Shown here one piece after another: positions 1 to 64,000 of a DNA stretch of 64,000 nt. The stretch comes from Nitrospirota bacterium (GTDB lineage: Bacteria; Nitrospirota; JACRHL01). The first letter of the stretch is position 1. The number at the start of each line of letters is the position of its first letter. The notes beneath the pieces were generated by a model. That model did not search any database. It was not told the DNA's origin and was given only the letters and a program-made list of their open reading frames with translations. The translations under genes were made by a program, and so were the position numbers. The stretch covers positions 91,468-155,467 of the forward strand of contig JAOUFN010000004.1 of the NCBI GenBank assembly GCA_029858285.1, given 5' to 3'.

Positions 1-483
1 GTGGTGACCTTCGAACCCACCCTCGGGCGGCTGCGTGCCGCCGGGGCGGTGCTGTTGTTCGACAGTTCCCGCATTCCCGGCGAAATTGTGGATGTGCTGG
101 TGGTGCGTCCGGGAGTGCGCACGCACTTCCAGAGGCAAATCGACAAGCTGCTGTCCGGCTGGTTCCGCGCCTTGTCCTACCTGCACGAACACCCCGCCGA
201 GGCCTCCACATACATGCAGGTGCGTCTCGGCAGTCAGGCGAACGCGCGGGAGCCCGTGCGGGAGGGCGCGGAAGGTAAGGGGAACGGGGTGCCGCAGGCA
301 TTGGACGGGATCGTGTTCCCGGACCGGGCCGAGAACCTGTTCCTGCTCAATGGCAAAGCTTCCCCGCTGGTCCGGGTCGTGGAGGACCTGGGTCGGCATA
401 TGCGCGAACACCATCTGTTGGTGCGAGGCCGGGATATCCACATGGAATTTCACCCGGGGCCACTGAGGGAACTGGGCACATGA
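1..483 (+). CDS. Periplasmic substrate-binding-type protein, C-terminal part (partial)
   Basis: This frame is open from the left edge of the window to a TGA at 481-483, so the gene is cut and the GTG at position 1 need not be the start. The visible 160 residues resemble the C-terminal lobe of NMT1/SsuA-like ABC substrate-binding proteins: a strand-rich stretch (EIVDVLVVRPGV), then helices with LLSGWFRALSYLHEHP, the part that usually follows the hinge. The stop overlaps the start of the sensor kinase downstream by ATGA, so the two are translated as a unit. Such binding proteins next to a histidine kinase often act as ligand sensors rather than in transport; that role is inference. No ABC permease or ATPase is visible beside it. 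Confidence 0.55.
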   Translation: MVTFEPTLGRLRAAGAVLLFDSSRIPGEIVDVLVVRPGVRTHFQRQIDKLLSGWFRALSYLHEHPAEASTYMQVRLGSQANAREPVREGAEGKGNGVPQALDGIVFPDRAENLFLLNGKASPLVRVVEDLGRHMREHHLLVRGRDIHMEFHPGPLRELGT

Positions 484-3017
484 TCCGCTGGCGCGGCAGG
501 CGCGTACGCCGGGTCTCCGACCGCTTCAAGCTGCCGCTGCGCGCGGCGGTGCCGCTGATCCTGGTGGTGTTTGCCGTGGTCACCGGCCTTTATGGGCTCA
601 AGCACTACACCGACACCGCCTACCGACAGATAGAGGAAAACGCCAGCCGCAGCCTGCGCTCCGAGATGGGGCGCCTGCAGGAGACCCTCGAGTATCTGCT
701 GCGCACCGACAACCTGGAACAGATTAACCACGAAATGGCGGTGCTGGCCGCAGACCCGGAGGTGACCGACGCATTCCTGGTGGACGACTGGGGGGAACTG
801 GTGGCCGGCATCCGCCGCGACCGTACCCACATGCCACTGGCCGATGTGCTGGCCAACATCCCCCCCCGCAGCCGCCCCCGGCACGCCGAGACCGTGGAGC
901 GGGTGCTGGATACTCTGGGGGGGGCGGTGTATGTCGCCCCGGCTCGTGACCGGGTGGCGGGCATCTATCCGGTGTTTCTGGCCCCCGAAGACGGCGAGTT
1001 GCGTCCGTCCCGTGTGGGGCTTTTATTCATCGAAGAGGATATCTCGGTGCGCAAGGCGCTGGAGCGGCGCCAGGTGGAAATCCAGGTTCTGCGCACCAGC
1101 GCCTTTCTGCTGTTGCTGGCGGCGTGTCTGTGGTTGTTCTTCCACTATGCGGTGACGCGTCGGGTGGCGCGGCTGGTGGCCGCCACCGCCGATCTGGCGC
1201 GTGGCGACCTGGCCACTCGCAGCGGCATCAGCGGCCAGGACGAGATTGGCCGCATGGGGGTGGCCATCGACCACATGGCCGCCCAACTGGAGCATGGCCG
1301 CCGCCAGTTGGTAGAGAGCGAGGAGCGCGTGCTGTTGCTGCTCCAGTCCACCGCCGAGGCGATTTTCGGCCTTGATCTGCAGGGCCGGTGCACCTTTTGC
1401 AATCCGGCCGCCCTGGAGGCCCTGGGCCTGAACGACGCCAACCAGATGCTGGGCCGCAACGTCCACGCGATGATGCACCACACCCGCGCGGACGGCAGCC
1501 CCTATCCGGAGGAACAGTGCCCCGTGCTGGCCACCCTGCGCGAGGGGGTTCCGGTGCATGTGGAGGACGAGGTTCTGTACCGCGCCGACGGCAGCAGATT
1601 TCCCGCCGAATACTGGGCCCACCCCATATCCCGCGAAGGCCAGGTGGTGGGGGCCGTGGTCACCTTCCTCGACATCACCCACCGCAGGCAAGTGCAGGAG
1701 GCGCTGCGGCGCGCCCATGACGACCTGGAGTTGCGGGTGGCGGAACGCACCCGCGAGCTGGTGACAGCCAACCGTCGTCTGGTGGGAGAAATCGCCGAGC
1801 GCGAGCGCATCGAACAGGCCCTGTTGCAGGCCAAATCCGAAGCCGAGGCCGCCAACCACGCCAAGAGCGAATTTCTGTCGCGCATGAGCCACGAACTGCG
1901 CACCCCGATGAACGCCATTCTGGGGTTTTCCCAGGTGCTTGAGTCGGACCCCGTGGACCCCCTCACGGAATCCCAGGCCGACAGCGTGCACGAGATCCTG
2001 CGCGCCGGGTACCACCTGCTGGAACTGATCAACGAGGTGCTCGACCTGTCGCGCATCGAGGCCGGCCATATGGAGGTGAGCATCGTGCCGGTGGAGGTGG
2101 GACCGGCGGTGGCCGATGCGCTGCATCTGGTGGGGCCGCTGGCGGACCGGCACAGTGTTTCCCTGGCGGACCGCACCGGTGCGCAGGGTGACGTGCAGAT
2201 ACTGGCTGACCCCACCCGTCTGCGCCAGGTGTTGCTCAACCTGCTGTCCAACGCCGTCAAGTACAACCGGCCGGAAGGCCGCGTGACCGTTTTTTGCGAG
2301 CGCGGCGCGGAGGGCCTGCTGCGCGTAGTGGTGGAGGACACCGGGCTGGGGGTCGGCGAGTCCCAGCAACGGCGGCTGTTCCAGCCCTTCACCCGGCTCA
2401 CCGACGACTACACCGACGTGGGCGGCACCGGCATTGGCCTGACCATCACCCGCAGGCTGATGGAACTGATGGGGGGGCACATTGGTTTTCACAGCGTGGA
2501 GGGGGAGGGCAGCCGTTTCTTTGTGGATTTCCCCCTGGCGGAGAGTGCCGGACACAATATGTCCGCGCCACCCCCCGACTCGTCCGCGGCAACCGTCGGC
2601 GGCGAGGGTGACGCCCCCCCCGTGGAAGCCGCATCCGATCTGCGCAAGGTGCTGTATATCGAGGACAATCAGGCCAACATGGAGTTGATGCGCCGCATTC
2701 TGGCGCGCCGCGACGACCTGGAGATGATTCCGGCCTCGAACGGTGGCGATGGGCTGGAGGCGGCCTTCGCCCACTGCCCGGACGTGGTGCTGGTGGACAT
2801 TCACCTGCCGGACATGGACGGTTTCGAGGTGTTGCGCCGCCTGCGCGGGAAGAAGCAAACGTGCCACATTCCGGTGCTGGCCTTTAGCGGGGACACCCTG
2901 CCCCACGACGTTCAGAAGGGATTGGACGCGGGTTTTTTCCGCTACCTTTCGAAGCCCACCGACATCCGTTCGATTATGGGGGCGATTGACGCAGCGCTCG
3001 GCGTCACAAGTCGATAG
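480..3017 (+). CDS. Hybrid sensor histidine kinase (HAMP-PAS-HisKA-HATPase-REC)
   Basis: An 845-residue inner-membrane hybrid kinase. A first membrane helix lies near residues 23-43, a periplasmic sensor domain near 44-205, and a second helix near 206-226. These are followed by a HAMP linker, a PAS domain around 284-405 (STAEAIFGLDL) and a coiled coil. The HisKA box is FLSRMSHELRTPMNAILGF with phospho-acceptor His471. The HATPase region has the N box (NLLSNAVKYN) and G boxes (EDTGLGVG, GGTGIGLTI). A C-terminal receiver carries the acidic pair IEDN and phospho-acceptor Asp773 (VLVDIHLPDMDG). Phosphate would pass from His471 to Asp773 and then to an unseen partner; no output domain or separate response regulator is present. 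It starts with ATG overlapping the stop of the binding-protein gene, which may supply the signal. Its 3' end converges on the minus-strand monooxygenase gene 15 bases away. Confidence 0.95.
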   Translation: MIRWRGRRVRRVSDRFKLPLRAAVPLILVVFAVVTGLYGLKHYTDTAYRQIEENASRSLRSEMGRLQETLEYLLRTDNLEQINHEMAVLAADPEVTDAFLVDDWGELVAGIRRDRTHMPLADVLANIPPRSRPRHAETVERVLDTLGGAVYVAPARDRVAGIYPVFLAPEDGELRPSRVGLLFIEEDISVRKALERRQVEIQVLRTSAFLLLLAACLWLFFHYAVTRRVARLVAATADLARGDLATRSGISGQDEIGRMGVAIDHMAAQLEHGRRQLVESEERVLLLLQSTAEAIFGLDLQGRCTFCNPAALEALGLNDANQMLGRNVHAMMHHTRADGSPYPEEQCPVLATLREGVPVHVEDEVLYRADGSRFPAEYWAHPISREGQVVGAVVTFLDITHRRQVQEALRRAHDDLELRVAERTRELVTANRRLVGEIAERERIEQALLQAKSEAEAANHAKSEFLSRMSHELRTPMNAILGFSQVLESDPVDPLTESQADSVHEILRAGYHLLELINEVLDLSRIEAGHMEVSIVPVEVGPAVADALHLVGPLADRHSVSLADRTGAQGDVQILADPTRLRQVLLNLLSNAVKYNRPEGRVTVFCERGAEGLLRVVVEDTGLGVGESQQRRLFQPFTRLTDDYTDVGGTGIGLTITRRLMELMGGHIGFHSVEGEGSRFFVDFPLAESAGHNMSAPPPDSSAATVGGEGDAPPVEAASDLRKVLYIEDNQANMELMRRILARRDDLEMIPASNGGDGLEAAFAHCPDVVLVDIHLPDMDGFEVLRRLRGKKQTCHIPVLAFSGDTLPHDVQKGLDAGFFRYLSKPTDIRSIMGAIDAALGVTSR

Positions 3018-3032
3018 CCGCAGCGCCCGGCG

Positions 3033-4304
3033 TCACCAGCCAATCGCCAGCCGCAACCGTTCCCACGGTCCCACGGGTGATGGGTCCAGCCCGGCGATTC
3101 GGGCCGTGACCCGGTTGCGCAGGGGGGGGTGGCGGGCAAAGGTGCGGAATGACCGGTCGCGAAGCAGGGTGAGCAGAGGGTGGGAGGCGTTCCAGAACAG
3201 CACCAGTTCGTCCCCCAGCCGCTGCAACTGCTCCGCCCCGGGGCGGGCCCCGCGCTCGAAGGCCGCCAGCCGGGCCGTGGCGGGAGGGCGTCCCGCCAGC
3301 AGATCGGGCAGTACCTGTTGCGCCAGGACCTCGGCGTCCACCAGGGCCAGGTTGCGCCCCTGGGCCACGTGCGGGTTCACCGAATGCGCCGCATCCCCCA
3401 GCAATACCGCCCCCGGCGCGTGCCAGCGTGGGGTGGTCACCCGCGCGCAAGGGAAAAAGCGCAGCCCGCTCCAGTCGCGGATGGATTCGGTGGCCGCCGC
3501 CAAAGGCGGATGGATTTCGCGCAGGCGCCGTCCCAGCCAGGCGATGTCCCCCGCCTCTCGCAGCCGCCGGTGGCGCTCCGGAGTGAGCAGGTAAAAGAAG
3601 TAGAGCTGTTGGGGCGACACCGGGAACAGACCGAGGATTTCCCCCCGCCCCAGGTAGTAAAACCCCTCGCCCGCGAAGCCGCCTGGGTGGGGGAGCAGAC
3701 CGGTGAGATACCCTTCCGGGTAAGCCGTGACCCGTCCCCCCAGGTTGAGGACGCGCCGCACCCGTGAACGGGCACCGTCGGCCCCGGCCACCAGCAGGGT
3801 CTCTATGGCATGTTCCGTGCCCGCGTGGCGCAGACGGATTTCGGTAACCCGCCCGTGGTTCCCTTCCCGCAGCAGCCCGGTGACCCGGGCACCGGCCACC
3901 ACCTGCACCGTGGGCAGGGCCGCCGCGGCCTCCCGCAGCACCTGATCCAGCACCTCCGGCAGGAGCACCAGGGTGGTGGGATGGGGGTGGTCCAGTTCCC
4001 GATAATCAAAGCTGCACAGCGGACCGCCCCCGATGCGCCGGAAATGGTACCGGCGGACTTCCGCATGGGCGTGGATCAGTTGGGTCAGTGCGTCCAGCAA
4101 TCCCATGCGGGCCAGCACCGCAAGGCCGTTGGGCTGCAGGATTTCGCCGCGCGGCGCGGCCGTCGGACGCGGCTGTTTTTCCAGCACGCACACACGGATC
4201 CCGGCGCGCCCCAGCAGCACCGCCAGCGCCATCCCGGCGGTGCCGCCGCCCGCCACGGCGACCTGGGTGCGCGTCGGCAGGGGGGAGCGCGAAGGGGCAT
4301 GCAT
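3033..4304 (-). CDS. FAD-dependent aromatic-ring monooxygenase
   Basis: A 423-residue class A flavoprotein monooxygenase. The N-terminal Rossmann motif is VAVAGGGTAGMALAVLLGRAG near residue 16. The mid-protein fingerprint is GADGARSRVRR, and the FAD ribityl motif GDAAHSVNPHVAQGRNLAL lies near residue 295. It is the last gene of the ubiA-ubiD-SUMF1 operon, 13 bases after the preceding stop. That context suggests a ring hydroxylase of ubiquinone synthesis (UbiH/UbiF/UbiL-like), but the motif GDAAHSVNP is closer to general FAD monooxygenases than to classical UbiH, so the substrate is not settled. There is no signal peptide, so it is cytosolic. Confidence 0.85.
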   Translation of the reverse strand: MHAPSRSPLPTRTQVAVAGGGTAGMALAVLLGRAGIRVCVLEKQPRPTAAPRGEILQPNGLAVLARMGLLDALTQLIHAHAEVRRYHFRRIGGGPLCSFDYRELDHPHPTTLVLLPEVLDQVLREAAAALPTVQVVAGARVTGLLREGNHGRVTEIRLRHAGTEHAIETLLVAGADGARSRVRRVLNLGGRVTAYPEGYLTGLLPHPGGFAGEGFYYLGRGEILGLFPVSPQQLYFFYLLTPERHRRLREAGDIAWLGRRLREIHPPLAAATESIRDWSGLRFFPCARVTTPRWHAPGAVLLGDAAHSVNPHVAQGRNLALVDAEVLAQQVLPDLLAGRPPATARLAAFERGARPGAEQLQRLGDELVLFWNASHPLLTLLRDRSFRTFARHPPLRNRVTARIAGLDPSPVGPWERLRLAIGW

Positions 4305-4317
4305 GGTCAGAAGGGCG

Positions 4318-5142
4318 CTACGAGCCCTGCGCGCAGCGGAAACCCACGTCGTTCACCCGCCCTTCGGGGGAGAGGAACAGCCGGAACGAGGCGCGGGAGT
4401 TGTTGGCCACCACCTCGTTGAACTGGTCGTGGTCGGGAAAATGTCCGGGGCTGGCCCAGGAGTTGCCGCGCAACACCCGGTATTTCTGGCCGAATTTTTC
4501 GTCCTTGTGGGTGCTGCCGGGGTAGGGCAGGTACCAGTCGGCGGTCCACTCCCACACGTTGCCGATCATGTCGCGCACGCCGTAGGGGCTGTTGCCACGC
4601 AGAAAACTGCCCACCGGCGCGGTATTGTTGCGGGCCACATTGGCGGCCTCCGGGTCGAAGCTGTTGCCCCACGGATAGACCAGGCCAGAGGTACCGCGCG
4701 CGGCCTTTTCCCACTGGGCTTCGGTGGGCAGTTCCTTGTGGCCGTCCCAGGCGCAGAAATCACGGGCGTCGTACCAGGTCACATGGGTCACCGGGTGCTG
4801 CTCCAGCCCTTGGGGCGGGGTGGACTGGCCGTTCCAGTGGGGCGGCGCCTGGTGGTTGGTGGCTTTCACAAAGGCCGCATAACGGGCGTTGGTCACCTCG
4901 TCCTGATCCATGAAGAAGCGCGCCAGGGGAACCGTGCGTTCCGGCCGCTCCGCATCGAACCAGGTGATCATCAGGCCCAGTTCTTCGGCCCGCCCTTCGG
5001 TGTCCACCGTGTTGGTGCCCATTACGAACGGCCCGGTGGGGACATCCACCATGCCGGGGGGAGGATTCTTGCAGCCGCTGACGGCGAGGAGGGGGATGAA
5101 GGCCAGCAGACAGGTGGCCAGCAGGGACGGACGGGTTTTCAT
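4318..5142 (-). CDS. SUMF1/formylglycine-generating-enzyme-fold lipoprotein, no catalytic Cys pair
   Basis: The ATG at 5142 overlaps the preceding stop (ATGA) and gives a 274-residue protein with a lipoprotein signal (LLAVSGC, acylated Cys near residue 24). Starts further upstream would remove this signal. The rest is a SUMF1 domain: GPFVMGTNTVDTEGR, EVTNARYAAFV, LPTEAQWEKAARG, YPWGN, MIGNVWEWTADWYLPYPG, VLRGNSW and a terminal VGFRCA. The region where true formylglycine-generating enzymes carry C-x4-C has no Cys (RGNSWASPGHFPDHDQ), so sulfatase activation is unlikely. It is probably an envelope binding or scaffold protein. It is third of three tandem SUMF1 genes. Confidence 0.88.
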   Translation of the reverse strand: MKTRPSLLATCLLAFIPLLAVSGCKNPPPGMVDVPTGPFVMGTNTVDTEGRAEELGLMITWFDAERPERTVPLARFFMDQDEVTNARYAAFVKATNHQAPPHWNGQSTPPQGLEQHPVTHVTWYDARDFCAWDGHKELPTEAQWEKAARGTSGLVYPWGNSFDPEAANVARNNTAPVGSFLRGNSPYGVRDMIGNVWEWTADWYLPYPGSTHKDEKFGQKYRVLRGNSWASPGHFPDHDQFNEVVANNSRASFRLFLSPEGRVNDVGFRCAQGS

Positions 5143-6266
5143 GGTTTTTCCCTCCCGGAGGGGGCGGCGCCGGAATTCGGCGTGGTTGTCGGCGTGGTTG
5201 TCGGGGCATTTTTCGGGGCCTCCGCCGCGCAGCGGAAGCCGAACGAGTTGTTGCGGATTTTGGGGGTAAACCGGCTGCGGTTGTAGGTGGGCGCCGAAAG
5301 GCCGCAGCCGTAGGACAGGCAGTCGTACCACGAGCCGCCGCGCAACACCTTGTTGATTTCACCGTAGTGGGTGTCGGGAAATTCGTTGCCGGGGTAGGGC
5401 AGGTACCAGTCGGCGGTCCACTCCCACACGTTGCCCGACATGTCGTACAGGCCGAAGGGGCTTTTGCCGTTTTCGAAGGAGCCCACCGGCATGGTGTCGC
5501 CTGCCTCGCCGTGGGCGGCCCAGCGCTGGGGGGTGTTGGCGCGTTCCAGTTCGAAGTGGTTGCCCCACGGGAAAATGCGCCCGTCGGTGCCGCGTGCGGC
5601 CTTTTCCCACTCCAGTTCGGTGGGCAGGCGTTTGCCCTCCCAGCGGCAGAACTCGTCAGCGTCGAACCAACTGACGTACACCACCGGATGCGGCTTCTTG
5701 CCGGGGGGGATTTTGCCGTCCTTCCAGTGGCGCGGGGCCACATGTCCGGTGACATTTACAAACCCCTGGTAACGGAGGTTGGTCACCTCGTACAGATCGA
5801 TGTAAAAGGCCGGCAGATCGACCACATGCTCCGGGGTTTCGTCCAGATTGCCCTTGCCCTCGGTAATCTCCCGGCCGTCGTTGCCAACGGTAACGGGACC
5901 GGCGGGGATCAGCGCCATGCGCGCCAGATTGGGGCCGTGGCCCCGGCCCGGCCTGTCGGCGCCGGGGGTGTCGGCCACGGTGAGCAGGGGCAGTTCATGG
6001 CTGCCTGCGTGGCATTCGGCGCAATCACCGCGCCCCATGTCTACCCGTGGGCCACTGCCGTCGGGGCCGTGGCAGGCGCCGCAGGCCTCGGCGGACACCG
6101 CCGTGAACGGCGTGCCGGGATGAGGGGAGGACATTTTCCCGTCGTCGGCCTGTGCCGTCCACGGAATGGCTGCCAGCAAAACGGCCAGCAGGGCCACAGC
6201 CGGAAACGGCATGCCCGAACGCGGCAAAGCGCCCGGCATGTCCCCAGGTATCAGCCAACGGGGCAT
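5139..6266 (-). CDS. Di-heme c-type cytochrome fused to SUMF1/FGE domain, Cys pair retained
   Basis: The start at 6266 (MPRWLIPGDM) lies one base after the previous gene's stop; an upstream ATG at 6302 would overlap by 35 bases. The 375-residue protein has an N-terminal export signal (VALLAVLLAAIPWTAQA) and two heme-c motifs, CGACH and CAECH, about 20 residues apart. A complete SUMF1 domain follows: GPVTVGNDG, EVTNLRYQGFV, LPTELEWEKAARG, FPWGN, MSGNVWEWTADWYLPYPG, VLRGGSW and FGFRCA. After RGGSW it reads YDCLSYGC, a C-x4-C pair at the place of the copper-binding catalytic cysteines of formylglycine-generating enzymes. It is exported and probably periplasmic. The tail is Thr/Pro-rich. A redox-linked enzyme is inferred; no sulfatase gene is in the window. 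Confidence 0.88.
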   Translation of the reverse strand: MPRWLIPGDMPGALPRSGMPFPAVALLAVLLAAIPWTAQADDGKMSSPHPGTPFTAVSAEACGACHGPDGSGPRVDMGRGDCAECHAGSHELPLLTVADTPGADRPGRGHGPNLARMALIPAGPVTVGNDGREITEGKGNLDETPEHVVDLPAFYIDLYEVTNLRYQGFVNVTGHVAPRHWKDGKIPPGKKPHPVVYVSWFDADEFCRWEGKRLPTELEWEKAARGTDGRIFPWGNHFELERANTPQRWAAHGEAGDTMPVGSFENGKSPFGLYDMSGNVWEWTADWYLPYPGNEFPDTHYGEINKVLRGGSWYDCLSYGCGLSAPTYNRSRFTPKIRNNSFGFRCAAEAPKNAPTTTPTTTPNSGAAPSGREKP

Positions 6267-6267
6267 G

Positions 6268-7247
<980 letters not shown>

Positions 7248-7248
<1 letters not shown>

Positions 7249-8711
7249 CACGAGAGTCCGTACTCCTTCCAGCGCCGGGTGACCCGTTCCACCACGTCCG
7301 CGTCCATGCGGATGGGCGTACCCCACTCGCGGTGGGTCTCCGGCGGCAATTTGTGAGTGGCGTCAATGCCCATCTTGCTGCCCAGTCCGGCCTCCGGACT
7401 GGCAAAATCCAGGTAATCAATGGGTGTGTGTTCCACCAGCACTGTGTCGCGGACCGGATCCACGCGGGTAGAGATGGCCCACATCACGTCGTTCCAGTCG
7501 CGCACGTTGATGTCGTCGTCCACCACTACGATGAACTTGGTGTACATGAACTGGCGCAGCACGCTCCACAGCCCGAACATGACGCGCCGGGCGTGGCCAG
7601 GATACTGCTTGCGGATGGAGATCACCGCCATGCGGTAGGAGCAGGCCTCCATGGGCAGATGCAGGTCCACCACCTCGGGGAACTGCTGTTTGAGCAGAGG
7701 CACGAACACGTCGTTGAGGGCCAGGCCCAGGATGGCCGGCTCGTCCGGCGGCCGCCCGGTGTAGGTGCTCATGTAGATGGGATTGCGCCGGTGGGTGATG
7801 GCGGTGGCGGTGAACACCGGGAATTTTTCCACCTGGTTGTAATAACCGGTGTGGTCGCCATACGGCCCCTCGTCCGCGTAATCGGTGAGGGACACGTGTC
7901 CCTCGATGACAATCTCCGCCGTGGCGGGCACAGTCAGGGGCACGGTCTTGCAGTCCGCCACTTCGATTTTTTTGCCCCGCAACAGGCCGGCGAAGTGGTA
8001 TTCGCTGAGGGAATCGGGCACCGGAGTGACTGCGGCAATGGTGGTGGCCGGTTCGCACCCCAGGGCAATGGCCACCGGGATCGGGTCGGGTTTTTTCTTG
8101 CCGACCCACGCCTGATGGTCCAGGGCGCCCCCCCGGTGGGCCAGCCAGCGCATGATGGCGCGGTTTTTCCCCAGCACCTGCATGCGGTAGATACCCACGT
8201 TGATGCGCCCGCCGTCCGGACCACGGGTGATCACCAGCGGCCAGGTGATGAGCGGGGCGGGCTCCCCCGGCCAGCAGCCCATCACCGGCAGGCGCGTCAA
8301 ATCTACCTGATCGCCGCTGAGCACCACCTCCTGACAGGGGGGGCGCGACACGGTTTTGGGTGGCATGTTCATCATCGCCTTGACCAGCGGCAGCTTGTCG
8401 AAGGCGTCCATCATCCCCCTGGGGGGTTCCGGCTGGCGCAGGGAGGCGAGCATCTCCCCCACCTGCCGCAGGCCGCCGGGGGCGATCTCCAGGCCCATTT
8501 CGATGCGCCGCACGCTGCCGAACAGGTTGATCAGCACCGGCCAGTCGTACCCCTTGGGGCGCTCGAACAGCAGCGCCGGGCCGTTCCGGGCCAGCACGCG
8601 ACTGCCGATCTCGGTCATTTCCAGGTGCGGATCGACCTCGGCCGCGATGCGCCGCAATTCCCCCTCTTTTTCCAGACGTTTGAGGAACTCCCGCAGATCG
8701 GCGTAGGGCAT
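7248..8711 (-). CDS. ubiD: UbiD-family 4-hydroxy-3-polyprenylbenzoate decarboxylase
   Basis: A 487-residue cytosolic UbiD decarboxylase (E. coli UbiD is 497). It uses prenylated FMN to decarboxylate 3-polyprenyl-4-hydroxybenzoate in ubiquinone synthesis. The protein opens [19 protein letters not shown], as in the family. It contains [17 protein letters not shown], the acidic active-site segment [13 protein letters not shown], and the metal/flavin region [18 protein letters not shown]. The C-terminus has the canonical [12 protein letters not shown]. The start overlaps the ubiA stop (TGATG), so the two successive steps of the pathway are translationally coupled. A flavin prenyltransferase (ubiX) is not in the window. 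Confidence 0.95.
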
Positions 8712-9571
8712 CAGTTCCCCCCCGTGGCGGGCGAGCCCGGCACCGCACCGGTCAGGGTGCCCAGCAGCAGGGCGGCCAGCACCGCCGCCCCCACCCACAC
8801 ATGGGCGGCGAACAGGCGGAACGCCTCCGGACGGCTGAGTCCCCGGCGTACCCGGGCGCACTGGTAAAGCATTCCGGCGAGGATCACGCCGAGGGCGGCG
8901 AAAGTGCTGCCCGGCAACCCCTCGCGCCAGCCCGCCGCCGCCAGCAGCAGGCAGGTGGCGATAAAGCAGGTGCCGATCCACAGCCAGGCGCGTTCGCCGA
9001 ACAGAATGGCGCTGGATTTCACCCCGGCCTTGCGGTCGTCGTCGATGTCCTGGATGGCGTAGATGGTGTCGTAGCCGATGGCCCAGAAAATGGTGGCGGC
9101 GAACAACAGGGCGGGGGTGAGTCCGACGCTGCCGGTGACCGCTGCCCAGGCCATGAAGGTGCCCCAGCCGAAGGCCATGCCCAGAAATGCCTGGGGCAGG
9201 CTCACCCAGCGCTTGGTGAACGGATACAGCACCGCCAGCCCCAGACCGCAGGCCGACAGCCACAGGGTCAGACGGTTCAGGTGCAGAATCAGCAGCAGGC
9301 TTGTGCCCACCAGCAGGGCAAACACCACCAGCGCGGTGCCGACACCCAATCGGCCATCCGCCAGCGGTCGGGAGCGGGTGCGCTCCACCAGCGGGTCGAT
9401 GCGCCGGTCGGCCACGTCGTTGATGACGCAACCGGCGCTGCGCATCAGAAACGCGCCCAGGGTGAAGATCGCCACCAGTTTCCAGTCTGGCCGTCCGCCG
9501 GACGCCAGCGCCAGCGACCACAGCGACGGCCACAGCAGCAGCAGTGTGCCGTGAGGCCTGCCGATACGCAT
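8711..9571 (-). CDS. ubiA: 4-hydroxybenzoate polyprenyltransferase
   Basis: An integral-membrane prenyltransferase that attaches the polyprenyl chain to 4-hydroxybenzoate. Both Asp-rich motifs are present: [20 protein letters not shown] and [20 protein letters not shown]. About eight or nine hydrophobic helices follow. Starting at the ATG 9571 gives 286 residues (E. coli 290), beginning [18 protein letters not shown]. The frame stays open upstream to 9739 and a few residues before this ATG (ARAVLEL) look family-like, so a slightly earlier non-ATG start such as TTG 9670 is possible. The TTG at 9739 coincides with a -35 box and is unlikely to be a start. It is first gene of the six-gene minus-strand operon. 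Confidence 0.92.
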
Positions 9572-9710
9572 CAGTTCCAGCACGGCGCGGGCCGTTTGCC
9601 ACGCAACCCGGGCGCGACCGGGTGCGGCGGGGGCGGACGCGGAATGGTTTACGACCGGGCGGAAACCCAATGGGCAACCCTGACAAAAAAAGGGGGAGAA
9701 AACCCGCCCG

Positions 9711-9739
9711 ATGGTACGTTTCGGGGCGCGGCGAGTCAA
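9711..9739 (-). promoter_or_regulatory. Candidate sigma-70 promoter for the ubiA operon
   Basis: On the minus strand TTGACT (9739-9734) is followed after 17 bases by TACCAT (9716-9711). The -35 matches 5 of 6, and the -10 keeps the conserved TA...T. It lies 140 bases before the chosen ubiA start. Confidence 0.5.
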
Positions 9740-9793
9740 GGCGACCAGGGGGGGCGCCGCCGCCAGGCAACGGGGCGACAGGGCAGGGGAGCA

Positions 9794-9822
9794 TTTACCG
9801 GCGCGGCCGTGGCGTCTATAGT
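9794..9822 (+). promoter_or_regulatory. Candidate sigma-70 promoter for the GNAT-deacetylase gene
   Basis: TTTACC (9794-9799), a 17-base spacer and TATAGT (9817-9822) lie about 75 bases before the TTG start. The match is moderate at -35 and good at -10. Confidence 0.45.
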
Positions 9823-9895
9823 GGTGGCGACCGTGCTGGCACGGGCGTGCGCGGTTGCGGACGCCGATGTTGTCCCCCCACCGCGAGAGGCCCCC

Positions 9896-11815
9896 TTGAT
9901 CCGCTTTCGTTACCTGTTTGGAATTGGCCGCGACCTGGACCGCCGTCAGGTCGAGGAGGCGCAGGACATCTATCGCCGCTGCTTCCCCTACGCCCCCGAA
10001 TACGCGGACCGCATCGGAGAATGGCTGGCGCGTTCACCGCGTCGTGATCTGGAGCCGATCCTGTTGCTGGCCCTGGGGGCGCGTGCAGTGATCGGCTTTA
10101 GTTGGGTGATGTATTTCCCCGACCTGCGTTACGCCTACCTGGACTACCTGGCCAGCGATCCGGGACGTTCCGCGCGGGGCATTGGCGGCGCCCTCTACGA
10201 GGCCACCCGCGAGGTGCTGCAACAAAAAGGCGCCCGCGGCCTGTTCCTGGAGGCCCCCCACGACGACCCGGAACTGCTCAAGGATCCCTCCCGTGCGCCG
10301 GTGAACCACAAGCGCATGCTGTTTTACGAGCGCTACGGGGCCCTGCCGGTGGTCGGTACCGCGTTTGACCGCACCGCCACCACCGCCAACGAAGGCTGGA
10401 TGACCCACCTGGTGTATGACAGCCTGGGCCGCCGGGCGGAACTGCGCGGTGGCGATGCCCGCAACTTTGTGGGCGCCCTGTACCGGCGCAAATACGGCCT
10501 CAACCCGGACAACAAGGTGCTGTCCGGCATCATCGCATCGTTCCGCGACGGCCCGGTGAAGCTGCGCCAGCCAAAGAAGGGCCGGGATGTTGGCGGGGAT
10601 GCGGGGGACTCCGGGGACGCTGCTTCCAGGCCCGCCAAGGCTTCCGCCAGCAAAACCGTCAAGTCGCCCGCCAAATCGCCCGCCAAAGTGACTGCCAAGG
10701 GTGCTTCTGGCAAAGCCTCCGCCACCAAAACCGTCAAGTCACCCGCCAAGGCCCCCGCCGCCAAGGCAACCAAAGGCACCATCGTCAAGCCTCCGGTCGT
10801 GGACGTGGTGCGGCGCATCTATCCGGTCAAGCTGGTCACCAATGAGCGGCATTTTTTGCACCACATGCGGGAAAAAGGCTATGTGGAGCGCCCGGTGCGC
10901 ATGGACGCCGTGTTGCGCGGGCTGGAAGGGCTGGCGGTGGAGCAGGTGCGGCCGCACCACTTTGGCGAAGCGCCCATCCGCGCCGTTCACGCGGCGTCCC
11001 TGATCGGCTACATGGCGCGAGCCTCCAGCCGCCTGCAGGCCCGGCAGTTGATCTATCCCACCGTATTCCCCATGCGCCGCCGCCACCGCCCGCCCCGCGA
11101 GTTCGAGATGCGCGCCGGATACTACTGTCTGGACACCTTCACCCCCCTGGGGCACAACACCTACGCCGCCGCGCGTTCCGCCGTTGACACCGCCCTCACC
11201 GGCGCCAATCTGGCGCTGGACGGCGAGCGCTATGTCTATGCCCTGTGCCGTCCCCCCGGCCACCACGCCGAACCCAATGCCTGGGGCGGTTTTTGCTACT
11301 TCAACAACGCCTCGGTGGCCGCCCACCACCTGTCCGCCCACGGCAAGGTGGCGCTGCTGGACATCGACCACCACCACGGCAACGGCAGCCAGCAGATTTT
11401 TTACCAGCGCAACGACGTGCTGGTGGTGAACCTGCATTGCCACCCGGATTTCGCCTATCCGTACTTCAGCGGCTTCGCCGACGAACGCGGGGAGGGGGCG
11501 GGCAAGGGGTTTAACCGCAACTACCCCCTGCCCCCCGGCACCGGCGACAAGGAGTATCTGAAGGCGCTGGCCGAGGCGCTGCGTGACATCGCCCGCTTCA
11601 AGCCGGAATTTTTTGTGGTGTCGGTGGGGTACGACATCATGCGCGGAGACCCCACCGGCTCCTTTGCGGTCACTTCGCGGGGGATGCGCAAAATCGGTGA
11701 ACAGTTGGCGGCGTTGCGCCTGCCTACCCTGCTGGTACAGGAAGGGGGATATTCCCTGAGCAACCTGCGTCAGGGTTCACGCGCCTTCATCACCGGCCTG
11801 ACCAGTATTTGGTAA
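9896..11815 (+). CDS. Fusion: GNAT acetyltransferase - Lys/Ser/Ala-rich linker - acetylpolyamine amidohydrolase/HDAC-family deacetylase
   Basis: The start chosen is TTG 9896, five bases after GAGAGG, giving 639 residues. Residues 1 to about 215 resemble a GNAT acetyltransferase (LDYLASDPGRSARGIGGALY is the acetyl-CoA loop region; MLFYERYGALPV follows). Residues about 225-300 form a Lys/Ser/Ala/Pro tract with repeated SKTVKSPAK and ATKTVKSPAK units, like the tail of histone H1. From about 305 to the end is a class II-like zinc deacetylase: RPPGHHAEP, GGFCYFNNAS, LLDIDHHHGNG (zinc Asp and His), ADERGEGAGKGFN, GYDIMRGDP (second zinc Asp) and QEGGYS (catalytic Tyr). ADERGEGAGKGFN and QEGGY place it with acetylpolyamine amidohydrolases. 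All zinc ligands are intact. Substrate may be polyamines or acetyl-lysine; the pairing of opposing activities is the notable point. Confidence 0.88.
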   Translation: MIRFRYLFGIGRDLDRRQVEEAQDIYRRCFPYAPEYADRIGEWLARSPRRDLEPILLLALGARAVIGFSWVMYFPDLRYAYLDYLASDPGRSARGIGGALYEATREVLQQKGARGLFLEAPHDDPELLKDPSRAPVNHKRMLFYERYGALPVVGTAFDRTATTANEGWMTHLVYDSLGRRAELRGGDARNFVGALYRRKYGLNPDNKVLSGIIASFRDGPVKLRQPKKGRDVGGDAGDSGDAASRPAKASASKTVKSPAKSPAKVTAKGASGKASATKTVKSPAKAPAAKATKGTIVKPPVVDVVRRIYPVKLVTNERHFLHHMREKGYVERPVRMDAVLRGLEGLAVEQVRPHHFGEAPIRAVHAASLIGYMARASSRLQARQLIYPTVFPMRRRHRPPREFEMRAGYYCLDTFTPLGHNTYAAARSAVDTALTGANLALDGERYVYALCRPPGHHAEPNAWGGFCYFNNASVAAHHLSAHGKVALLDIDHHHGNGSQQIFYQRNDVLVVNLHCHPDFAYPYFSGFADERGEGAGKGFNRNYPLPPGTGDKEYLKALAEALRDIARFKPEFFVVSVGYDIMRGDPTGSFAVTSRGMRKIGEQLAALRLPTLLVQEGGYSLSNLRQGSRAFITGLTSIW

Positions 11816-11902
11816 CCGCCACGGACCCCGGAGGGCGCGGCTCCCGGCGGCAAAAGATGCGGACGGAGCAATGGCGGGTGCCGGGTGCGATGCGTCGATT
11901 TG

Positions 11903-11911
11903 TGATATTAT
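11903..11911 (+). promoter_or_regulatory. Extended -10 promoter candidate for purQLF
   Basis: TGATATTAT at 11903-11911 is an extended -10 (TGn plus TATTAT) about 105 bases before purQ, in the AT-richest part of an otherwise GC-rich gap (11816-12015). No convincing -35 is seen, as is common for extended -10 promoters. Confidence 0.45.
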
Positions 11912-12015
11912 ACCGGGCCGGTATCCCGTTGTTCTGCCGTTTATCCGTGTAGTCGTCGCGATCCGTTAGAACCAACCCAGCCATCCCGTTTGTCCCCTGT
12001 GACTGGAGCCGTTCC

Positions 12016-12713
12016 GTGACCATCGGCATTGTTGTCTTCCCCGGATCCAACTGCGACCACGATGTGGAGCATGTGATCGGGCGTGTGTGCGGGGCCAAAA
12101 CCCGCTTTCTGTGGCACAAGGAAACCAGCCTGGAGGGGATCTCCGCCGTGGTGTTGCCGGGTGGATTTTCCTACGGCGATTACCTGCGCTGCGGCGCCAT
12201 CGCCCGTGTCAGCCCGATCATGGAGGAGGTTCGCCGTTTCGCCCGCCAGGGACGTCCGGTGGTGGGCATCTGCAACGGCTTTCAGGTGCTGGTCGAGGCC
12301 GGCATCCTGCCCGGCGCCCTGGTGCGCAACGCCAGCCTCAATTTTATCTGTCGCCCGGTCTCCCTGCGCGTCGAGCGTACCGATTCCCCTTACACCACCG
12401 GCTACCTGGAGAGACAGGTGGTGAACTTCCCGATCGCCCACGCCGACGGCAATTTTCAGGCCGATGCGGAAACCCTGCGGCGTCTGGAAGGCGAGGGGCG
12501 GGTGGCGTTCCGCTACTGCGCCCCCGACGGGCGTGTGGACCCCGCCGCCAACCCCAACGGCAGCCTTGGCAACATTGCCGGCATCTTCGGCACCACCCGC
12601 AACGTGCTGGGGCTGATGCCCCACCCCGAACGCAACGCCGAAGGTGCGCTCGGCGACGCCAGCGGGAGGCCGTTTTTTGCCGGTCTGCTCAACCACCTGG
12701 CAGAGGTCACCGC

Positions 12714-12717
<4 letters not shown>
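12016..12717 (+). CDS. purQ: Phosphoribosylformylglycinamidine synthase, glutaminase subunit
   Basis: A 233-residue class I glutamine amidotransferase that supplies ammonia to PurL in the fourth step of purine synthesis. It starts with GTG, 7 bases after a GGAG. It shows FPGSNCDHD at the N-terminus, [17 protein letters not shown] (oxyanion region), the nucleophile Cys in [13 protein letters not shown] and the His/Glu pair in GLMPHPERN. Its stop overlaps the purL start (ATGA). The small PurS subunit that normally bridges PurQ and small-type PurL is not encoded upstream; the 200-base gap is too short and has no matching frame. Confidence 0.97.
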
Positions 12718-14956
<2,239 letters not shown>

Positions 14957-14960
<4 letters not shown>

Positions 14961-16381
14961 ACGGCTGTACTTTTACCCCCGAGGAACTACGCCACGACAA
15001 GCCCCGCGAGGAGTGCGGCGTGGTGGGCATCTACAACCACACCGAGGCGGGCAATCTGGCCTATTTGACCCTCTACGCCCAGCAGCACCGGGGCCAGGAA
15101 GGGGCGGGCATCGTTACCCTGAACGGCAGTGAGTTCCACGCCGTCAAGGGGCAGGGGCTGGTGCCGGACATTTTCAACCACGCCCGCCTGCAGGAACTGC
15201 CGGGCAACTATGCCATTGGCCACAACCGCTATTCCACGGCGGGCGGGGCAGGGCTCAAAAATGTCCAGCCGCTGGTGGCAGGCTCGGCCCTGGGTACCAT
15301 CGCCATGGCCCACAACGGCAACCTCACCAACGCCGACCTGCTGCGCACGCGGCTGATCGACGAGGGGGCCATCTTCCAGTCCACCATCGACAGCGAAGTC
15401 ATCCTGCATTTGATTGCGCGGTCCCGCGAGCGCAGCTTTCCGCGCCGCATCATTGACGCGTTGGCCCAGGTCAAGGGCGGTTTTTCGCTGATTTTCCTCA
15501 CCGAAAACAGTCTGGTGGGGGTGCGCGATCCCCACGGCTTCCGCCCCCTGTCCCTGGGGCGCTTCGTGGATGGCGGCTATGTGCTGGCCTCCGAAACCTG
15601 CGCCTTCGACCTGATCGGCGCCCGCTTCGTGCGCGACATCCGCCCCGGTGAGATGGTGGAGATCACCCGCGAGGGGGTGTCCACCTGCATGCCGTTCCAG
15701 TTGCACGAAGGGGCCTTCTGTATCTTCGAATACGTCTACTTCTCGCGCGTGGACAGCGTGATCGGCGGCCATTCGGTGTGGATGGTGCGCAAGAATCAGG
15801 GGCGGTTTCTGGCCAAGGAGAGCCCGGCGGAGGCCGACGTGGTCATCCCGGTGCCGGACTCCGGCGTGGCCACCGCCATGGGGTTTGCCGAGGAATCGGG
15901 GATTCCCTACGAAATGGGGCTGATCCGCAACCACTACGTGGGGCGCACCTTCATCGAACCCCAGAGTTCAATTCGCCACTTCGGCGTGAAGATCAAGCTC
16001 AACCCGGTGCGCGAGGTGATCGAGGGCAAGCGCGTGGTGGTGGTGGACGATTCCATCGTGCGCGGCACCACCAGCCGCAAGATCGTGGAGATGGTGCGCA
16101 AGGCGGGGGCCGCCGAGGTGCACATGCGCATCGGTTCCCCCAAAATCATCTCGCCCTGCTTTTACGGCATTGATACCCCCACGCGGGAGGAACTTATCGG
16201 TTCCTCGAAAAACGCCGAGGAGATTCGGGCCTACCTGAGCGCCGACTCCCTCGGATACCTGAGCGAGGAGGGGCTGCTGGCTGCCTCTCCCAAGCTGGGT
16301 GGATACTGCACTGCCTGTTTCAGCGGTCGCTACCCGGTGAGCGTGGCGTTCGATCAGCCGCGCCAACCGCAGTTGTTCTAG
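14957..16381 (+). CDS. purF: Amidophosphoribosyltransferase (4Fe-4S type)
   Basis: A 474-residue enzyme for the first committed step of purine synthesis, PRPP plus glutamine to phosphoribosylamine. The GTG start overlaps the purL stop. A 19-residue propeptide precedes the catalytic Cys20 ([12 protein letters not shown]), the nucleophile after self-cleavage. The PRPP loop is [16 protein letters not shown]. Four cysteines match the cluster ligands of the Bacillus-type enzyme: one in [13 protein letters not shown], one in ISPCFYGID and two in YCTACFSG. Both the propeptide and the cluster put it with the B. subtilis-like group rather than with E. coli PurF. It ends the purQLF operon. Confidence 0.97.
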
Positions 16382-16476
16382 GGGGCGCTCCGGGAAGAGA
16401 CCTGGGTAAGGGGAGCCGGGGAGATGACTCTCCGGAGGAGATAATTCCGGGGGGATCATAATGCCCCCCCTGCACG

Positions 16477-16504
16477 CGGCCGGACCGGTTTCCCTTTCCG
16501 GCCG
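16477..16504 (+). repeat. Inverted repeat just before the LOG-family gene RBS
   Basis: CGGCCGGA (16477-16484) and TCCGGCCG (16497-16504) are perfect 8-base arms around a 12-base loop. The hairpin ends immediately before GGGGGAG, the ribosome site of the next gene, and has no following T-run. It could modulate translation or end purQLF transcripts inefficiently. Confidence 0.35.
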
Positions 16505-16515
16505 TGGGGGAGACC

Positions 16516-17598
16516 ATGGGCTACACACCGAATTCACCCCAGGCGCCGGGGCATGGACCCAGCGCGCGCCGTCGTCGCGGCGACCCCGCCGAAGCCGCCC
16601 GCCAGTGGGAAGAACTGATGACGCGCTTGGGCGACCTGCGCACCAACCACAACGACGACCTGCTGCGGGGCCTGCTCACCACCGTCTGCAATTTTTTCGA
16701 AAAGCCGGCGGAACGGCGCGACCTGAAGATGGCCCATCTGGCCCTCAAGGAGTCGCGCCAGGCGCTGGAGGTGTTCTCCCGCTACCGGCATGTGCCCAAG
16801 GTGAGTGTGTTCGGCTCCGCCCGCACCGACCCCGACAACGCAGACTACCAACTGGCCAAGGATTTTGCCCGCAACATCGCGGCGCACGGCTACATGGTCA
16901 TCACCGGTGCCGGGGGCGGCATCATGGAAGCCGCCAATGCCGGGGCCGGTACCGACATGAGCTTTGGCCTGAATATCGACCTGCCGTTCGAGCAGGAGTC
17001 CAACCCGTACATCGCGGGCGACCCCAAGCTGATGCAGTTCCGGTTTTTCTTCACCCGCAAGCTCTACTTCATGAAGGAGACTTCGGCCCTGGCCCTGTTT
17101 CCGGGCGGTTTTGGGACTCTGGACGAGGGGTTCGAAGCCCTCACCCTGATCCAGACCGGCAAGAGCACCCCCATGCCCATCGTGCTCATGGAACACGAGG
17201 GGGGGAGCTACTGGAAGGAGTGGTGCGACTATCTCAACGACCACCTGCTCGCGCGCGGCATGATCCGCCACGACGACCTGGACCTGTTCCGCGTCTGCCA
17301 CACCGTGGAAGAGGGGGTGGATGAAATTCAGCAGTTTTTCCGCGTGTTCCACTCCGCGGTGCGCACCCGCGACGGCGTGATCATCTGGCTGTGGCGCGCC
17401 CTGGAGCCGGAAGAGGTAGCCCTGCTCAACGAGACCTTTTCCGACCTGATGGGCGGCAAAAAACTGCGCCAGCCGTTTTCCCCCGCCAAGCAGATGTCCG
17501 ACACCGAGATGGACGTGATGAGCTTTATCGAGGTGCCCATGGACCACCGCCACCAAGGGCGGCTTCGGCAGTTGATCAACGTCATCAACAAGCTGTAA
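16516..17598 (+). CDS. LOG-family protein (possible cytokinin riboside monophosphate phosphoribohydrolase fold)
   Basis: A 360-residue cytosolic protein of the TIGR00730/LOG superfamily. The ATG 16516 follows GGGGGAG by three bases; a GTG four codons earlier is less well placed. The family motifs are ITGAGGGIMEAANAGA and LFPGGFGTLDEGFEALT, where the Arg/Glu and PGGxGTxxE residues form the nucleotide-monophosphate pocket. It has an additional N-terminal segment of about 90 residues and a long C-terminal region after the Rossmann core, so it is longer than the typical 190-residue LOG. Bacterial relatives may hydrolyse nucleoside monophosphates to free base and ribose phosphate; the exact substrate is not known. 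nth starts five bases after its stop. Confidence 0.85.
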   Translation: MGYTPNSPQAPGHGPSARRRRGDPAEAARQWEELMTRLGDLRTNHNDDLLRGLLTTVCNFFEKPAERRDLKMAHLALKESRQALEVFSRYRHVPKVSVFGSARTDPDNADYQLAKDFARNIAAHGYMVITGAGGGIMEAANAGAGTDMSFGLNIDLPFEQESNPYIAGDPKLMQFRFFFTRKLYFMKETSALALFPGGFGTLDEGFEALTLIQTGKSTPMPIVLMEHEGGSYWKEWCDYLNDHLLARGMIRHDDLDLFRVCHTVEEGVDEIQQFFRVFHSAVRTRDGVIIWLWRALEPEEVALLNETFSDLMGGKKLRQPFSPAKQMSDTEMDVMSFIEVPMDHRHQGRLRQLINVINKL

Positions 17599-17603
17599 CC
17601 GCC

Positions 17604-18272
17604 GTGGGCACGGCTGGCGGTAAACCTAGCGGCAAATTGTCCGCCAAATTTGCCGCCCCGGTGGCCGAGGTGCTCAAGGTACTGGCGGAATTGTACCCGG
17701 ATGCCGAATGCGCCCTGACCTACCGCAACCCCTATGAATTGCTGATCGCCACCATCCTGTCGGCCCAGTGTACCGATGCGCGGGTGAACCAGGTCACCCC
17801 GGCCCTGTTCGCCCGCTTTCCCACCCCGGAGGCCATGGCGGCGGCCGGGCTGGAAGACATCATCGACCTGATCCGCTCCACCGGCTTTTTCAACAACAAG
17901 GCCAAAAACATCCTGACCTGCTGCCGCGACCTGGTCACCCGCCACGATGGACAGGTGCCGGACACCCTGGAGGAACTGGTCAAGCTGGCCGGGGTGGGCC
18001 GAAAGACCGCCAACGTGGTGCTGGGCAACGCCTTCGGGGTGCCGGGAATCACCGTGGACACGCATCTGGGAAGGGTGTCGCGCCGCCTCGGACTGACCCG
18101 GCACGACGACCCGGTGAAGGTCGAGCACGACCTGATGAAGCTGATCCCAAAGGACCAGTGGACGGTTTTTTCCCACCGCGTGATCCACCACGGCCGCGCC
18201 CTGTGCGCCGCCCGTAAACCCAAATGCCAGGCCTGTCCCCTGTCCGGGGTGTGTCCGGCGGCCTGGAACTAG
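17604..18272 (+). CDS. nth: Endonuclease III (DNA glycosylase/AP lyase)
   Basis: A 222-residue base-excision-repair enzyme that removes oxidised pyrimidines and nicks the abasic site. The GTG at 17604 is the first plausible start after the previous stop; the Shine-Dalgarno match is weak. Motifs: LLIATILSAQCTDARVN, helix-hairpin-helix LAGVGRKTANVVLGNAFG with the catalytic Lys, the catalytic Asp in ITVDTHLGRVSRR, and a C-terminal 4Fe-4S loop C-x6-C-x2-C-x5-C (CAARKPKCQACPLSGVC). The protein is full length compared with E. coli Nth (211). It is probably co-transcribed with the LOG gene. Confidence 0.97.
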   Translation: MGTAGGKPSGKLSAKFAAPVAEVLKVLAELYPDAECALTYRNPYELLIATILSAQCTDARVNQVTPALFARFPTPEAMAAAGLEDIIDLIRSTGFFNNKAKNILTCCRDLVTRHDGQVPDTLEELVKLAGVGRKTANVVLGNAFGVPGITVDTHLGRVSRRLGLTRHDDPVKVEHDLMKLIPKDQWTVFSHRVIHHGRALCAARKPKCQACPLSGVCPAAWN

Positions 18273-18397
18273 GTGCTTGTCGTCCGCCACCCTCGCCCCC
18301 TGCGCTTGACCTTTCGGGCGATTCCGGTCACCTTCTTGAAACCGGACGCCGTGCGGGGAGGCGCAGTTGCAGATTGCAAAGGGGAGGGGATTTTTCC

Positions 18398-18994
18398 ATG
18401 AATACCGTCGTTATCGTCACCTTGGTGGTCCTGGTCCTGCTGATCGGCTACACGGTGGCCATCTTCAATCGTCTGGTGGCCCTGGCCAACCGCTACAAGA
18501 ACGCCTTTGCCCAGATCGAGGTGCAACTCAAGCGGCGCTACGACCTGATCCCCAATCTGGTGGAGGTGGCCAAGCGCTACCTGAAACACGAGCAGGAAAC
18601 CCTTACCGCCGTGATCGAGGCCCGCAACCAGGCCATGGCGGGGCTTAAAGGTGCCGCCAGCCACCCCGGAGATCCACGTGCCATGCAGGCGCTGGGCGGC
18701 GCCGAAGGGGCGCTGGTCGGGGCCATGGGGCGTCTGAACGTGGTGATGGAGGCCTATCCGGACCTCAAGGCCAGCCAGAACATGATGCAACTGACCGAGG
18801 AGATCACCTCCACCGAGAACAAGGTGTCCTTTGCCCGTCAGGCCTTCAACGACCAGGTGATGGAATACAACACCTACCGGCAGTCGTTTCCCCAGGTCAT
18901 GCTGGCGCCGATCTTCGGGCATGCTGCCGATGCCGCGCTGCTGGAATTTGCCGACAGCGCCCGGATACAGGCCGCACCCAAAGTCTCGTTCTAG
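18398..18994 (+). CDS. LemA family membrane protein
   Basis: A 198-residue protein with one N-terminal membrane helix (VVIVTLVVLVLLIGYTVAIF) and a helical-bundle domain containing the family hallmark QLKRRYDLIPNLVEVAKRY, then ENKVSFARQAFNDQVMEYN and a C-terminal FADS. The ATG lies 8 bases after GGGGAGGGGA. LemA proteins have no assigned enzymatic function and are frequently paired with M48/HtpX-type proteases or TPM proteins in envelope quality control. Here the M48 protease is next, 33 bases downstream, with an identical 15-base start region. Confidence 0.93.
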   Translation: MNTVVIVTLVVLVLLIGYTVAIFNRLVALANRYKNAFAQIEVQLKRRYDLIPNLVEVAKRYLKHEQETLTAVIEARNQAMAGLKGAASHPGDPRAMQALGGAEGALVGAMGRLNVVMEAYPDLKASQNMMQLTEEITSTENKVSFARQAFNDQVMEYNTYRQSFPQVMLAPIFGHAADAALLEFADSARIQAAPKVSF

Positions 18995-19027
18995 CCGCCC
19001 CGCGCGGCCCCGGGCGGGGATTTTTCC

Positions 19028-21070
19028 ATGGATTTTTTCGAGGCCCAGGAGCAGAGCCGCGCCTCCACCACCCGGCTGGTGTTGTTGTTCGCGCTGGCCG
19101 TGCTCACCTTGGTGCTGCTCACCGTGGTGTCGGTGGGGGTTTTTGTGGCCTATCTGGAGGGCTATGGCACGCCGTCTCCCCAGACTGTGCTGGCCGCCCT
19201 GCCACCCCTGCGGGTGGCGGAAATCGCCGCCGCCGTGCTGGTAGTGGTGCTGGCGGGAACCCTTTACAAAATGGCCGTCCTCTCCGGCGGTGGCCGCGTG
19301 GTGGCGGAGAATCTGGGCGGGGTGCGCGTCTCCCGCGACAGTAGCGACACGGACTTGCTCCGGCTGTTGAACGTGGTGGAGGAGATGGCCATTGCCAGCG
19401 GCACCCCGGTACCGCCGGTCTACCTGCTGGAGCATGAATCCGGCATCAACGCCTTTGCCGCCGGATTCTCCCCGCGGGATGCGGTGATCGGCGTCACCCG
19501 GGGGGCGGTTCGGGAGCTTTCGCGGGAACAACTACAAGGGGTTATCGCCCACGAGTTCAGCCATATCCTGAATGGTGACATGCGCCTCAACCTGCGCCTG
19601 ATGGGGGTGCTGCACGGCATTCTGGTGGTGGGCTACCTCGGTCGCGGCGTGCTGCGCTCCATACGCACCACAACCCGCTCCCGGAGCCGCCGGGGTGGTG
19701 GCGGCGGCCCGTTGGTACTGCTGGCGCTGGCGCTGCTGGTGATCGGCTACGGCGGAGTGTTTTTTGGCAATCTGATCAAGGCTGCCGTCAGTCGCCAGCG
19801 GGAATTTCTGGCGGACGCCTCGGCGGTTCAGTTCACTCGTGATCCCGGCGGCATTGCCGGGGCTCTCAAGCGCATCGGCGGACTCGCGTCGGGGTCATTG
19901 ATCAGCAGTTCTTCCGCCGCCGAGGCCAGCCATCTGTTTTTCGGTGCGGGCCTTGCCAGTTGGTTGGGGATGCTGGCTACCCATCCACCGCTGGAGCAGC
20001 GTATCCGCCGCATTGACAGCCGCTGGGACGGCAAGTTTGACGCCCGCCCGCCCCGTTCCGCCCATGACGGGAAACCGGGGGAGGGGGGCGCTGTGGAAAA
20101 CGCTGTGAGCATACCTGTCAATGCGCCTGTGGACATGCCCGTGGACATGCCTGTGGGCATGTCTGTGGGGAAGATTGTTGACCGGTCTGTTGGTGATTCT
20201 GTTGACAGTGTTGTGGGCGGCGCCATGCTGGCTGCGGTGGTGGCCAGCGCCGCGCACATCGGGCAGGTGGGGCGCCCCGGTGGTACATCGCTGAACGCCG
20301 CACGGGCGCTACTGGAGCGCATTCCGCCGGTGGTGCGCGCCGCCTGTGCAGAGGCGGGCACGGCGCGGGTGGTGGTCTGCTCCCTGCTGCTGGACCCGGA
20401 TGCGGTCACCCGCAGCCGCCAGCTCCTGCGCATGGAAGAATACGGCGGCGGCGCCTTTACCGCGCTGGCGCAGAAGCTCCAGCCCACACTATCCGGCATG
20501 CCGCCGGAGTTGCGCCTGCCGGTGCTGGACCTGGCCCTGCCCGCACTGCACGGCATGTCCGATTCCCAGCGTAGGTCCTTCGCTCGGCACCTGAAGGATT
20601 TGGCCGAGACGGACGCCCACACCTCGGTGTTCGAGTGGGTGGTGCAGACCATTGCCGGACGCTATCTGGAGGCCCAGGGGAGGCGTTCCCTGCCGATGCG
20701 AGACCGCAATCAGCCAATGTCCCGCGCCCGTGAGCCGATTGCCGTGCTGCTGTCAGCTTTGGCCCACGCCGGGGCCGTGGCCGGAGAGGAAGATGCGGGC
20801 GGCGTGGCGGCGCGGGCCTTCGAGGCGGGCGCCATGCAGTTGAACGTGGCGGGACTGGCCCTGCTGCCGACGGAAGAGGTGAACGGGGAGCGGCTGGCCA
20901 TGGCGCTGCGGGCGCTGGAACCCTTGGCCCCCCACGACCTGCGCCGCCTGCTGGAGGCGTGTGCCGCGTGCATCCATGCCGATCGGCTGCAACGCGCAGA
21001 AGAGGTGGAACTGTTGCGCGCCGTGTGTGCCGCCCTGGAGTGTCCGCTGCCGGCGCTGACCAGTGTGTAG
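19028..21070 (+). CDS. M48 family (HtpX-like) membrane zinc metalloprotease with C-terminal extension
   Basis: A 680-residue protein. Two membrane helices (residues about 16-38 and 55-78) precede an M48 catalytic domain: LLEHESGINAFAAGF, the zinc site VIAHEFSHIL and the third ligand Glu in REFLADASAVQFTRDP. Additional helices follow HEFSH. Residues about 363-398 are nine tandem tetrapeptides of type P-V-D-M, encoded by a 12-base repeat. The remaining 280 residues are a helical region ending DRLQRAEEVELLRAVCAALECPLPAL, a form seen at the end of long M48 proteases. It is about twice the length of HtpX (290). With LemA it forms a probable membrane-protein quality-control pair. Confidence 0.92.
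   Translation: MDFFEAQEQSRASTTRLVLLFALAVLTLVLLTVVSVGVFVAYLEGYGTPSPQTVLAALPPLRVAEIAAAVLVVVLAGTLYKMAVLSGGGRVVAENLGGVRVSRDSSDTDLLRLLNVVEEMAIASGTPVPPVYLLEHESGINAFAAGFSPRDAVIGVTRGAVRELSREQLQGVIAHEFSHILNGDMRLNLRLMGVLHGILVVGYLGRGVLRSIRTTTRSRSRRGGGGGPLVLLALALLVIGYGGVFFGNLIKAAVSRQREFLADASAVQFTRDPGGIAGALKRIGGLASGSLISSSSAAEASHLFFGAGLASWLGMLATHPPLEQRIRRIDSRWDGKFDARPPRSAHDGKPGEGGAVENAVSIPVNAPVDMPVDMPVGMSVGKIVDRSVGDSVDSVVGGAMLAAVVASAAHIGQVGRPGGTSLNAARALLERIPPVVRAACAEAGTARVVVCSLLLDPDAVTRSRQLLRMEEYGGGAFTALAQKLQPTLSGMPPELRLPVLDLALPALHGMSDSQRRSFARHLKDLAETDAHTSVFEWVVQTIAGRYLEAQGRRSLPMRDRNQPMSRAREPIAVLLSALAHAGAVAGEEDAGGVAARAFEAGAMQLNVAGLALLPTEEVNGERLAMALRALEPLAPHDLRRLLEACAACIHADRLQRAEEVELLRAVCAALECPLPALTSV
20114..20221 (+). 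repeat. 12-base coding tandem repeat (nine units) in the M48 gene
   Basis: Nine 12-base units such as CCTGTGGACATG encode tetrapeptides of pattern x-V-(D/G/N)-x (PVDM, PVDM, PVGM, SVGK, IVDR, SVGD, SVDS). The first units are nearly identical, later ones diverged. The 12-base unit keeps the frame when copies are gained or lost. Confidence 0.9.
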
Positions 21071-21103
21071 GGGGGGGCACCGGGCCTGGAGGAGCCCTTT
21101 ACA

Positions 21104-23380
21104 TCAGGCGGTCCGTTGGCCCTCGCACCATTCACGCCACAGGCCGCGCAAGGTCGCCTCGAAATCCCCGGTAAAGGTTTTTCCGTTGCACAGGGGCGAA
21201 CTGGCCACCCGCTGGCGCAATTCTCGGCGCAGGGTTTCCAGCCGTTGCGGGTCGGTGGCCAGCGCGGCGGCGATGCGCACATAGTCTGACTGCGTGGGAG
21301 CGATCAGCTCCTCCAGCCCCAGCGTGGTGAGCAGGCTCACCCCCACCCGCCCCATGTGCCGGTCTCCCGCCAGCACCACCACCGGAACTCCCATCCACAG
21401 GGCCTCGCAAGTAGTGGTGGTGCCGTTGTAGGGGAAGGTGTCCAGAGCAATGTCCATATGGCGATACATATCCAGGTGGTTGGTCAGGACTGGCACCATA
21501 TCGACCAGTTCCAGCCGGTCTTCCCCGATACCGGCATGTGCGAACCACTCCAGCAGGGTATCGCGACCGGCACGGGTGACCACGGATCGCGCCTTGATCA
21601 GCATGCGGGAATTCGGAACGGCCTGCAGCACCTCGGCCCACGTTGCCACCAGCCGCGGATTCAGCTTGGGAAAGTTGTTGAAGGATCCGAACGTGATGTG
21701 ACCACCTTGCACGGATGGCGGAGGCGCCGGGTCGGGGGCGTCCCTGGGTGGCCGGTAACACAGAAAGGCGCCCGGCAACCGCACCAGGGTTTCGCTGCAA
21801 TGGGCTTCGGCACCCGGGGGGTCGGCCCGCGCATCGGTCAGCCGGTAGTCAATGGCGTCCAGCCCGGTAGTCATGGGGCTTCCCAGGTAGGTGACCTGCA
21901 CCGGGGCAGGCGACAGGGCCATCACGTCCAGTCGACCGTGGGGAGAGTTACCGGCCAGGTCGATGAGGATGTCCACACGCTCGGCGCGGATGGACGCGGC
22001 AGCCTGCGCCGCGTCCATCCGGCCAATGTCTACCCAGTGACCGGCCAGGGAGCGCAGACGGCTCGTCACCTGGTCCTCCCGGTAGGCGGTGTTTGAATAA
22101 CAGCAGACCGTGAAGCGGGAGCGGTCGTGGTGAACGAGGATGTTTTCCAGGAAGAAAGCCACCGCGTGGGTGCGAAAGTCCGGGGAGAGATAGCCGATTG
22201 TCAGGCGCCGCTCCGGTGCGGGGCCATTGCGGTACGGCTCTGCTTCGGGAGGCCGCGGGAAGTAGTTCCGGACCAGTTCCTCGGCTTGCGCGCGAACCGC
22301 CACGGGATCGAGGTCGGAGCGATAAACCAGCGCCCACAGCAGGGGTTCCCCGATCGCCCAATCCCCGGGGAACTGTTGCGCCGCCCGTTGGTAGAGCGCC
22401 ATGGCCTGTTCGGCGTGCGCCAGCCTCTGGTGGGTCTGGGCCGCCAGTAACAACGCGGTGACATCGTCCGGGTTTTCCGCCAGGGCTCTTTCCACCAGGG
22501 GGAGTGTCTTGTCGTGCTGGTTACCGCTCAGGCAGGCCCGTGCCAGTTCCAGACGGTTGGCCACACGCTCGGGGTGGGTTTCCAGCAACCGGGTATACGT
22601 TGTCGCCGCGGCGTCATATTGCCCGTCCTGCTGCAGGGCCTTGCCGAGTACCTCCCGCCATTGTGGCGTGTCGGGATTTGCCGTAGCCGCCGCTTGCAGA
22701 TGCGGGAGGCTGTCGGTAGCCCTTCCGGCGGAGAGCAATGCCCGGCCCAGTTCAAACCGGATCGGGGCTGCATCCGGCGCCAGGGCGGCCGCCCGCTCCA
22801 GATGGTGGATGCCTGCGGCAATGTCTCCCGCCTGGCACAGGGCCGCCCCCAGAAAAGCGAGCACGTCGGGCAGATTGGGGTGAATGCGGAGGGCCTGTTC
22901 GAATGCCCGTACGGCTCCCGCCGTATCGCCGAGGGCCGTGCGGCTTTGACCCAGGTTGATGTGTGCCTCGAGCAGGTCGGGGCGGGCGGCGATGGCGCGT
23001 TCGAATTGGGCGATGGCCTCTGCCTGCTGCCCCCGTCGGGACAGGACCATCCCCGTCCAGTACAGCGCGTTGGGATGGTTGGGGGTGAGGTCCAGTTCCC
23101 GCGCAAAAGCGGCGGCTGCCTGTTCGTCCCGCCCGGCGAAAAAACAGGCAATGCCCAGGGGCAGGTGCAATCCTGGTCGATCCGGCACGGCCCGGGCCGC
23201 CGTTTCCAGCAGGGGGGCGGCCTCGGCGGCCCGGCCACACTGGAGCAGCATGATCCCCAGTTGGTGGCTGACTGCCGGATCGCCGGGGCGCGCTGCGAGG
23301 GCCTGGCGGCAGACCTTTTCCGCGTCGACGAGATTGCCTTCGCGCTGCAGGCGCAGCGCCTGTTGCAGCGCGTCCTCCAT
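21104..23380 (-). CDS. TPR protein with O-GlcNAc-transferase (SPINDLY-like, GT41) domain
   Basis: A 758-residue protein. About ten TPR units cover residues 1-370 (for example GAVRAFEQALRIHPNLPDVLAFLGAAL). A GT41 catalytic region follows: YLSPDFRTHAVAFFLENIL, DLAGNSPHGRLDVMALSPAP, VTYLGSPMTTGLDAIDYR, FGSFNNFPKLNP, and the UDP-sugar region LDTFPYNGTTTTCEALWMGV. There is no signal peptide, so it is probably cytosolic, modifying proteins bound by the TPRs or taking part in glycan assembly. The target is unknown. It begins eight bases after the aspS stop and so shares its transcript. It converges on the M48 gene. Confidence 0.93.
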   Translation of the reverse strand: MEDALQQALRLQREGNLVDAEKVCRQALAARPGDPAVSHQLGIMLLQCGRAAEAAPLLETAARAVPDRPGLHLPLGIACFFAGRDEQAAAAFARELDLTPNHPNALYWTGMVLSRRGQQAEAIAQFERAIAARPDLLEAHINLGQSRTALGDTAGAVRAFEQALRIHPNLPDVLAFLGAALCQAGDIAAGIHHLERAAALAPDAAPIRFELGRALLSAGRATDSLPHLQAAATANPDTPQWREVLGKALQQDGQYDAAATTYTRLLETHPERVANRLELARACLSGNQHDKTLPLVERALAENPDDVTALLLAAQTHQRLAHAEQAMALYQRAAQQFPGDWAIGEPLLWALVYRSDLDPVAVRAQAEELVRNYFPRPPEAEPYRNGPAPERRLTIGYLSPDFRTHAVAFFLENILVHHDRSRFTVCCYSNTAYREDQVTSRLRSLAGHWVDIGRMDAAQAAASIRAERVDILIDLAGNSPHGRLDVMALSPAPVQVTYLGSPMTTGLDAIDYRLTDARADPPGAEAHCSETLVRLPGAFLCYRPPRDAPDPAPPPSVQGGHITFGSFNNFPKLNPRLVATWAEVLQAVPNSRMLIKARSVVTRAGRDTLLEWFAHAGIGEDRLELVDMVPVLTNHLDMYRHMDIALDTFPYNGTTTTCEALWMGVPVVVLAGDRHMGRVGVSLLTTLGLEELIAPTQSDYVRIAAALATDPQRLETLRRELRQRVASSPLCNGKTFTGDFEATLRGLWREWCEGQRTA

Positions 23381-23387
23381 CGGGCGA

Positions 23388-25175
23388 TTACTCGATCACG
23401 TCGCTCTTGAGGTACAACTCCTTGAGCTGTTTGGCGTCCACCTTCGACGGGGCCTCGGTGAGCAGGCAAGTGGCCTTCTGGGTCTTGGGGAAGGCGATCA
23501 CGTCGCGGATGGAGGTGGCCCCCGCCAGCAACATCACCAGGCGGTCCAGGCCAAAAGCCAATCCGCCATGGGGTGGGGCACCGCTCTCCAGGGCGTTCAG
23601 CAGGAAACCAAATTTGGCGGTTGCCTCCTCCGCGCCAATGCCCAGAAGTCCGAAGATGCGTCGCTGCATGGCCATGTCGTGGATACGGATTGATCCGCCG
23701 CCGATCTCGGTGCCGTTCCACACCAGATCGTAAGCCAGGGAGCGTACCTTTACCGGTTCGGTGTCGAGCAGGGCCAGGTCGTCCGGATGCGGGGCGGTGA
23801 ACGGATGGTGCAGGGCCAGGTGGCGCTTCTGTTCCCCGTCGTACTCCAGAAGCGGAAAGTCTACCACCCACAGTACCTTGTGCCCGGCGTTGTCCAAAAG
23901 CCCAAGCCGCGCCCCGATGTGCAGACGCAGGTTGGCAAGGGTGTCGTTGACCACCTGAGGGCGGTCGGCGATGAACAGCATCAGATCGCCGGGCTCGGCG
24001 GCCAGCGCTTTGACCACCTTGTCCAGGGTCTCCGGGGAGAAGAATTTGACGATCGGCGATTCCAGGCCGGTCTTGGTCACCTTGATCCAGGCCATCCCCT
24101 TGGCCTTGTAGGTCTTGCAGAACTCGGTCAGATCGTCCAGGTCCTTGCGCGAGGAATCGGCCATGGTCTTGGCATTCATGCCCTTGACCATGCCGCCGGA
24201 TTCGATGGCGCCCTTGAACACCATGAAATCACAGCCGCTGGAAACGGTGTCGGTAAGGTCCACCAGTTCCAGCCCGAAGCGGGTGTCGGGGCGGTCGATA
24301 CCGTAGCGGCTGACGGCTTCGGCATAGGTCATGCGCGGCAACGGCTCCGGCAGGTTGATGCCCCGCACCTCGTGGAAGATGGTGCGGATCATGCCCTCGG
24401 CCAGGTCCATCACCGATTCCCGGTCCACGAACGACATTTCCATGTCGATCTGGGTGAACTCGGGCTGGCGGTCGGCGCGCAGGTCCTCGTCGCGGAAGCA
24501 CCGGGCGATCTGGTAGTAGCGGTCCATACCCGCGACCATTAGCAACTGCTTGAACAACTGGGGCGACTGGGGCAGGGCGAAGAACATGCCGGGGTTGGTG
24601 CGGCTGGGCACCAGGTAATCGCGAGCCCCCTCCGGGGTGCTGCGGGTCAGGAAAGGTGTTTCCACATCGATGAACCCCCGGGTATCCAGATAGTCGCGCA
24701 CCGTGCGCACCACGCGGTGGCGCAGCATCAGGTTTTGCTGCATGGACGGGCGGCGCAGGTCCAGATGGCGGTTGGCCAGCCGCGATGCCTCGCCGGCCTC
24801 CACCTGATCGTCAATGGGGATGACCGGGGTTTTGGCGGTGGAAAACACCGTCAGTCCGGTGACCGCTATCTCGATGGCGCCGGTGGCCAGGTTGCCGTTT
24901 TCTGTTTCCGGCGGACGGTGGCGCACCGTGCCTTCCACCCGGATGACGAATTCGGAGCGAAGGGAATGGGCCTTGTCGTGCATCTCGCCCGCCCCCTCCG
25001 GATTGAACACCACCTGGGTGAGTCCGTAGCGGTCGCGAAGGTCCACGAAAATCAGTCCGCCATGATCGCGGCGGCCATGCACCCAGCCGCACAGGGAGAC
25101 ACTTTGCCCCTCGTGCTCCTCGCGCAGTTCGCCGCAGGTATGGGTACGCCAGTGAGTAGCCAGGGAGTCGCTCAT
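23388..25175 (-). CDS. aspS: Aspartyl-tRNA synthetase, probably non-discriminating
   Basis: A 595-residue class II synthetase of bacterial type. The N-terminal OB-fold reads [20 protein letters not shown]. Motif 2 is [30 protein letters not shown], split by a GAD insertion domain. Motif 3 is [16 protein letters not shown]. His38 (RRDH) and Gly94 (ENGNLATG) occupy the positions where enzymes that also charge tRNA-Asn carry His and Gly, whereas E. coli has Leu at the first. This suggests that Asn-tRNA is made through Asp-tRNA-Asn and GatCAB; no asnS or gat gene is visible here. Its start overlaps the stop of the pseudouridine-synthase gene (ATGA). Confidence 0.96.
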
Positions 25176-26080
25176 GCGCCCTTCCTCGTTTGGGTTTTTT
25201 TCTTGCGCGGCGCCGCAGGGGCGCCCGCGTTGGTGGGCTTGCGCACCCGCTTCGGGGCAGGGTTTCCGGGCTTGTTTCCGGCCTGGCTTTCGGGCTTGGC
25301 CTTGGGTTTTTGCCTGGGCCTTGCTTTGGGTTTTGGCTTGGGCCTGGCCTTTTCGGGCCCTGCCTCGATCAGTTGGCCGAGGCGTTTCACCTCGGTTTCG
25401 GTCAGCACCCGGTAAGCCCCCGGCACCAGATCGCCCACGATCAGGAAGGCATAGCCCACGCGTTTGAGCTTGAGCACCGTGTGCCCCACGTGCTCGAACA
25501 TGCGCCGCACCTGGCGGTAGCGCCCTTCGTGGATGATCACCTCCAGCCAGGCGTTGGTGCGGGTGGTCTCCAAAAGGCGTACCTCGGCGGGGGCGGTGCG
25601 CCGCCCCTCCAGCGGAACGCCACGGGCAAGCAGGTCCATGGCCTTCGGGCTCGGTACCCCTTTGGTCTTCACGTGGTAGCGTTTGGGGATGCCGGTGCGG
25701 GGATGCATCAGACCGTGCGCCAGATCCCCGTCGTTGGTGACCAGGATCAACCCTTCGGTGTCCAGGTCCAGCCGCCCCACGGTGAACAGGCGTCCCGGCA
25801 TGCGTTCGAAAAACTCCGCCACCGTCGCCCGTCCCGGCATGAGGGCGCCGCTGGTCAGTACGCCGCGCGGCTTGTAGAACAGGTAGTAGGCCTTGGCCTC
25901 CTCAGCCAGGGTTACCAGCTTGCCACGCACCTTGACATGGTCGCGGTCCGGGTCGGCCTTGTCGCCCAGTTGTGCGACCTTGCCGTTGATGGTGACCTCG
26001 CCTTCGGCGATCAGCACCTCCACCTGGCGGCGTGACGCGATACCGGCGCGGGAAAGGAGTTTCTGGAGGCGTTCCTGCAT
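25172..26080 (-). CDS. RluB/RsuA-family rRNA pseudouridine synthase with basic C-terminal tail
   Basis: A 302-residue protein. An N-terminal S4 RNA-binding domain ([20 protein letters not shown]) is followed by the pseudouridine synthase core with the catalytic Asp in [20 protein letters not shown], plus KRYHVKTKG and [16 protein letters not shown]. The last 60 residues are a Lys/Pro/Arg tail ([19 protein letters not shown]), probably an additional RNA-binding extension. It isomerises uridine in the 23S peptidyl-transferase region if it is RluB, or 16S if RsuA; the length and S4 start favour RluB. It overlaps aspS. A TACAAT box ends 10 bases before the ATG (26090-26095). Confidence 0.92.
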
Positions 26081-26160
26081 AAGCGGGGTATTGTACGGGA
26101 ATGACCCCGATATTTGCAGCGACCGGGGCCGAATGCAGGGAGCGGGGGGTAAAATAATCG

Positions 26161-26196
26161 AAAAAAAAGGGCCGGGAGTGGGTACACTCCCGGCCC
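26161..26196 (-). terminator. Intrinsic terminator of tpx
   Basis: On the minus strand a perfect 12-base stem (26196-26185 with 26180-26169, GGGCCGGGAGTG) with a 4-base loop is followed by eight T residues (26168-26161). It lies 29 bases after the tpx stop. Confidence 0.92.
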
Positions 26197-26224
26197 TCGC
26201 GGAAAACCTGAGCGGGTTTTGCCG

Positions 26225-26761
26225 TTAGGCCTGCGCCTGAGCGGAGGTGGCACCCGCCTTCTTGGCGGCGGCCAGGGCGGCGTCGTAATCCGGATGCTCG
26301 GTCATTTCCTTGACGATCTGCTGGTACGCAATCTTGTTGTTCGCGTCCACCACGAAGATCGCGCGCATGTCGAGGTTGTGCTCCTTGATCAGCACGCCGT
26401 ACTTTTTGCCAAAATCACCGGTCTTGTAGTCCGACAGCACTTCGACCTTGTCGATGCCGGCGGTCTGGCAGAAGCGGTTGCCCGCGAACGGCAAATCCAT
26501 GGAGATGGTCAGGATCTGGGCGTTCGACAGCTTGGCGGCCTCTTCGTTGAAGCGGCGGGTCTGTGCGTCACAGACCGGGGTGTCCAGGGATGGCACGGAG
26601 GAGATGATCCGCACTTTGCCGTTCCACTTGCTGCTGTTGATGTCTTCCAGGCCCTTGCGGACGGTGAACTCGGGGGCGGCGTCGCCGACCTTCAGTTCCG
26701 GTCCGAGCAGGGTGAGGGGGTTGCCCTTGAGGGTTGCTACGCCGGTGCGCTCTTGTGCCAT
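26225..26761 (-). CDS. tpx: Thiol peroxidase (2-Cys, Tpx type)
   Basis: A 178-residue thioredoxin-dependent peroxidase. The start at 26761 has GGGGAG seven bases upstream; an ATG 15 bases earlier has none. The peroxidatic Cys64 lies in SVPSLDTPVCDAQTRRF and the resolving Cys98 in FAGNRFCQTAGI; the 34-residue spacing equals that of E. coli Tpx (61/95). It reduces lipid and hydrogen peroxides in the cytoplasm or periplasm; no signal peptide is seen. It is monocistronic, with its own terminator. Confidence 0.97.
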   Translation of the reverse strand: MAQERTGVATLKGNPLTLLGPELKVGDAAPEFTVRKGLEDINSSKWNGKVRIISSVPSLDTPVCDAQTRRFNEEAAKLSNAQILTISMDLPFAGNRFCQTAGIDKVEVLSDYKTGDFGKKYGVLIKEHNLDMRAIFVVDANNKIAYQQIVKEMTEHPDYDAALAAAKKAGATSAQAQA

Positions 26762-26945
26762 GTCAATACTCCCCATTGACGGGTTAAATGGAAGCCACGG
26801 GGAATCATTGAATTAAATGCCCCACGGCACGGTTCTGTCTGCGATGTGGTCCATCATATGGGGCGTTACGGAGGCTGCGCAAGGGGGACTGTGCGAAGAG
26901 TTGCACACTTTTTTTGCGCCGCCCCCCCCCACCAAGCCGGAACGC

Positions 26946-27767
26946 TCAGGCCAGCAGGTAGACGATAGTGGCCGACAACAGCAGCCGGTAGACGACAAAA
27001 ACCGTCAGCGAATGGCGCAGGATATAACGCATGAAAAAGGCGATGCACAGGTAGGCGCACGCCGCCGCCACCACAAAGCCGCTCAGCAGCGGCAGCAATC
27101 CCACGCCGTTGCCGCCGTGCAGCGCCACTTCCACACCGTGCAGCAAACTGCCCGCCGTGATGACCGGCACACTGAGCAGAAACGAAAAGCGTGCCGCCGC
27201 CTCGCGGGTGAACCCCAGGGCCATTCCGGCGGTCATGGTGGCGCCGGAGCGGGACACCCCCGGAACCAGGGCGCAGGCCTGGGCGATGCCGATTAGCAGG
27301 GCGGCGCGCCAGCCCACAGCGTCCACTCCGCGCAGGCGCCGCCCCAGTCGGTCGGCAGCGAACAGCAGCAGGCCAAAGACCGCCAGAGTCACGGCGATCA
27401 GCTTGGGATTACGGGCCTGGGTTTCCACCAGGTCCCCGAAGGCCAGTCCCGCCAGCACCGCGGGCAGGGTGGCGAGGATCACCAGCCAGGCCAGTCGCGC
27501 TGCCGCCACGTCGTGGCTCGGGCGACGGGTGACGGAACCGGTCCAGCCACGCAGCATGGCCCACAGGTCGGCGCGGAAATAGGCGACCACGGCAGTCAGG
27601 GACCCCAGGTGCATGATCAGGTCGAAGGTCAGCCCCTGATCGGGCCAGCCGAACACCTTTGGCACCAGAATCAGGTGCGCGGAAGAACTTACCGGGAGGA
27701 ATTCCGTAAGGGCCTGGACCACGGCCAGCACCACTGCCTGCACCACTGTGATTTCGCTTCCGTTCAT
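26946..27767 (-). CDS. uppP: Undecaprenyl-diphosphatase (UppP/BacA)
   Basis: A 273-residue integral-membrane phosphatase that recycles undecaprenyl diphosphate, the lipid carrier for peptidoglycan. Motif 1 is EFLPVSSSAHLIL with GLTFDLIMHLGSL, and motif 2 is CALVPGVSRSGATMTAG, which carries the catalytic Arg/Ser. About eight membrane helices fill the protein, and length matches the family. It starts seven bases after the stop of the inactive M16 protein, so it belongs to the gph-M16-M16-uppP transcript. Overproduction gives bacitracin tolerance in other bacteria. Confidence 0.97.
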   Translation of the reverse strand: MNGSEITVVQAVVLAVVQALTEFLPVSSSAHLILVPKVFGWPDQGLTFDLIMHLGSLTAVVAYFRADLWAMLRGWTGSVTRRPSHDVAAARLAWLVILATLPAVLAGLAFGDLVETQARNPKLIAVTLAVFGLLLFAADRLGRRLRGVDAVGWRAALLIGIAQACALVPGVSRSGATMTAGMALGFTREAAARFSFLLSVPVITAGSLLHGVEVALHGGNGVGLLPLLSGFVVAAACAYLCIAFFMRYILRHSLTVFVVYRLLLSATIVYLLA

Positions 27768-27774
27768 GACACCT

Positions 27775-29283
27775 TCATGGCTGTTGGCCGGGGCCGGGAG
27801 AAATGGATGGAGAGATACCGACCCGGACGGCTTCGGAGGCCGCCTCTTCCAGGGGCATCACGATGACCGGGCCGAACCCGGACAGTTGCTGTTCCAGCCG
27901 CTTTGCGTCGCCCACCGAGACGACCAGCATGCGATCCGCGTCCAGATGGGTGGCCACCACCCGTCTCAGGTCCTCGGGAGTGGCGCGGATCACCGCCTCC
28001 CGCATGCGCTGGATTTCGTCTGCGGGCAGCCCGACCCGATCAAGATACACGCGCCTCAGCAGTACCTTGTCCGGGGTATCGGAGTTAAACACGAAGCGGT
28101 TGAGGAAAATATCCCGCGCGGCGTCCAGTTCCGCCTGCGGCACCGGTTCGCGGGCCATGCGGTGCACTTCATCGAGCATGCTTCCCACCACGGCCCCGGC
28201 GTTTTCGGGGCCGGTACTGGCGCTCATCACAAAGGTTCCACGGTCACTCTCCCCGATCATCAGCGCTGCGCTGACCGAATAGGCGAGTCCCTGGCGGGAG
28301 CGCACCTCCTGGAACAGCCGACTGGTGAAGGCATCACCGCCCAGGATAGTCACTGCCAGCCGCAGCAGGTGGTAATCGGGGTCCTTGCGGTCCAGGGTGA
28401 CCTGTCCCACCAGTATCGATGCCTGGTCCGGCTCCTTGTCGGTCACCACCACCCGGCGAGGGCCGCTGTCGGGCAGGGCGGGAATGGCGGGGAGTTCAAG
28501 GGCGTCTCCCGCCTGCCAGTCACCGAAGACCTTGCGCAGCATGGCCACCATGGGCTCCACCTCGAAGTCACCCACCACCCCGATGGTAGTGTTCCGGGGC
28601 TGGAAATAGTGCTGGTGGAACGCCACAAGCTGTTCACGGTTGACCGCCTCCAGCGTGTGAGTATCCATCTCCCATGCACGGGGGTGAGAATCACCGTACA
28701 ACTGGCGGGCGAACTGGCGACGCAGCACCTGCTGGACCGTATCGTTGCGCCGCCGCACGGCCTCCATCATTGCCCCCCGGGCCATCTGGAAGCGGTCGGC
28801 ATCGAAGCGCGGGCGCCGCAACACGTCGGCAAACCGTTCCAGCGCTACCGGCAGGTTGCGCGACAGTGTGTTGACGTGGACATGGAAGGTTTCGTCATCC
28901 GCACCGCTGCCGAGCAGGATGGCGCGGGCATCCAGGTCCGTGTCCAGCGTGTCTGGCGTGAAGGCGCCAGCGCCGCCGTCACGCAGCAGTCGCCCCAGCA
29001 TGGCTCCCATGCCGGTGGTTTCGCGCGGGGTGTGCAGCAGTCCGACCCCCACCGTGGCGTACAGCTTGACCAGGGGCAGACTGGCATCCGGCAGCAGGTA
29101 CAGACGCAGTCCGTTGTCCAGGGTAACGGCGTGAATCTGCGGCTCGGTGATAGCAACCGGTTCAAAGCGCATGTGGCGCGGGTCGGGGGTGGTGGCGCAG
29201 GCCGTGGCCAGCAGCAGACAGAGAATGGACACGCCTCGCCGCGTGCCAGTGGTCAGCGGTGCCCGGCCCACGGCTGTGGACAT
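27775..29283 (-). CDS. M16-family lipoprotein, catalytically inactive partner
   Basis: A 502-residue M16 protein with a lipoprotein signal (ILCLLLATACATTP, acylated Cys near 29). The N-terminal M16 half has ETTGMGAMLGRLLRDGG where HxxEH would stand, so the zinc site is missing. The second half keeps the Arg/Tyr segment SRLFQEVRSRQGLAYSVSAA used to bind substrate. This arrangement is typical of the beta-like subunit of heterodimeric M16 peptidases. ATG 29283 shares a base with the upstream stop (TGATG). It would be tethered to a membrane facing the periplasm next to its active partner. Confidence 0.92.
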   Translation of the reverse strand: MSTAVGRAPLTTGTRRGVSILCLLLATACATTPDPRHMRFEPVAITEPQIHAVTLDNGLRLYLLPDASLPLVKLYATVGVGLLHTPRETTGMGAMLGRLLRDGGAGAFTPDTLDTDLDARAILLGSGADDETFHVHVNTLSRNLPVALERFADVLRRPRFDADRFQMARGAMMEAVRRRNDTVQQVLRRQFARQLYGDSHPRAWEMDTHTLEAVNREQLVAFHQHYFQPRNTTIGVVGDFEVEPMVAMLRKVFGDWQAGDALELPAIPALPDSGPRRVVVTDKEPDQASILVGQVTLDRKDPDYHLLRLAVTILGGDAFTSRLFQEVRSRQGLAYSVSAALMIGESDRGTFVMSASTGPENAGAVVGSMLDEVHRMAREPVPQAELDAARDIFLNRFVFNSDTPDKVLLRRVYLDRVGLPADEIQRMREAVIRATPEDLRRVVATHLDADRMLVVSVGDAKRLEQQLSGFGPVIVMPLEEAASEAVRVGISPSISPGPGQQP

Positions 29284-30899
29284 CACGGTTTATCCCCCCC
29301 CGGTCCACCCCCAGGCATGGTGGCTGTGCTGACCCCCACCACGGCGTGTTCCGGGGTGAGGTAACGGCGCGCCACACGCTGGACGTCTTCCGGCGTGACC
29401 CGGGCGATTTCTTCCTGCAGGGTGAACAGGTAGCGCCATCCGCCCGCGATGGACTCGGCCCACGCCATCCCCCGGGCCAGGCCCATGTTACTGTCCCAGG
29501 AGCGAATCAGCGAGGCCTCCAGCCGGGTGCGGGCGCTGGCCATTTCTGCCTCGCTCACTGGTTCGTCCCGCAGCTTCGCCAGTTCCTGAAACACCCCCTG
29601 CTCCAGTTGTGGCAGCAGTCCTGGAGAAAGCGGAATGGCCTGAATGAGAAACAGGGACTCACTGCGGCTTCCGGGGATGCCGCTGGAACTGCCCGCCTGA
29701 ATCGCCATTTGCCGATCCATCACCAGTGCGTGCCGCAGGCGGCTGGCGGAACCGATACCGAGAATGTGATTGATGACGTCCATCACCGCATCGTCCGGGT
29801 GTCCCACGCCGGGAGCGGGAAACCCCACCAGCAGGGCGGGTGACTCTTCTTGCAGCACCGTCACCCGGCGAGGCCCCAGGGAGGAAGGGTCGGGGGTGAT
29901 GTGATGTGTCCGGATGGGGCGGGCGGGGATCTGCCCAAAGGTGTTTTGTACCTCGGTCAGGGCGGCTTCGGGGTCCACGTCACCCACCAGCGCGATGACC
30001 GTGTTACCCGGGGTGTAGTGATCCCTGAAAAACGTCTCGGCCTGGGGACGGGTGAGGTGCTCAATGTCGCTTTCCCATCCGATGACCGGATTGCGGTAGG
30101 GGTGGGCGATAAAGGCGGCGGCCATGAACTGTTCCTGAAATCGGCCGCTGGGCTGGCTGTCCACCCGCATGCGCCGCTCCTCCAGCACTACCCCGCGCTC
30201 CCGGTAAAAGTCGCGGAAAACCGGGCGGGCCATGCGTTCCGATTCCAGACTGGCCCACAACGGCAAGCGCCCTGCGGGCAGGCTGACAAAATAGACGGTG
30301 TAATCCGGTCCGGTGGTGGCGTTCAGACCCACCCCACCATTCCGGGCATAAAGCTGGCCCAGTTCGTCGTGCACCGTCAATTCGCCAGCCTGTTTTTCCA
30401 GCCGCGAGATGTCGGCATCCGCCGCCGTCAGTGCCTCCGCTCCTGCATCGCCGCTCTCCAGGGCCTGACGGTGGATGACCGCACGGTCCAGCTCATCCAT
30501 CAATCGGCGTTCGGCGCGGAAGTTGCGGGTGCCGACGTGGCGTGTGCCCTTGAAGGCCATGTGCTCCATCATGTGCGCCACGCCGGTGGCGCCAGCCGGC
30601 TCGTCCATGGCCCCCGCGCGCACCATGATGATGGCCGAGAACACCGGCGCCTGATGGCGCGGTACCACCAGCAAGGTCAGGCCGTTGGCCAGCACGGTGC
30701 GATGTACTTCCGGGCTGCGGTCAAGGGGCGCCGCCCACGAGGGTGAAATGAACAGCGCCAGGGTGAGCAGCCCCGGAATCAACAGCGCCGGATCCGGCAC
30801 AGCCAGCACCCGTCGCCAGGTTGACGGGGGTGGTCCCCCCCGGGGACCGGCCCTGGCGACCGGGCCGCAGCCCTTGATGTGTGTGGGCGGTTTAATCAC
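29283..30899 (-). CDS. M16-family zinc peptidase, active subunit
   Basis: A 538-residue exported peptidase. The zinc site HMMEH (HxxEH) lies in GVAHMMEHMAFKGT, with the third ligand Glu in the family-typical later helix (ERGVVLEERRMRVDS). A hydrophobic signal (ALLIPGLLTLALFISPSWA) places it in the periplasm. The GTG at 30899 overlaps the gph stop by eight bases and is preferred; another GTG at 30929 would overlap more. It forms an operon with the inactive M16 lipoprotein, and together they resemble bacterial PqqF/YmxG-like processing pairs. Its substrate is unknown. Confidence 0.92.
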   Translation of the reverse strand: MIKPPTHIKGCGPVARAGPRGGPPPSTWRRVLAVPDPALLIPGLLTLALFISPSWAAPLDRSPEVHRTVLANGLTLLVVPRHQAPVFSAIIMVRAGAMDEPAGATGVAHMMEHMAFKGTRHVGTRNFRAERRLMDELDRAVIHRQALESGDAGAEALTAADADISRLEKQAGELTVHDELGQLYARNGGVGLNATTGPDYTVYFVSLPAGRLPLWASLESERMARPVFRDFYRERGVVLEERRMRVDSQPSGRFQEQFMAAAFIAHPYRNPVIGWESDIEHLTRPQAETFFRDHYTPGNTVIALVGDVDPEAALTEVQNTFGQIPARPIRTHHITPDPSSLGPRRVTVLQEESPALLVGFPAPGVGHPDDAVMDVINHILGIGSASRLRHALVMDRQMAIQAGSSSGIPGSRSESLFLIQAIPLSPGLLPQLEQGVFQELAKLRDEPVSEAEMASARTRLEASLIRSWDSNMGLARGMAWAESIAGGWRYLFTLQEEIARVTPEDVQRVARRYLTPEHAVVGVSTATMPGGGPGGDKP

Positions 30900-31581
30900 G
30901 ATCCGGGGGTTCCGGCCGCAGGCCTCCACCGTTATCCAGCCGATGCACCAGGGGAATTAATTCCTGCATGTGACCCAGTACAAAATCCGGACGGGCGGCC
31001 AGCAACTCCTGGGGCTGACCCAGTCCGCAGGTGAGTATGGCGCACCGCACCCCGGCGGCGCGTGCGGCACCGATATCGGGCAGGCCGTCCCCCACCATCA
31101 GGGCTTCTTCCGGGGCCACGCCAAAATGCTCCAGCGCGGCGCGCAGCATGGCCGGGTCGGGCTTGAGGGCGGGGATGCTGTCACCTCCCAGCACCAGCCC
31201 CACGCGCTCACCGAGGCCCAGGTTGCGCACCACTCCTTCGGTGTACAGCATCGGCTTGTTGGTGACGATGGCCTGATGGCGGCTGCCGAAGGCCTCCAGC
31301 ACCTGCTCCACCCCTGGATACAGGCGGGTGTGGTCGGTAAGATGGTTCAGGTAGTGTGCCCGGAACACCGCCAGGGCATTTTCCAGATCCTCGGGGCGCT
31401 CCTCGCCCACGGCCCGGGCCAGCAGCGTGCGAACCCCGTTGCCGACGAAACCGTACAATTCCTGGCGCGAATGCTGGGGCAATCCCAGATCGGACAAAGT
31501 GCGGTTCACCGCGTTGGCGAGATCGTCTTTGGAATCGACGAGGGTGCCGTCCAGGTCATAGAGCAGCAGTCGGATGGGCAT
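30892..31581 (-). CDS. gph: Phosphoglycolate phosphatase (HAD superfamily)
   Basis: A 229-residue cytosolic HAD phosphatase. Motif I DLDGTLVDS has both catalytic Asp residues. Motif II is AIVTNKP, and motif III with IV is LKPDPAMLRAAL and MVGDGLPDIGAARAAG. The length and the helical cap between motifs I and II match Gph, which clears 2-phosphoglycolate from DNA repair or photorespiration. Related HAD enzymes (pyrophosphatase PpaX) look alike. It is the first gene of the gph-M16-M16-uppP operon. Confidence 0.88.
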   Translation of the reverse strand: MPIRLLLYDLDGTLVDSKDDLANAVNRTLSDLGLPQHSRQELYGFVGNGVRTLLARAVGEERPEDLENALAVFRAHYLNHLTDHTRLYPGVEQVLEAFGSRHQAIVTNKPMLYTEGVVRNLGLGERVGLVLGGDSIPALKPDPAMLRAALEHFGVAPEEALMVGDGLPDIGAARAAGVRCAILTCGLGQPQELLAARPDFVLGHMQELIPLVHRLDNGGGLRPEPPDRD

Positions 31582-31687
31582 GAGGGAGTCGGGTCCGGGT
31601 GCGTGGGGCGCCGCTGAACGGCACGGGTTGCGGCGCGGGTTGTGATGGCACCGACTGTGGCGGGCGCCGGAACCGCATCAGCCGGGG

Positions 31688-34600
31688 TTACATGTGGCCC
31701 GGAAAGATAACATATACCTTGCCGGCCTGTCGGCGCACCTCGATGATCGCCTCCGGGGCCTGGAAGCGGCCAGGGTAGACCATGTAGCCCAGGAACAGGC
31801 TGACATCCGTGGTGGGCGAGGTGGCGATCAGCTCATCCTGCCCGTCCAGATTCAGGTCCGTGGCGATCAACGTATCGCCGAAGCTCGCATGGGCGGACCC
31901 GGCATAGGCAGTGATATAACCCTCGGAGACAGGGGGACCGGAGGTTTGCCCGCGATAGAAGAAAATGCTCCCCGTATCCGGCCCCACCGGACTGTCGTGG
32001 TAAGGGGCGCTGACCACCAGCGAAGCGGCGCCCGTCCCTCCGGGGGCGAAGTGTCCCACCGCCAGCCGTACCCCGAACTCCATTCCTTGCTGGACGCCAG
32101 GCGGGCCAATGCGCAGCGGGGGCAGAGCGGTAAAGCCTGGGCCAGTGTCGTACAGCAGGGCCTCGCCCACCTCCCGGTCGAATGCCCCCGGCTTGGCCGG
32201 GTCATAAAAAAATGGGTCGGCACGGGTACGGAACGGTGCCCCGACAACCAGTTCGTCCGCCGGATCGCTGGTGATCAGGTTGCCCACGGCCAGCCCCATA
32301 CCAAAACCACTCGGATGCCCGAAGGGGGAGGCAATCGGGTCGGTGACGACCATGCGCGCTGTACCCAAGGTGGCGATGCGCAGGGCACTGGATGTGGCCA
32401 CTTGCCAGTTTGTGGGGGCGATCCCCACCACCCGGGGGGTGGCCGGGTTATCGGTGGGGGTTCCCTTGGGGTCCCGCCCCGGAGCGCCCACGAACAACTC
32501 CGCGATGCCATCGCCCGTGACGTCACCGAGGGCCAGCGCACTGCCAAAAAATGCATTGCTGCGGGGTGCTAGCTCGGTGACCACGGCCCGCAGCGGACCG
32601 GAAAACAACCAGTCGCCGTTTGCCGGCGCCAGCAGCACCTCCACGAATCCGGCATTCACGACACCGCCCACATCGCCATACGGAGCGCCCACGATCAGAT
32701 CGTCCCGGCCGTCACCGTTCAGGTCCCGGGCCGCGAGGCGGAAGCCGTAGCGGGTGTTGGCCCGGGTATTGTTGACGTTCCACAGGGGAAGGCCGTTGGG
32801 GGCGGTCATGGTGATTTCGGGGACAATGCGATTGACCGCCCGAATGCCTCCATTGGCGTCCAGCAGCCAGACGTCGACAAAACCCACCTGGGGGTCGTTG
32901 CTGCCGGGTACCTTGGCGTAGGGGGCGCTCACCGCCACGTCTCCCAGGCCGTCGCCGTCGAAGTCTCCACCAACCAGTTGTGTGCCCCAGGTTGATCCGG
33001 CATCCACCAACTGGCCGGAAATCGGGTCAATCTGCCGGTTGGTATAGGGGATGATGGAGGGAAACGGCGTAGCCGGGTCGGATGTATAAGGGAAAGCGTC
33101 CAGACGTACGGCCACGGCAGTATCCTGGGTGGGATAGCTACCAATCACACTGGGTTTGTTGCGGTCCGGATCCAGCGGATCACGGCCAATGAGCGATACC
33201 CCCACCGAGGCCCCGAAATTGACGCCGGGTGTGGGGTAGCCCAGGCCAATAATCTGGCTCCCGGAGGCATCAAGTGCCAGATCGGGAGAGGTGAGAACCG
33301 ACATCCCCTGGACCAGCCGCACCTGTCCCAGCGCCCAATACCCGGCGTTGTCCGGGTCTTTCAGGCGCACCATGGGGGCGGATTGTATGGGCAGGGCCAG
33401 ACCGGCCGGGGCGGAGTAGAGGCCATACGGAGTGGTAATCGTCCCGGCACCAACCACGTCCCACACGGCCTTTTCCTGCGCGACGGATCCGGAAAACATT
33501 TCCTGGCGACCGACCTTGCCCGTCACGGCGAGGGACGCCTCGCCCGGTGTCACACTGATGGCGGGGAACGGCTTCTGCAACACCACGAACACGCCGCCCG
33601 CGTCCGTGCCGGCGTAGGGGGCGCCACAGATAATGTCGCGGTGGCCGTCTAGATTCAGGTCGGCGATGGCGAACGCGGCACCGTAGCCATCCCCCGGGGT
33701 CTGGCCGCTGGCGCCGAACAGGCGCATGCGCCCGAAGCCAGTGTTGCCGTTACCCAGATACACGGTCACCGAGCCGTTCTGGAGCAAGGATGCGGTGCCC
33801 ACCCCAAGGTCATTGTTGCCATCACCGTCCACGTCGTTGATACGAAGTGTGGCGCCGAAGCGCAATCCGTCGGACGGGGAGGGGGGTAGCAACTGATTGG
33901 TCCAGTGCAGCCCTTCCAGACCGTCACCAAAAAACAAAAACACCGCCCCGGCGGCGACGGGCACGCCACCCGCCCCGATCACCGGCTGTCCCAATGCACT
34001 CACCGCGACGTCCTGCAGCAGGTCGCCAGACAAATCGCCAGCGGCGATCTCGTGGCCAAAGCGGGCACCAGACGCCGGGAATGGGCTGTGGAGCTCGATG
34101 GGTGTGCGGAATCGGGGGGTGGGGGAGGCGACATCGGCGTGGAACGCGAATACCTGACCAGCCGAAGTGTAAGTCACTCCGCCTGCGGTCACCGCGGCTC
34201 CCGGAGCCCCCACGAGCAGGTCATTCACCTGCGCGGCCTCGCCGCTGAGGCCGTATTGGGAGCATCCGTCCAGACAGGCGCGGGTGAGTGATTCGCCGAA
34301 CGCGGCACCCGCCTGTGGCACGGGTTGAGTGAGGGGGGCCGCCAGGACAATGCCTGGAGTGCCGGCATAGCTCAGGACGTGTACTTCACCAGCCAGAGGC
34401 AGACCGGCCACCGTGCGCCCGGGGGCCCCCGCCGCCACGGCCTGAACGGTCGCCCCGGCAAAGTAACCCGTGGCCAGAGTGGCGCCAAACCGGTCTCCGG
34501 CCACACCGGAGGGCAAAGACAACGAGATCGGCGCAGAGAATGTGCCGTTCGGTTGTGACAGGAATGCGTGCACCACCCCGGCCCCCGGGACGGCGCCCAC

Positions 34601-35578
34601 GCCGCCAGGCTCGCCGATCACCAGATCCGTGAGGCCGTCGCCATTGACGTCCGCAGCGGCCAGAGAGGTTCCGAACTGTCCGTTTGCCACCGGGCTTGGG
34701 GAAGACAGCAAGACTGGAAGCGCGCTGAAACCGTCCCAGCCGAATTCGCGGATCCACACCTGCCCGGCGGCGGCCACCGGCACCCCGGCCACGCTGACAT
34801 CGGCCAGCGGAGCGCTGGCGATGACTTCGCGGAAACCGTCGTTGTCCAGGTCGGCGGTGATGACGCGGCTACCGAAGCGACCGGCACCCGGAAAGCTGCC
34901 GGGTGGAATGGTGATGTCCCCCGCCAGTGTGGTGATGGTGACGCTGGCCGATTTGGTGGGATCCACCACGCTGGTGGCCTTCACCACGGTTACTCCGGGG
35001 CCGGTGGGCGCGGAGTACAGACCGCTACTGGTCACCGTGCCGGGGCCAGTGGCGCTCCAGATCAGTTCCTGTACCGGGGTGCCGGAAACCGTGGGGACGA
35101 ACTGCAATGACTCGCCGGTGAGCATGACCGCCGAGGGGGGGGCGATGGTCACCTGCACGTTGATGCCGGTACCAGACACAGGCAAACGGAATTCCGGGTT
35201 GAACGGGTCGTTGCTGACAAAGATCAGGTCGGCACTGACGTCGCCCTCGGCGGACGGCTCAAACCGGATCGGGATATTCCATGTGCCACCGGGCTGGATT
35301 GGCAACAACTGGGACACATCCGCAAAAAAATCCGCATGGGTGGAGGTGATGGAAGCCAGCACCAGATCAACGCTGCCGATATTGGTCACCTGAACCAGGG
35401 GCGGGCGCGGGTCCGGGGGGGAGCCCAGCGGGCGAAAACCGAAGGTCAGGGGGATCGGGTTGAAGGTGGCCACCGCCATCTGAGCCGACGCGGCGGGCAC
35501 TGTCTGGGCGTGGGCCGACGATACCAAAAGCAGACACAATCCCGCCAGGACGGCAGCCGCCATCCCCATCCGCGGCAT
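31688..35578 (-). CDS. Giant secreted FG-GAP (integrin-alpha-like) repeat protein with Ig-like domains
   Basis: A protein of about 1,296 residues. The ATG at 35578 gives a clean signal peptide (MGMAAAVLAGLCLLLVSSAHA). An earlier TTG start at 35611 would lie inside a TATAAT box. After the signal comes a choice-of-anchor-D/HYDIN-like domain (VTNIGSVDLVLASITSTHADF). Two similar Ig-like modules occur (ending LIWSATGPGTVTSSGLYSAP and AVWDVVGAGTITTPYGLYSAP). At least ten FG-GAP blades carry calcium loops, such as DVNGDGLTDLVIGEPG, DVDGDGNNDLGVG, DFDGDGLGDVAVSAPY and DLNGDGRDDLIVGAPYGD. It has no obvious anchor and would form one or more beta-propellers outside the cell. Adhesion or ligand binding is inferred. 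Confidence 0.9.
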   Translation of the reverse strand: MPRMGMAAAVLAGLCLLLVSSAHAQTVPAASAQMAVATFNPIPLTFGFRPLGSPPDPRPPLVQVTNIGSVDLVLASITSTHADFFADVSQLLPIQPGGTWNIPIRFEPSAEGDVSADLIFVSNDPFNPEFRLPVSGTGINVQVTIAPPSAVMLTGESLQFVPTVSGTPVQELIWSATGPGTVTSSGLYSAPTGPGVTVVKATSVVDPTKSASVTITTLAGDITIPPGSFPGAGRFGSRVITADLDNDGFREVIASAPLADVSVAGVPVAAAGQVWIREFGWDGFSALPVLLSSPSPVANGQFGTSLAAADVNGDGLTDLVIGEPGGVGAVPGAGVVHAFLSQPNGTFSAPISLSLPSGVAGDRFGATLATGYFAGATVQAVAAGAPGRTVAGLPLAGEVHVLSYAGTPGIVLAAPLTQPVPQAGAAFGESLTRACLDGCSQYGLSGEAAQVNDLLVGAPGAAVTAGGVTYTSAGQVFAFHADVASPTPRFRTPIELHSPFPASGARFGHEIAAGDLSGDLLQDVAVSALGQPVIGAGGVPVAAGAVFLFFGDGLEGLHWTNQLLPPSPSDGLRFGATLRINDVDGDGNNDLGVGTASLLQNGSVTVYLGNGNTGFGRMRLFGASGQTPGDGYGAAFAIADLNLDGHRDIICGAPYAGTDAGGVFVVLQKPFPAISVTPGEASLAVTGKVGRQEMFSGSVAQEKAVWDVVGAGTITTPYGLYSAPAGLALPIQSAPMVRLKDPDNAGYWALGQVRLVQGMSVLTSPDLALDASGSQIIGLGYPTPGVNFGASVGVSLIGRDPLDPDRNKPSVIGSYPTQDTAVAVRLDAFPYTSDPATPFPSIIPYTNRQIDPISGQLVDAGSTWGTQLVGGDFDGDGLGDVAVSAPYAKVPGSNDPQVGFVDVWLLDANGGIRAVNRIVPEITMTAPNGLPLWNVNNTRANTRYGFRLAARDLNGDGRDDLIVGAPYGDVGGVVNAGFVEVLLAPANGDWLFSGPLRAVVTELAPRSNAFFGSALALGDVTGDGIAELFVGAPGRDPKGTPTDNPATPRVVGIAPTNWQVATSSALRIATLGTARMVVTDPIASPFGHPSGFGMGLAVGNLITSDPADELVVGAPFRTRADPFFYDPAKPGAFDREVGEALLYDTGPGFTALPPLRIGPPGVQQGMEFGVRLAVGHFAPGGTGAASLVVSAPYHDSPVGPDTGSIFFYRGQTSGPPVSEGYITAYAGSAHASFGDTLIATDLNLDGQDELIATSPTTDVSLFLGYMVYPGRFQAPEAIIEVRRQAGKVYVIFPGHM

Positions 35579-35610
35579 TATGCTGGGGCGTCGCGCACTC
35601 ACAACGTTCA

Positions 35611-35616
35611 ATTATA
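35611..35616 (-). promoter_or_regulatory. -10 box candidate for the FG-GAP gene
   Basis: TATAAT on the minus strand, about 33 bases before the chosen ATG. No good -35 is present 16-18 bases upstream. The AT-rich patch stands out in the region divergent from dut. Confidence 0.4.
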
Positions 35617-35758
35617 CCGCATATTTTGCACCCTTCCGCCCGCAGCCCCCGCTCCGTTCCCCTTTTGCCTTGGTTGGCAAACAGGTAGAATACGCACGCG
35701 CCCCCCATACCCGCCCCGGACGTCCGGGGCGCGGGGTGCGGCAAGGTTTTCCGGATAC

Positions 35759-36235
35759 ATGGATATTTCCCCGCATACCGTCCCCTTTCCGCCCGGTTCA
35801 TCCGCCCCGGCGGCCGAGTTGCGCGTGGCCAGGCTGCACCCCGCTGCGCGCCCGCCGCGCCGCGCCGAGGCCGGGGCCGCCGGGTACGATCTGTTTGCCT
35901 GCGGGGAGCAGTCGGGGCGCATGATCGCCACCGGCATCGCGCTGGAAATTCCCCCCGGATGGGTGGGACTGATTCGCGACCGTTCCGGCATCGCCGCAGC
36001 GGGACGTGGCTTCACGGTCGCCGGAGTGATCGACAGTTCTTACCGTGGCGAGGTGAAGGTGCTGTTCGACCGCGACATGCAGGTGGAAGATGGAGAGCGG
36101 GTGGCGCAATTGGTGGTGGTGCCGCATTTTTCCGGTGCGGTAGCCGAGGTGGACGGCTTGGCGGAATTGTCCGCTACCGATCGCGGGGAGCGCGGGTTCG
36201 GCTCCACAGGCCGTTTTGCCCAGGAGTGGAAGTGA
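35759..36235 (+). CDS. dut: Deoxyuridine 5'-triphosphate nucleotidohydrolase (dUTPase)
   Basis: A 158-residue trimeric dUTPase that hydrolyses dUTP to dUMP. All five motifs are seen: I AGAAGYDLFA, II PPGWVGLIRDRSGIA, III GVIDSSYRGEVKVLF, IV DGERVAQLVVVP and V DRGERGFGSTG. The ATG 35759 gives an N-terminal extension of about 15 residues before the core. Its stop overlaps the start of rnd (GTGA). Confidence 0.97.
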   Translation: MDISPHTVPFPPGSSAPAAELRVARLHPAARPPRRAEAGAAGYDLFACGEQSGRMIATGIALEIPPGWVGLIRDRSGIAAAGRGFTVAGVIDSSYRGEVKVLFDRDMQVEDGERVAQLVVVPHFSGAVAEVDGLAELSATDRGERGFGSTGRFAQEWK

Positions 36236-37413
36236 CCGACGACGCCCCCTACCAAATGATCGAACAAAGTGCCGACCTGGAGCACTTCATGAAGCGCATT
36301 CAGAGCTGTCCGGTGCTGGCGGTGGATACCGAAGCCAACTCCCTGCACAACTACGTGGAAAAGGTGTCGCTGGTGCAACTCACCGCGCGCGCCGCCGACG
36401 GCACCCTGCATCACGCCATTGTCGACCCCCTGGCGGACGGCATCGACATGCAGAAACTGGCTCCGATGCTGGCCGATCCAGCCGTGGTGGTGGTGTTTCA
36501 CGGTGCGGACTACGACGTGGTCTCGATGAAGCGTGACTTCGGCTACGCCATCACCAATGTTTACGACACCATGATCGCCGCCCGTGCCGCAGGCGTCCAG
36601 CGCTTCGGCCTGGCCGATCTGGTGGGCGGCTATTTTGGCGTGACGCTGAACAAGAAATACCAGAAGCACGACTGGGCTTCCCGCCCCATTTCGCAGGAAG
36701 CCCTCGACTACGCCCACCTGGATACCCGCTACCTGCCGGAAATCATGGACCTGCTCAGGGAAAAGGTGGCGTCCCTGGGGCGGGAGGACATGGTCGAGGA
36801 GGAGTGCCGCCTGGTGGAGGACCGTACCTGGGTGGCAAGGGCGCCCGATGGCAACGCCTTCATCTCCATGAAAGGCGCCTCGCGGCTGCCGGAGAAGAGC
36901 CAGCGGGTGTTGCGCGAAGTCTATCGCTTCCGCGAACGGCTTGCGGCTGCGCGGGACTGGCCACCGTTCAAGATCATGGGCAACGAGGCGATGCTGAACA
37001 TTGCCCGCACCATGCCCGCCGACGCCCGTGCGTTGCAACAGGCCATTGGTGGACATGCCCGGTTGCTGCAGCGGCATGGGCCGGAACTGCTGGACGCCAT
37101 TGCCACCGGTCTGGTTAGCGAGGAGGAACTCCCGCGCCCCGAAAAAAAGGGCGGCGGGCGGCGTTTTTCCCGCGAGGACGATCTTCTGTTCAACCACCTC
37201 AGGGAATGGCGCAACCGCCAGGCTGCCACCGAACAGGTGGAGCCCGCCGTGGTCATGAACAATCAGGCGTTGCAGGAGATTGCCGCCCGCCGCCCACTGA
37301 CTGCGGAGGCTGTGGAGCAGGTCCCCGGCATCCGCCGCTGGCAGGTCCGCCGCTACGCCGGGGAACTGGCCGGGCAGGTGGCGGCCTTTCAGGACGTGCC
37401 AGCAGGCGGCTGA
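36232..37413 (+). CDS. rnd: Ribonuclease D-like 3'-5' exoribonuclease
   Basis: A 393-residue protein starting with GTG that overlaps the dut stop. The DEDDy exonuclease core has VLAVDTEANSLHNY (Asp and Glu), VVVFHGADYDVVSMKRDFG (Asp) and YAHLDTRYLPEIMDLL (Tyr and Asp). Two HRDC-like helical regions follow, the second being LLFNHLREWRNRQA to AVEQVPGIRRWQVRRYAGEL. RNase D trims 3' ends of tRNA and other stable RNAs. The length is close to E. coli Rnd (375). The pair with dut and the following fabI form a plus-strand cluster. Confidence 0.94.
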   Translation: MTDDAPYQMIEQSADLEHFMKRIQSCPVLAVDTEANSLHNYVEKVSLVQLTARAADGTLHHAIVDPLADGIDMQKLAPMLADPAVVVVFHGADYDVVSMKRDFGYAITNVYDTMIAARAAGVQRFGLADLVGGYFGVTLNKKYQKHDWASRPISQEALDYAHLDTRYLPEIMDLLREKVASLGREDMVEEECRLVEDRTWVARAPDGNAFISMKGASRLPEKSQRVLREVYRFRERLAAARDWPPFKIMGNEAMLNIARTMPADARALQQAIGGHARLLQRHGPELLDAIATGLVSEEELPRPEKKGGGRRFSREDDLLFNHLREWRNRQAATEQVEPAVVMNNQALQEIAARRPLTAEAVEQVPGIRRWQVRRYAGELAGQVAAFQDVPAGG

Positions 37414-37461
37414 ATCTTCCCCGGAATCTTCCCCCAATGGTTTGAGCGGAGAAAAATCAGC

Positions 37462-38229
37462 ATGGGTCTGATGCAAGGCAAGCGTGGTGTAATCCTCGGT
37501 GTGGCCAACAACAAGTCCATCGCCTGGGGGGTGGCCCAGTCGCTGGTGCGGGAGGGGGCGAGCGTTGCCCTCACCTACATGAATGAGGCCATCGAAAAAC
37601 GTCTGCGGCCCCTGGCTGATGAACTGGGGGCCAGTCTGGTGCTGCCCTGCGACGCGGGCAGCGACGAGCAGATTGCCACGGCCATGCGCCAGGCTGGGGA
37701 GCGCCTTGGCGGTATCGATTTTCTGGTGCACTCCATCGCCTACGCGGACAAGGAGGACCTCAAGCACCCGCTGGTGCAAACCCGGCGCGAGAATTTCCGC
37801 ATGTCCATGGACATCAGCGCCTATACCCTGGTCGCCCTGTGTCGCGAGGCCCAGCCGTTTTTCAGCCCCGGCGCCAGTGTGCTGACCCTGTCGTTTTACG
37901 GTGCCGAAAAGGTAATGCCCAACTACAACGTGATGGGCGTCGCCAAAGCTGCGCTGGAGGCCTCGGTGCGCTACCTGGCATCGGACCTGGGGCCCTCCGG
38001 GGTGCGCGTCAACGCCCTTTCGGCCGGCCCCATCCGCACGCTGGCCGCCTCCGGCATCAGCGACTTCCGCGACATTCAGCGCACTGCTGCCGAACGTGCG
38101 CCACTGCGGCGCAACGTAGAGATTGACGAGGTGGGCGACGCCGCCCTGTACCTGTTGTCGCCCCTGTCGCGCGGCGTGACCGGCGAGATACATTACGTGG
38201 ACGCCGGGTACAACGTCATCGGCATGTAA
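37462..38229 (+). CDS. fabI: Enoyl-[acyl-carrier-protein] reductase (NADH)
   Basis: A 255-residue short-chain-dehydrogenase-type enoyl-ACP reductase for the last step of fatty-acid elongation. The nucleotide-binding N-terminus is GVANNKSIAWGVAQSL. The active-site region is LTLSFYGAEKVMPNYNVMGVAKAALE with the Tyr-x6-Lys pair. HSIAYADKEDLKHP has Ala where E. coli has Gly93 of the triclosan pocket; alphaproteobacterial enzymes also vary here. Start ATG 37462 lies 48 bases after rnd. Confidence 0.96.
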   Translation: MGLMQGKRGVILGVANNKSIAWGVAQSLVREGASVALTYMNEAIEKRLRPLADELGASLVLPCDAGSDEQIATAMRQAGERLGGIDFLVHSIAYADKEDLKHPLVQTRRENFRMSMDISAYTLVALCREAQPFFSPGASVLTLSFYGAEKVMPNYNVMGVAKAALEASVRYLASDLGPSGVRVNALSAGPIRTLAASGISDFRDIQRTAAERAPLRRNVEIDEVGDAALYLLSPLSRGVTGEIHYVDAGYNVIGM

Positions 38230-38342
38230 CCACCTGCCACTCCTCCGGGGGGGGGCATGGGGCCGGGCGCCCGCCGTTGGCAGGCAAGGAAATGTTGCCC
38301 CGGCAAGTGACACAAACCGGTGACGTGTGGCGAAGGACGGGG

Positions 38343-39512
38343 ATGGCGGTGATGCCCGACAACTCTGCAGACCCTGACGATGAGCGCTGGATGCGCCGCG
38401 CCCTGGCTCTGGCACGGCGTGCTCAGGGACGCACCTCGCCAAACCCGCTGGTAGGCGCGGTGCTGGTGAAGGCCGGTCGGGAAATCGCCCACGGCCACCA
38501 CGCCGGTCCCGGCTCCCTCCACGCCGAGACGCTGGCCCTGGAACGCGCGAAGCAGGCAGGTGTCAGCGTCCGGGGCGCAACCCTGTATGTGACCCTGGAG
38601 CCGTGCTGCCATACCGACAAACGTACGCCGCCTTGCGCCCCAAGGGTGGTGGCGGCAGGGCTGGCGCGGGTGGTGGTGGCCATGCAGGACGTCAATCCCA
38701 AGGTGGCCGGAGGTGGTTTGCGCCAGATTGCGGCCGCCGGAGTTTCCGTATCCATCGGCTGTCTGGAAGCCCATGCCCGGGCCCTTAACGCCCCCTACAT
38801 CCGTGCTTTCGGCCAGGGACTGCCGTGGGTGACCCTGAAGTTTGCCCAGACGCTGGACGGCAAGGTGGCCACCGCCTCCGGCCAGTCGCAGTGGATTACC
38901 GGAGAGGTGGCGCGCCGCCACGGCCACCGCATGCGCGGACAACACGACGTGATCCTGATCGGGGTGGGCACCCTGCTGGCCGACGATCCGCAACTCACCT
39001 GCAGAGTTCCCCGTGGCCGCAATCCGATGCGGGTGGTGGTGGACAGCCGTCTGCGCACTCCTCCCACGGCGCGCGTGTTGACGCAGGAGTCGCCGGGGCC
39101 TACCATCCTGGCGACGGTGGAGGGCGGGGACACAGGGCGGCGCCAGACACTGGAATCGGCCGGGGCGCACGTGGTGGAATTTCCCGCCGCGCCGGATCCG
39201 CAGGGGGGCCAGCAGTCGCAACGGCCGTCGCTCCGTGTCGACCTGACGGAACTGCTCCGCTATCTGGCGCGCGCCGGCCACCACCGGGTACTGTGCGAGG
39301 GCGGCCCGGAACTGGCGGCGTCTCTGCTGGCAGCGGGGCTGGTGGACCGGGTGGCGGCCTTTGTGGCCCCCATGTTGATGGGGTCGGATGCCTCGCGCGG
39401 GGCCGTGGGTGGCCCTCCCTTGGCTGCTTTGGCCGACTGTGCCCGGCTTGGGCCGCTGCACACGCGGCGGCTGGGTGATGATTTGCTTATTACGGCGGAT
39501 GTAGTGCGATGA
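38343..39512 (+). CDS. ribD: Bifunctional riboflavin deaminase/reductase
   Basis: A 389-residue enzyme for the second and third steps of riboflavin synthesis. The N-terminal deaminase has SPNPLVGAVLV, the zinc His/Glu in GSLHAETLAL and the zinc Cys pair in EPCCHTDKRTPPC. The C-terminal reductase has WVTLKFAQTLDGKVATASGQSQWITG, GVGTLLADDPQLTCR and HHRVLCEGGPELAASLL. The start at 38343 follows AAGGA at suitable distance; ATG 38352 is an alternative. No FMN riboswitch-like structure is evident in the 113-base gap upstream. Its stop overlaps the next small gene. Confidence 0.96.
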   Translation: MAVMPDNSADPDDERWMRRALALARRAQGRTSPNPLVGAVLVKAGREIAHGHHAGPGSLHAETLALERAKQAGVSVRGATLYVTLEPCCHTDKRTPPCAPRVVAAGLARVVVAMQDVNPKVAGGGLRQIAAAGVSVSIGCLEAHARALNAPYIRAFGQGLPWVTLKFAQTLDGKVATASGQSQWITGEVARRHGHRMRGQHDVILIGVGTLLADDPQLTCRVPRGRNPMRVVVDSRLRTPPTARVLTQESPGPTILATVEGGDTGRRQTLESAGAHVVEFPAAPDPQGGQQSQRPSLRVDLTELLRYLARAGHHRVLCEGGPELAASLLAAGLVDRVAAFVAPMLMGSDASRGAVGGPPLAALADCARLGPLHTRRLGDDLLITADVVR

Positions 39513-39955
39513 ACCAGAAACCGACCCGGATGTTACTCCTCAACCGCTTTCCCGGCCTGGCTGTCGGCCTGGCCAGCACGATTTTGTTCCTGGCGCTGGC
39601 GGTGCTGCCCGCCACAGCGGGAGCCGCAACTCCCGGCGAGGGGGTGGGTGGTGTGTTTCACGACGGCTTGTACGGTGGCGCCGTGGGTGCCTTGGTGGGA
39701 ACCGCCCTGTTGGCGTTCATCGATCACCCCGGGGACCATCTGGACTACATCTCCACCGGCGCCGCAGCGGGGGTGTTGGCCGGGGTGGTGTGGGGGGCCT
39801 ATTCCGTCTCCCGGCCTTACGCCTACTGGCAGGACGGCGGTCTGCATACCGGTGTGCTGCTGCCGGAACTGAGTGTGACCTCCGCTGCGGCCACCATGCC
39901 GAACAGCACGCGCGAAGTGACCGCCTGGTGGCGTTTATTCGGAGTGCGCTACTGA
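39509..39955 (+). CDS. Small membrane or exported protein of unknown function
   Basis: A 148-residue protein whose ATG overlaps the ribD stop (ATGA), so it is a real translated frame. It opens with a signal-like hydrophobic stretch (GLASTILFLALAVLPATAGA). A Gly/Ala-rich stretch follows (GGAVGALVGTALLAFIDH, ISTGAAAGVLAGVVWGAY) that resembles glycine-zipper transmembrane helices. It ends with a hydrophilic strand-like segment and WWRLFGVRY. I do not recognise a family. An inner- or outer-membrane location is likely. Confidence 0.7.
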   Translation: MNQKPTRMLLLNRFPGLAVGLASTILFLALAVLPATAGAATPGEGVGGVFHDGLYGGAVGALVGTALLAFIDHPGDHLDYISTGAAAGVLAGVVWGAYSVSRPYAYWQDGGLHTGVLLPELSVTSAAATMPNSTREVTAWWRLFGVRY

Positions 39956-40031
39956 AACCCTGCCGCCAGGCTCAAGAAGGGCTCCTGACCCGAGCCCCCC
40001 GTTCGGCCACCATCCAGACAAAGAGGTCTCC

Positions 40032-41129
40032 GTGCTGATCGGAATCCCGAGGGAAATCAAGGACAACGAGTACCGCGTGGCGATGCCGCCGGAAGGTGTG
40101 GCCGAACTGGTGGGTGACGGCCACCGGGTACGGGTGGAGACCGGGGCCGGTGTCGGCAGTGGCTTTACCGATCAGGACTACGCGGTCGTGGGTGCCGAGA
40201 TGGTGCCCATCGACAAGGCGTTCGACGTGGAGATGGTGCTCAAGGTCAAGGAGCCGCAGCCATCCGAAATGGCGCGCTTCCACGCCGATCAGGTGTTATT
40301 TACCTATCTGCATCTGGCCGCCAGCCGCGAACTGACGGCCGGTCTGCTGTCTACCGGCGTGACCGCCATCGCCTATGAGGCGGTGCAGGGTGCCGACGGC
40401 CGCCTGCCCCTGCTGGCGCCGATGAGTGAGGTGGCGGGTGCCCTGGCGGTGATCATGGGCGCGGGTTACCTGTCGCGCCCCTATGGTGGACGTGGATTGC
40501 TGATGAGCGGCATTTCCGGCATCCCTGGCGGCCGCGTGACGGTGCTGGGTGCCGGCGTGGTGGGTTCCAGCGCCACACGTGTGGCACTGGGCATGGGTGC
40601 CCAGGTGACCGTGGTGGACCGCTCCCCCGAGGCGCTGGAGCGTCTGCAACGTGCCTATCCGCAGGCCCAGGTGCGGGACAGCGAGGCGCCCTCGGTAAAG
40701 GCTGCAGTGGTGGATGCGGATCTGGTGGTAGGCGGGGTACTCATCCCCGGCGCCCACGCCCCGCGCATGGTCACCCGCGACATGATTTCCGCCATGCGCA
40801 AGGGCAGTGTGATCGTGGATGTGGCCATCGACCAGGGGGGATGCGTGGAAGACATTCGCCCCACCTCCCACTCCCACCCTACCTATGTGGATGACGGCAT
40901 CGTCTTCTCCGCAATTCCCAACATGCCCGGAGTGGTGCCGCGCACCTCCACCCGTGCCCTGTCGCTGGCTACCCTGCCCTATGTACGCAAGGTGGCGAAA
41001 GGAGGTTGGAAGGCGGCCGCCGCCGCCGACCCGGGTCTGCTTCAGGGGGTGCGCATGAGTGCCGGAAAAATGGCCAATCAGGGCTTGGCCGACACCTTTG
41101 GCCTACCGTTTGCGGAACTGGAACTGTAA
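40032..41129 (+). CDS. ald: Alanine dehydrogenase
   Basis: A 365-residue NAD-dependent L-alanine dehydrogenase, interconverting alanine with pyruvate and ammonium. It starts with GTG after AGAGG (MLIGIPREIKDNEYRVAM). Catalytic features are Lys in EMVLKVKEPQ, His in FTYLHLAASREL and Asp in IVDVAIDQGGCVED; the Rossmann motif is VTVLGAGVVGSSATRVALGMGA. Full length (family about 370). Relatives include pyridine nucleotide transhydrogenase alpha and saccharopine dehydrogenase, but these motifs and length favour Ald. Confidence 0.96.
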   Translation: MLIGIPREIKDNEYRVAMPPEGVAELVGDGHRVRVETGAGVGSGFTDQDYAVVGAEMVPIDKAFDVEMVLKVKEPQPSEMARFHADQVLFTYLHLAASRELTAGLLSTGVTAIAYEAVQGADGRLPLLAPMSEVAGALAVIMGAGYLSRPYGGRGLLMSGISGIPGGRVTVLGAGVVGSSATRVALGMGAQVTVVDRSPEALERLQRAYPQAQVRDSEAPSVKAAVVDADLVVGGVLIPGAHAPRMVTRDMISAMRKGSVIVDVAIDQGGCVEDIRPTSHSHPTYVDDGIVFSAIPNMPGVVPRTSTRALSLATLPYVRKVAKGGWKAAAAADPGLLQGVRMSAGKMANQGLADTFGLPFAELEL

Positions 41130-41215
41130 AAACGGCTGCTGCTCCCGGATGGGGCATTGCAGACGGCACGCGCGTCCCCTATAATCCCGCTTCCCGTTTC
41201 ACAAAAGCGGTTTTT

Positions 41216-41292
<77 letters not shown>

Positions 41293-41300
41293 CTTTTAAG

Positions 41301-41334
41301 CTCCCCCGCCGGTCACGGCGCGGGGAGTTTTTTA
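41301..41334 (+). terminator. Intrinsic terminator after tRNA-Pro
   Basis: CTCCCC (41301-41306) pairs with GGGGAG (41322-41327), with further GC pairs inside the stem, followed by TTTTTT (41328-41333). It begins eight bases after the tRNA. Confidence 0.85.
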
Positions 41335-41410
41335 TTTTCCGTGGCGGCCTCCACCCGCAAGATTTCCCCTGGCCATCCCGACAAGCCCCTCGCGTCCAGC
41401 CGGTTCCGTA

Positions 41411-42274
41411 TCAGCCTGCGCGCAGGGCGGCACGCACCGTATTGGCCAGCAGCATGGCCACCGTCATGGGGCCCACGCCACCCGGCACCGGGGTGATGCA
41501 CCCGGCTACGCCGCGCAGCGCCTCAAAGTCCACATCCCCGCACAGGCTTCCGTCCGTCAGCCGGTGAATGCCCACGTCCACCACCACCGCGCCGGGTTGC
41601 ACCATGTCGGCGCGGATCAGGCGCGGCACCCCGGCGCAGGCGAACAGCAGGTCGGCCTGCCGGGTGAGTGTGGGCAAATCGCGGGTTTTCGAATGGCAGA
41701 TGGTCACTGTGGCGTGGGCGCGCACCAGCAGGTCCGCCAGCGGTCGCCCCACGGCGCCGCGCCCCACCACCACAGCGTGACGCCCTGCCACCGGGATGCC
41801 GGTTTCCGCCAGCAGACGCATCACCCCCAGCGGGGTGCACGGCTGGAAGGCATCCTCCCCCTGAGCCGCCAGCCCCACGTTGAGGGGGTGAAAGCCGTCC
41901 ACGTCCTTTTCCGGCGCCACAGCCTGGATACAGGCCGCTTCCCGGATGCCGCGGGGCAGGGGCAGTTGCACCAGAATGCCGTGTACTGTCCGGTCGGCGT
42001 TCAACTCGCGAATGTGGGCCAGTACATCCGTCTCCGTAGCCGCTGTCGGCAGCCGCTGCAGGCGGAAGCCGATGCCCACCTCCCCGCAGGCGCGCTGTTT
42101 GTTGCGCACATACACCTGGGAGGCCGGGTCGTCCCCCACCAGCAACACCGCCACCGTGGGGTGCGTGCCGCGCTGGCGCATGGCGGCCACCTCGCCGGCC
42201 AGTTCGGCGCGCAGTCGGGCGGCCACGGCCTTGCCGTCCAGAATGCGGTGGGATGTGACGGAACGGGTGCTCAT
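41411..42274 (-). CDS. folD: Methylenetetrahydrofolate dehydrogenase/cyclohydrolase
   Basis: A 287-residue bifunctional enzyme that converts 5,10-methylene-THF to 10-formyl-THF with NADP. The catalytic Lys lies in [52 protein letters not shown] and [16 protein letters not shown] are family signatures. The NADP loop reads [11 protein letters not shown], where most FolD proteins have GRS, a minor variation. ATG 42274 gives the usual start region; the open frame upstream is not conserved in character. Confidence 0.96.
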
Positions 42275-42425
42275 GGGGTATTCGATCAGATTCGGGTTGC
42301 CACGGCCCCGCCGGATGCCGGATCGCGAGGAAGCGCCGATTGTACCATCCGCTCCGCGTCTCTGTGCCGGGCGGCTGCGATGGGACGGGGCGGGGCTATA
42401 CTGTAGGGGCGCGGTCCGCCTGTGG

Positions 42426-42460
42426 CGGGGCGGGGCACGGCGGGGCGGGGCACGGCGGGG
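42426..42460. repeat. 15-base GC-rich tandem repeat upstream of acyP
   Basis: CGGGGCGGGGCACGG occurs twice in perfect tandem (42426-42440, 42441-42455) followed by a partial copy (CGGGG). It lies in the folD-acyP divergent gap (42275-42515), which holds no other feature that I can support. Confidence 0.75.
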
Positions 42461-42515
42461 CCGTGAAGCGAATTCACCAATGGGCAGTCGTGGCAGGCAA
42501 TCAGGAGACGTGTAG

Positions 42516-42809
42516 ATGCAGCGGCATGCGCTGGAGATGCTGGTGGCAGGCCAGGTGCAGGGGGTGGGGTACCGGGATTTCACCCGCGTCACCGCACTGG
42601 GTCTGGGGGTGGAGGGTTTTGTGGAAAATCTCTCGGACGGTCGCGTGCATGTGATCGCCAAGGGTACCCAGGAGACACTGGACGCCCTCATTGCTGCTTT
42701 GCGCAAGGGGCCACCCGCATCCCGGGTGACGCGCGTGGATTTTGTCCCTTACCACGGCCGCGAATCGTTTACGGAATTCCACATTCGCCGAAGGGATGCC
42801 ACGTCCTGA
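42516..42809 (+). CDS. acyP: Acylphosphatase
   Basis: A 97-residue cytosolic enzyme that hydrolyses acyl phosphates. The catalytic Arg lies in GQVQGVGYRDFT and the catalytic Asn in GFVENLSDGRVHV. AGGAG precedes the ATG by nine bases. It is single, divergent from folD. Confidence 0.95.
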   Translation: MQRHALEMLVAGQVQGVGYRDFTRVTALGLGVEGFVENLSDGRVHVIAKGTQETLDALIAALRKGPPASRVTRVDFVPYHGRESFTEFHIRRRDATS

Positions 42810-42896
42810 TGGAGGTAGCGAGCGACTGCCCACAGGACCGGCCCGGGGAGCAGCGCTGTGTGGGGAAAGTAGCTGCGGAAATTTTGCCTCGACGCG

Positions 42897-43250
42897 CTAC
42901 GTCGTGGCGGCCACGCGATCCATGATGGCGCGAATGGACTGACGGGTTTCGCGATCCGGCTCGTCGAACTGCACCGCCATGCCGAGTTCCTTGACGTGCG
43001 CCACCCAGCCGTGGACAAAAACCTCCTCGATGCCGTCATTCACGATCAGGCGGCACTCACATGCGCACTCCTGGGGAAAACGTTCGGTAATGAGCAGGTA
43101 CATCCCGCCTTCGCTCAGATTATGAACGTCCCCGAACACCTCCATGCCGCCACCGCGCAGGCAGACGGCGGCGCGAACTCTGCCGTGCACTTCGACACGA
43201 TCTTCGCGGGTGAGAGGGCTGGCAACCGGTTTTTTTGGGCGGCGCTTCAT
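42897..43250 (-). CDS. PilZ-domain protein (putative cyclic-di-GMP receptor)
   Basis: A 117-residue protein that is almost only a PilZ domain. An Arg-rich N-terminal segment (REDRVEVHGRVRAAV) precedes NLSEGGMYLLI, which fits the (D/N)xSxxG half of the c-di-GMP site. WVAHVKELGMAVQF closes the barrel. The RxxxR half is present as RVEVHGR but its spacing is not exact, so ligand binding is probable rather than certain. No GGDEF/EAL gene is nearby. Confidence 0.75.
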   Translation of the reverse strand: MKRRPKKPVASPLTREDRVEVHGRVRAAVCLRGGGMEVFGDVHNLSEGGMYLLITERFPQECACECRLIVNDGIEEVFVHGWVAHVKELGMAVQFDEPDRETRQSIRAIMDRVAATT

Positions 43251-43364
43251 ATCTCGTCGTATCGGCTGTTTGTGGCGGTAATTAAGGGAAATCCGCGAAA
43301 AAGCAGGCAGGGATGTGCGGTCCGGGATTTACGCCGGGGTGGAAGAAGTGAGGATGCATTGAGG

Positions 43365-43787
43365 CTACTCCACAATCCTGATCCCGGTCTCTTCGTAGTT
43401 GCGGTTGGCAATCCGGTAGGCCTTCATGAGCGGGTTGGCGGGATCGCGCAAGCCCATGATGATCCAGCGGAAATCCGGGTCGATACTGGCGATGGAGCGT
43501 TCCGCCTGCACCACGTCGGCGATGGACGGCACCGGGCTGGACTCGGTGTGGCTGTGGAAGATGCACACCACCTCAAGCCCCTTTTCCTGGCAGCGGCGGT
43601 AAGCGTACTCCGTGGCCTTGGGACCGACCGAAAAAGTCATGGTGGACTGGTCACAGTTGTAGGCGGGAATCATAACCTTCACCTCCCGGGCGGCATTGGC
43701 CCCCAGAAAACCGCAGCATTCCAGAGGTTTTTCCTTGAGGCCGTGGGCGAACATGGCGTCCACGATGGTTTTGGGAATGATCAGCAC
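43365..43787 (-). CDS. JAMM/Mov34-family metalloprotease-like protein
   Basis: A 140-residue JAB1/MPN domain protein. The zinc motif is complete: Glu in KPLECCGFLGAN and HSHTESSPVPSIADV (HxHx7SxxD). The GTG at 43787 has GGAGG five bases upstream; the frame extends 40 residues further upstream without a better start. In bacteria such stand-alone JAMM proteins (Mec+/RadC-like groups) cut C-terminal tails of ubiquitin-like sulfur carriers such as MoaD/ThiS relatives. A MoaD-MoaE fusion needing such cleavage lies 7 kb away, which makes it a candidate substrate; that link is inference. Confidence 0.85.
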   Translation of the reverse strand: MLIIPKTIVDAMFAHGLKEKPLECCGFLGANAAREVKVMIPAYNCDQSTMTFSVGPKATEYAYRRCQEKGLEVVCIFHSHTESSPVPSIADVVQAERSIASIDPDFRWIIMGLRDPANPLMKAYRIANRNYEETGIRIVE

Positions 43788-44019
43788 ACACACCTCCGTG
43801 GCCGGACGCGACGTTTTTTTTCCTGCAAGGCAGGAACACACAGAGACCCCGTCCGGCGGGATGGGGGAACGACCGGGCGGGGTCCTGGAGAGGGGCGTTG
43901 TCGCCACCCCTCTCCTTCAGGATAACGCAGGCGGGGCGTGTACGCATCTGCCGCTACCCCCTCCATGTTTCGACAGCAGACAACATCCTGTTCCCGTCAC
44001 GAGCGGTGATCTGCCCCGC

Positions 44020-45225
44020 TCACGAGCGGTAATCCGCGTTGATCCGCACATAGTCGTAGGAAAAATCACAGGTCAGGACCGAAGCCTCCCCCGGGCCATC
44101 ACCCAGAGACAGGGCGATGGTGTATTCGCGGCCCGCCATCACCCCGCCACAGGCCTTTTCTGCGGCGCTTCCGAGCCAGACACCATCACGCACCAGCTCG
44201 GCGTGATTGAAGCTCAGAGAGGCGCGCTCCGGGAGAAAGAGCACCCCGGCCTGTCCGGCGGCGGCGACGATCCGTCCCCAGTTGGGATCGGCACCGAACA
44301 GGGCCGTTTTCACCAGGTTCGAGGTGGCGATCTGGCGCGCCACAGTCAGGGCGTCGGCTTCGCTGGCCAACCCCCGCACGGTGACGGTCACCAGCTTGGT
44401 TGCCCCTTCCCCATCGGCGACGATGGACCGCGCCAGTTCATCGCACAGTGTCTCCAGAGCGGTGGCAAAATCCTCCCATCCGGCGCTTCCCGGCGCCAGG
44501 GGTGGGCCACCGGCGCGACCATTGGCCAGCGCCAGCACACAGTCGTTGGTGGAGGTGTCGCCGTCCACGGTGATGCGGTTGAAGGTGCGCTCCACGGCTC
44601 CCGACAGGGCGGTTTGCAGGTTGGGAGCAGACACGGGGGCATCGGTGGCGATGAATCCCAGCATGGTAGCCATGTTGGGATGGATCATGCCGGAGCCCTT
44701 GGTGATACCGGTAAGCGTCAGGGTGCGCCCCTTGAGAGGAACCGTGACACTGTGCAGTTTGGCCACCAGATCGGTGGTGCGAATGGCCTCGGCGGCAGCC
44801 GACCAGCCGGTTTCCACCAGGTTTTTGGCCGCTCTGGGAATCCCGGCGCGCAACTTGGGCATCGGCAGGGGCTGGGCGATCACCCCGGTGGAGGCGACCA
44901 GCACCTGATCGGCGGGAATTCCAAGGGCAGCCCCCACCAGTTCCGCCATCTCGCGGGTATCGGCTTCGCCCTGGGCACCGGTGTAGGCGTTGGCGCCACC
45001 GCTGTTGGCGACTACGGCGTGACAGACCCCCTTTTTCACCACGCCCCGGCTCCATTCCACCGGCGCAGCGCGTACCACGTTGGTGGTGAACACCCCGGCC
45101 ACTGCGGCGGGAAATTCGGAGGCGATCAGCATCAGGTCCGGCGCGCCGGTCTTCTTGATTCCCGCAGCGATGCCGGTGGCGGTAAAGCCGGAAACCGGCA
45201 GGGCAGGTCCCTTCGCGTAGTTCAT
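44020..45225 (-). CDS. argJ: Bifunctional ornithine acetyltransferase/N-acetylglutamate synthase
   Basis: A 401-residue arginine-synthesis enzyme that recycles the acetyl group from N-acetylornithine to glutamate. The precursor self-cleaves before Thr in the segment GMIHPNMATMLGFIATDA. Further signatures are VVANSGGANAYTG and DGDTSTNDCVLALANG. The start overlaps the argC stop (ATGA). The C-terminus ends DYVRINADYRS as in the family. Confidence 0.96.
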   Translation of the reverse strand: MNYAKGPALPVSGFTATGIAAGIKKTGAPDLMLIASEFPAAVAGVFTTNVVRAAPVEWSRGVVKKGVCHAVVANSGGANAYTGAQGEADTREMAELVGAALGIPADQVLVASTGVIAQPLPMPKLRAGIPRAAKNLVETGWSAAAEAIRTTDLVAKLHSVTVPLKGRTLTLTGITKGSGMIHPNMATMLGFIATDAPVSAPNLQTALSGAVERTFNRITVDGDTSTNDCVLALANGRAGGPPLAPGSAGWEDFATALETLCDELARSIVADGEGATKLVTVTVRGLASEADALTVARQIATSNLVKTALFGADPNWGRIVAAAGQAGVLFLPERASLSFNHAELVRDGVWLGSAAEKACGGVMAGREYTIALSLGDGPGEASVLTCDFSYDYVRINADYRS

Positions 45226-46292
45226 GCCACACTCCCGATAGTGGTGAGGGCCGTCTGCTCGGGCAGGCCCAGCATCACATTCAGACACTGCACCGCTTGC
45301 CCCGCCGCACCCTTGATGAGGTTGTCGATGGCACACAGGGCCACCAGCCGCCGGTCCGACTCGCTCCCCGCCAGCGCCACGTGAAAGCCGTTGGTAGCGG
45401 ACACATGGCGGGTGTTGGGAAAAACCCCCTCGGGCAACAGTCGGGAGAAGGGCGATTCGGCGTAGGTTTTGGCGAAATGTCCCCGCACCTGCTCCAGATC
45501 AACCCGCCAACTGTCCGCCGGGCGCACATAGACCGAGGCCAGAATGCCCCGCGCCATGGGAACCACCTGTGGGGTGAAGAACAGGTCCAGCCCGCTGCCG
45601 CCGATGCGCTCGGCATGGAAGCGCATCTCCGGCTGGTGGCGGTGACAGCCCACGGCGTACGCACGTACCCCGCCATCCACCTCGCAGAACAGGTTTTCGG
45701 TGCGCGCCTCGCGGCCCGCGCCGGAGATGCCGCTCTTGGCATCCACGATGACCCCTGCCGAAGGTTTGACGAAACCACCGGTAAGCAGAGGAAGCAATGC
45801 CAGCAGGGTAGCCGTGGGGTAGCAGCCAGGCACCCCCACCAGCCGGGCGTCGGCAATGCGGGCCCGTTCAAACTCCACCAGGCCGTAAACTGCCTCGGCG
45901 GCCAGTTCCGGGCAGGGGTGGGGGTGACCATACGCAGCGCGGTAGACGTCCGGGTCGGAAAAACGGTAGTCGGCGGACAGATCAATGACCCGCGCTCCGG
46001 CCCGCACCACCTTGCCCAAAATCGCCGCCGATTCGCCGTGGGGCAGGGCGGACATGATGATGTCGGCTTCGTCCGCAGCGGCTTCCGCGTCCAGCGCAGT
46101 CAGGGGGATATCCCCGGCTGGGCCCAAAGCGGGAAACACGTCCACGGCCCGGCTGCCGACAAAGCGTACCGAGGTGGCCAGCGTCACCCGCACCTGGGGG
46201 TGGCCGGCGAGAAGGGCCAGCAACCCGCCCCCTACATAGCCACTGGCGCCCAGCACGGCGATACGGGTGATCGGGTTCTGTTTGTTACTCAT
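45222..46292 (-). CDS. argC: N-acetyl-gamma-glutamyl-phosphate reductase
   Basis: A 356-residue NADPH-dependent reductase for the third step of arginine synthesis. The N-terminal Rossmann motif is IAVLGASGYVGGGLLALLAGHP. The catalytic Cys is in VGVPGCYPTATLLALLPL, and the His segment is HRHQPEM. GAGGTG lies just before ATG 46292. It follows rpsI after a terminator, so it may depend on read-through or on a promoter in the 129-base gap upstream. It is translationally coupled to argJ. Confidence 0.96.
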   Translation of the reverse strand: MSNKQNPITRIAVLGASGYVGGGLLALLAGHPQVRVTLATSVRFVGSRAVDVFPALGPAGDIPLTALDAEAAADEADIIMSALPHGESAAILGKVVRAGARVIDLSADYRFSDPDVYRAAYGHPHPCPELAAEAVYGLVEFERARIADARLVGVPGCYPTATLLALLPLLTGGFVKPSAGVIVDAKSGISGAGREARTENLFCEVDGGVRAYAVGCHRHQPEMRFHAERIGGSGLDLFFTPQVVPMARGILASVYVRPADSWRVDLEQVRGHFAKTYAESPFSRLLPEGVFPNTRHVSATNGFHVALAGSESDRRLVALCAIDNLIKGAAGQAVQCLNVMLGLPEQTALTTIGSVA

Positions 46293-46420
46293 ACTGCACC
46301 TCATGTCGAGGTTCGTGCATAAATCCGCCACGGGATTTAGGCCAGAAATGGACGCTGGAAATGTATGCCGAAGCGCGCCCCGGAATCCATAGCCGTTACC
46401 GGGGATCGCCCTCCAGCCAC

Positions 46421-46452
46421 AAAAAAAGGGGGAGAGGGGGAACCTCTCCCCC
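46421..46452 (-). terminator. Intrinsic terminator of rplM-rpsI
   Basis: On the minus strand a perfect 10-base stem (GGGGGAGAGG, 46452-46443 with 46437-46428) is followed by seven T residues (46427-46421), 34 bases after the rpsI stop. Confidence 0.9.
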
Positions 46453-46485
46453 TCGAGGGGGTCACACGAATGTGACGGCGTTCCC

Positions 46486-46875
46486 TTAACGCTTGGAGAA
46501 CTGGAACTTCTTTCGCGCACCCGGCTGGCCCGGCTTCTTGCGCTCGACCATACGGGAGTCACGGGTGACGTAGCCGGCCGCCTTAAGGGGCGGACGCAGG
46601 GCCTCGTCGGCGGCCATCAGGGCGCGGGTGATGCCGTGACGGATGGCACCGGCCTGTCCGGCCAGACCGCCACCACGCACGTTTACCAGCACGTCGTAGC
46701 TGCCACCCTGACCGGTCAACTCCAGCGGCTGGCGAACGATGGTCACCAGGGTTTCCCGCATGAGGTAGTCCGCCGCGGGGCGCTTGTTGATGGTGACGTT
46801 GCCGCTGCCCGCCAGAATGCGGACCCGCGCCACCGCCGTTTTGCGCCGTCCAATTGCCGAGTACACCGTGCTCAT
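46486..46875 (-). CDS. rpsI: 30S ribosomal protein S9
   Basis: A 129-residue ribosomal protein. [16 protein letters not shown] at the N-terminus, [14 protein letters not shown] in the middle, and the basic tail [11 protein letters not shown] that reaches the P site are all typical. It follows rplM after 22 bases. Confidence 0.98.
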
Positions 46876-46897
46876 ATCGTTGAATCGGGCTCCGTGC

Positions 46898-47332
46898 CTA
46901 CTTGGTCAGGGTGAGGGGGGTGGGCTGCTGGGCCTGGTGGGGGTGGGCCGTTCCGGCATACACCCGCAGCTTGGTGGCCATGTCCCGGCCCAGCCGGTTC
47001 TTGGGCAGCATGCCCCGCACCGCCAGGGTGATGATGCGCGTCGGATCACGCTGCATCAGCTTCTCGGCGGAAAATTCCTTCAGGCCTCCGATGTACCCGG
47101 TGTGGTGCCGATACATCTTGTCCTTCATCTTGTTTCCGGTCAGGCGCACCTTCTCGGCGTTGATCACGACGATGTGGTCGCCCAGATCCTCGTGGGGGGT
47201 GAAGGTTGGCTTGTGCTTGCCGCGCAGCACCGACGCCAGACGCGAGGCCAGGCGCCCCAGGGTCTGGCCGGAAGCGTCCACCAGGAACCACTTTTCTTCC
47301 TGGTCTGATTTGCGGAACGAGATGGTCTTCAT
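46898..47332 (-). CDS. rplM: 50S ribosomal protein L13
   Basis: A 144-residue ribosomal protein. Signatures are [35 protein letters not shown] and [24 protein letters not shown]. It is the first gene of rplM-rpsI and is read from a strong promoter 83 bases upstream. Confidence 0.98.
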
Positions 47333-47414
47333 TACAGGAATTCCGTCGACATAGAAAAAATTGTTCCCGCCCCCAAGCCGAGGCCTGAGCGGATTGTGCG
47401 AGAGGAAGCTAGGT

Positions 47415-47442
47415 ATTATAAGGCAAGCTGCGCTGCCGTCAA
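47415..47442 (-). promoter_or_regulatory. Sigma-70 promoter of rplM-rpsI
   Basis: On the minus strand TTGACG (47442-47437), a 16-base spacer and a perfect TATAAT (47420-47415). The predicted start leaves a leader of about 75 bases before rplM. Confidence 0.8.
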
Positions 47443-47988
47443 GAGGAAAAGTGCCAGAAGCGCGACCCTCCGGCCACCCCGTTTGCGGGGTAGTCGAGGG
47501 AAGGGGGCTGCGGGGGGGTGAGAATGGGCACTGGATTTCCGAAATCCGGCACCCGCGCGACCGGTCAAGGCACGTGTGCGGTCAAGATGAAACGGTCCGC
47601 CACCGCCTGCCGTGCGGAACGCCGTGATTTTATGGGATATGGCACGGGGCTTGTATCCGTTACCTTGGGATTTGCCTTGGTACCGGGCCGTGCCGGAGGC
47701 GCTTCCGAGCCGGTTTTCTTGACAATAAGCCCGCCCCCCGTTACGCTTTCGTGAAATCGTAGCACGGTCGGCTCAGGGGCTTTTGACAAGCGGACCTGCC
47801 GGAAATGGAAGCCTCCTTTGTTGGGGCGGCTGGCCGGATACAGCGGTGTGTGAATTCTGTCGGGCCGTGTCAATGCCTGGCGCTCCACCGGTTTGGTAGT
47901 GCGTGTACGTGTAGTTGTTGTCGGGTCGCCGCGCAACCGTTGCGGTCTGGCCCGGTGTTGTACAAACGGTTAAACGGAGGTTGGTTTC
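47443..47988 (+). other. Intergenic region with moaC promoter and long leader (candidate molybdenum-cofactor riboswitch)
   Basis: No protein gene is supported between the rplM promoter and moaC. A promoter candidate lies at 47719-47747. From there about 240 bases of GC-rich, structured-looking leader precede moaC, including GGAAATGGAAGCCTCC at 47800-47815. A leader of this length before moaC is where Moco-sensing RNAs occur in other proteobacteria, but I cannot fold or align it here. Confidence 0.3.
47719..47747 (+). promoter_or_regulatory. Candidate sigma-70 promoter for moaC
   Basis: A perfect TTGACA (47719-47724), a 17-base spacer and TACGCT (47742-47747), which keeps TA...T. Confidence 0.5.
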
Positions 47989-48513
47989 GTGTCGGATCTT
48001 ACCCATTTCAACGATTCGGGCCGCGCCCACATGGTGGATGTTTCTGGCAAGGCGGATACCAGCCGCGAGGCCATCGCCGCCGGTACCATCAAGGTGTTGC
48101 CCGCAACTTTCGAGCGCATCCAGAACGGCAAGATCGCCAAGGGCGACGTCCTGTCGGTGGCGCAGGTGGCGGGCATCATGGCCGCCAAAAAATGCCATGA
48201 CATCATCCCGATGTGTCACCCCCTGCTGCTCACCAAGGTAAACATTGAGTTTGTGGAAGACAGCAAGGTGGATGCCGACGGCTATTGCTCCATCACCGCC
48301 ACCGGCACAGTGCGCGTCAAGGGGCAGACCGGTGTGGAGATGGAAGCCCTCACCGCAGTCAGCGTCACCCTGCTCACCATCTACGACATGTGCAAGGCAA
48401 TCGACAAGGGGATGTATTTCACCAATGTCGGCCTGCTGTCCAAGGAGGGTGGCAAGAGCGGCGACTTCACCAACCCGCACATCGAAGCGATGCACACCAA
48501 TGTGAAGGTCTAA
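47989..48513 (+). CDS. moaC: Cyclic pyranopterin monophosphate synthase
   Basis: A 174-residue enzyme for the second half of the first molybdopterin step. GTG start with GGAGG eight bases upstream. Motifs: [52 protein letters not shown] and [11 protein letters not shown], including the catalytic Lys/Asp residues. About 12 residues are added at the C-terminus ([13 protein letters not shown]). The partner moaA is not in the window. An ABC exporter starts 38 bases downstream. Confidence 0.96.
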
Positions 48514-48551
48514 CCGGAGCCTTCGGCTCTGGTTCAGGAGGAAGCGTCGCG

Positions 48552-49886
48552 ATGATCCGCGTGCAGGAACTGGTCAAGGCTTACCGCGGCAAGCGGTCGC
48601 CCTCGGTGGACAACGTGTCCTTCGAGGTCGGGGAGGGCGAGATTTTCGCCTTCCTGGGCCCCAATGGTGCGGGCAAGAGCACCACGGCCAAAATCCTCAC
48701 CACTCTGTTGCCCCCCACCGCCGGGTTGGCCGAGGTCGCGGGGTTCGATGTGGTGCGCCAGTCGCGCAAGGTGCGCGAGAACATCGGCTATGTGGCGCAG
48801 AGCACCGGCATCGACTACTTCATGACCGGGCGCGAAAACCTGATGCTCATTGGCCGCCTCTACCACCTGTCGGGGGCCACCCTCACCGGCCGGGTGGAGG
48901 AGATGCTGCGCTATTTCAACCTGACCGAGGTTGCCGACGACGTATGTGCCGGCTATTCCGGCGGCATGCAGCGCAAGCTGGATATCGCCACCGCCCTTCT
49001 GCACCGGCCCAAGGTGCTGTTCCTGGATGAGCCGACCCTGGGTCTGGACGCCCAGAGCCGCATCGACCTGTGGCAGTTCGTCAAGCGCATGAACACTGAC
49101 TTTGGCGTTACCGTGTTCCTTACGACCCACTATCTGGACGAGGCCGACCGGCTGGCGCACCGGGTGGGCATCATCGATCGGGCCAGGTTGCAGGTGGTGG
49201 GCACACCGAGCGAGCTCAAGGACCTGTTGAAGGGCGATTCCATTGCCCTCAACTTTGACGCCGACGGTGCCGAACGCGCCCTGCCCCTGTTGCGGTCCGC
49301 CACCTTCGCCAAGGAGGTGCTGGAAGAAGAGGAAGGCCTGCGGGTGTACGTGGACAACGGCGGCGAAACCATTTCTGATCTGATCCAGTTGCTCTCCGCG
49401 AAGGCCATCAAGATCAAGGCCGTGACCCTGGCCCGCCCCACACTGGACGACGTGTTCATCAAGTTCACCGGTCGCTCCATGGACAAGGTGGAAGAGAAAG
49501 TCAAGCCGTGGTGGGCGCAATGGGCGGGAGACAACTGGGAGCAGATGGAGGCCCAGGGTGATTGGCAGGGCAACCAGTGGATGAACGCCGACGGTTCGCC
49601 CAAGGACGAAAATTCATTCAAGGACTGGCAGCAAACCCAGCAAATTAGCCCGGAAGCCGTCACCGACCCACAAGTCACTGCGGCAGAGCCTGGCACCGAA
49701 AATGAGGCACCCGTGAGCGAGAATCAAGACAGCAAACCGGCCACCCCGACCGACGGCGCCGCCGCACCCGCCCCCAGCACTGGTTGGGCGGGTAACGAGT
49801 GGGTCAATGCCGACGGCACCCCCAAAGACCCGGCGGCCATGGCCAAGTGGGCCAAGGAAATGGGCGCGGGCAAGGGCTCCAAGTAA
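48552..49886 (+). CDS. ABC transporter ATPase with unusual Trp-rich repeat tail
   Basis: A 444-residue protein. Residues 1-310 are a DrrA/CcmA-type ATPase: Walker A GPNGAGKSTT, Q-loop IGYVAQ, signature YSGGMQRK, Walker B VLFLDEPTLG and H-loop TTHYLDEA. The last 130 residues are not part of this family. They contain WQGNQWMNADGSPKD and, after a Pro/Thr/Ala/Glu linker, WAGNEWVNADGTPKD, plus a weaker first copy WAQWAGDNWEQ. Each copy is followed by a short helix with Trp. It is paired with the permease seven bases downstream. The tail could recruit a partner at the cytoplasmic face; this is inference. Confidence 0.93.
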   Translation: MIRVQELVKAYRGKRSPSVDNVSFEVGEGEIFAFLGPNGAGKSTTAKILTTLLPPTAGLAEVAGFDVVRQSRKVRENIGYVAQSTGIDYFMTGRENLMLIGRLYHLSGATLTGRVEEMLRYFNLTEVADDVCAGYSGGMQRKLDIATALLHRPKVLFLDEPTLGLDAQSRIDLWQFVKRMNTDFGVTVFLTTHYLDEADRLAHRVGIIDRARLQVVGTPSELKDLLKGDSIALNFDADGAERALPLLRSATFAKEVLEEEEGLRVYVDNGGETISDLIQLLSAKAIKIKAVTLARPTLDDVFIKFTGRSMDKVEEKVKPWWAQWAGDNWEQMEAQGDWQGNQWMNADGSPKDENSFKDWQQTQQISPEAVTDPQVTAAEPGTENEAPVSENQDSKPATPTDGAAAPAPSTGWAGNEWVNADGTPKDPAAMAKWAKEMGAGKGSK

Positions 49887-49892
49887 TTCACC

Positions 49893-50657
49893 GTGTTTGC
49901 TACCGATACATATCACCTGTTCGCCAAGTACATGAAAATCACCTGGCGGCAGCCCCTGTGGACGCTGTTCGGGTTGGCCCAGCCGCTGATCTGGCTGTTG
50001 ATCTTCAGTGACCTGTTCTCTTCCATGGCCCAGTTGCAGGGCTGGCCGACCACCGACTACGCCACCTTCTTCCTGCCCGGAGTGATGGTGATGACGGTGT
50101 TGTTCGGGTCCGCCTGGGCGGGGGTTAGCCTGTTGCGGGAAATTAATTTCGGGACTGTGGACAAGATGATGGTCACCCCCATTCATCGCGGCTCGGTGCT
50201 GTTCTCCCGCGTGCTGCACTCGGCGGCCACAGTGATGATCCAGTGCCTGGTTCTGCTGGCGGTGGCGTTCTCCATGGGCTTGCATCTGAATCTGAATGCG
50301 GCAGCCCTGCTGGCGGGTTTGGTGGCGGTGTGGACGCTGGGGATCGGCTTTGCCGCCCTGTCCAACGGCATTGCAATCGTGCTGCGACGGGAGGAGCCTC
50401 TGGTGGTGGTGGGCAATTTCCTCACCCTGCCGTTGATGTTTTTTTCCAGCGCCATGATGCCGGTAAAATACATGCCGGAGTGGATTCAGTGGTGTGCCTT
50501 GGTCAATCCGATCAACTACGCGGTGGAAGCGGCGCGCACCATGTTTGTTGGCAGTGCGGATTGGGCATTGTACGGGAAGGGATTTTGTATTGTGTTGGGG
50601 TTCGCTGTGGCCGCCTTTGCGTGGGCCAATTTTACGTTCATGAAGAGCCGCGGTTAG
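49893..50657 (+). CDS. ABC-2 type transporter permease
   Basis: A 254-residue membrane protein with six predicted helices, starting GTG seven bases after the ATPase stop. It has the ABC-2 fold: PLIWLLIFSDLF, FFLPGVMVMTVLFGSAWAGVSLLRE, then GTVDKMMVTPIHRGSVLFSR and a late FFSSAMMPVKYMPEWIQWCALVNPINYAVEAAR. This is close to DrrB/NodJ-type exporters. With the ATPase it forms an exporter of unknown substrate (drug, polysaccharide or lipid). Confidence 0.93.
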   Translation: MFATDTYHLFAKYMKITWRQPLWTLFGLAQPLIWLLIFSDLFSSMAQLQGWPTTDYATFFLPGVMVMTVLFGSAWAGVSLLREINFGTVDKMMVTPIHRGSVLFSRVLHSAATVMIQCLVLLAVAFSMGLHLNLNAAALLAGLVAVWTLGIGFAALSNGIAIVLRREEPLVVVGNFLTLPLMFFSSAMMPVKYMPEWIQWCALVNPINYAVEAARTMFVGSADWALYGKGFCIVLGFAVAAFAWANFTFMKSRG

Positions 50658-50742
50658 TAGCGCGGCGCGTGTTTTTTGTAGCTCGGGCGGTCAGCGGCGA
50701 ATGCAGTCGGTGCCCCCGGAACGAGAAAAGGAGCGCAGTCGG

Positions 50743-51435
50743 ATGATCACCGTTAAGTTGTTCGCTGTTCTGAAGAAGTTGGCTGGTACGGACGAGATCA
50801 CCATGGCGGTTCCCGCCGGTGGCACCGTGAAGGACGTGATTGCCGAACTGTCGGCCAAATATCCGGAGGTGGGCAAGCTCATCTCCCAGCGCAAGGTGAT
50901 GCTGTCCATCAACCAGGAGGCCGCCGAGGACCAGATGAAGGTCAAGTCCGGCGACGAGCTGGCGGTGCTGCCGCCCTTCGCTGGCGGTGCCGAGGTGACT
51001 GCCGCCGAGGTGGATCAACTGGTGCGGGTGCAGGAAGGCCCCTTCGACGTCAACGCCGAGATTGAACTGGTCAAGCGCACCAGTAAAGGCATCGGCGCCG
51101 TGGTCACCTTTTTGGGCATTGGCCGCGACCATTCCAAGGGCAAGGACATCGAAGGTTTGACCTTCGAGTACTACGCGGGCATGGCGGAAAAGCGCCTGAA
51201 GCAGATCCGCGAGCAGGCCATCCGCGACTTCAACCTGATCGAGTGCGGCATTGTGCACCGCTTTGGCGACATCGCACTGGGTGAGGACATCGTGCTCATC
51301 AACGCGGCCTCGTCGCACCGTCCGGAGGCCTTCGAGGCCTGCCGCTGGTGCATCGATGAACTGAAACGCATCACCCCCATCTGGAAGAAGGAATTCACTC
51401 CGGAAGGGGAGGTGTGGGTGGAAGAGCACCCCTAA
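50743..51435 (+). CDS. MoaD-MoaE fusion (molybdopterin synthase)
   Basis: A 230-residue fusion. Residues 1-82 are MoaD, the sulfur carrier, ending PPFAGG with Gly81-Gly82. Residues 83-230 are MoaE, with VVTFLGIGRDHSKG, GLTFEYYAGMAEKRLKQI, GIVHRFGDIALGED and the active-site Arg/Lys region SSHRPEAFEACRWCIDELKRITPIWKKE. Molybdopterin synthase needs the MoaD Gly-Gly as a free thiocarboxylated C-terminus, so a cut after Gly82 is required, as for the MoaX fusion of Mycobacterium. ATG 50743 follows GGAG; an ATG at 50701 gives a less likely 14-residue extension. Confidence 0.95.
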   Translation: MITVKLFAVLKKLAGTDEITMAVPAGGTVKDVIAELSAKYPEVGKLISQRKVMLSINQEAAEDQMKVKSGDELAVLPPFAGGAEVTAAEVDQLVRVQEGPFDVNAEIELVKRTSKGIGAVVTFLGIGRDHSKGKDIEGLTFEYYAGMAEKRLKQIREQAIRDFNLIECGIVHRFGDIALGEDIVLINAASSHRPEAFEACRWCIDELKRITPIWKKEFTPEGEVWVEEHP

Positions 51436-51466
51436 CCGCCGTCGCCCCACAAAGGGGTATGGGTGA

Positions 51467-51487
51467 CACCGGAGCAGGGCTCCGGTG
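51467..51487 (+). repeat. Perfect 9-base hairpin between moaDE and fmdE-like gene
   Basis: CACCGGAGC (51467-51475), loop AGG, GCTCCGGTG (51479-51487). No T-run follows, so it is not a classical terminator. Confidence 0.6.
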
Positions 51488-51557
51488 CCGGACGGTGACC
51501 CGAGTGACCCATCACGGCCTCTCCCCCGGGGGGCCGGATAACATAGAGTGAACGCAG

Positions 51558-52181
51558 ATGATGAACAAGTTCGAGCGGGCGGAACTGGATCACGTACTCG
51601 ACAAGGCCTTTGCCTTCCACGGCAAGCCGTGTGGCGGCACCGTGATCGGCGTGCGCATGGCCATGCTGGGCCTGAAGCTGATCGGCATCAGCGATCCCAA
51701 GGGGACGCAGCGCAAGGACATTATGGCGGTGGCCGAAAACGACCGCTGCTCGGTGGATGCCATTCAGCACGTCACCGGCTGCCGGGTTTCGGCCCGCGCC
51801 CTGAAGCTGAAGGACTACGGCAAGGTGGCCGCCACCTTCGTGAACCTGAAGACCGGCAAGGCGGTGCGCATCGTGTGCCCCGAGGAGACCCGGGAGCTGG
51901 TCGAGAAATACAAACCGGCCGAGGGTGAAAAGAAAGAGCGCACCATCGAGGGCTACAAGAGCATCCCTTTGAGTGAACTGTTCTATGCCCAGGAGGTGAA
52001 GGTCGAATTTGACGAGAACGATCTGCCCGGCCACGCCAAGGTGCGCCTCAAGTGTGACCAGTGCGGCGAGTGGGTGTCCGACCACCGCGAGCAGGAGACG
52101 CAGGGTAAGAACCTGTGTATCCACTGTGCGCAGGGCGGGTATTACGAGATCGTGAAGAACCGGATTCCGGTGCCGGCCTAG
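51558..52181 (+). CDS. FmdE-family protein with C-terminal zinc-ribbon
   Basis: A 207-residue protein. The N-terminal domain matches the FmdE (formylmethanofuran dehydrogenase subunit E-like) family: FHGKPCGGTVIGVRMAMLGL, AENDRCSVDAIQHVTGCR and LKDYGKVAATFVN, with the conserved Cys and His. The C-terminus carries CDQCGEW and CIHCAQGGYYE, a four-Cys zinc ribbon. FmdE proteins are frequent next to molybdenum or tungsten enzyme genes; here it follows moaDE. Its exact role is not known. Confidence 0.88.
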   Translation: MMNKFERAELDHVLDKAFAFHGKPCGGTVIGVRMAMLGLKLIGISDPKGTQRKDIMAVAENDRCSVDAIQHVTGCRVSARALKLKDYGKVAATFVNLKTGKAVRIVCPEETRELVEKYKPAEGEKKERTIEGYKSIPLSELFYAQEVKVEFDENDLPGHAKVRLKCDQCGEWVSDHREQETQGKNLCIHCAQGGYYEIVKNRIPVPA

Positions 52182-52188
52182 GGCACCC

Positions 52189-52836
52189 GTGCGGGAAAAG
52201 GAGCGCAATACGACCTTGCTGATGGTGCGCCACGGGGAACCGGATTACCCGGAAACCCGTATTTATGCGCGTACCGACGATCCGGGTCTGACCCCACGCG
52301 GCCGCGAGCAGGCCATGGCCCTGGCCGAGTGGGTGCGCAACGAGAAAATCGACGGTCTGTACGTCAGTCCCACCCGGCGCACCCGCGAAACCATGCTGCC
52401 GGTGGAAGCCGCTCTGGGCCGCAAGGCCGAGGTGGACGGGCGTCTGGAGGAACGTTTTTTCGGGGTATGGGAAGGGCTGGATTTCGACGCCATCCGCGAC
52501 CGCTACCCGCAGGAGTTTCAGGCCTGGAAGACCGATCCCATGGGCTTTGCCCCGGAAGGCGGGGAGACCATTGCGGACCTGGGCCGCCGGGTGGACCTGG
52601 CCCTGGAGGAGATCCGCCAGCGCCACCCGGGTGGCACGTGTCTGGTGGTTTCCCATGTGGGCACCATCCGGACCGCGTTGTGTGAGGCGCTGAAGACCCC
52701 TCTTGAGGAGTACCGGCGCTTCCACATCACCCCCGGCTCGGTGGCCCGCGTGGACTACGGTCGGCGGCAGGCCAACCTCATGTTTCTGGGTTTTGTGCCC
52801 GGCACACGGAGCGGCTGGGGCGGAGGTGAGGCGTAG
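52189..52836 (+). CDS. Histidine phosphatase (phosphoglycerate mutase-like)
   Basis: A 215-residue protein starting GTG seven bases after the fmdE-like stop. The catalytic His is in LLMVRHGEPD, the second Arg in YVSPTRRTRETM, the acidic residue in ERFFGVWEG and the second His in LVVSHVGTIRTAL. Relatives include CobC/alpha-ribazole phosphatase and broad-specificity phosphatases. No cobalamin gene is visible, so a general label is used. Confidence 0.9.
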   Translation: MREKERNTTLLMVRHGEPDYPETRIYARTDDPGLTPRGREQAMALAEWVRNEKIDGLYVSPTRRTRETMLPVEAALGRKAEVDGRLEERFFGVWEGLDFDAIRDRYPQEFQAWKTDPMGFAPEGGETIADLGRRVDLALEEIRQRHPGGTCLVVSHVGTIRTALCEALKTPLEEYRRFHITPGSVARVDYGRRQANLMFLGFVPGTRSGWGGGEA

Positions 52837-53062
52837 GCAGGAAGCCGGAAGGCGGCCGGACCGGGTATCCCGAGCCGACGCCGAGGTTGCAGAAAAACCG
52901 AGCGGAAGCGAGGTTGGGGACGTGATGTTGGGGGAGAGACATATTGGATTCGGAGTTTCCCGGATGGTCCGGGCGCTCCAGAAAAGGTGCTGTCCCACGC
53001 CCCCCCAGGCGCGGCGACACACGACGAATCACTGGTTGACCAAACTGGATGGAGATTGACAC

Positions 53063-53386
53063 ATGTGCGACACCACCGGAAATCACAGCCATAAGCACGG
53101 CGTGCGGACCTCGCAGGAGAAGGCCTATGGCGACCTGCGCGGCGACATCGCGATCCAGATGGATCTGCTTACCAAGGTGGAAGCCCAACTCGCCGTGATC
53201 GGCGCCGAGGACTTCCCCATGGTGGGTGCCATCGTGCACACCCTGGAGCATCTCAAGGGTGACCTGAAGAAGAACATTGCCGAACTGATCCAGTTGATGA
53301 ACGCGCTGGATGCCGAGCAGGCCGCGTACTTCAGCGGCGACCACGACCACGATCACGACCACGATCACGCCGCGCACGCGCACTGA
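53063..53386 (+). CDS. Small protein with C-terminal His/Asp metal-binding tail
   Basis: A 107-residue protein with no signal peptide. The N-terminus is NHSHKHG, the middle is helical (LLTKVEAQLAVIG, HTLEHLKGDLKKNIAELIQLMNAL) and the tail is GDHDHDHDHDHAAHAH. Both ends are rich in His, suggesting Ni, Co, Zn or Cu binding or storage. I do not recognise the family. It stands between the molybdopterin block and the methyltransferase. The 226-base gap before it (52837-53062) shows no clear promoter. Confidence 0.75.
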   Translation: MCDTTGNHSHKHGVRTSQEKAYGDLRGDIAIQMDLLTKVEAQLAVIGAEDFPMVGAIVHTLEHLKGDLKKNIAELIQLMNALDAEQAAYFSGDHDHDHDHDHAAHAH

Positions 53387-53458
53387 TCGTCCGTCAGGGT
53401 TACGGAATGACCGGATGTATTGTGCGTGTTGCGTGCAGTACAACCGGGCCGGGTGAGG

Positions 53459-53502
53459 TCAAAGCGCGCCGGGGAGGAATTTTTATCCCCGGTGCGCTTT
53501 GA
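53459..53502. repeat. Large inverted repeat, 16-base arms
   Basis: TCAAAGCGCGCCGGGG (53459-53474) and CCCCGGTGCGCTTTGA (53487-53502) pair in 15 of 16 positions plus one G-T, around a 12-base AT-rich loop AGGAATTTTTAT. No T-run follows on either strand, so a plain terminator is not evident. Confidence 0.85.
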
Positions 53503-53613
53503 CGCAGCCCCTCGAAAAAAATTACCCTACCCCACCGGACCCACAAGGCCAGTCCGTCGGTTTCCCCTTTTTTCCGGGCGATTCCGTACCGATACTGGCT
53601 GGCGTTGGACTGG

Positions 53614-53635
53614 TTTCCGGACTGATTTTCCGGAC
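53614..53635. promoter_or_regulatory. Direct repeat of palindromic TCCGGA, possible operator
   Basis: TTTCCGGAC occurs at 53614-53622 and 53627-53635, so two TCCGGA palindromes are 13 bases apart, about 100 bases before the methyltransferase start. Confidence 0.35.
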
Positions 53636-53736
53636 CAAATCGGGGGGGAAGGGCACGTTTTGTGTGACCTGTTCGCGGGGGAGTCCCTGCGGGTCCGTTT
53701 GTGTGAAAACCGTCTTGTCGGAAGGAGTAGGAAAGG

Positions 53737-54744
53737 ATGGCAACATATTCCGGTGAAGCCAACCCCATGCGGGTGATGGAACTCGCCAGCGCATACTGGG
53801 ACTCGCGGGTGATCCACGCCGCGCACGCCCTGAACGTTTTCACGCTGGTGGACGACACGCCGCTCACGGCGGCCGAACTCGCCTCCAAGACGGGTGCCAG
53901 TGAGCGCGGTCTGGAACTGCTGCTCATCGGCTGCTGTTCTCTGGGATTGCTGTATCGCGATGCCCGCGACCGTTACCGTAACACGCCGCTGGCCGATACC
54001 CACCTGGTGCAGGGGCGTCCCCGCTACCAGGGCGGTATCGTCAAAATGTTCGACGAGTGGTACGGTCCGTGGAGCGGACTGGAGCAGGCGGTGCGCAAGG
54101 GCGCGCCGGTGGTCGAGAAGCAGCACGACCACGGTCCCGAGGCCACCAAGGCCTACATCTACGGCATGCACTGGCGTGGTGTGGCCCAGGCGCAACTGCT
54201 GTCCCGGGTGATTGACGGAACTGGTCGCAAGCGCATGCTGGACATTGCCGGTGGCCCCGGTACCTTCACCCTGCACATGTGCCTGGAGAACGATGCCCTC
54301 AGCGGAACCGTGCTGGACCTGCCCCAGACACTGGAAGTCACCAAGGAGATCATCGGCATCTACCAGATGACCGGTCGTGTTACCACCCAGGTGGGCAACT
54401 ACATCGACGACAAATCGTTCGGCTCCAACTACGACATCGCCCTGATGAGCTCCATGCTCAACCAGGAGTCACCCGCGACCCTCAAGTCGATCCTCACCAA
54501 GGCCAAGGACGCGCTCAACCCTGGTGGCCTGATGATCGTCCAGGAGCAGTTGCTTGATGACGACAAGAACGGTCCACGCCTGCCAGCGGTGATCGGCCTC
54601 AACCAGTTGATCCACACCCCGGGCGGTCAGAGTTACTGCGGGGCCGAGATCAAGGAGTTCATGGAAGAAGTGGGCTTCAACAAGGTGCATTATGTGACCC
54701 TGCCCGAGGAGAGCCCCTTCGTGGTGATCCTGGGCACCAAGTAG
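53737..54744 (+). CDS. SAM-dependent O-methyltransferase (Methyltransf_2-like)
   Basis: A 335-residue methyltransferase. The N-terminal winged-helix domain (IHAAHALNVFTLVDDTPLTAAELASKTGAS) is typical of dimeric small-molecule O-methyltransferases. The SAM site is KRMLDIAGGPGTFTLHM, then TVLDLPQTLEVTKEI and DIALMSSMLNQES. Relatives methylate phenolics, ubiquinone-like or tetrapyrrole precursors; no more precise substrate can be read. AAGGAG is nearby upstream of ATG 53737. It ends with a strong terminator, so it is transcribed alone. Confidence 0.9.
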   Translation: MATYSGEANPMRVMELASAYWDSRVIHAAHALNVFTLVDDTPLTAAELASKTGASERGLELLLIGCCSLGLLYRDARDRYRNTPLADTHLVQGRPRYQGGIVKMFDEWYGPWSGLEQAVRKGAPVVEKQHDHGPEATKAYIYGMHWRGVAQAQLLSRVIDGTGRKRMLDIAGGPGTFTLHMCLENDALSGTVLDLPQTLEVTKEIIGIYQMTGRVTTQVGNYIDDKSFGSNYDIALMSSMLNQESPATLKSILTKAKDALNPGGLMIVQEQLLDDDKNGPRLPAVIGLNQLIHTPGGQSYCGAEIKEFMEEVGFNKVHYVTLPEESPFVVILGTK

Positions 54745-54755
54745 GTCACCTGCAC

Positions 54756-54799
54756 GGCCCGTACGGTGGATTTACTGCCCCGTACGGGCCGGTTTTTTT
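54756..54799 (+). terminator. Intrinsic terminator of the methyltransferase gene
   Basis: GGCCCGTACGG (54756-54766) pairs perfectly with CCGTACGGGCC (54780-54790), followed by a T-run (54793-54799), 12 bases after the stop. Confidence 0.92.
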
Positions 54800-54830
54800 C
54801 AATCGTCACGATACAAGGAGGGGATCAATC

Positions 54831-55634
54831 GTGTTCAACCGGAAATGGCAGGGGGTGGTACTGGCCCTGGCGGCTCTGTGGCTGACCTCATCGGCAGCGG
54901 TGGCAGCCGACCTGACGGGCGAGGACGTGGTGCGCAAGTCACAGAGCCTGTACCAAGGCAAGGATCAGCGCTCCACCGTGACGCTGGAATTGATCAACGC
55001 CGATGGCAGCAGCCGCAAGATCATCACCAAGCGTCTGTGGATGGATGCCGGTGGTCGCGACGGGTACACTGCCAAGACCATTTTTTTCACCACCTTCCCC
55101 CCGGATTCAAAGGGGGTGGGCTTCCTGATCTGGGACACTGCGGATCCCAAGAAAAAAGACGAGTTGTGGCTCTATCTGCCCAGCCTGCGCCAGGTGCGCC
55201 GGGTGAACCAGCGTGACCAGAACGAGGCCTTCATGGGCTCCGACCTGACTTTCGCCGACATGGGACAGCGCCTGATCCAGGAGGACACCCACACCCTGGT
55301 GGGCGAGGAGACCATTGACGGCAAAGGCTACTACGTGGTGGAGAGCGTGCCGGTGACCGAGTCCATCTACGGCAAGAAGAAACTGTGGATATCCAAGGAC
55401 GATTTCACCACGCTCAAAATTGAGTACTACGACACCAAGCTCGACCTGCTCAAGACCCAGGATATCAAGTGGTTGCGGGACGGCAAGTTGCGCGTGTACG
55501 AGCAACTCGACGTGCATAACGTGCAGACCAACCACCGCACGGTGTACGCCATTTCGGAACGCGAAACAGACGTGGGCCTGAAAGATGGTGACTTTTCGGA
55601 GCGGACCCTCAAGCTGGGCTACCGCGGCCGCTAG
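54831..55634 (+). CDS. Outer-membrane lipoprotein-sorting (LolA-like) protein
   Basis: A 267-residue exported protein. The GTG start lies eight bases after AAGGAGGGG. The signal peptide (VLALAALWLTSSAAVAAD) is followed by a LolA-like half-barrel of the outer-membrane lipoprotein-sorting family: SLYQGKDQRSTVTLELIN, FLIWDTADPKKKDELWLYLP, LRQVRRV, EAFMGSDLTFADM and DFTTLKIEYYD. It is longer than LolA and has no lipobox. Such proteins occur beside MMPL/RND transporters and DUF1302 outer-membrane proteins, as here, where they probably shuttle a lipid across the periplasm. Confidence 0.9.
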   Translation: MFNRKWQGVVLALAALWLTSSAAVAADLTGEDVVRKSQSLYQGKDQRSTVTLELINADGSSRKIITKRLWMDAGGRDGYTAKTIFFTTFPPDSKGVGFLIWDTADPKKKDELWLYLPSLRQVRRVNQRDQNEAFMGSDLTFADMGQRLIQEDTHTLVGEETIDGKGYYVVESVPVTESIYGKKKLWISKDDFTTLKIEYYDTKLDLLKTQDIKWLRDGKLRVYEQLDVHNVQTNHRTVYAISERETDVGLKDGDFSERTLKLGYRGR

Positions 55635-55774
55635 CCCACCCACTGTCGGCTATCCAGGACCTGCGGGTGCGCGCGCTCGGGATTAATATCCGTGGCGGCG
55701 TGGCCGCTTCCGGAAAACGGCTGGTGGTATGCCTCGGGGTATGCCCGGTATCGGTCCCGGACGTTTCCATCGGG

Positions 55775-55806
55775 CGCCCCGCCGGAATTGCATATCCGGC
55801 GGGGCG
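55775..55806 (+). repeat. Perfect 12-base hairpin between LolA-like and DUF1302-like genes
   Basis: CGCCCCGCCGGA (55775-55786) and TCCGGCGGGGCG (55795-55806) around an 8-base loop, with only a weak T-rich tail. It may attenuate transcription into the downstream genes. Its position argues that the DUF1302-like start lies after it. Confidence 0.6.
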
Positions 55807-55900
55807 TCTGTCATTTGCGGGCAACCCGTGGCCGGGTCCGGGGCTTCTCCGCCGCCTCTGTCATGACCTGCCGAACGGGCTCCTCCGGACCCTCTCCCGA

Positions 55901-57244
55901 GTGTGTTTCCGGGGTGGCTGCCGGGGGCTTGTTTTGGGGTGGGCGGTGCTGCTGGTTTGGCTGGCCGGTTCCGGTGCCGCCCGGGCCGAACTGGAACTGA
56001 GTGGGCGCTGGCAGCAGGAGTTCGCCTATCGTGTGGCGGCCCATCCGGTGTGGACCAAGGGGCTGGCGTTCGTACAGGTGCAGGGGGTCGAAAACTGGGG
56101 AGGTCGGGGGCAACTGACCGCCATCGGGAGGGTTTGGTACGATCCTGCCCTGGATCGTGGAAATCCGTGGCGACTGAATCCGTCACTGGCCCCTGGCGCA
56201 TCGTTGCAGGACGCCTTTGTTGGCTCGGAACTCAAGGAGGTCTACCTGGACGTTGCCACATCGCGAGTGGATCTGCGTCTGGGGCGACAAATCGTGCGCT
56301 GGGGGCTGCTGGAAGGGGCGCGTATCACGGACCGGATCAATCCCCTGGATTTCCGGGAGTTCCTGTTTCGTGACGTCGAGGATCGCTACATTCCCCTGTG
56401 GATGGCCCGTCTGGACTACTATCCTGACTGGGGGCCATGGCAACAGGCTCAGTTGTTGCTGATTCCGGACCTGCGTTTTCACCGTCCGGCCCCGGTGGGC
56501 AGCGAGTGGCACGAGTTTGAATTGCCCCCCGGTGTGCGCCGCCCGCGCAACGGAGTGGAAAATACCGAGGTGGCGGCACTGGCCGGGTTCCGCTCCGGCG
56601 AGGTGTCCTGGACCGCCAGTTATTTTTACACTTGGGACGATTTTCCGGCGGCGTTCCGCTCCATTTTTGGTGTCGGCGGACAGTTGACCGGAGTCAGCCT
56701 GGACGCGCGCTACGAGCGCATACAGATATTGGGGCTGACCGCCTCCCGCTCCCTGTGGGGAGTGATTCTTTCCCTGGAAGGCGCCTATGATCGCGGCAAA
56801 TATCTTGCAACCGATCCCGGTGCCGTGTCGGGAAACGAGGTGCGCCGTGACGTGGCCCATGCGGGGTTGGGGGTGGATATGAACCTGGCCGGAGTGGATG
56901 TGTCTATCGGCGGCTTTCAGGATCAGGTGCTGGGATGGCAGCCGTTCATCCCGGTGCGGCGGGCGGAGCGGGGTGGCAGCCTGCTGATTCATGAAGGGTA
57001 TTTGAACGAACGGCTGGACGCGCGGCTGCTGATTCTCTACTTTCATACCGGAAATCAGTATGTGGCGCGGCCGGAAATGGCTTATAAAATCACCGATCGG
57101 GTCAAAGTGATAATGGGGGTGGATCTGTTGGGCGGTGAGCGCGGCAGTGCCCCGAACGACCCGGCGCGCGTGCGGGAGTTCCGCTTTGTCGGCTATTTCC
57201 GCGACCACGACCGCGTGCACGCGCAACTGGCCTGGCGGTTTTAA
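55901..57244 (+). CDS. DUF1302-like outer-membrane beta-barrel protein
   Basis: About 447 residues from the GTG at 55901, which places a signal peptide (LVLGWAVLLVWLAGSGAARA) at the N-terminus. The frame is open upstream to 55667, but that part lacks a sensible signal and contains the hairpin. The mature protein is rich in alternating strands: ELELSGRWQQEFAYRV, LKEVYLDVATSRVDLRLGRQ, IVRWGLLEGARITDRINPLD and FREFLFRDVEDRYIPLWMARLDY, typical of the DUF1302 family. It ends VHAQLAWRF with a C-terminal Phe, as in outer-membrane porins. It is probably the outer-membrane channel of the MMPL system. Confidence 0.85.
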   Translation: MCFRGGCRGLVLGWAVLLVWLAGSGAARAELELSGRWQQEFAYRVAAHPVWTKGLAFVQVQGVENWGGRGQLTAIGRVWYDPALDRGNPWRLNPSLAPGASLQDAFVGSELKEVYLDVATSRVDLRLGRQIVRWGLLEGARITDRINPLDFREFLFRDVEDRYIPLWMARLDYYPDWGPWQQAQLLLIPDLRFHRPAPVGSEWHEFELPPGVRRPRNGVENTEVAALAGFRSGEVSWTASYFYTWDDFPAAFRSIFGVGGQLTGVSLDARYERIQILGLTASRSLWGVILSLEGAYDRGKYLATDPGAVSGNEVRRDVAHAGLGVDMNLAGVDVSIGGFQDQVLGWQPFIPVRRAERGGSLLIHEGYLNERLDARLLILYFHTGNQYVARPEMAYKITDRVKVIMGVDLLGGERGSAPNDPARVREFRFVGYFRDHDRVHAQLAWRF

Positions 57245-57306
57245 TTGCCGCCTGTGGTGGCAGCGGGGGTGGACATGGATTGGGATGTAACGAAAGGAAC
57301 CGACTC

Positions 57307-59883
57307 TTGAAACGCTACGTTGAGGCCATCATCCGCTGGCCGCTGCTGACCATTGTGTGTCTGCTTGCGATTACCGGTTTTTTCTTCTCCCAGATCGGGC
57401 ACCTGAAGATGGTGCTGGACCCCAAGCGCATCCTCCCCCAGGGGCATGAATACGTGAAGGTCAACAACGAGATCGAGGACCACTTCGGTGGCAGCCGGGT
57501 GGTGGTGATTGGTGTTACCGTCAAGGACGGCGACATCTTCAATCCGGTCACACTGGCCAAGATCCAGCGCATCACCGAAGCGGTCAAGCAGGTGAGCGGT
57601 ATTCTGGAAGAGAATGTCGTCTCCATCGCCGACCGCAAGGTCAAGTACATCAAGGCCGCGGGCGATACCATCGACATTCGGCGCGTGATGGAAGATATCC
57701 CCGCTACCCCGGAGGGGCTGGCGGAGTTGCGCGCCAACGTGTTTGTGAACGATATGTTCATTTCGTCCCTGGTCTCCAGGGACGGCAAGAGCGCGGCCAT
57801 CATTACTGATTTCCGTGGCGGCGGCTCCGCCTCCGATGCGTGGTGGGACAAGATGATGTCCTCCGACGCAGCTTCTGACCCCGGGTGGCTGAAACTCCCC
57901 GATTTTTCCAGCGAGGCATTGGCCCAGGATTGGACCCAGAAAGAGATCGACGAGTGGTGGGCCAAGCAGGGGGGTGCGCCGTGGCAAAACAAGCCCGGCG
58001 AGGGCACTCCTTCGACCACCAAAGCCCCGACGGCTTCCACCCCTTCCGGCAGTTCCACCGAAAGCCCCATCAGTGCGCCCAAGGACGGCGTCTGGTACGT
58101 GCCCGACTCCATGATCTATCAAAACCTGGAGGCCATCGCCGCCAAGGAGCGTGACGCCAACACCCAGGTGCACATCGGCGGCCTGCCCATCGCCCTGGCG
58201 TTCCTGGAGAAGGACGCCATCCTGATGAACCAGAAGGTGTTCCCCGCCGCCGTGGTAGTGGTTCTGGTGGTTCTGGCTCTGGCTTTTTTCAGCCTTCAGG
58301 GGATGATGATCCCCCTGGTCACCGCTGCCCTTTCGGTGATTTGGGCCTTGGGGGCCATGGCGATTTTCCGTATCCCCCTGGATCCCTGGACCCAGACCCT
58401 CACGCCGATTCTGATCGTGGCCATCGCCGCAGGGCATTCGATCCAGATCCTCAAACGCTACTATGAGGAACTGGTGCGCTGCGGTGGCGACAATCGGCAG
58501 GCGGTAATCGAGGCCACCACGCGCATCGGACCGGTGATGATTACCGCCGGGCTGGTGGCGGCGGCCAGCTTTGCATCGCTGATCACCTTTGACCTCAAGA
58601 CCTTCCAGTCTTTTGGGCTATTCACGGCATTTGGTATCGTTTCGGCCCTGACGCTGGAGATGTCGTTCATTCCGGCGTTGCGCTCCATGCTGCCTGCCCC
58701 GGCACCCCACGTTCTTGCGCGCCTGACCCGCGAAAGTTGGGCCGATCGCCTTACCCGCTCTCTGGCGGCGCAGGCGGTAGGAGAACGGAAACCGGTGGTG
58801 CTGTACACGGTGCTGGCGGTGTTGGTGCTTTCCTTGGGGTTTGCCTTCCGGGTAGAGGTCAACAACAGTCTCAAGGGACAGTTCTTTCCAGAAACCCAGT
58901 TGCGGGTGGACGAGGCCGCCATCAACCAAGCTTTTGGCGGCACGACTACTTTTTATGTGTTGGTAAAGGGAAAGAACCCGGACGACCTCAAGGATCCGCG
59001 GGTGCTCAAGGGGGTGGAGGAACTGCAACAGCGGTTCTCAGCGGTCACTGGCGTGGGCAAGACCCAGTCCTATGTGGACTATGTGAAGAAAATGAATCGA
59101 TCCCTGCACCGGGACGATCCGGCCTATGAAGCCGTGCCCCAGAGCCGCCAGGAGATATCCGAGTACCTGTTCTTATACTCAATCTCCGGCAATCCAGCGG
59201 ATTTTCGCCGTTTTGTCGATTACGACTACCAGAATGCCGTGGTGTGGGCCTTCCTCAAGGATGACAGTACGCGTCTGGCTCAGGAACTGATTGGCATCAC
59301 CCGCGAGGTGGCTTCCACGTTCCCCGAAGGAATCACCGCCGAGGTTGCGGGCAGCAGCCCGGTGACCGTGGCGCTGAATGACACCATTGTGGATGGAAAA
59401 CTGCGCAATATCATGCAGATCGCCACCATCACCTTCATCATCTCCAGCCTGGTGTTGCGCTCCTTTCTGGGTGGCCTGCTGGTACTGATTCCACTGGGCG
59501 CGGCGGTGATGATCAACTTCGGTGTGATGGGGGCCGGGGGCATCACCCTGGGAATTGGTACCGCCACCATCTCTGCCATGGCCGTGGGTATTGGTGCGGA
59601 TTTTGCCATCTACCTGCTGTTCCGGTGCCGCGAGGAGTTCCGGCGCTCGGGAGACGAGCGTGAGGCTGTCCGCGCCACGGTGACCACAGCGGGCAAGGCC
59701 GTGGTATTTGTGGCGTTGGCAGTGGGAGCGGGTTGCTCGACCTTGGCATTTGCCGGGTATTACCGGCATATGGAGGGGGTGCTGATTCCCCTGGCCATGC
59801 TCACCGGCTGCCTGGGGGCGCTGACGATCCTTCCCACGCTATGCTGGAAACTGCGCCCGGAGTTCATTTTTTCGCGGCGCTGA
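57307..59883 (+). CDS. MMPL/RND-superfamily transporter
   Basis: An 858-residue inner-membrane protein with the doubled topology of the family: one helix, a large periplasmic domain and five helices, repeated twice. The second half begins near residue 495 (VVLYTVLAVLVLSLGFAF). Helix motifs include LTPILIVAIAAGHSIQILKRYYE and ISAMAVGIGADFAIYLLFRCREEF, where Gly/Ala/Asp act in proton relay. The first periplasmic loop has a Pro/Thr/Ser-rich insert (STTKAPTASTPSGSST). The TTG at 57307 follows AAAGGA. It resembles hydrophobe/lipid exporters such as HpnN. With the LolA-like and DUF1302-like proteins it forms a probable export module. Confidence 0.92.
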   Translation: MKRYVEAIIRWPLLTIVCLLAITGFFFSQIGHLKMVLDPKRILPQGHEYVKVNNEIEDHFGGSRVVVIGVTVKDGDIFNPVTLAKIQRITEAVKQVSGILEENVVSIADRKVKYIKAAGDTIDIRRVMEDIPATPEGLAELRANVFVNDMFISSLVSRDGKSAAIITDFRGGGSASDAWWDKMMSSDAASDPGWLKLPDFSSEALAQDWTQKEIDEWWAKQGGAPWQNKPGEGTPSTTKAPTASTPSGSSTESPISAPKDGVWYVPDSMIYQNLEAIAAKERDANTQVHIGGLPIALAFLEKDAILMNQKVFPAAVVVVLVVLALAFFSLQGMMIPLVTAALSVIWALGAMAIFRIPLDPWTQTLTPILIVAIAAGHSIQILKRYYEELVRCGGDNRQAVIEATTRIGPVMITAGLVAAASFASLITFDLKTFQSFGLFTAFGIVSALTLEMSFIPALRSMLPAPAPHVLARLTRESWADRLTRSLAAQAVGERKPVVLYTVLAVLVLSLGFAFRVEVNNSLKGQFFPETQLRVDEAAINQAFGGTTTFYVLVKGKNPDDLKDPRVLKGVEELQQRFSAVTGVGKTQSYVDYVKKMNRSLHRDDPAYEAVPQSRQEISEYLFLYSISGNPADFRRFVDYDYQNAVVWAFLKDDSTRLAQELIGITREVASTFPEGITAEVAGSSPVTVALNDTIVDGKLRNIMQIATITFIISSLVLRSFLGGLLVLIPLGAAVMINFGVMGAGGITLGIGTATISAMAVGIGADFAIYLLFRCREEFRRSGDEREAVRATVTTAGKAVVFVALAVGAGCSTLAFAGYYRHMEGVLIPLAMLTGCLGALTILPTLCWKLRPEFIFSRR

Positions 59884-60111
59884 CAGCGGGTGTCTGGCCT
59901 CGGTGGCCGTCGGCCCCTGGAAGAAAGAATGGCGACCACAACCTGTGCCACCTCCGGGCACTGAGAGGGATTTTCTGGATAGAGGTGTTGTTTGCCGCAC
60001 GTCGGGGATCATCGCAGCCATTTCGGCCGGCTGTACCACGCCCTTTACCGGTGTTCTCCCGGAGGCGTGGTCTGTGGGCCGCCCCGCGGCCTTCGCCGGG
60101 GGGGGGCAACA

Positions 60112-61119
60112 GTGTTTTCCCGCAGCACATTACTGGCGATAACTGCCATGGCGGTAGTGCTGTCTGCAATGGTGACCCCGGCGGCACCGGTATGGGCCGA
60201 GGCGGATACGGGGAGCCAGTCGTCGGCTCCCACGCGCTCTCGTTGGAGTGTTGGCCTCACCGTGGGCTCCTACGCCCCTGATTTGCGCAAGCTCAATGCG
60301 GCGTTGCACAACCAGGGGGAGGTACTGCTTCAGGACCCCAACTACCTGATTCCGCGCAACCAGAATCTGCCAGTGCTGACGCGGGATATCTCGGTGGAGG
60401 GGCTTTCCGGCGATGCCAACTACGGCATGGAAGGACAATGGCACTGGTTCCCGCGCATGTCGGTACTGCTGGTAGCCACCAATTGGCAGGGGCGGGTGAC
60501 CAAGTCCGACACCATCACCATGTCACTGCGCTCCAACCTCCCCCCGGTCATCGTCCCGCGCACCGCACGGTACAACCTGAACCTCAGCCAGATGTGGCTT
60601 GGCTGGCGTTACGCGTTCTTCGACCGCCCGGAAAAAGTGCGGCTGTTCGCCAATTTTGGCGTGTTCGGGTTTTCCACCGCCGATCTCACCATGGACGCAC
60701 TGCTCAAGGTGAGTGAGGCCAAGACGCTGGGGTTGAATTTCGCCTCAATCAGTTCGACCGAAGTACACGGATCGGCCTATTCCAGTCGCTACGGTCTGGG
60801 GGGAGAATATTTTCTCAGCAAACACGTGTCGGTCGGTTTTCACGCCAATTACGTTACCGGTGAGTTCCAGAGATTCCGTGTTTCGCGCTATTTCCCCTCC
60901 GGCTTTTCTGAACTGCCGCCGCTACCACCAAATGCCACCAACAGCCTGCCGGACAACGTGCTGCCCACCAATCCGGCGTTGCCGGTAGTGGGCGATCCGC
61001 TGCAGACCGCCCAGGTGGACGAGCCCCGCGAAACGGTTGAGGTGGTGCATCACCCCACAAATGTGTTGTTAAGCCTGGACGGGTGGGATTTGGGGGCCAT
61101 GTTCAGGGTATATTACTAG
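60112..61119 (+). CDS. Outer-membrane beta-barrel protein
   Basis: A 335-residue exported protein. GTG 60112 gives a signal peptide (LLAITAMAVVLSAMVTPAAPVWA). The mature chain alternates strands such as RWSVGLTVGSYAPDL, YGMEGQWHWFPRMSVLLVAT, MWLGWRYAFF, VRLFANFGVFGFS, YGLGGEYFLSKHVSVGFHANYVTGEF and LGAMFRVYY with terminal Tyr, as in eight-stranded OmpW/OmpA-like barrels. A Pro/Asn-rich loop lies at residues about 265-305. It follows the RND gene after 228 bases and is probably part of the same envelope module. Family not recognised. Confidence 0.8.
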   Translation: MFSRSTLLAITAMAVVLSAMVTPAAPVWAEADTGSQSSAPTRSRWSVGLTVGSYAPDLRKLNAALHNQGEVLLQDPNYLIPRNQNLPVLTRDISVEGLSGDANYGMEGQWHWFPRMSVLLVATNWQGRVTKSDTITMSLRSNLPPVIVPRTARYNLNLSQMWLGWRYAFFDRPEKVRLFANFGVFGFSTADLTMDALLKVSEAKTLGLNFASISSTEVHGSAYSSRYGLGGEYFLSKHVSVGFHANYVTGEFQRFRVSRYFPSGFSELPPLPPNATNSLPDNVLPTNPALPVVGDPLQTAQVDEPRETVEVVHHPTNVLLSLDGWDLGAMFRVYY

Positions 61120-61379
61120 GCTAAGTCCCGTCCGTTCAGGAGGGGGCGCCCCATTGGGGACAAAAAGTTTCCCAAGGTTGGGACGCGTGAGTGTTTTTTC
61201 GGAAATGCCGGAATATTGGCAGAAATCCACCGGCTAAATCCCAAGTAAAAACAATCGATTGACGTCAAAACGCGGGTGGCAACAAAAATGCATTCGTTGG
61301 GGGTGGTTTATTCCGCCCTTGTCCGTCAGTGATTGCCGTTGTGAGGCTTGTGCACCAAATTTGTACACAACAAGGCCGT

Positions 61380-64000
61380 ATGGCTTGGGGGCCGCGTTGG
61401 GTGTGGGGGCCGCTGTTGGCGTGGGTATTGGCCGTCGCCGTGGTTCCTGTCGGCGCGTGGGCTGCCGACTCACAGTCCCCGGTATCCATGTCCGGCCCTG
61501 GCTATGAAGCACGCTTTGACGGGCACGGTCTGTCGTATTTTTCCCGCCATAGCGAGGGCGCTGCGCGGCTGGACGTCGCCACCGGGTGGGTTGTCGCCGG
61601 GGAGCGCGAATTTTACCGTGCACAGAATGCCAGTTCCGGGGCGTCCGGGGCCACTGGCGCCCTTTTTACCAGTGCTTGGAGTGCGGACGGCCGTGTGGCG
61701 CGCTATCCGCTGGCGCCCGGCGTGGAGCAGCGCTTCATTGCTCGGGGGCCAGGGGTTGAGCAGCTTTGGGAAATTGCCGGGCCGGTCCCGGCTGGTACCG
61801 ACCTGGAGATTGCCACCGATATCCGGACAGCCCTGCGCGGCACAGCAGACGACCGCGGGGTGCGTTTTTTCGATGGCCATGGAGGTTATGCAGCTTCCTA
61901 CGGCGCGGCATTGGTGACCGACGGTGCGGGACGCCGGATTTCCATAAATCCGAAATTGGTACGCCGGGGCCCGGTGGGACAAGGGCTTAATCACTACCAG
62001 GTGTTGATGGTCATCCCCTCCGTCTGGCTGGCTACCGCCAAGTTTCCGATTTTGGTGGACCCGTTGATCGGTACCGAAGTTCAGGTCGGTGTTGCCCCCG
62101 GACAACTGGAGCGCAATCCGGCGGCGATTTTTGGCACCACCGAGTACTTGGCGGTGTGGGAGAAAACCCAGACCGATCAGGACATTGTGGCCGCGCGCGT
62201 TACCACCACCGGTGTGGTGCAGGCCCCGCAGATTGTGGTGCGCAGTGCGGTGGGGGCCGAAACCGACCCGGCGGTGGCGTTCAATGGCACCACCGAGTTT
62301 TTTGTGGTTTGGACCGAGGCCAGCGACATAAAAGGTGCAACGGTTTCCACCGCAGGCGTGGTGGGGACTCCGGTGTCCATCACCGCCGATGCGGCCGTGA
62401 CGGCGGATTCATTGCCTTCCATCGCATTCGATGGAACCAGTTACTTGGTAACCTGGGTTGCGGCCGGGGATATTCATGGCGTACTGATTAACGCCATTAC
62501 CCTGGTGGTCGGTGCGCCGTTCGTGATATCCGCAACTGCCGCGCTGGAAACAGACCCACAGGTGGTTTACGCTGCGACCAGCGCCACCTACCTGGTTGCC
62601 TGGCGGACCGCCAATGGAGTGTTTGCCACCCGCGTGTCTACTGCCGGGGTGGTGGACTTGACCCCGATGACAGTGATGGACGGCACGGTCTCCGGCTGGA
62701 GCGTGGGTTCAGTTGCCTTGGCGACCAACGCCACGGACGGATTGGTCACCTGGACGGATGACCGGGCACTGGTGGGCAGTTTCGATGTGTTCGCCGCGCG
62801 TATCCAAGCGGCCACCCCCTCGGTTCTGGACACTGCCGGTATCACGGTTTCGGCGGTGGCGGGTAGCGAGGCGCAGGTTACAGCTTCCTTCGGTTCGGGT
62901 AATTATTTTGTGGCCTGGTCCCACCCTCTGTGGCCCAGTTCCCCGGACATCTTTGGAGCCCGCGTAAGTCCGGCTGGCGTGGTCCTGGAGCCGGCCGGAA
63001 TCGAGGTCTCTGCGGCGGCAGGCGCCCAGACGGGGCCGACAGCGGCGTTTGACGGTACACAATTCCTGGTGACTTGGTCGGATAGCCGGGACACCGGATT
63101 CTCCGACGTATTTGGGCAGCGGGTGCCGGGAACATTTCCAACTCCGCCCAGCGGAGTTTTGGCGGCAGACACCCCTGCTGACAATGGTGGTAGTGTCAGC
63201 CTGTCGTGGGTACCCAGCACGTCTCCATCAGTCACCTTTCAGCATATATATCGGGAAACCACGGCCAATGGCCCGTTCGTCAACCTGATTACCACTCTTG
63301 CTGGCAACGCGGCCACGGGATATGTGGACAACGCAGGTGGGCTGGGGCTGACCAACGGCACCACCTACCACTACATTGTCCGCGCCTTTGATGGCACATA
63401 TGAGAGTGCCGACTCCCTGACCTCCTCGGCCATCCCTGCAGATAACGTTGTGCCTGCCGCGCCGACGCTGGTGACCGCGGTAGATACGCCCGCCGACACG
63501 GGCGGCAGCATTACCCTGAATTGGACGCCGTCCGTGAGTGCGGACGTGGTGACCCAGCGGATTTACCGGAGCACGACGACAGGGGTGTATGGCGTGCCGC
63601 TGGCAACGATTACGGGCAATCTCACGGGTACCTACGCGGACGCGACGGCGGTGACCGGCACGGCGTATTTCTACATCATTCGTGCCTTCGACGGCACGCA
63701 GGAGTCGGTGAATTCCGCAGAAGTTACGGCGACGGCAATCAACAATGTACCTGCCGCTCCGACATTGGTGACGGCGATCGATACGCCCGCGGACAACGGC
63801 GGCAGCATCACCTTGAACTGGACCGTATCGGTCAGTGCGGGTGTGACGCAGCAGCGGATTTACCGCGGCACGGCGACCACCGGCCCGTACACGCTGCTGA
63901 CGACGATCGCGGGCAACGTGACGGCGACTTATATTGATGCGACGGCGACCAAGGGGACGACGTACTACTACGTGGTTCGCGCCTGGGACGGGGTACAGGA
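61380..64000 (+). CDS. Large secreted fibronectin-III-like repeat protein (partial)
   Basis: An open frame from the ATG at 61380 to the right edge, 873 residues so far with no stop; the C-terminus is outside the window. AAGG precedes the start and a signal peptide follows (LLAWVLAVAVVPVGAWA). The N-terminal 230 residues form a domain with DLEIATDIRTALRGTAD and FFDGHGGYAASYGAALV. Then come about seven repeats of a beta-rich unit (SIAFDGTSYLVTWVAAGD, AAFDGTQFLVTWSDSRDT). Last come fibronectin-III-like units (ADNGGSVSLSWVPS, AAPTLVTAVDTPADTGGSIT). The last two FN3 units repeat with a 99-residue period. The product is probably a surface adhesin or exported structural protein. The 260-base gap upstream (61120-61379) holds no feature I can support. 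Confidence 0.88.
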   Translation, partial: MAWGPRWVWGPLLAWVLAVAVVPVGAWAADSQSPVSMSGPGYEARFDGHGLSYFSRHSEGAARLDVATGWVVAGEREFYRAQNASSGASGATGALFTSAWSADGRVARYPLAPGVEQRFIARGPGVEQLWEIAGPVPAGTDLEIATDIRTALRGTADDRGVRFFDGHGGYAASYGAALVTDGAGRRISINPKLVRRGPVGQGLNHYQVLMVIPSVWLATAKFPILVDPLIGTEVQVGVAPGQLERNPAAIFGTTEYLAVWEKTQTDQDIVAARVTTTGVVQAPQIVVRSAVGAETDPAVAFNGTTEFFVVWTEASDIKGATVSTAGVVGTPVSITADAAVTADSLPSIAFDGTSYLVTWVAAGDIHGVLINAITLVVGAPFVISATAALETDPQVVYAATSATYLVAWRTANGVFATRVSTAGVVDLTPMTVMDGTVSGWSVGSVALATNATDGLVTWTDDRALVGSFDVFAARIQAATPSVLDTAGITVSAVAGSEAQVTASFGSGNYFVAWSHPLWPSSPDIFGARVSPAGVVLEPAGIEVSAAAGAQTGPTAAFDGTQFLVTWSDSRDTGFSDVFGQRVPGTFPTPPSGVLAADTPADNGGSVSLSWVPSTSPSVTFQHIYRETTANGPFVNLITTLAGNAATGYVDNAGGLGLTNGTTYHYIVRAFDGTYESADSLTSSAIPADNVVPAAPTLVTAVDTPADTGGSITLNWTPSVSADVVTQRIYRSTTTGVYGVPLATITGNLTGTYADATAVTGTAYFYIIRAFDGTQESVNSAEVTATAINNVPAAPTLVTAIDTPADNGGSITLNWTVSVSAGVTQQRIYRGTATTGPYTLLTTIAGNVTATYIDATATKGTTYYYVVRAWDGVQ
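63168..64000 (+). repeat. FN3-like coding repeats
   Basis: Units beginning ADTPADNGG (63168), VDTPADTGG (63483) and IDTPADNGG (63780). The last two are 297 bases apart and are similar at DNA level over about 45 bases around GATACGCCCGC. The array continues past the right edge. Confidence 0.85.

Follow-up and report, generated by a model that had tools for sequence, protein, structure and literature searches.

A bacterial fusion of a GNAT acetyltransferase to a zinc deacetylase and its gene neighbourhoods

One gene in the window, as we call the whole 64,000-nucleotide stretch of DNA analysed here, encodes a GNAT acetyltransferase joined through a lysine-rich linker to a zinc deacetylase of the HDAC type, which raises the question of what substrate a single chain with two such activities might serve. 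A writer and an eraser in one chain invite reading as a protein regulator, and the substrates of bacterial HDAC relatives are mostly not known. We tentatively favor a different answer: the fusion family may well acetylate and deacetylate the amine of a small lysine- or beta-lysine-like molecule that is coupled by ATP-grasp ligases of the same cell. The family's reproducible genomic link with paired amide ligases and a radical enzyme that forms beta-lysine makes this a testable small-molecule hypothesis, with Rhodovulum marinum and Planctomycetes bacterium Poly30 as named hosts.

Two intact halves in one chain

The gene is a single open frame from its TTG codon onward, in which a GNAT domain is followed first by ~70 disordered residues of Lys/Ala/Ser/Pro type and then by a zinc-deacetylase domain that is intact (Table 1); ubiA/ubiD and a purQ-like gene flank it. 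This layout, proposed in an initial annotation made from the sequence alone, is confirmed by Pfam matches and alignment. A sequencing frameshift that fused two genes, one of two outcomes which that annotation had said would overturn it, was looked for and not seen, and is ruled out by the open frame and by numerous relatives with the same joined order. Upstream lies a promoter candidate; sigma-70-like consensus matches number two on both strands of 9600-12100, versus 0.2 expected. Elsewhere in the window, three FGE-sulfatase-domain genes stand in a row on the minus strand (4318-7326), the middle one of which (5139-6302, minus strand) has an N-terminal stretch with CGACH and CAECH, heme-c-like, ahead of its FGE domain.

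Table 1 Features of the fusion gene and its protein, in window coordinates.
Feature	Position	Strand	Remarks
Sigma-70-like promoter candidate	9794..9822	+	upstream of fusion gene; consensus match only
GNAT-linker-HDAC fusion gene	9896..11815	+	639 aa, TTG start; start picked by homolog alignment
GNAT acetyltransferase half	9896..10570	+	residues 1-225; Pfam Acetyltransf_1 21-120 at cut-off; fold
Presumed acetyl-CoA loop R-G-I-G	10175..10186	+	residues 94-97
Private basic disordered linker	10583..10801	+	residues 230-302; pLDDT <50 at 230-291 and 293-302
Linker repeat, copy 1	10632..10668	+	37 nt matched
Linker repeat, copy 2	10707..10743	+	84% identical to copy 1
Zinc deacetylase domain (HDAC / acetylpolyamine-amidohydrolase-like)	10883..11797	+	residues 330-634; Pfam Hist_deacetyl E=1.9e-72
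Presumed catalytic His-His pair H456-H457	11261..11266	+	unchanged in 120/120 (best 120 of 1898)
Presumed zinc ligands D491, H493	11366..11374	+	unchanged in best 120 of 1898; aligned to DVDYHHGNG of 9gkz
Presumed zinc ligand D580	11633..11635	+	unchanged in best 120 of 1898
D-P-T-G segment at gatekeeper place	11648..11659	+	residues 585-588; aligned to DPIS of 9gkz
Presumed transition-state tyrosine Y619 (EGGY)	11750..11752	+	unchanged in best 120 of 1898

The same arrangement recurs in many other proteins. At E<=1e-3, 1898 homologs came up in a protein search; the best 120, the window's own included, were listed and the 119 others compared. Because both large alignments draw on the hits closest to the window, they mostly describe the window's own clade. 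Among these 119 best-listed of 1898, at least 200 of the 225 GNAT columns are filled in 118 (the shortest fills 186) and at least 300 of the 329 deacetylase columns in all 119, and 117 proteins are 572-603 residues long, the remaining two having 537 and 666. Since 118 of these 119 fill both halves, the fusion is neither a frameshift nor a one-off, and the earlier statement that the two enzyme families are normally separate fails for this family. A Pfam scan of 30 members found Hist_deacetyl in every one and Acetyltransf_1 in 28. The nearest of the listed relatives, P0003, is 69% identical to the window protein over aligned columns, and several carry the database name ‘acetoin utilization deacetylase AcuC-like enzyme/GNAT superfamily N-acetyltransferase’. 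Judged by sequence, the window protein, which carries a GNAT at the N terminus and a zinc deacetylase at the C terminus of a single chain, belongs to a known, though apparently undescribed, family that is widespread in bacteria. No NCBIfam model matches the fusion protein at E up to 1, and a literature search covering few subscription journals returned nothing on GNAT-HDAC fusions or on the gene cassette described below. GNAT fusions go unmentioned in the accessible part of PMC11532494, where ‘fusion’ denotes affinity tags, and the accessible part of PMC8556138 holds nothing on fusions.

The N-terminal half has the GNAT fold, and the superfamily is marked by an R/Q-x-x-G-x-G/A acetyl-CoA loop, which we take to be R-G-I-G at residues 94-97 in the window protein. 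G95 and G97 are unchanged in 120/120 sequences (best 120 of 1898 homologs) and throughout the 23-row alignment of the GNAT half. The second potential refutation, a GNAT domain without an acetyl-CoA pocket, was likewise sought and not seen; the fold and the conserved loop rule out a degenerate enzyme. The fold neighbors of this half bear on the strongest rival to a small-molecule substrate, namely reversible protein-lysine acetylation by a one-chain writer and eraser, a fused counterpart of AcuA/AcuC. They include the protein acetyltransferases GCN5, RimI and NAT, in favor of this alternative, but also small-molecule GNATs. In its favor, too, the DPTG segment of the deacetylase half presumably resembles the DPLG of lysine deacetylases. 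The gene neighborhoods weigh against it, with no acetyl-CoA synthetase gene recognized among the identified recurrent neighbors, which are mostly small-molecule enzymes. On balance, we regard a protein-regulating role of this kind as rather unlikely.

The C-terminal half is a classical zinc deacylase (PF00850), with a His-His pair, zinc ligands and a catalytic Tyr; we take H456, H457, D491, H493, D580 and Y619 to fill the catalytic, zinc-ligand and transition-state roles. Among solved structures, acetylpolyamine amidohydrolases come closest to it (9gkz, E=5.5e-71, TM 0.92 by target length), consistent with a second alternative, the polyamine acetylation cycle raised in the initial annotation. 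In such a cycle, the GNAT half would acetylate and the HDAC half deacetylate putrescine or spermidine, keeping free polyamine in range. The gatekeeper tells against this cycle: the PIS motif described for bacterial polyamine deacetylases in the accessible part of PMC11532494 is replaced by PTG, D585, P586, T587 and G588 being unchanged in 120/120 sequences (best 120 of 1898 homologs), and the polyamine role therefore loses weight. Of 35 further proteins (34 clade II rows of the tree described below, and L028), 27 show DPTG and one DPTS; the pattern used did not locate the segment in the other 7. No polyamine gene occurs among the identified recurrent neighbors either. The structural kinship thus stands, whereas a polyamine substrate now seems improbable.

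The basic linker of the window protein

The linker is where the window protein departs from its relatives. In the same alignment columns, the interdomain stretch has 91 residues in the window protein versus 22-30 in the 119 others (best-listed of 1898). The short stretch of 22-30 residues is a common rather than a defining trait of the fusion family, so the window protein, which lacks it, is a variant and still a family member. P0003, one of the 119 best-listed, is the protein of a same-family relative, G003, whose genome is also without the insert. The 91-residue stretch contains 16 Lys, carries a charge of about +12.7 over 76 residues and includes KSPAK units. It is made of a duplicated 75-nt unit, with repeat copies 75 nt apart at 84-86% identity over 37-49 nt, and its third-position G+C is 0.74, versus 0.81-0.84 in the domains. 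The rest of the window genome has no tract similar to the linker, the next match being at E=0.22.

The comparison with H1-like proteins, made when the locus was first described, holds in part. A Lys/Ala/Ser/Pro-rich, strongly basic tail does resemble H1-like, HC1 and HC2 proteins in composition and charge, a resemblance only, but no histone-H1-like, HC1 or HC2 Pfam family matches the fusion protein at E up to 1. The simplest account is a tandem-duplication spacer, and the linker is likely such a spacer, added to a protein that otherwise has two domains, rather than a chromatin tail. The lysine tail looks to have been added in this lineage rather than to be why the two domains were fused. Because the linker has no counterpart in the 119 best-listed relatives, an H1 or DNA reading cannot be the family function; an H1-like tail in that role is ruled out by the linker's privacy, the missing Pfam match and the lack of a like tract in the genome. 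The related suggestion that the protein sits on DNA, its own GNAT acetylating the linker and its own HDAC clearing it to tune DNA binding, draws wholly on the lysines, charge, disorder and KSPAK units of a segment missing from 119/119 best-listed others, the same-family relative included, and is highly improbable.

Gene neighborhoods in two clades

New here is a link, in the sister clade of the window's, between the fusion and a cassette made up of kamA (lysine 2,3-aminomutase), a pair of ATP-grasp ligases resembling D-Ala-D-Ala ligase (Ddl-like) and a small, stand-alone GNAT. Of 80 loci kept from a scan of named genomes, 23 have both halves (L003-L022, L024, L027, L028) and 56 have a deacetylase without a GNAT-half match; the last, L023, is a contig fragment that contains just the deacetylase half and was dropped from counts. 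The two ligases and the stand-alone GNAT lie <=7 kb from the fusion in 13 of the 23 (L006, L009, L010, L011, L012, L013, L015, L016, L017, L019, L022, L024, L028); kamA is also present in 11 of these, the remaining L009 and L019 being on contigs of 8 and 7 kb. Beside an unfused deacetylase, the cassette was found in 0 of 56 loci (one weak 50-bit ligase match, L070; some flanks short), and the difference between 13/23 and 0/56 gives a Fisher p of 4e-9 with shared descent ignored. When the other 10 fusion genomes were searched with the aminomutase, 5 proved to carry the cassette in another part of the genome (L153-L157, a GNAT going undetected in L156), and it was not found in the genomes of L003, L014, L020, L021 and L027.

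Samples of two classes show the same association, again with shared descent ignored. Among 274 Gammaproteobacteria, the fusion occurs in 15 genomes, the cassette ligase in 10 and both in 5, adjacent in all 5 (p=5e-5); among 289 Alphaproteobacteria, the figures are 7, 19 and 5, with adjacency in 4 of the 5 (p=1.4e-5). Ligase-positive genomes without the fusion make up 5/10 in the gamma and 14/19 in the alpha sample, and 10/15 gamma fusion genomes are without the cassette ligase; first-look candidates were only partly scored in many genomes, so these absences are soft. Five gammaproteobacterial genomes (L203-L207) contain the whole cassette without a fusion protein, which makes the fusion an optional or replaceable part of the cassette. 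This dispensability counts against a lysine-like small molecule as the substrate, as does the consideration that the domains could act on proteins.

Two residues give the cassette's aminomutase a lysine-type appearance. Asp occupies the KamA sites matching D293 and D330 of 2a5h, presumed to bind the lysine epsilon-amine, in 27/27 cassette copies and 3/3 window-family copies, and both are also present in 4/8 contrast KamA rows (two genes listed twice), so that the Asp pair marks the lysine type weakly. With the lysine 2,3-aminomutase model, whose cut-off is 525 bits, two cassette KamA copies reach 475-478. The stand-alone GNAT in the L013 cassette matches 2r7h (E=3e-39), which its depositors described as a putative D-alanine N-acetyltransferase.

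The fusion proteins themselves fall into two groups. A midpoint-rooted tree with 53 rows, drawn from 43 loci plus 10 listed homologs and leaving out L023, L027 and L028, splits into clade I, whose 19 rows include the window and 9 with genomic context, and clade II, with 34 rows (supports 100/100). All 18 cassette-adjacent rows are in clade II, where 5 more have the cassette elsewhere and 11 have none known; in one subclade of clade II, comprising 10 rows, no cassette lies nearby. In clade I, the cassette is adjacent in 0/9 loci with context, and only the genome of L004 is known to hold one, elsewhere. A tblastn search at 1e-6 over the whole window found no cassette gene, leaving the window's fusion with no cassette beside it. 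In the window genome, an assembled cassette was not found, and kamA (50% identical) and a methyltransferase-ligase sit on other contigs; the substrate and direction are therefore left to inference. Near this kamA, on contig C7, a strongly repetitive open frame (L112, 1-633) has units like GVTAVAGLTATRGVAVVAR on the minus strand.

Clade I has a ligase partner of another kind, in which a class I methyltransferase and a Ddl-like ATP-grasp ligase form one protein of about 640-710 aa. Copies of it, within this clade and outside the fusion's company, are those of L127, L129, L255, L251, L189, L003 and L252-L254. It occurs in all four clade I genomes searched whole (G000, which is the window's, G003, G068 and G198). 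In L003 and L189 (G068), it lies <=0.8 kb from the GNAT-HDAC gene in divergent orientation; in the clade I loci L004, L021, L244 and L245, no methyltransferase-ligase was found within 7-8 kb. It is also encoded without the GNAT-HDAC fusion, in G001 and in 3/5 gammaproteobacterial genomes with the full protein, and in G000 and G003 its gene adjoins one of the Na/H-exchanger family. Looking for further clade I relatives in G490's order turned up 2/10 genomes, both already known. Neighbor clustering for 25 loci from both clades that have no cassette alongside gave a few small clusters of 3-6 loci besides fusion/antisense matches, and among these only an M32 carboxypeptidase was identified. The gene for this Taq-type enzyme adjoins the fusion in L244 and L245 and the methyltransferase-ligase in L189. 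In the Halomonas-type loci L029-L033 and L055, two or three same-strand deacetylase-domain matches lie close together.

A possible cycle of masking and unmasking, and known systems

From the observed domains, active-site residues and gene links, we infer substrate, direction and reaction order as follows. The partner common to both clades is a Ddl-like ATP-grasp ligase, an enzyme type that makes amide bonds on small molecules. N-epsilon-acetyl-beta-lysine ends in the very alkyl-NH-acetyl group that is cleaved by HDACs and acetylpolyamine amidohydrolases. In a methanogen, AblA converts lysine to beta-lysine and AblB then acetylates its epsilon-amine to give N-epsilon-acetyl-beta-lysine, according to the accessible part of PMC1224877. 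Taken together, the common ligase, this pathway and the shared chemistry suggest that the fusion acts on a lysine-like small molecule, with the acetyl group as protecting group or storage switch. First, the GNAT half would mask the amine using acetyl-CoA, as AblB does on beta-lysine. Next, the masked compound could be coupled by a ligase or stored. Finally, the HDAC half would take the acetyl off. Placing both activities in one chain could thereby create a two-way switch or a protect-couple-deprotect step. In the window organism, the role of partner would fall to the methyltransferase-ATP-grasp fusion encoded on another contig rather than to the full cassette.

More broadly, the gene link suggests that ATP-grasp peptide chemistry may use acetyl as a protecting group that can be taken off again; for another ligase pathway, it has been proposed that an amine is blocked by acetyl ahead of peptide coupling (PMC2922099, in the part available). 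A bolder version, which we consider unlikely in all its parts together, would make the family the one-chain protect/deprotect catalyst of an undescribed pathway, in which lysine 2,3-aminomutase supplies beta-lysine, a GNAT masks one of its amines, paired Ddl-like ligases build a beta-lysine dipeptide-like metabolite and the HDAC unmasks it. The window's clade would then run a variant with the methyltransferase-ATP-grasp protein, and the window member would add a self-acetylatable lysine tail between the active sites.

Four known systems stand closest to the window protein. The database GNAT-HDAC fusion proteins have the same domain order, and the 119 best-listed are without its basic insertion. 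AblA/AblB combines a lysine aminomutase with a subsequent acetyltransferase, and the aminomutase is also in the sister-clade cassette; to our knowledge, however, that pathway has no ATP-grasp ligases or deacetylase, unlike the cassette and fusion. Bacterial acetylpolyamine amidohydrolases (9gkz, 6phr, 3men, 3q9b) share 36% identity, catalytic residues and fold with the HDAC half, whereas their solved chains, of 341-362 residues, are without a GNAT half and have PIS where the window protein has PTG. Lastly, AcuA (GNAT) and AcuC (HDAC-like) switch acetyl-CoA synthetase in Bacillus, as described in the accessible part of PMC13039410. This pair, like the window protein, unites a GNAT and an HDAC-like enzyme with opposite reactions, but does so as two separate proteins with a known protein substrate, in contrast to the single chain described here.
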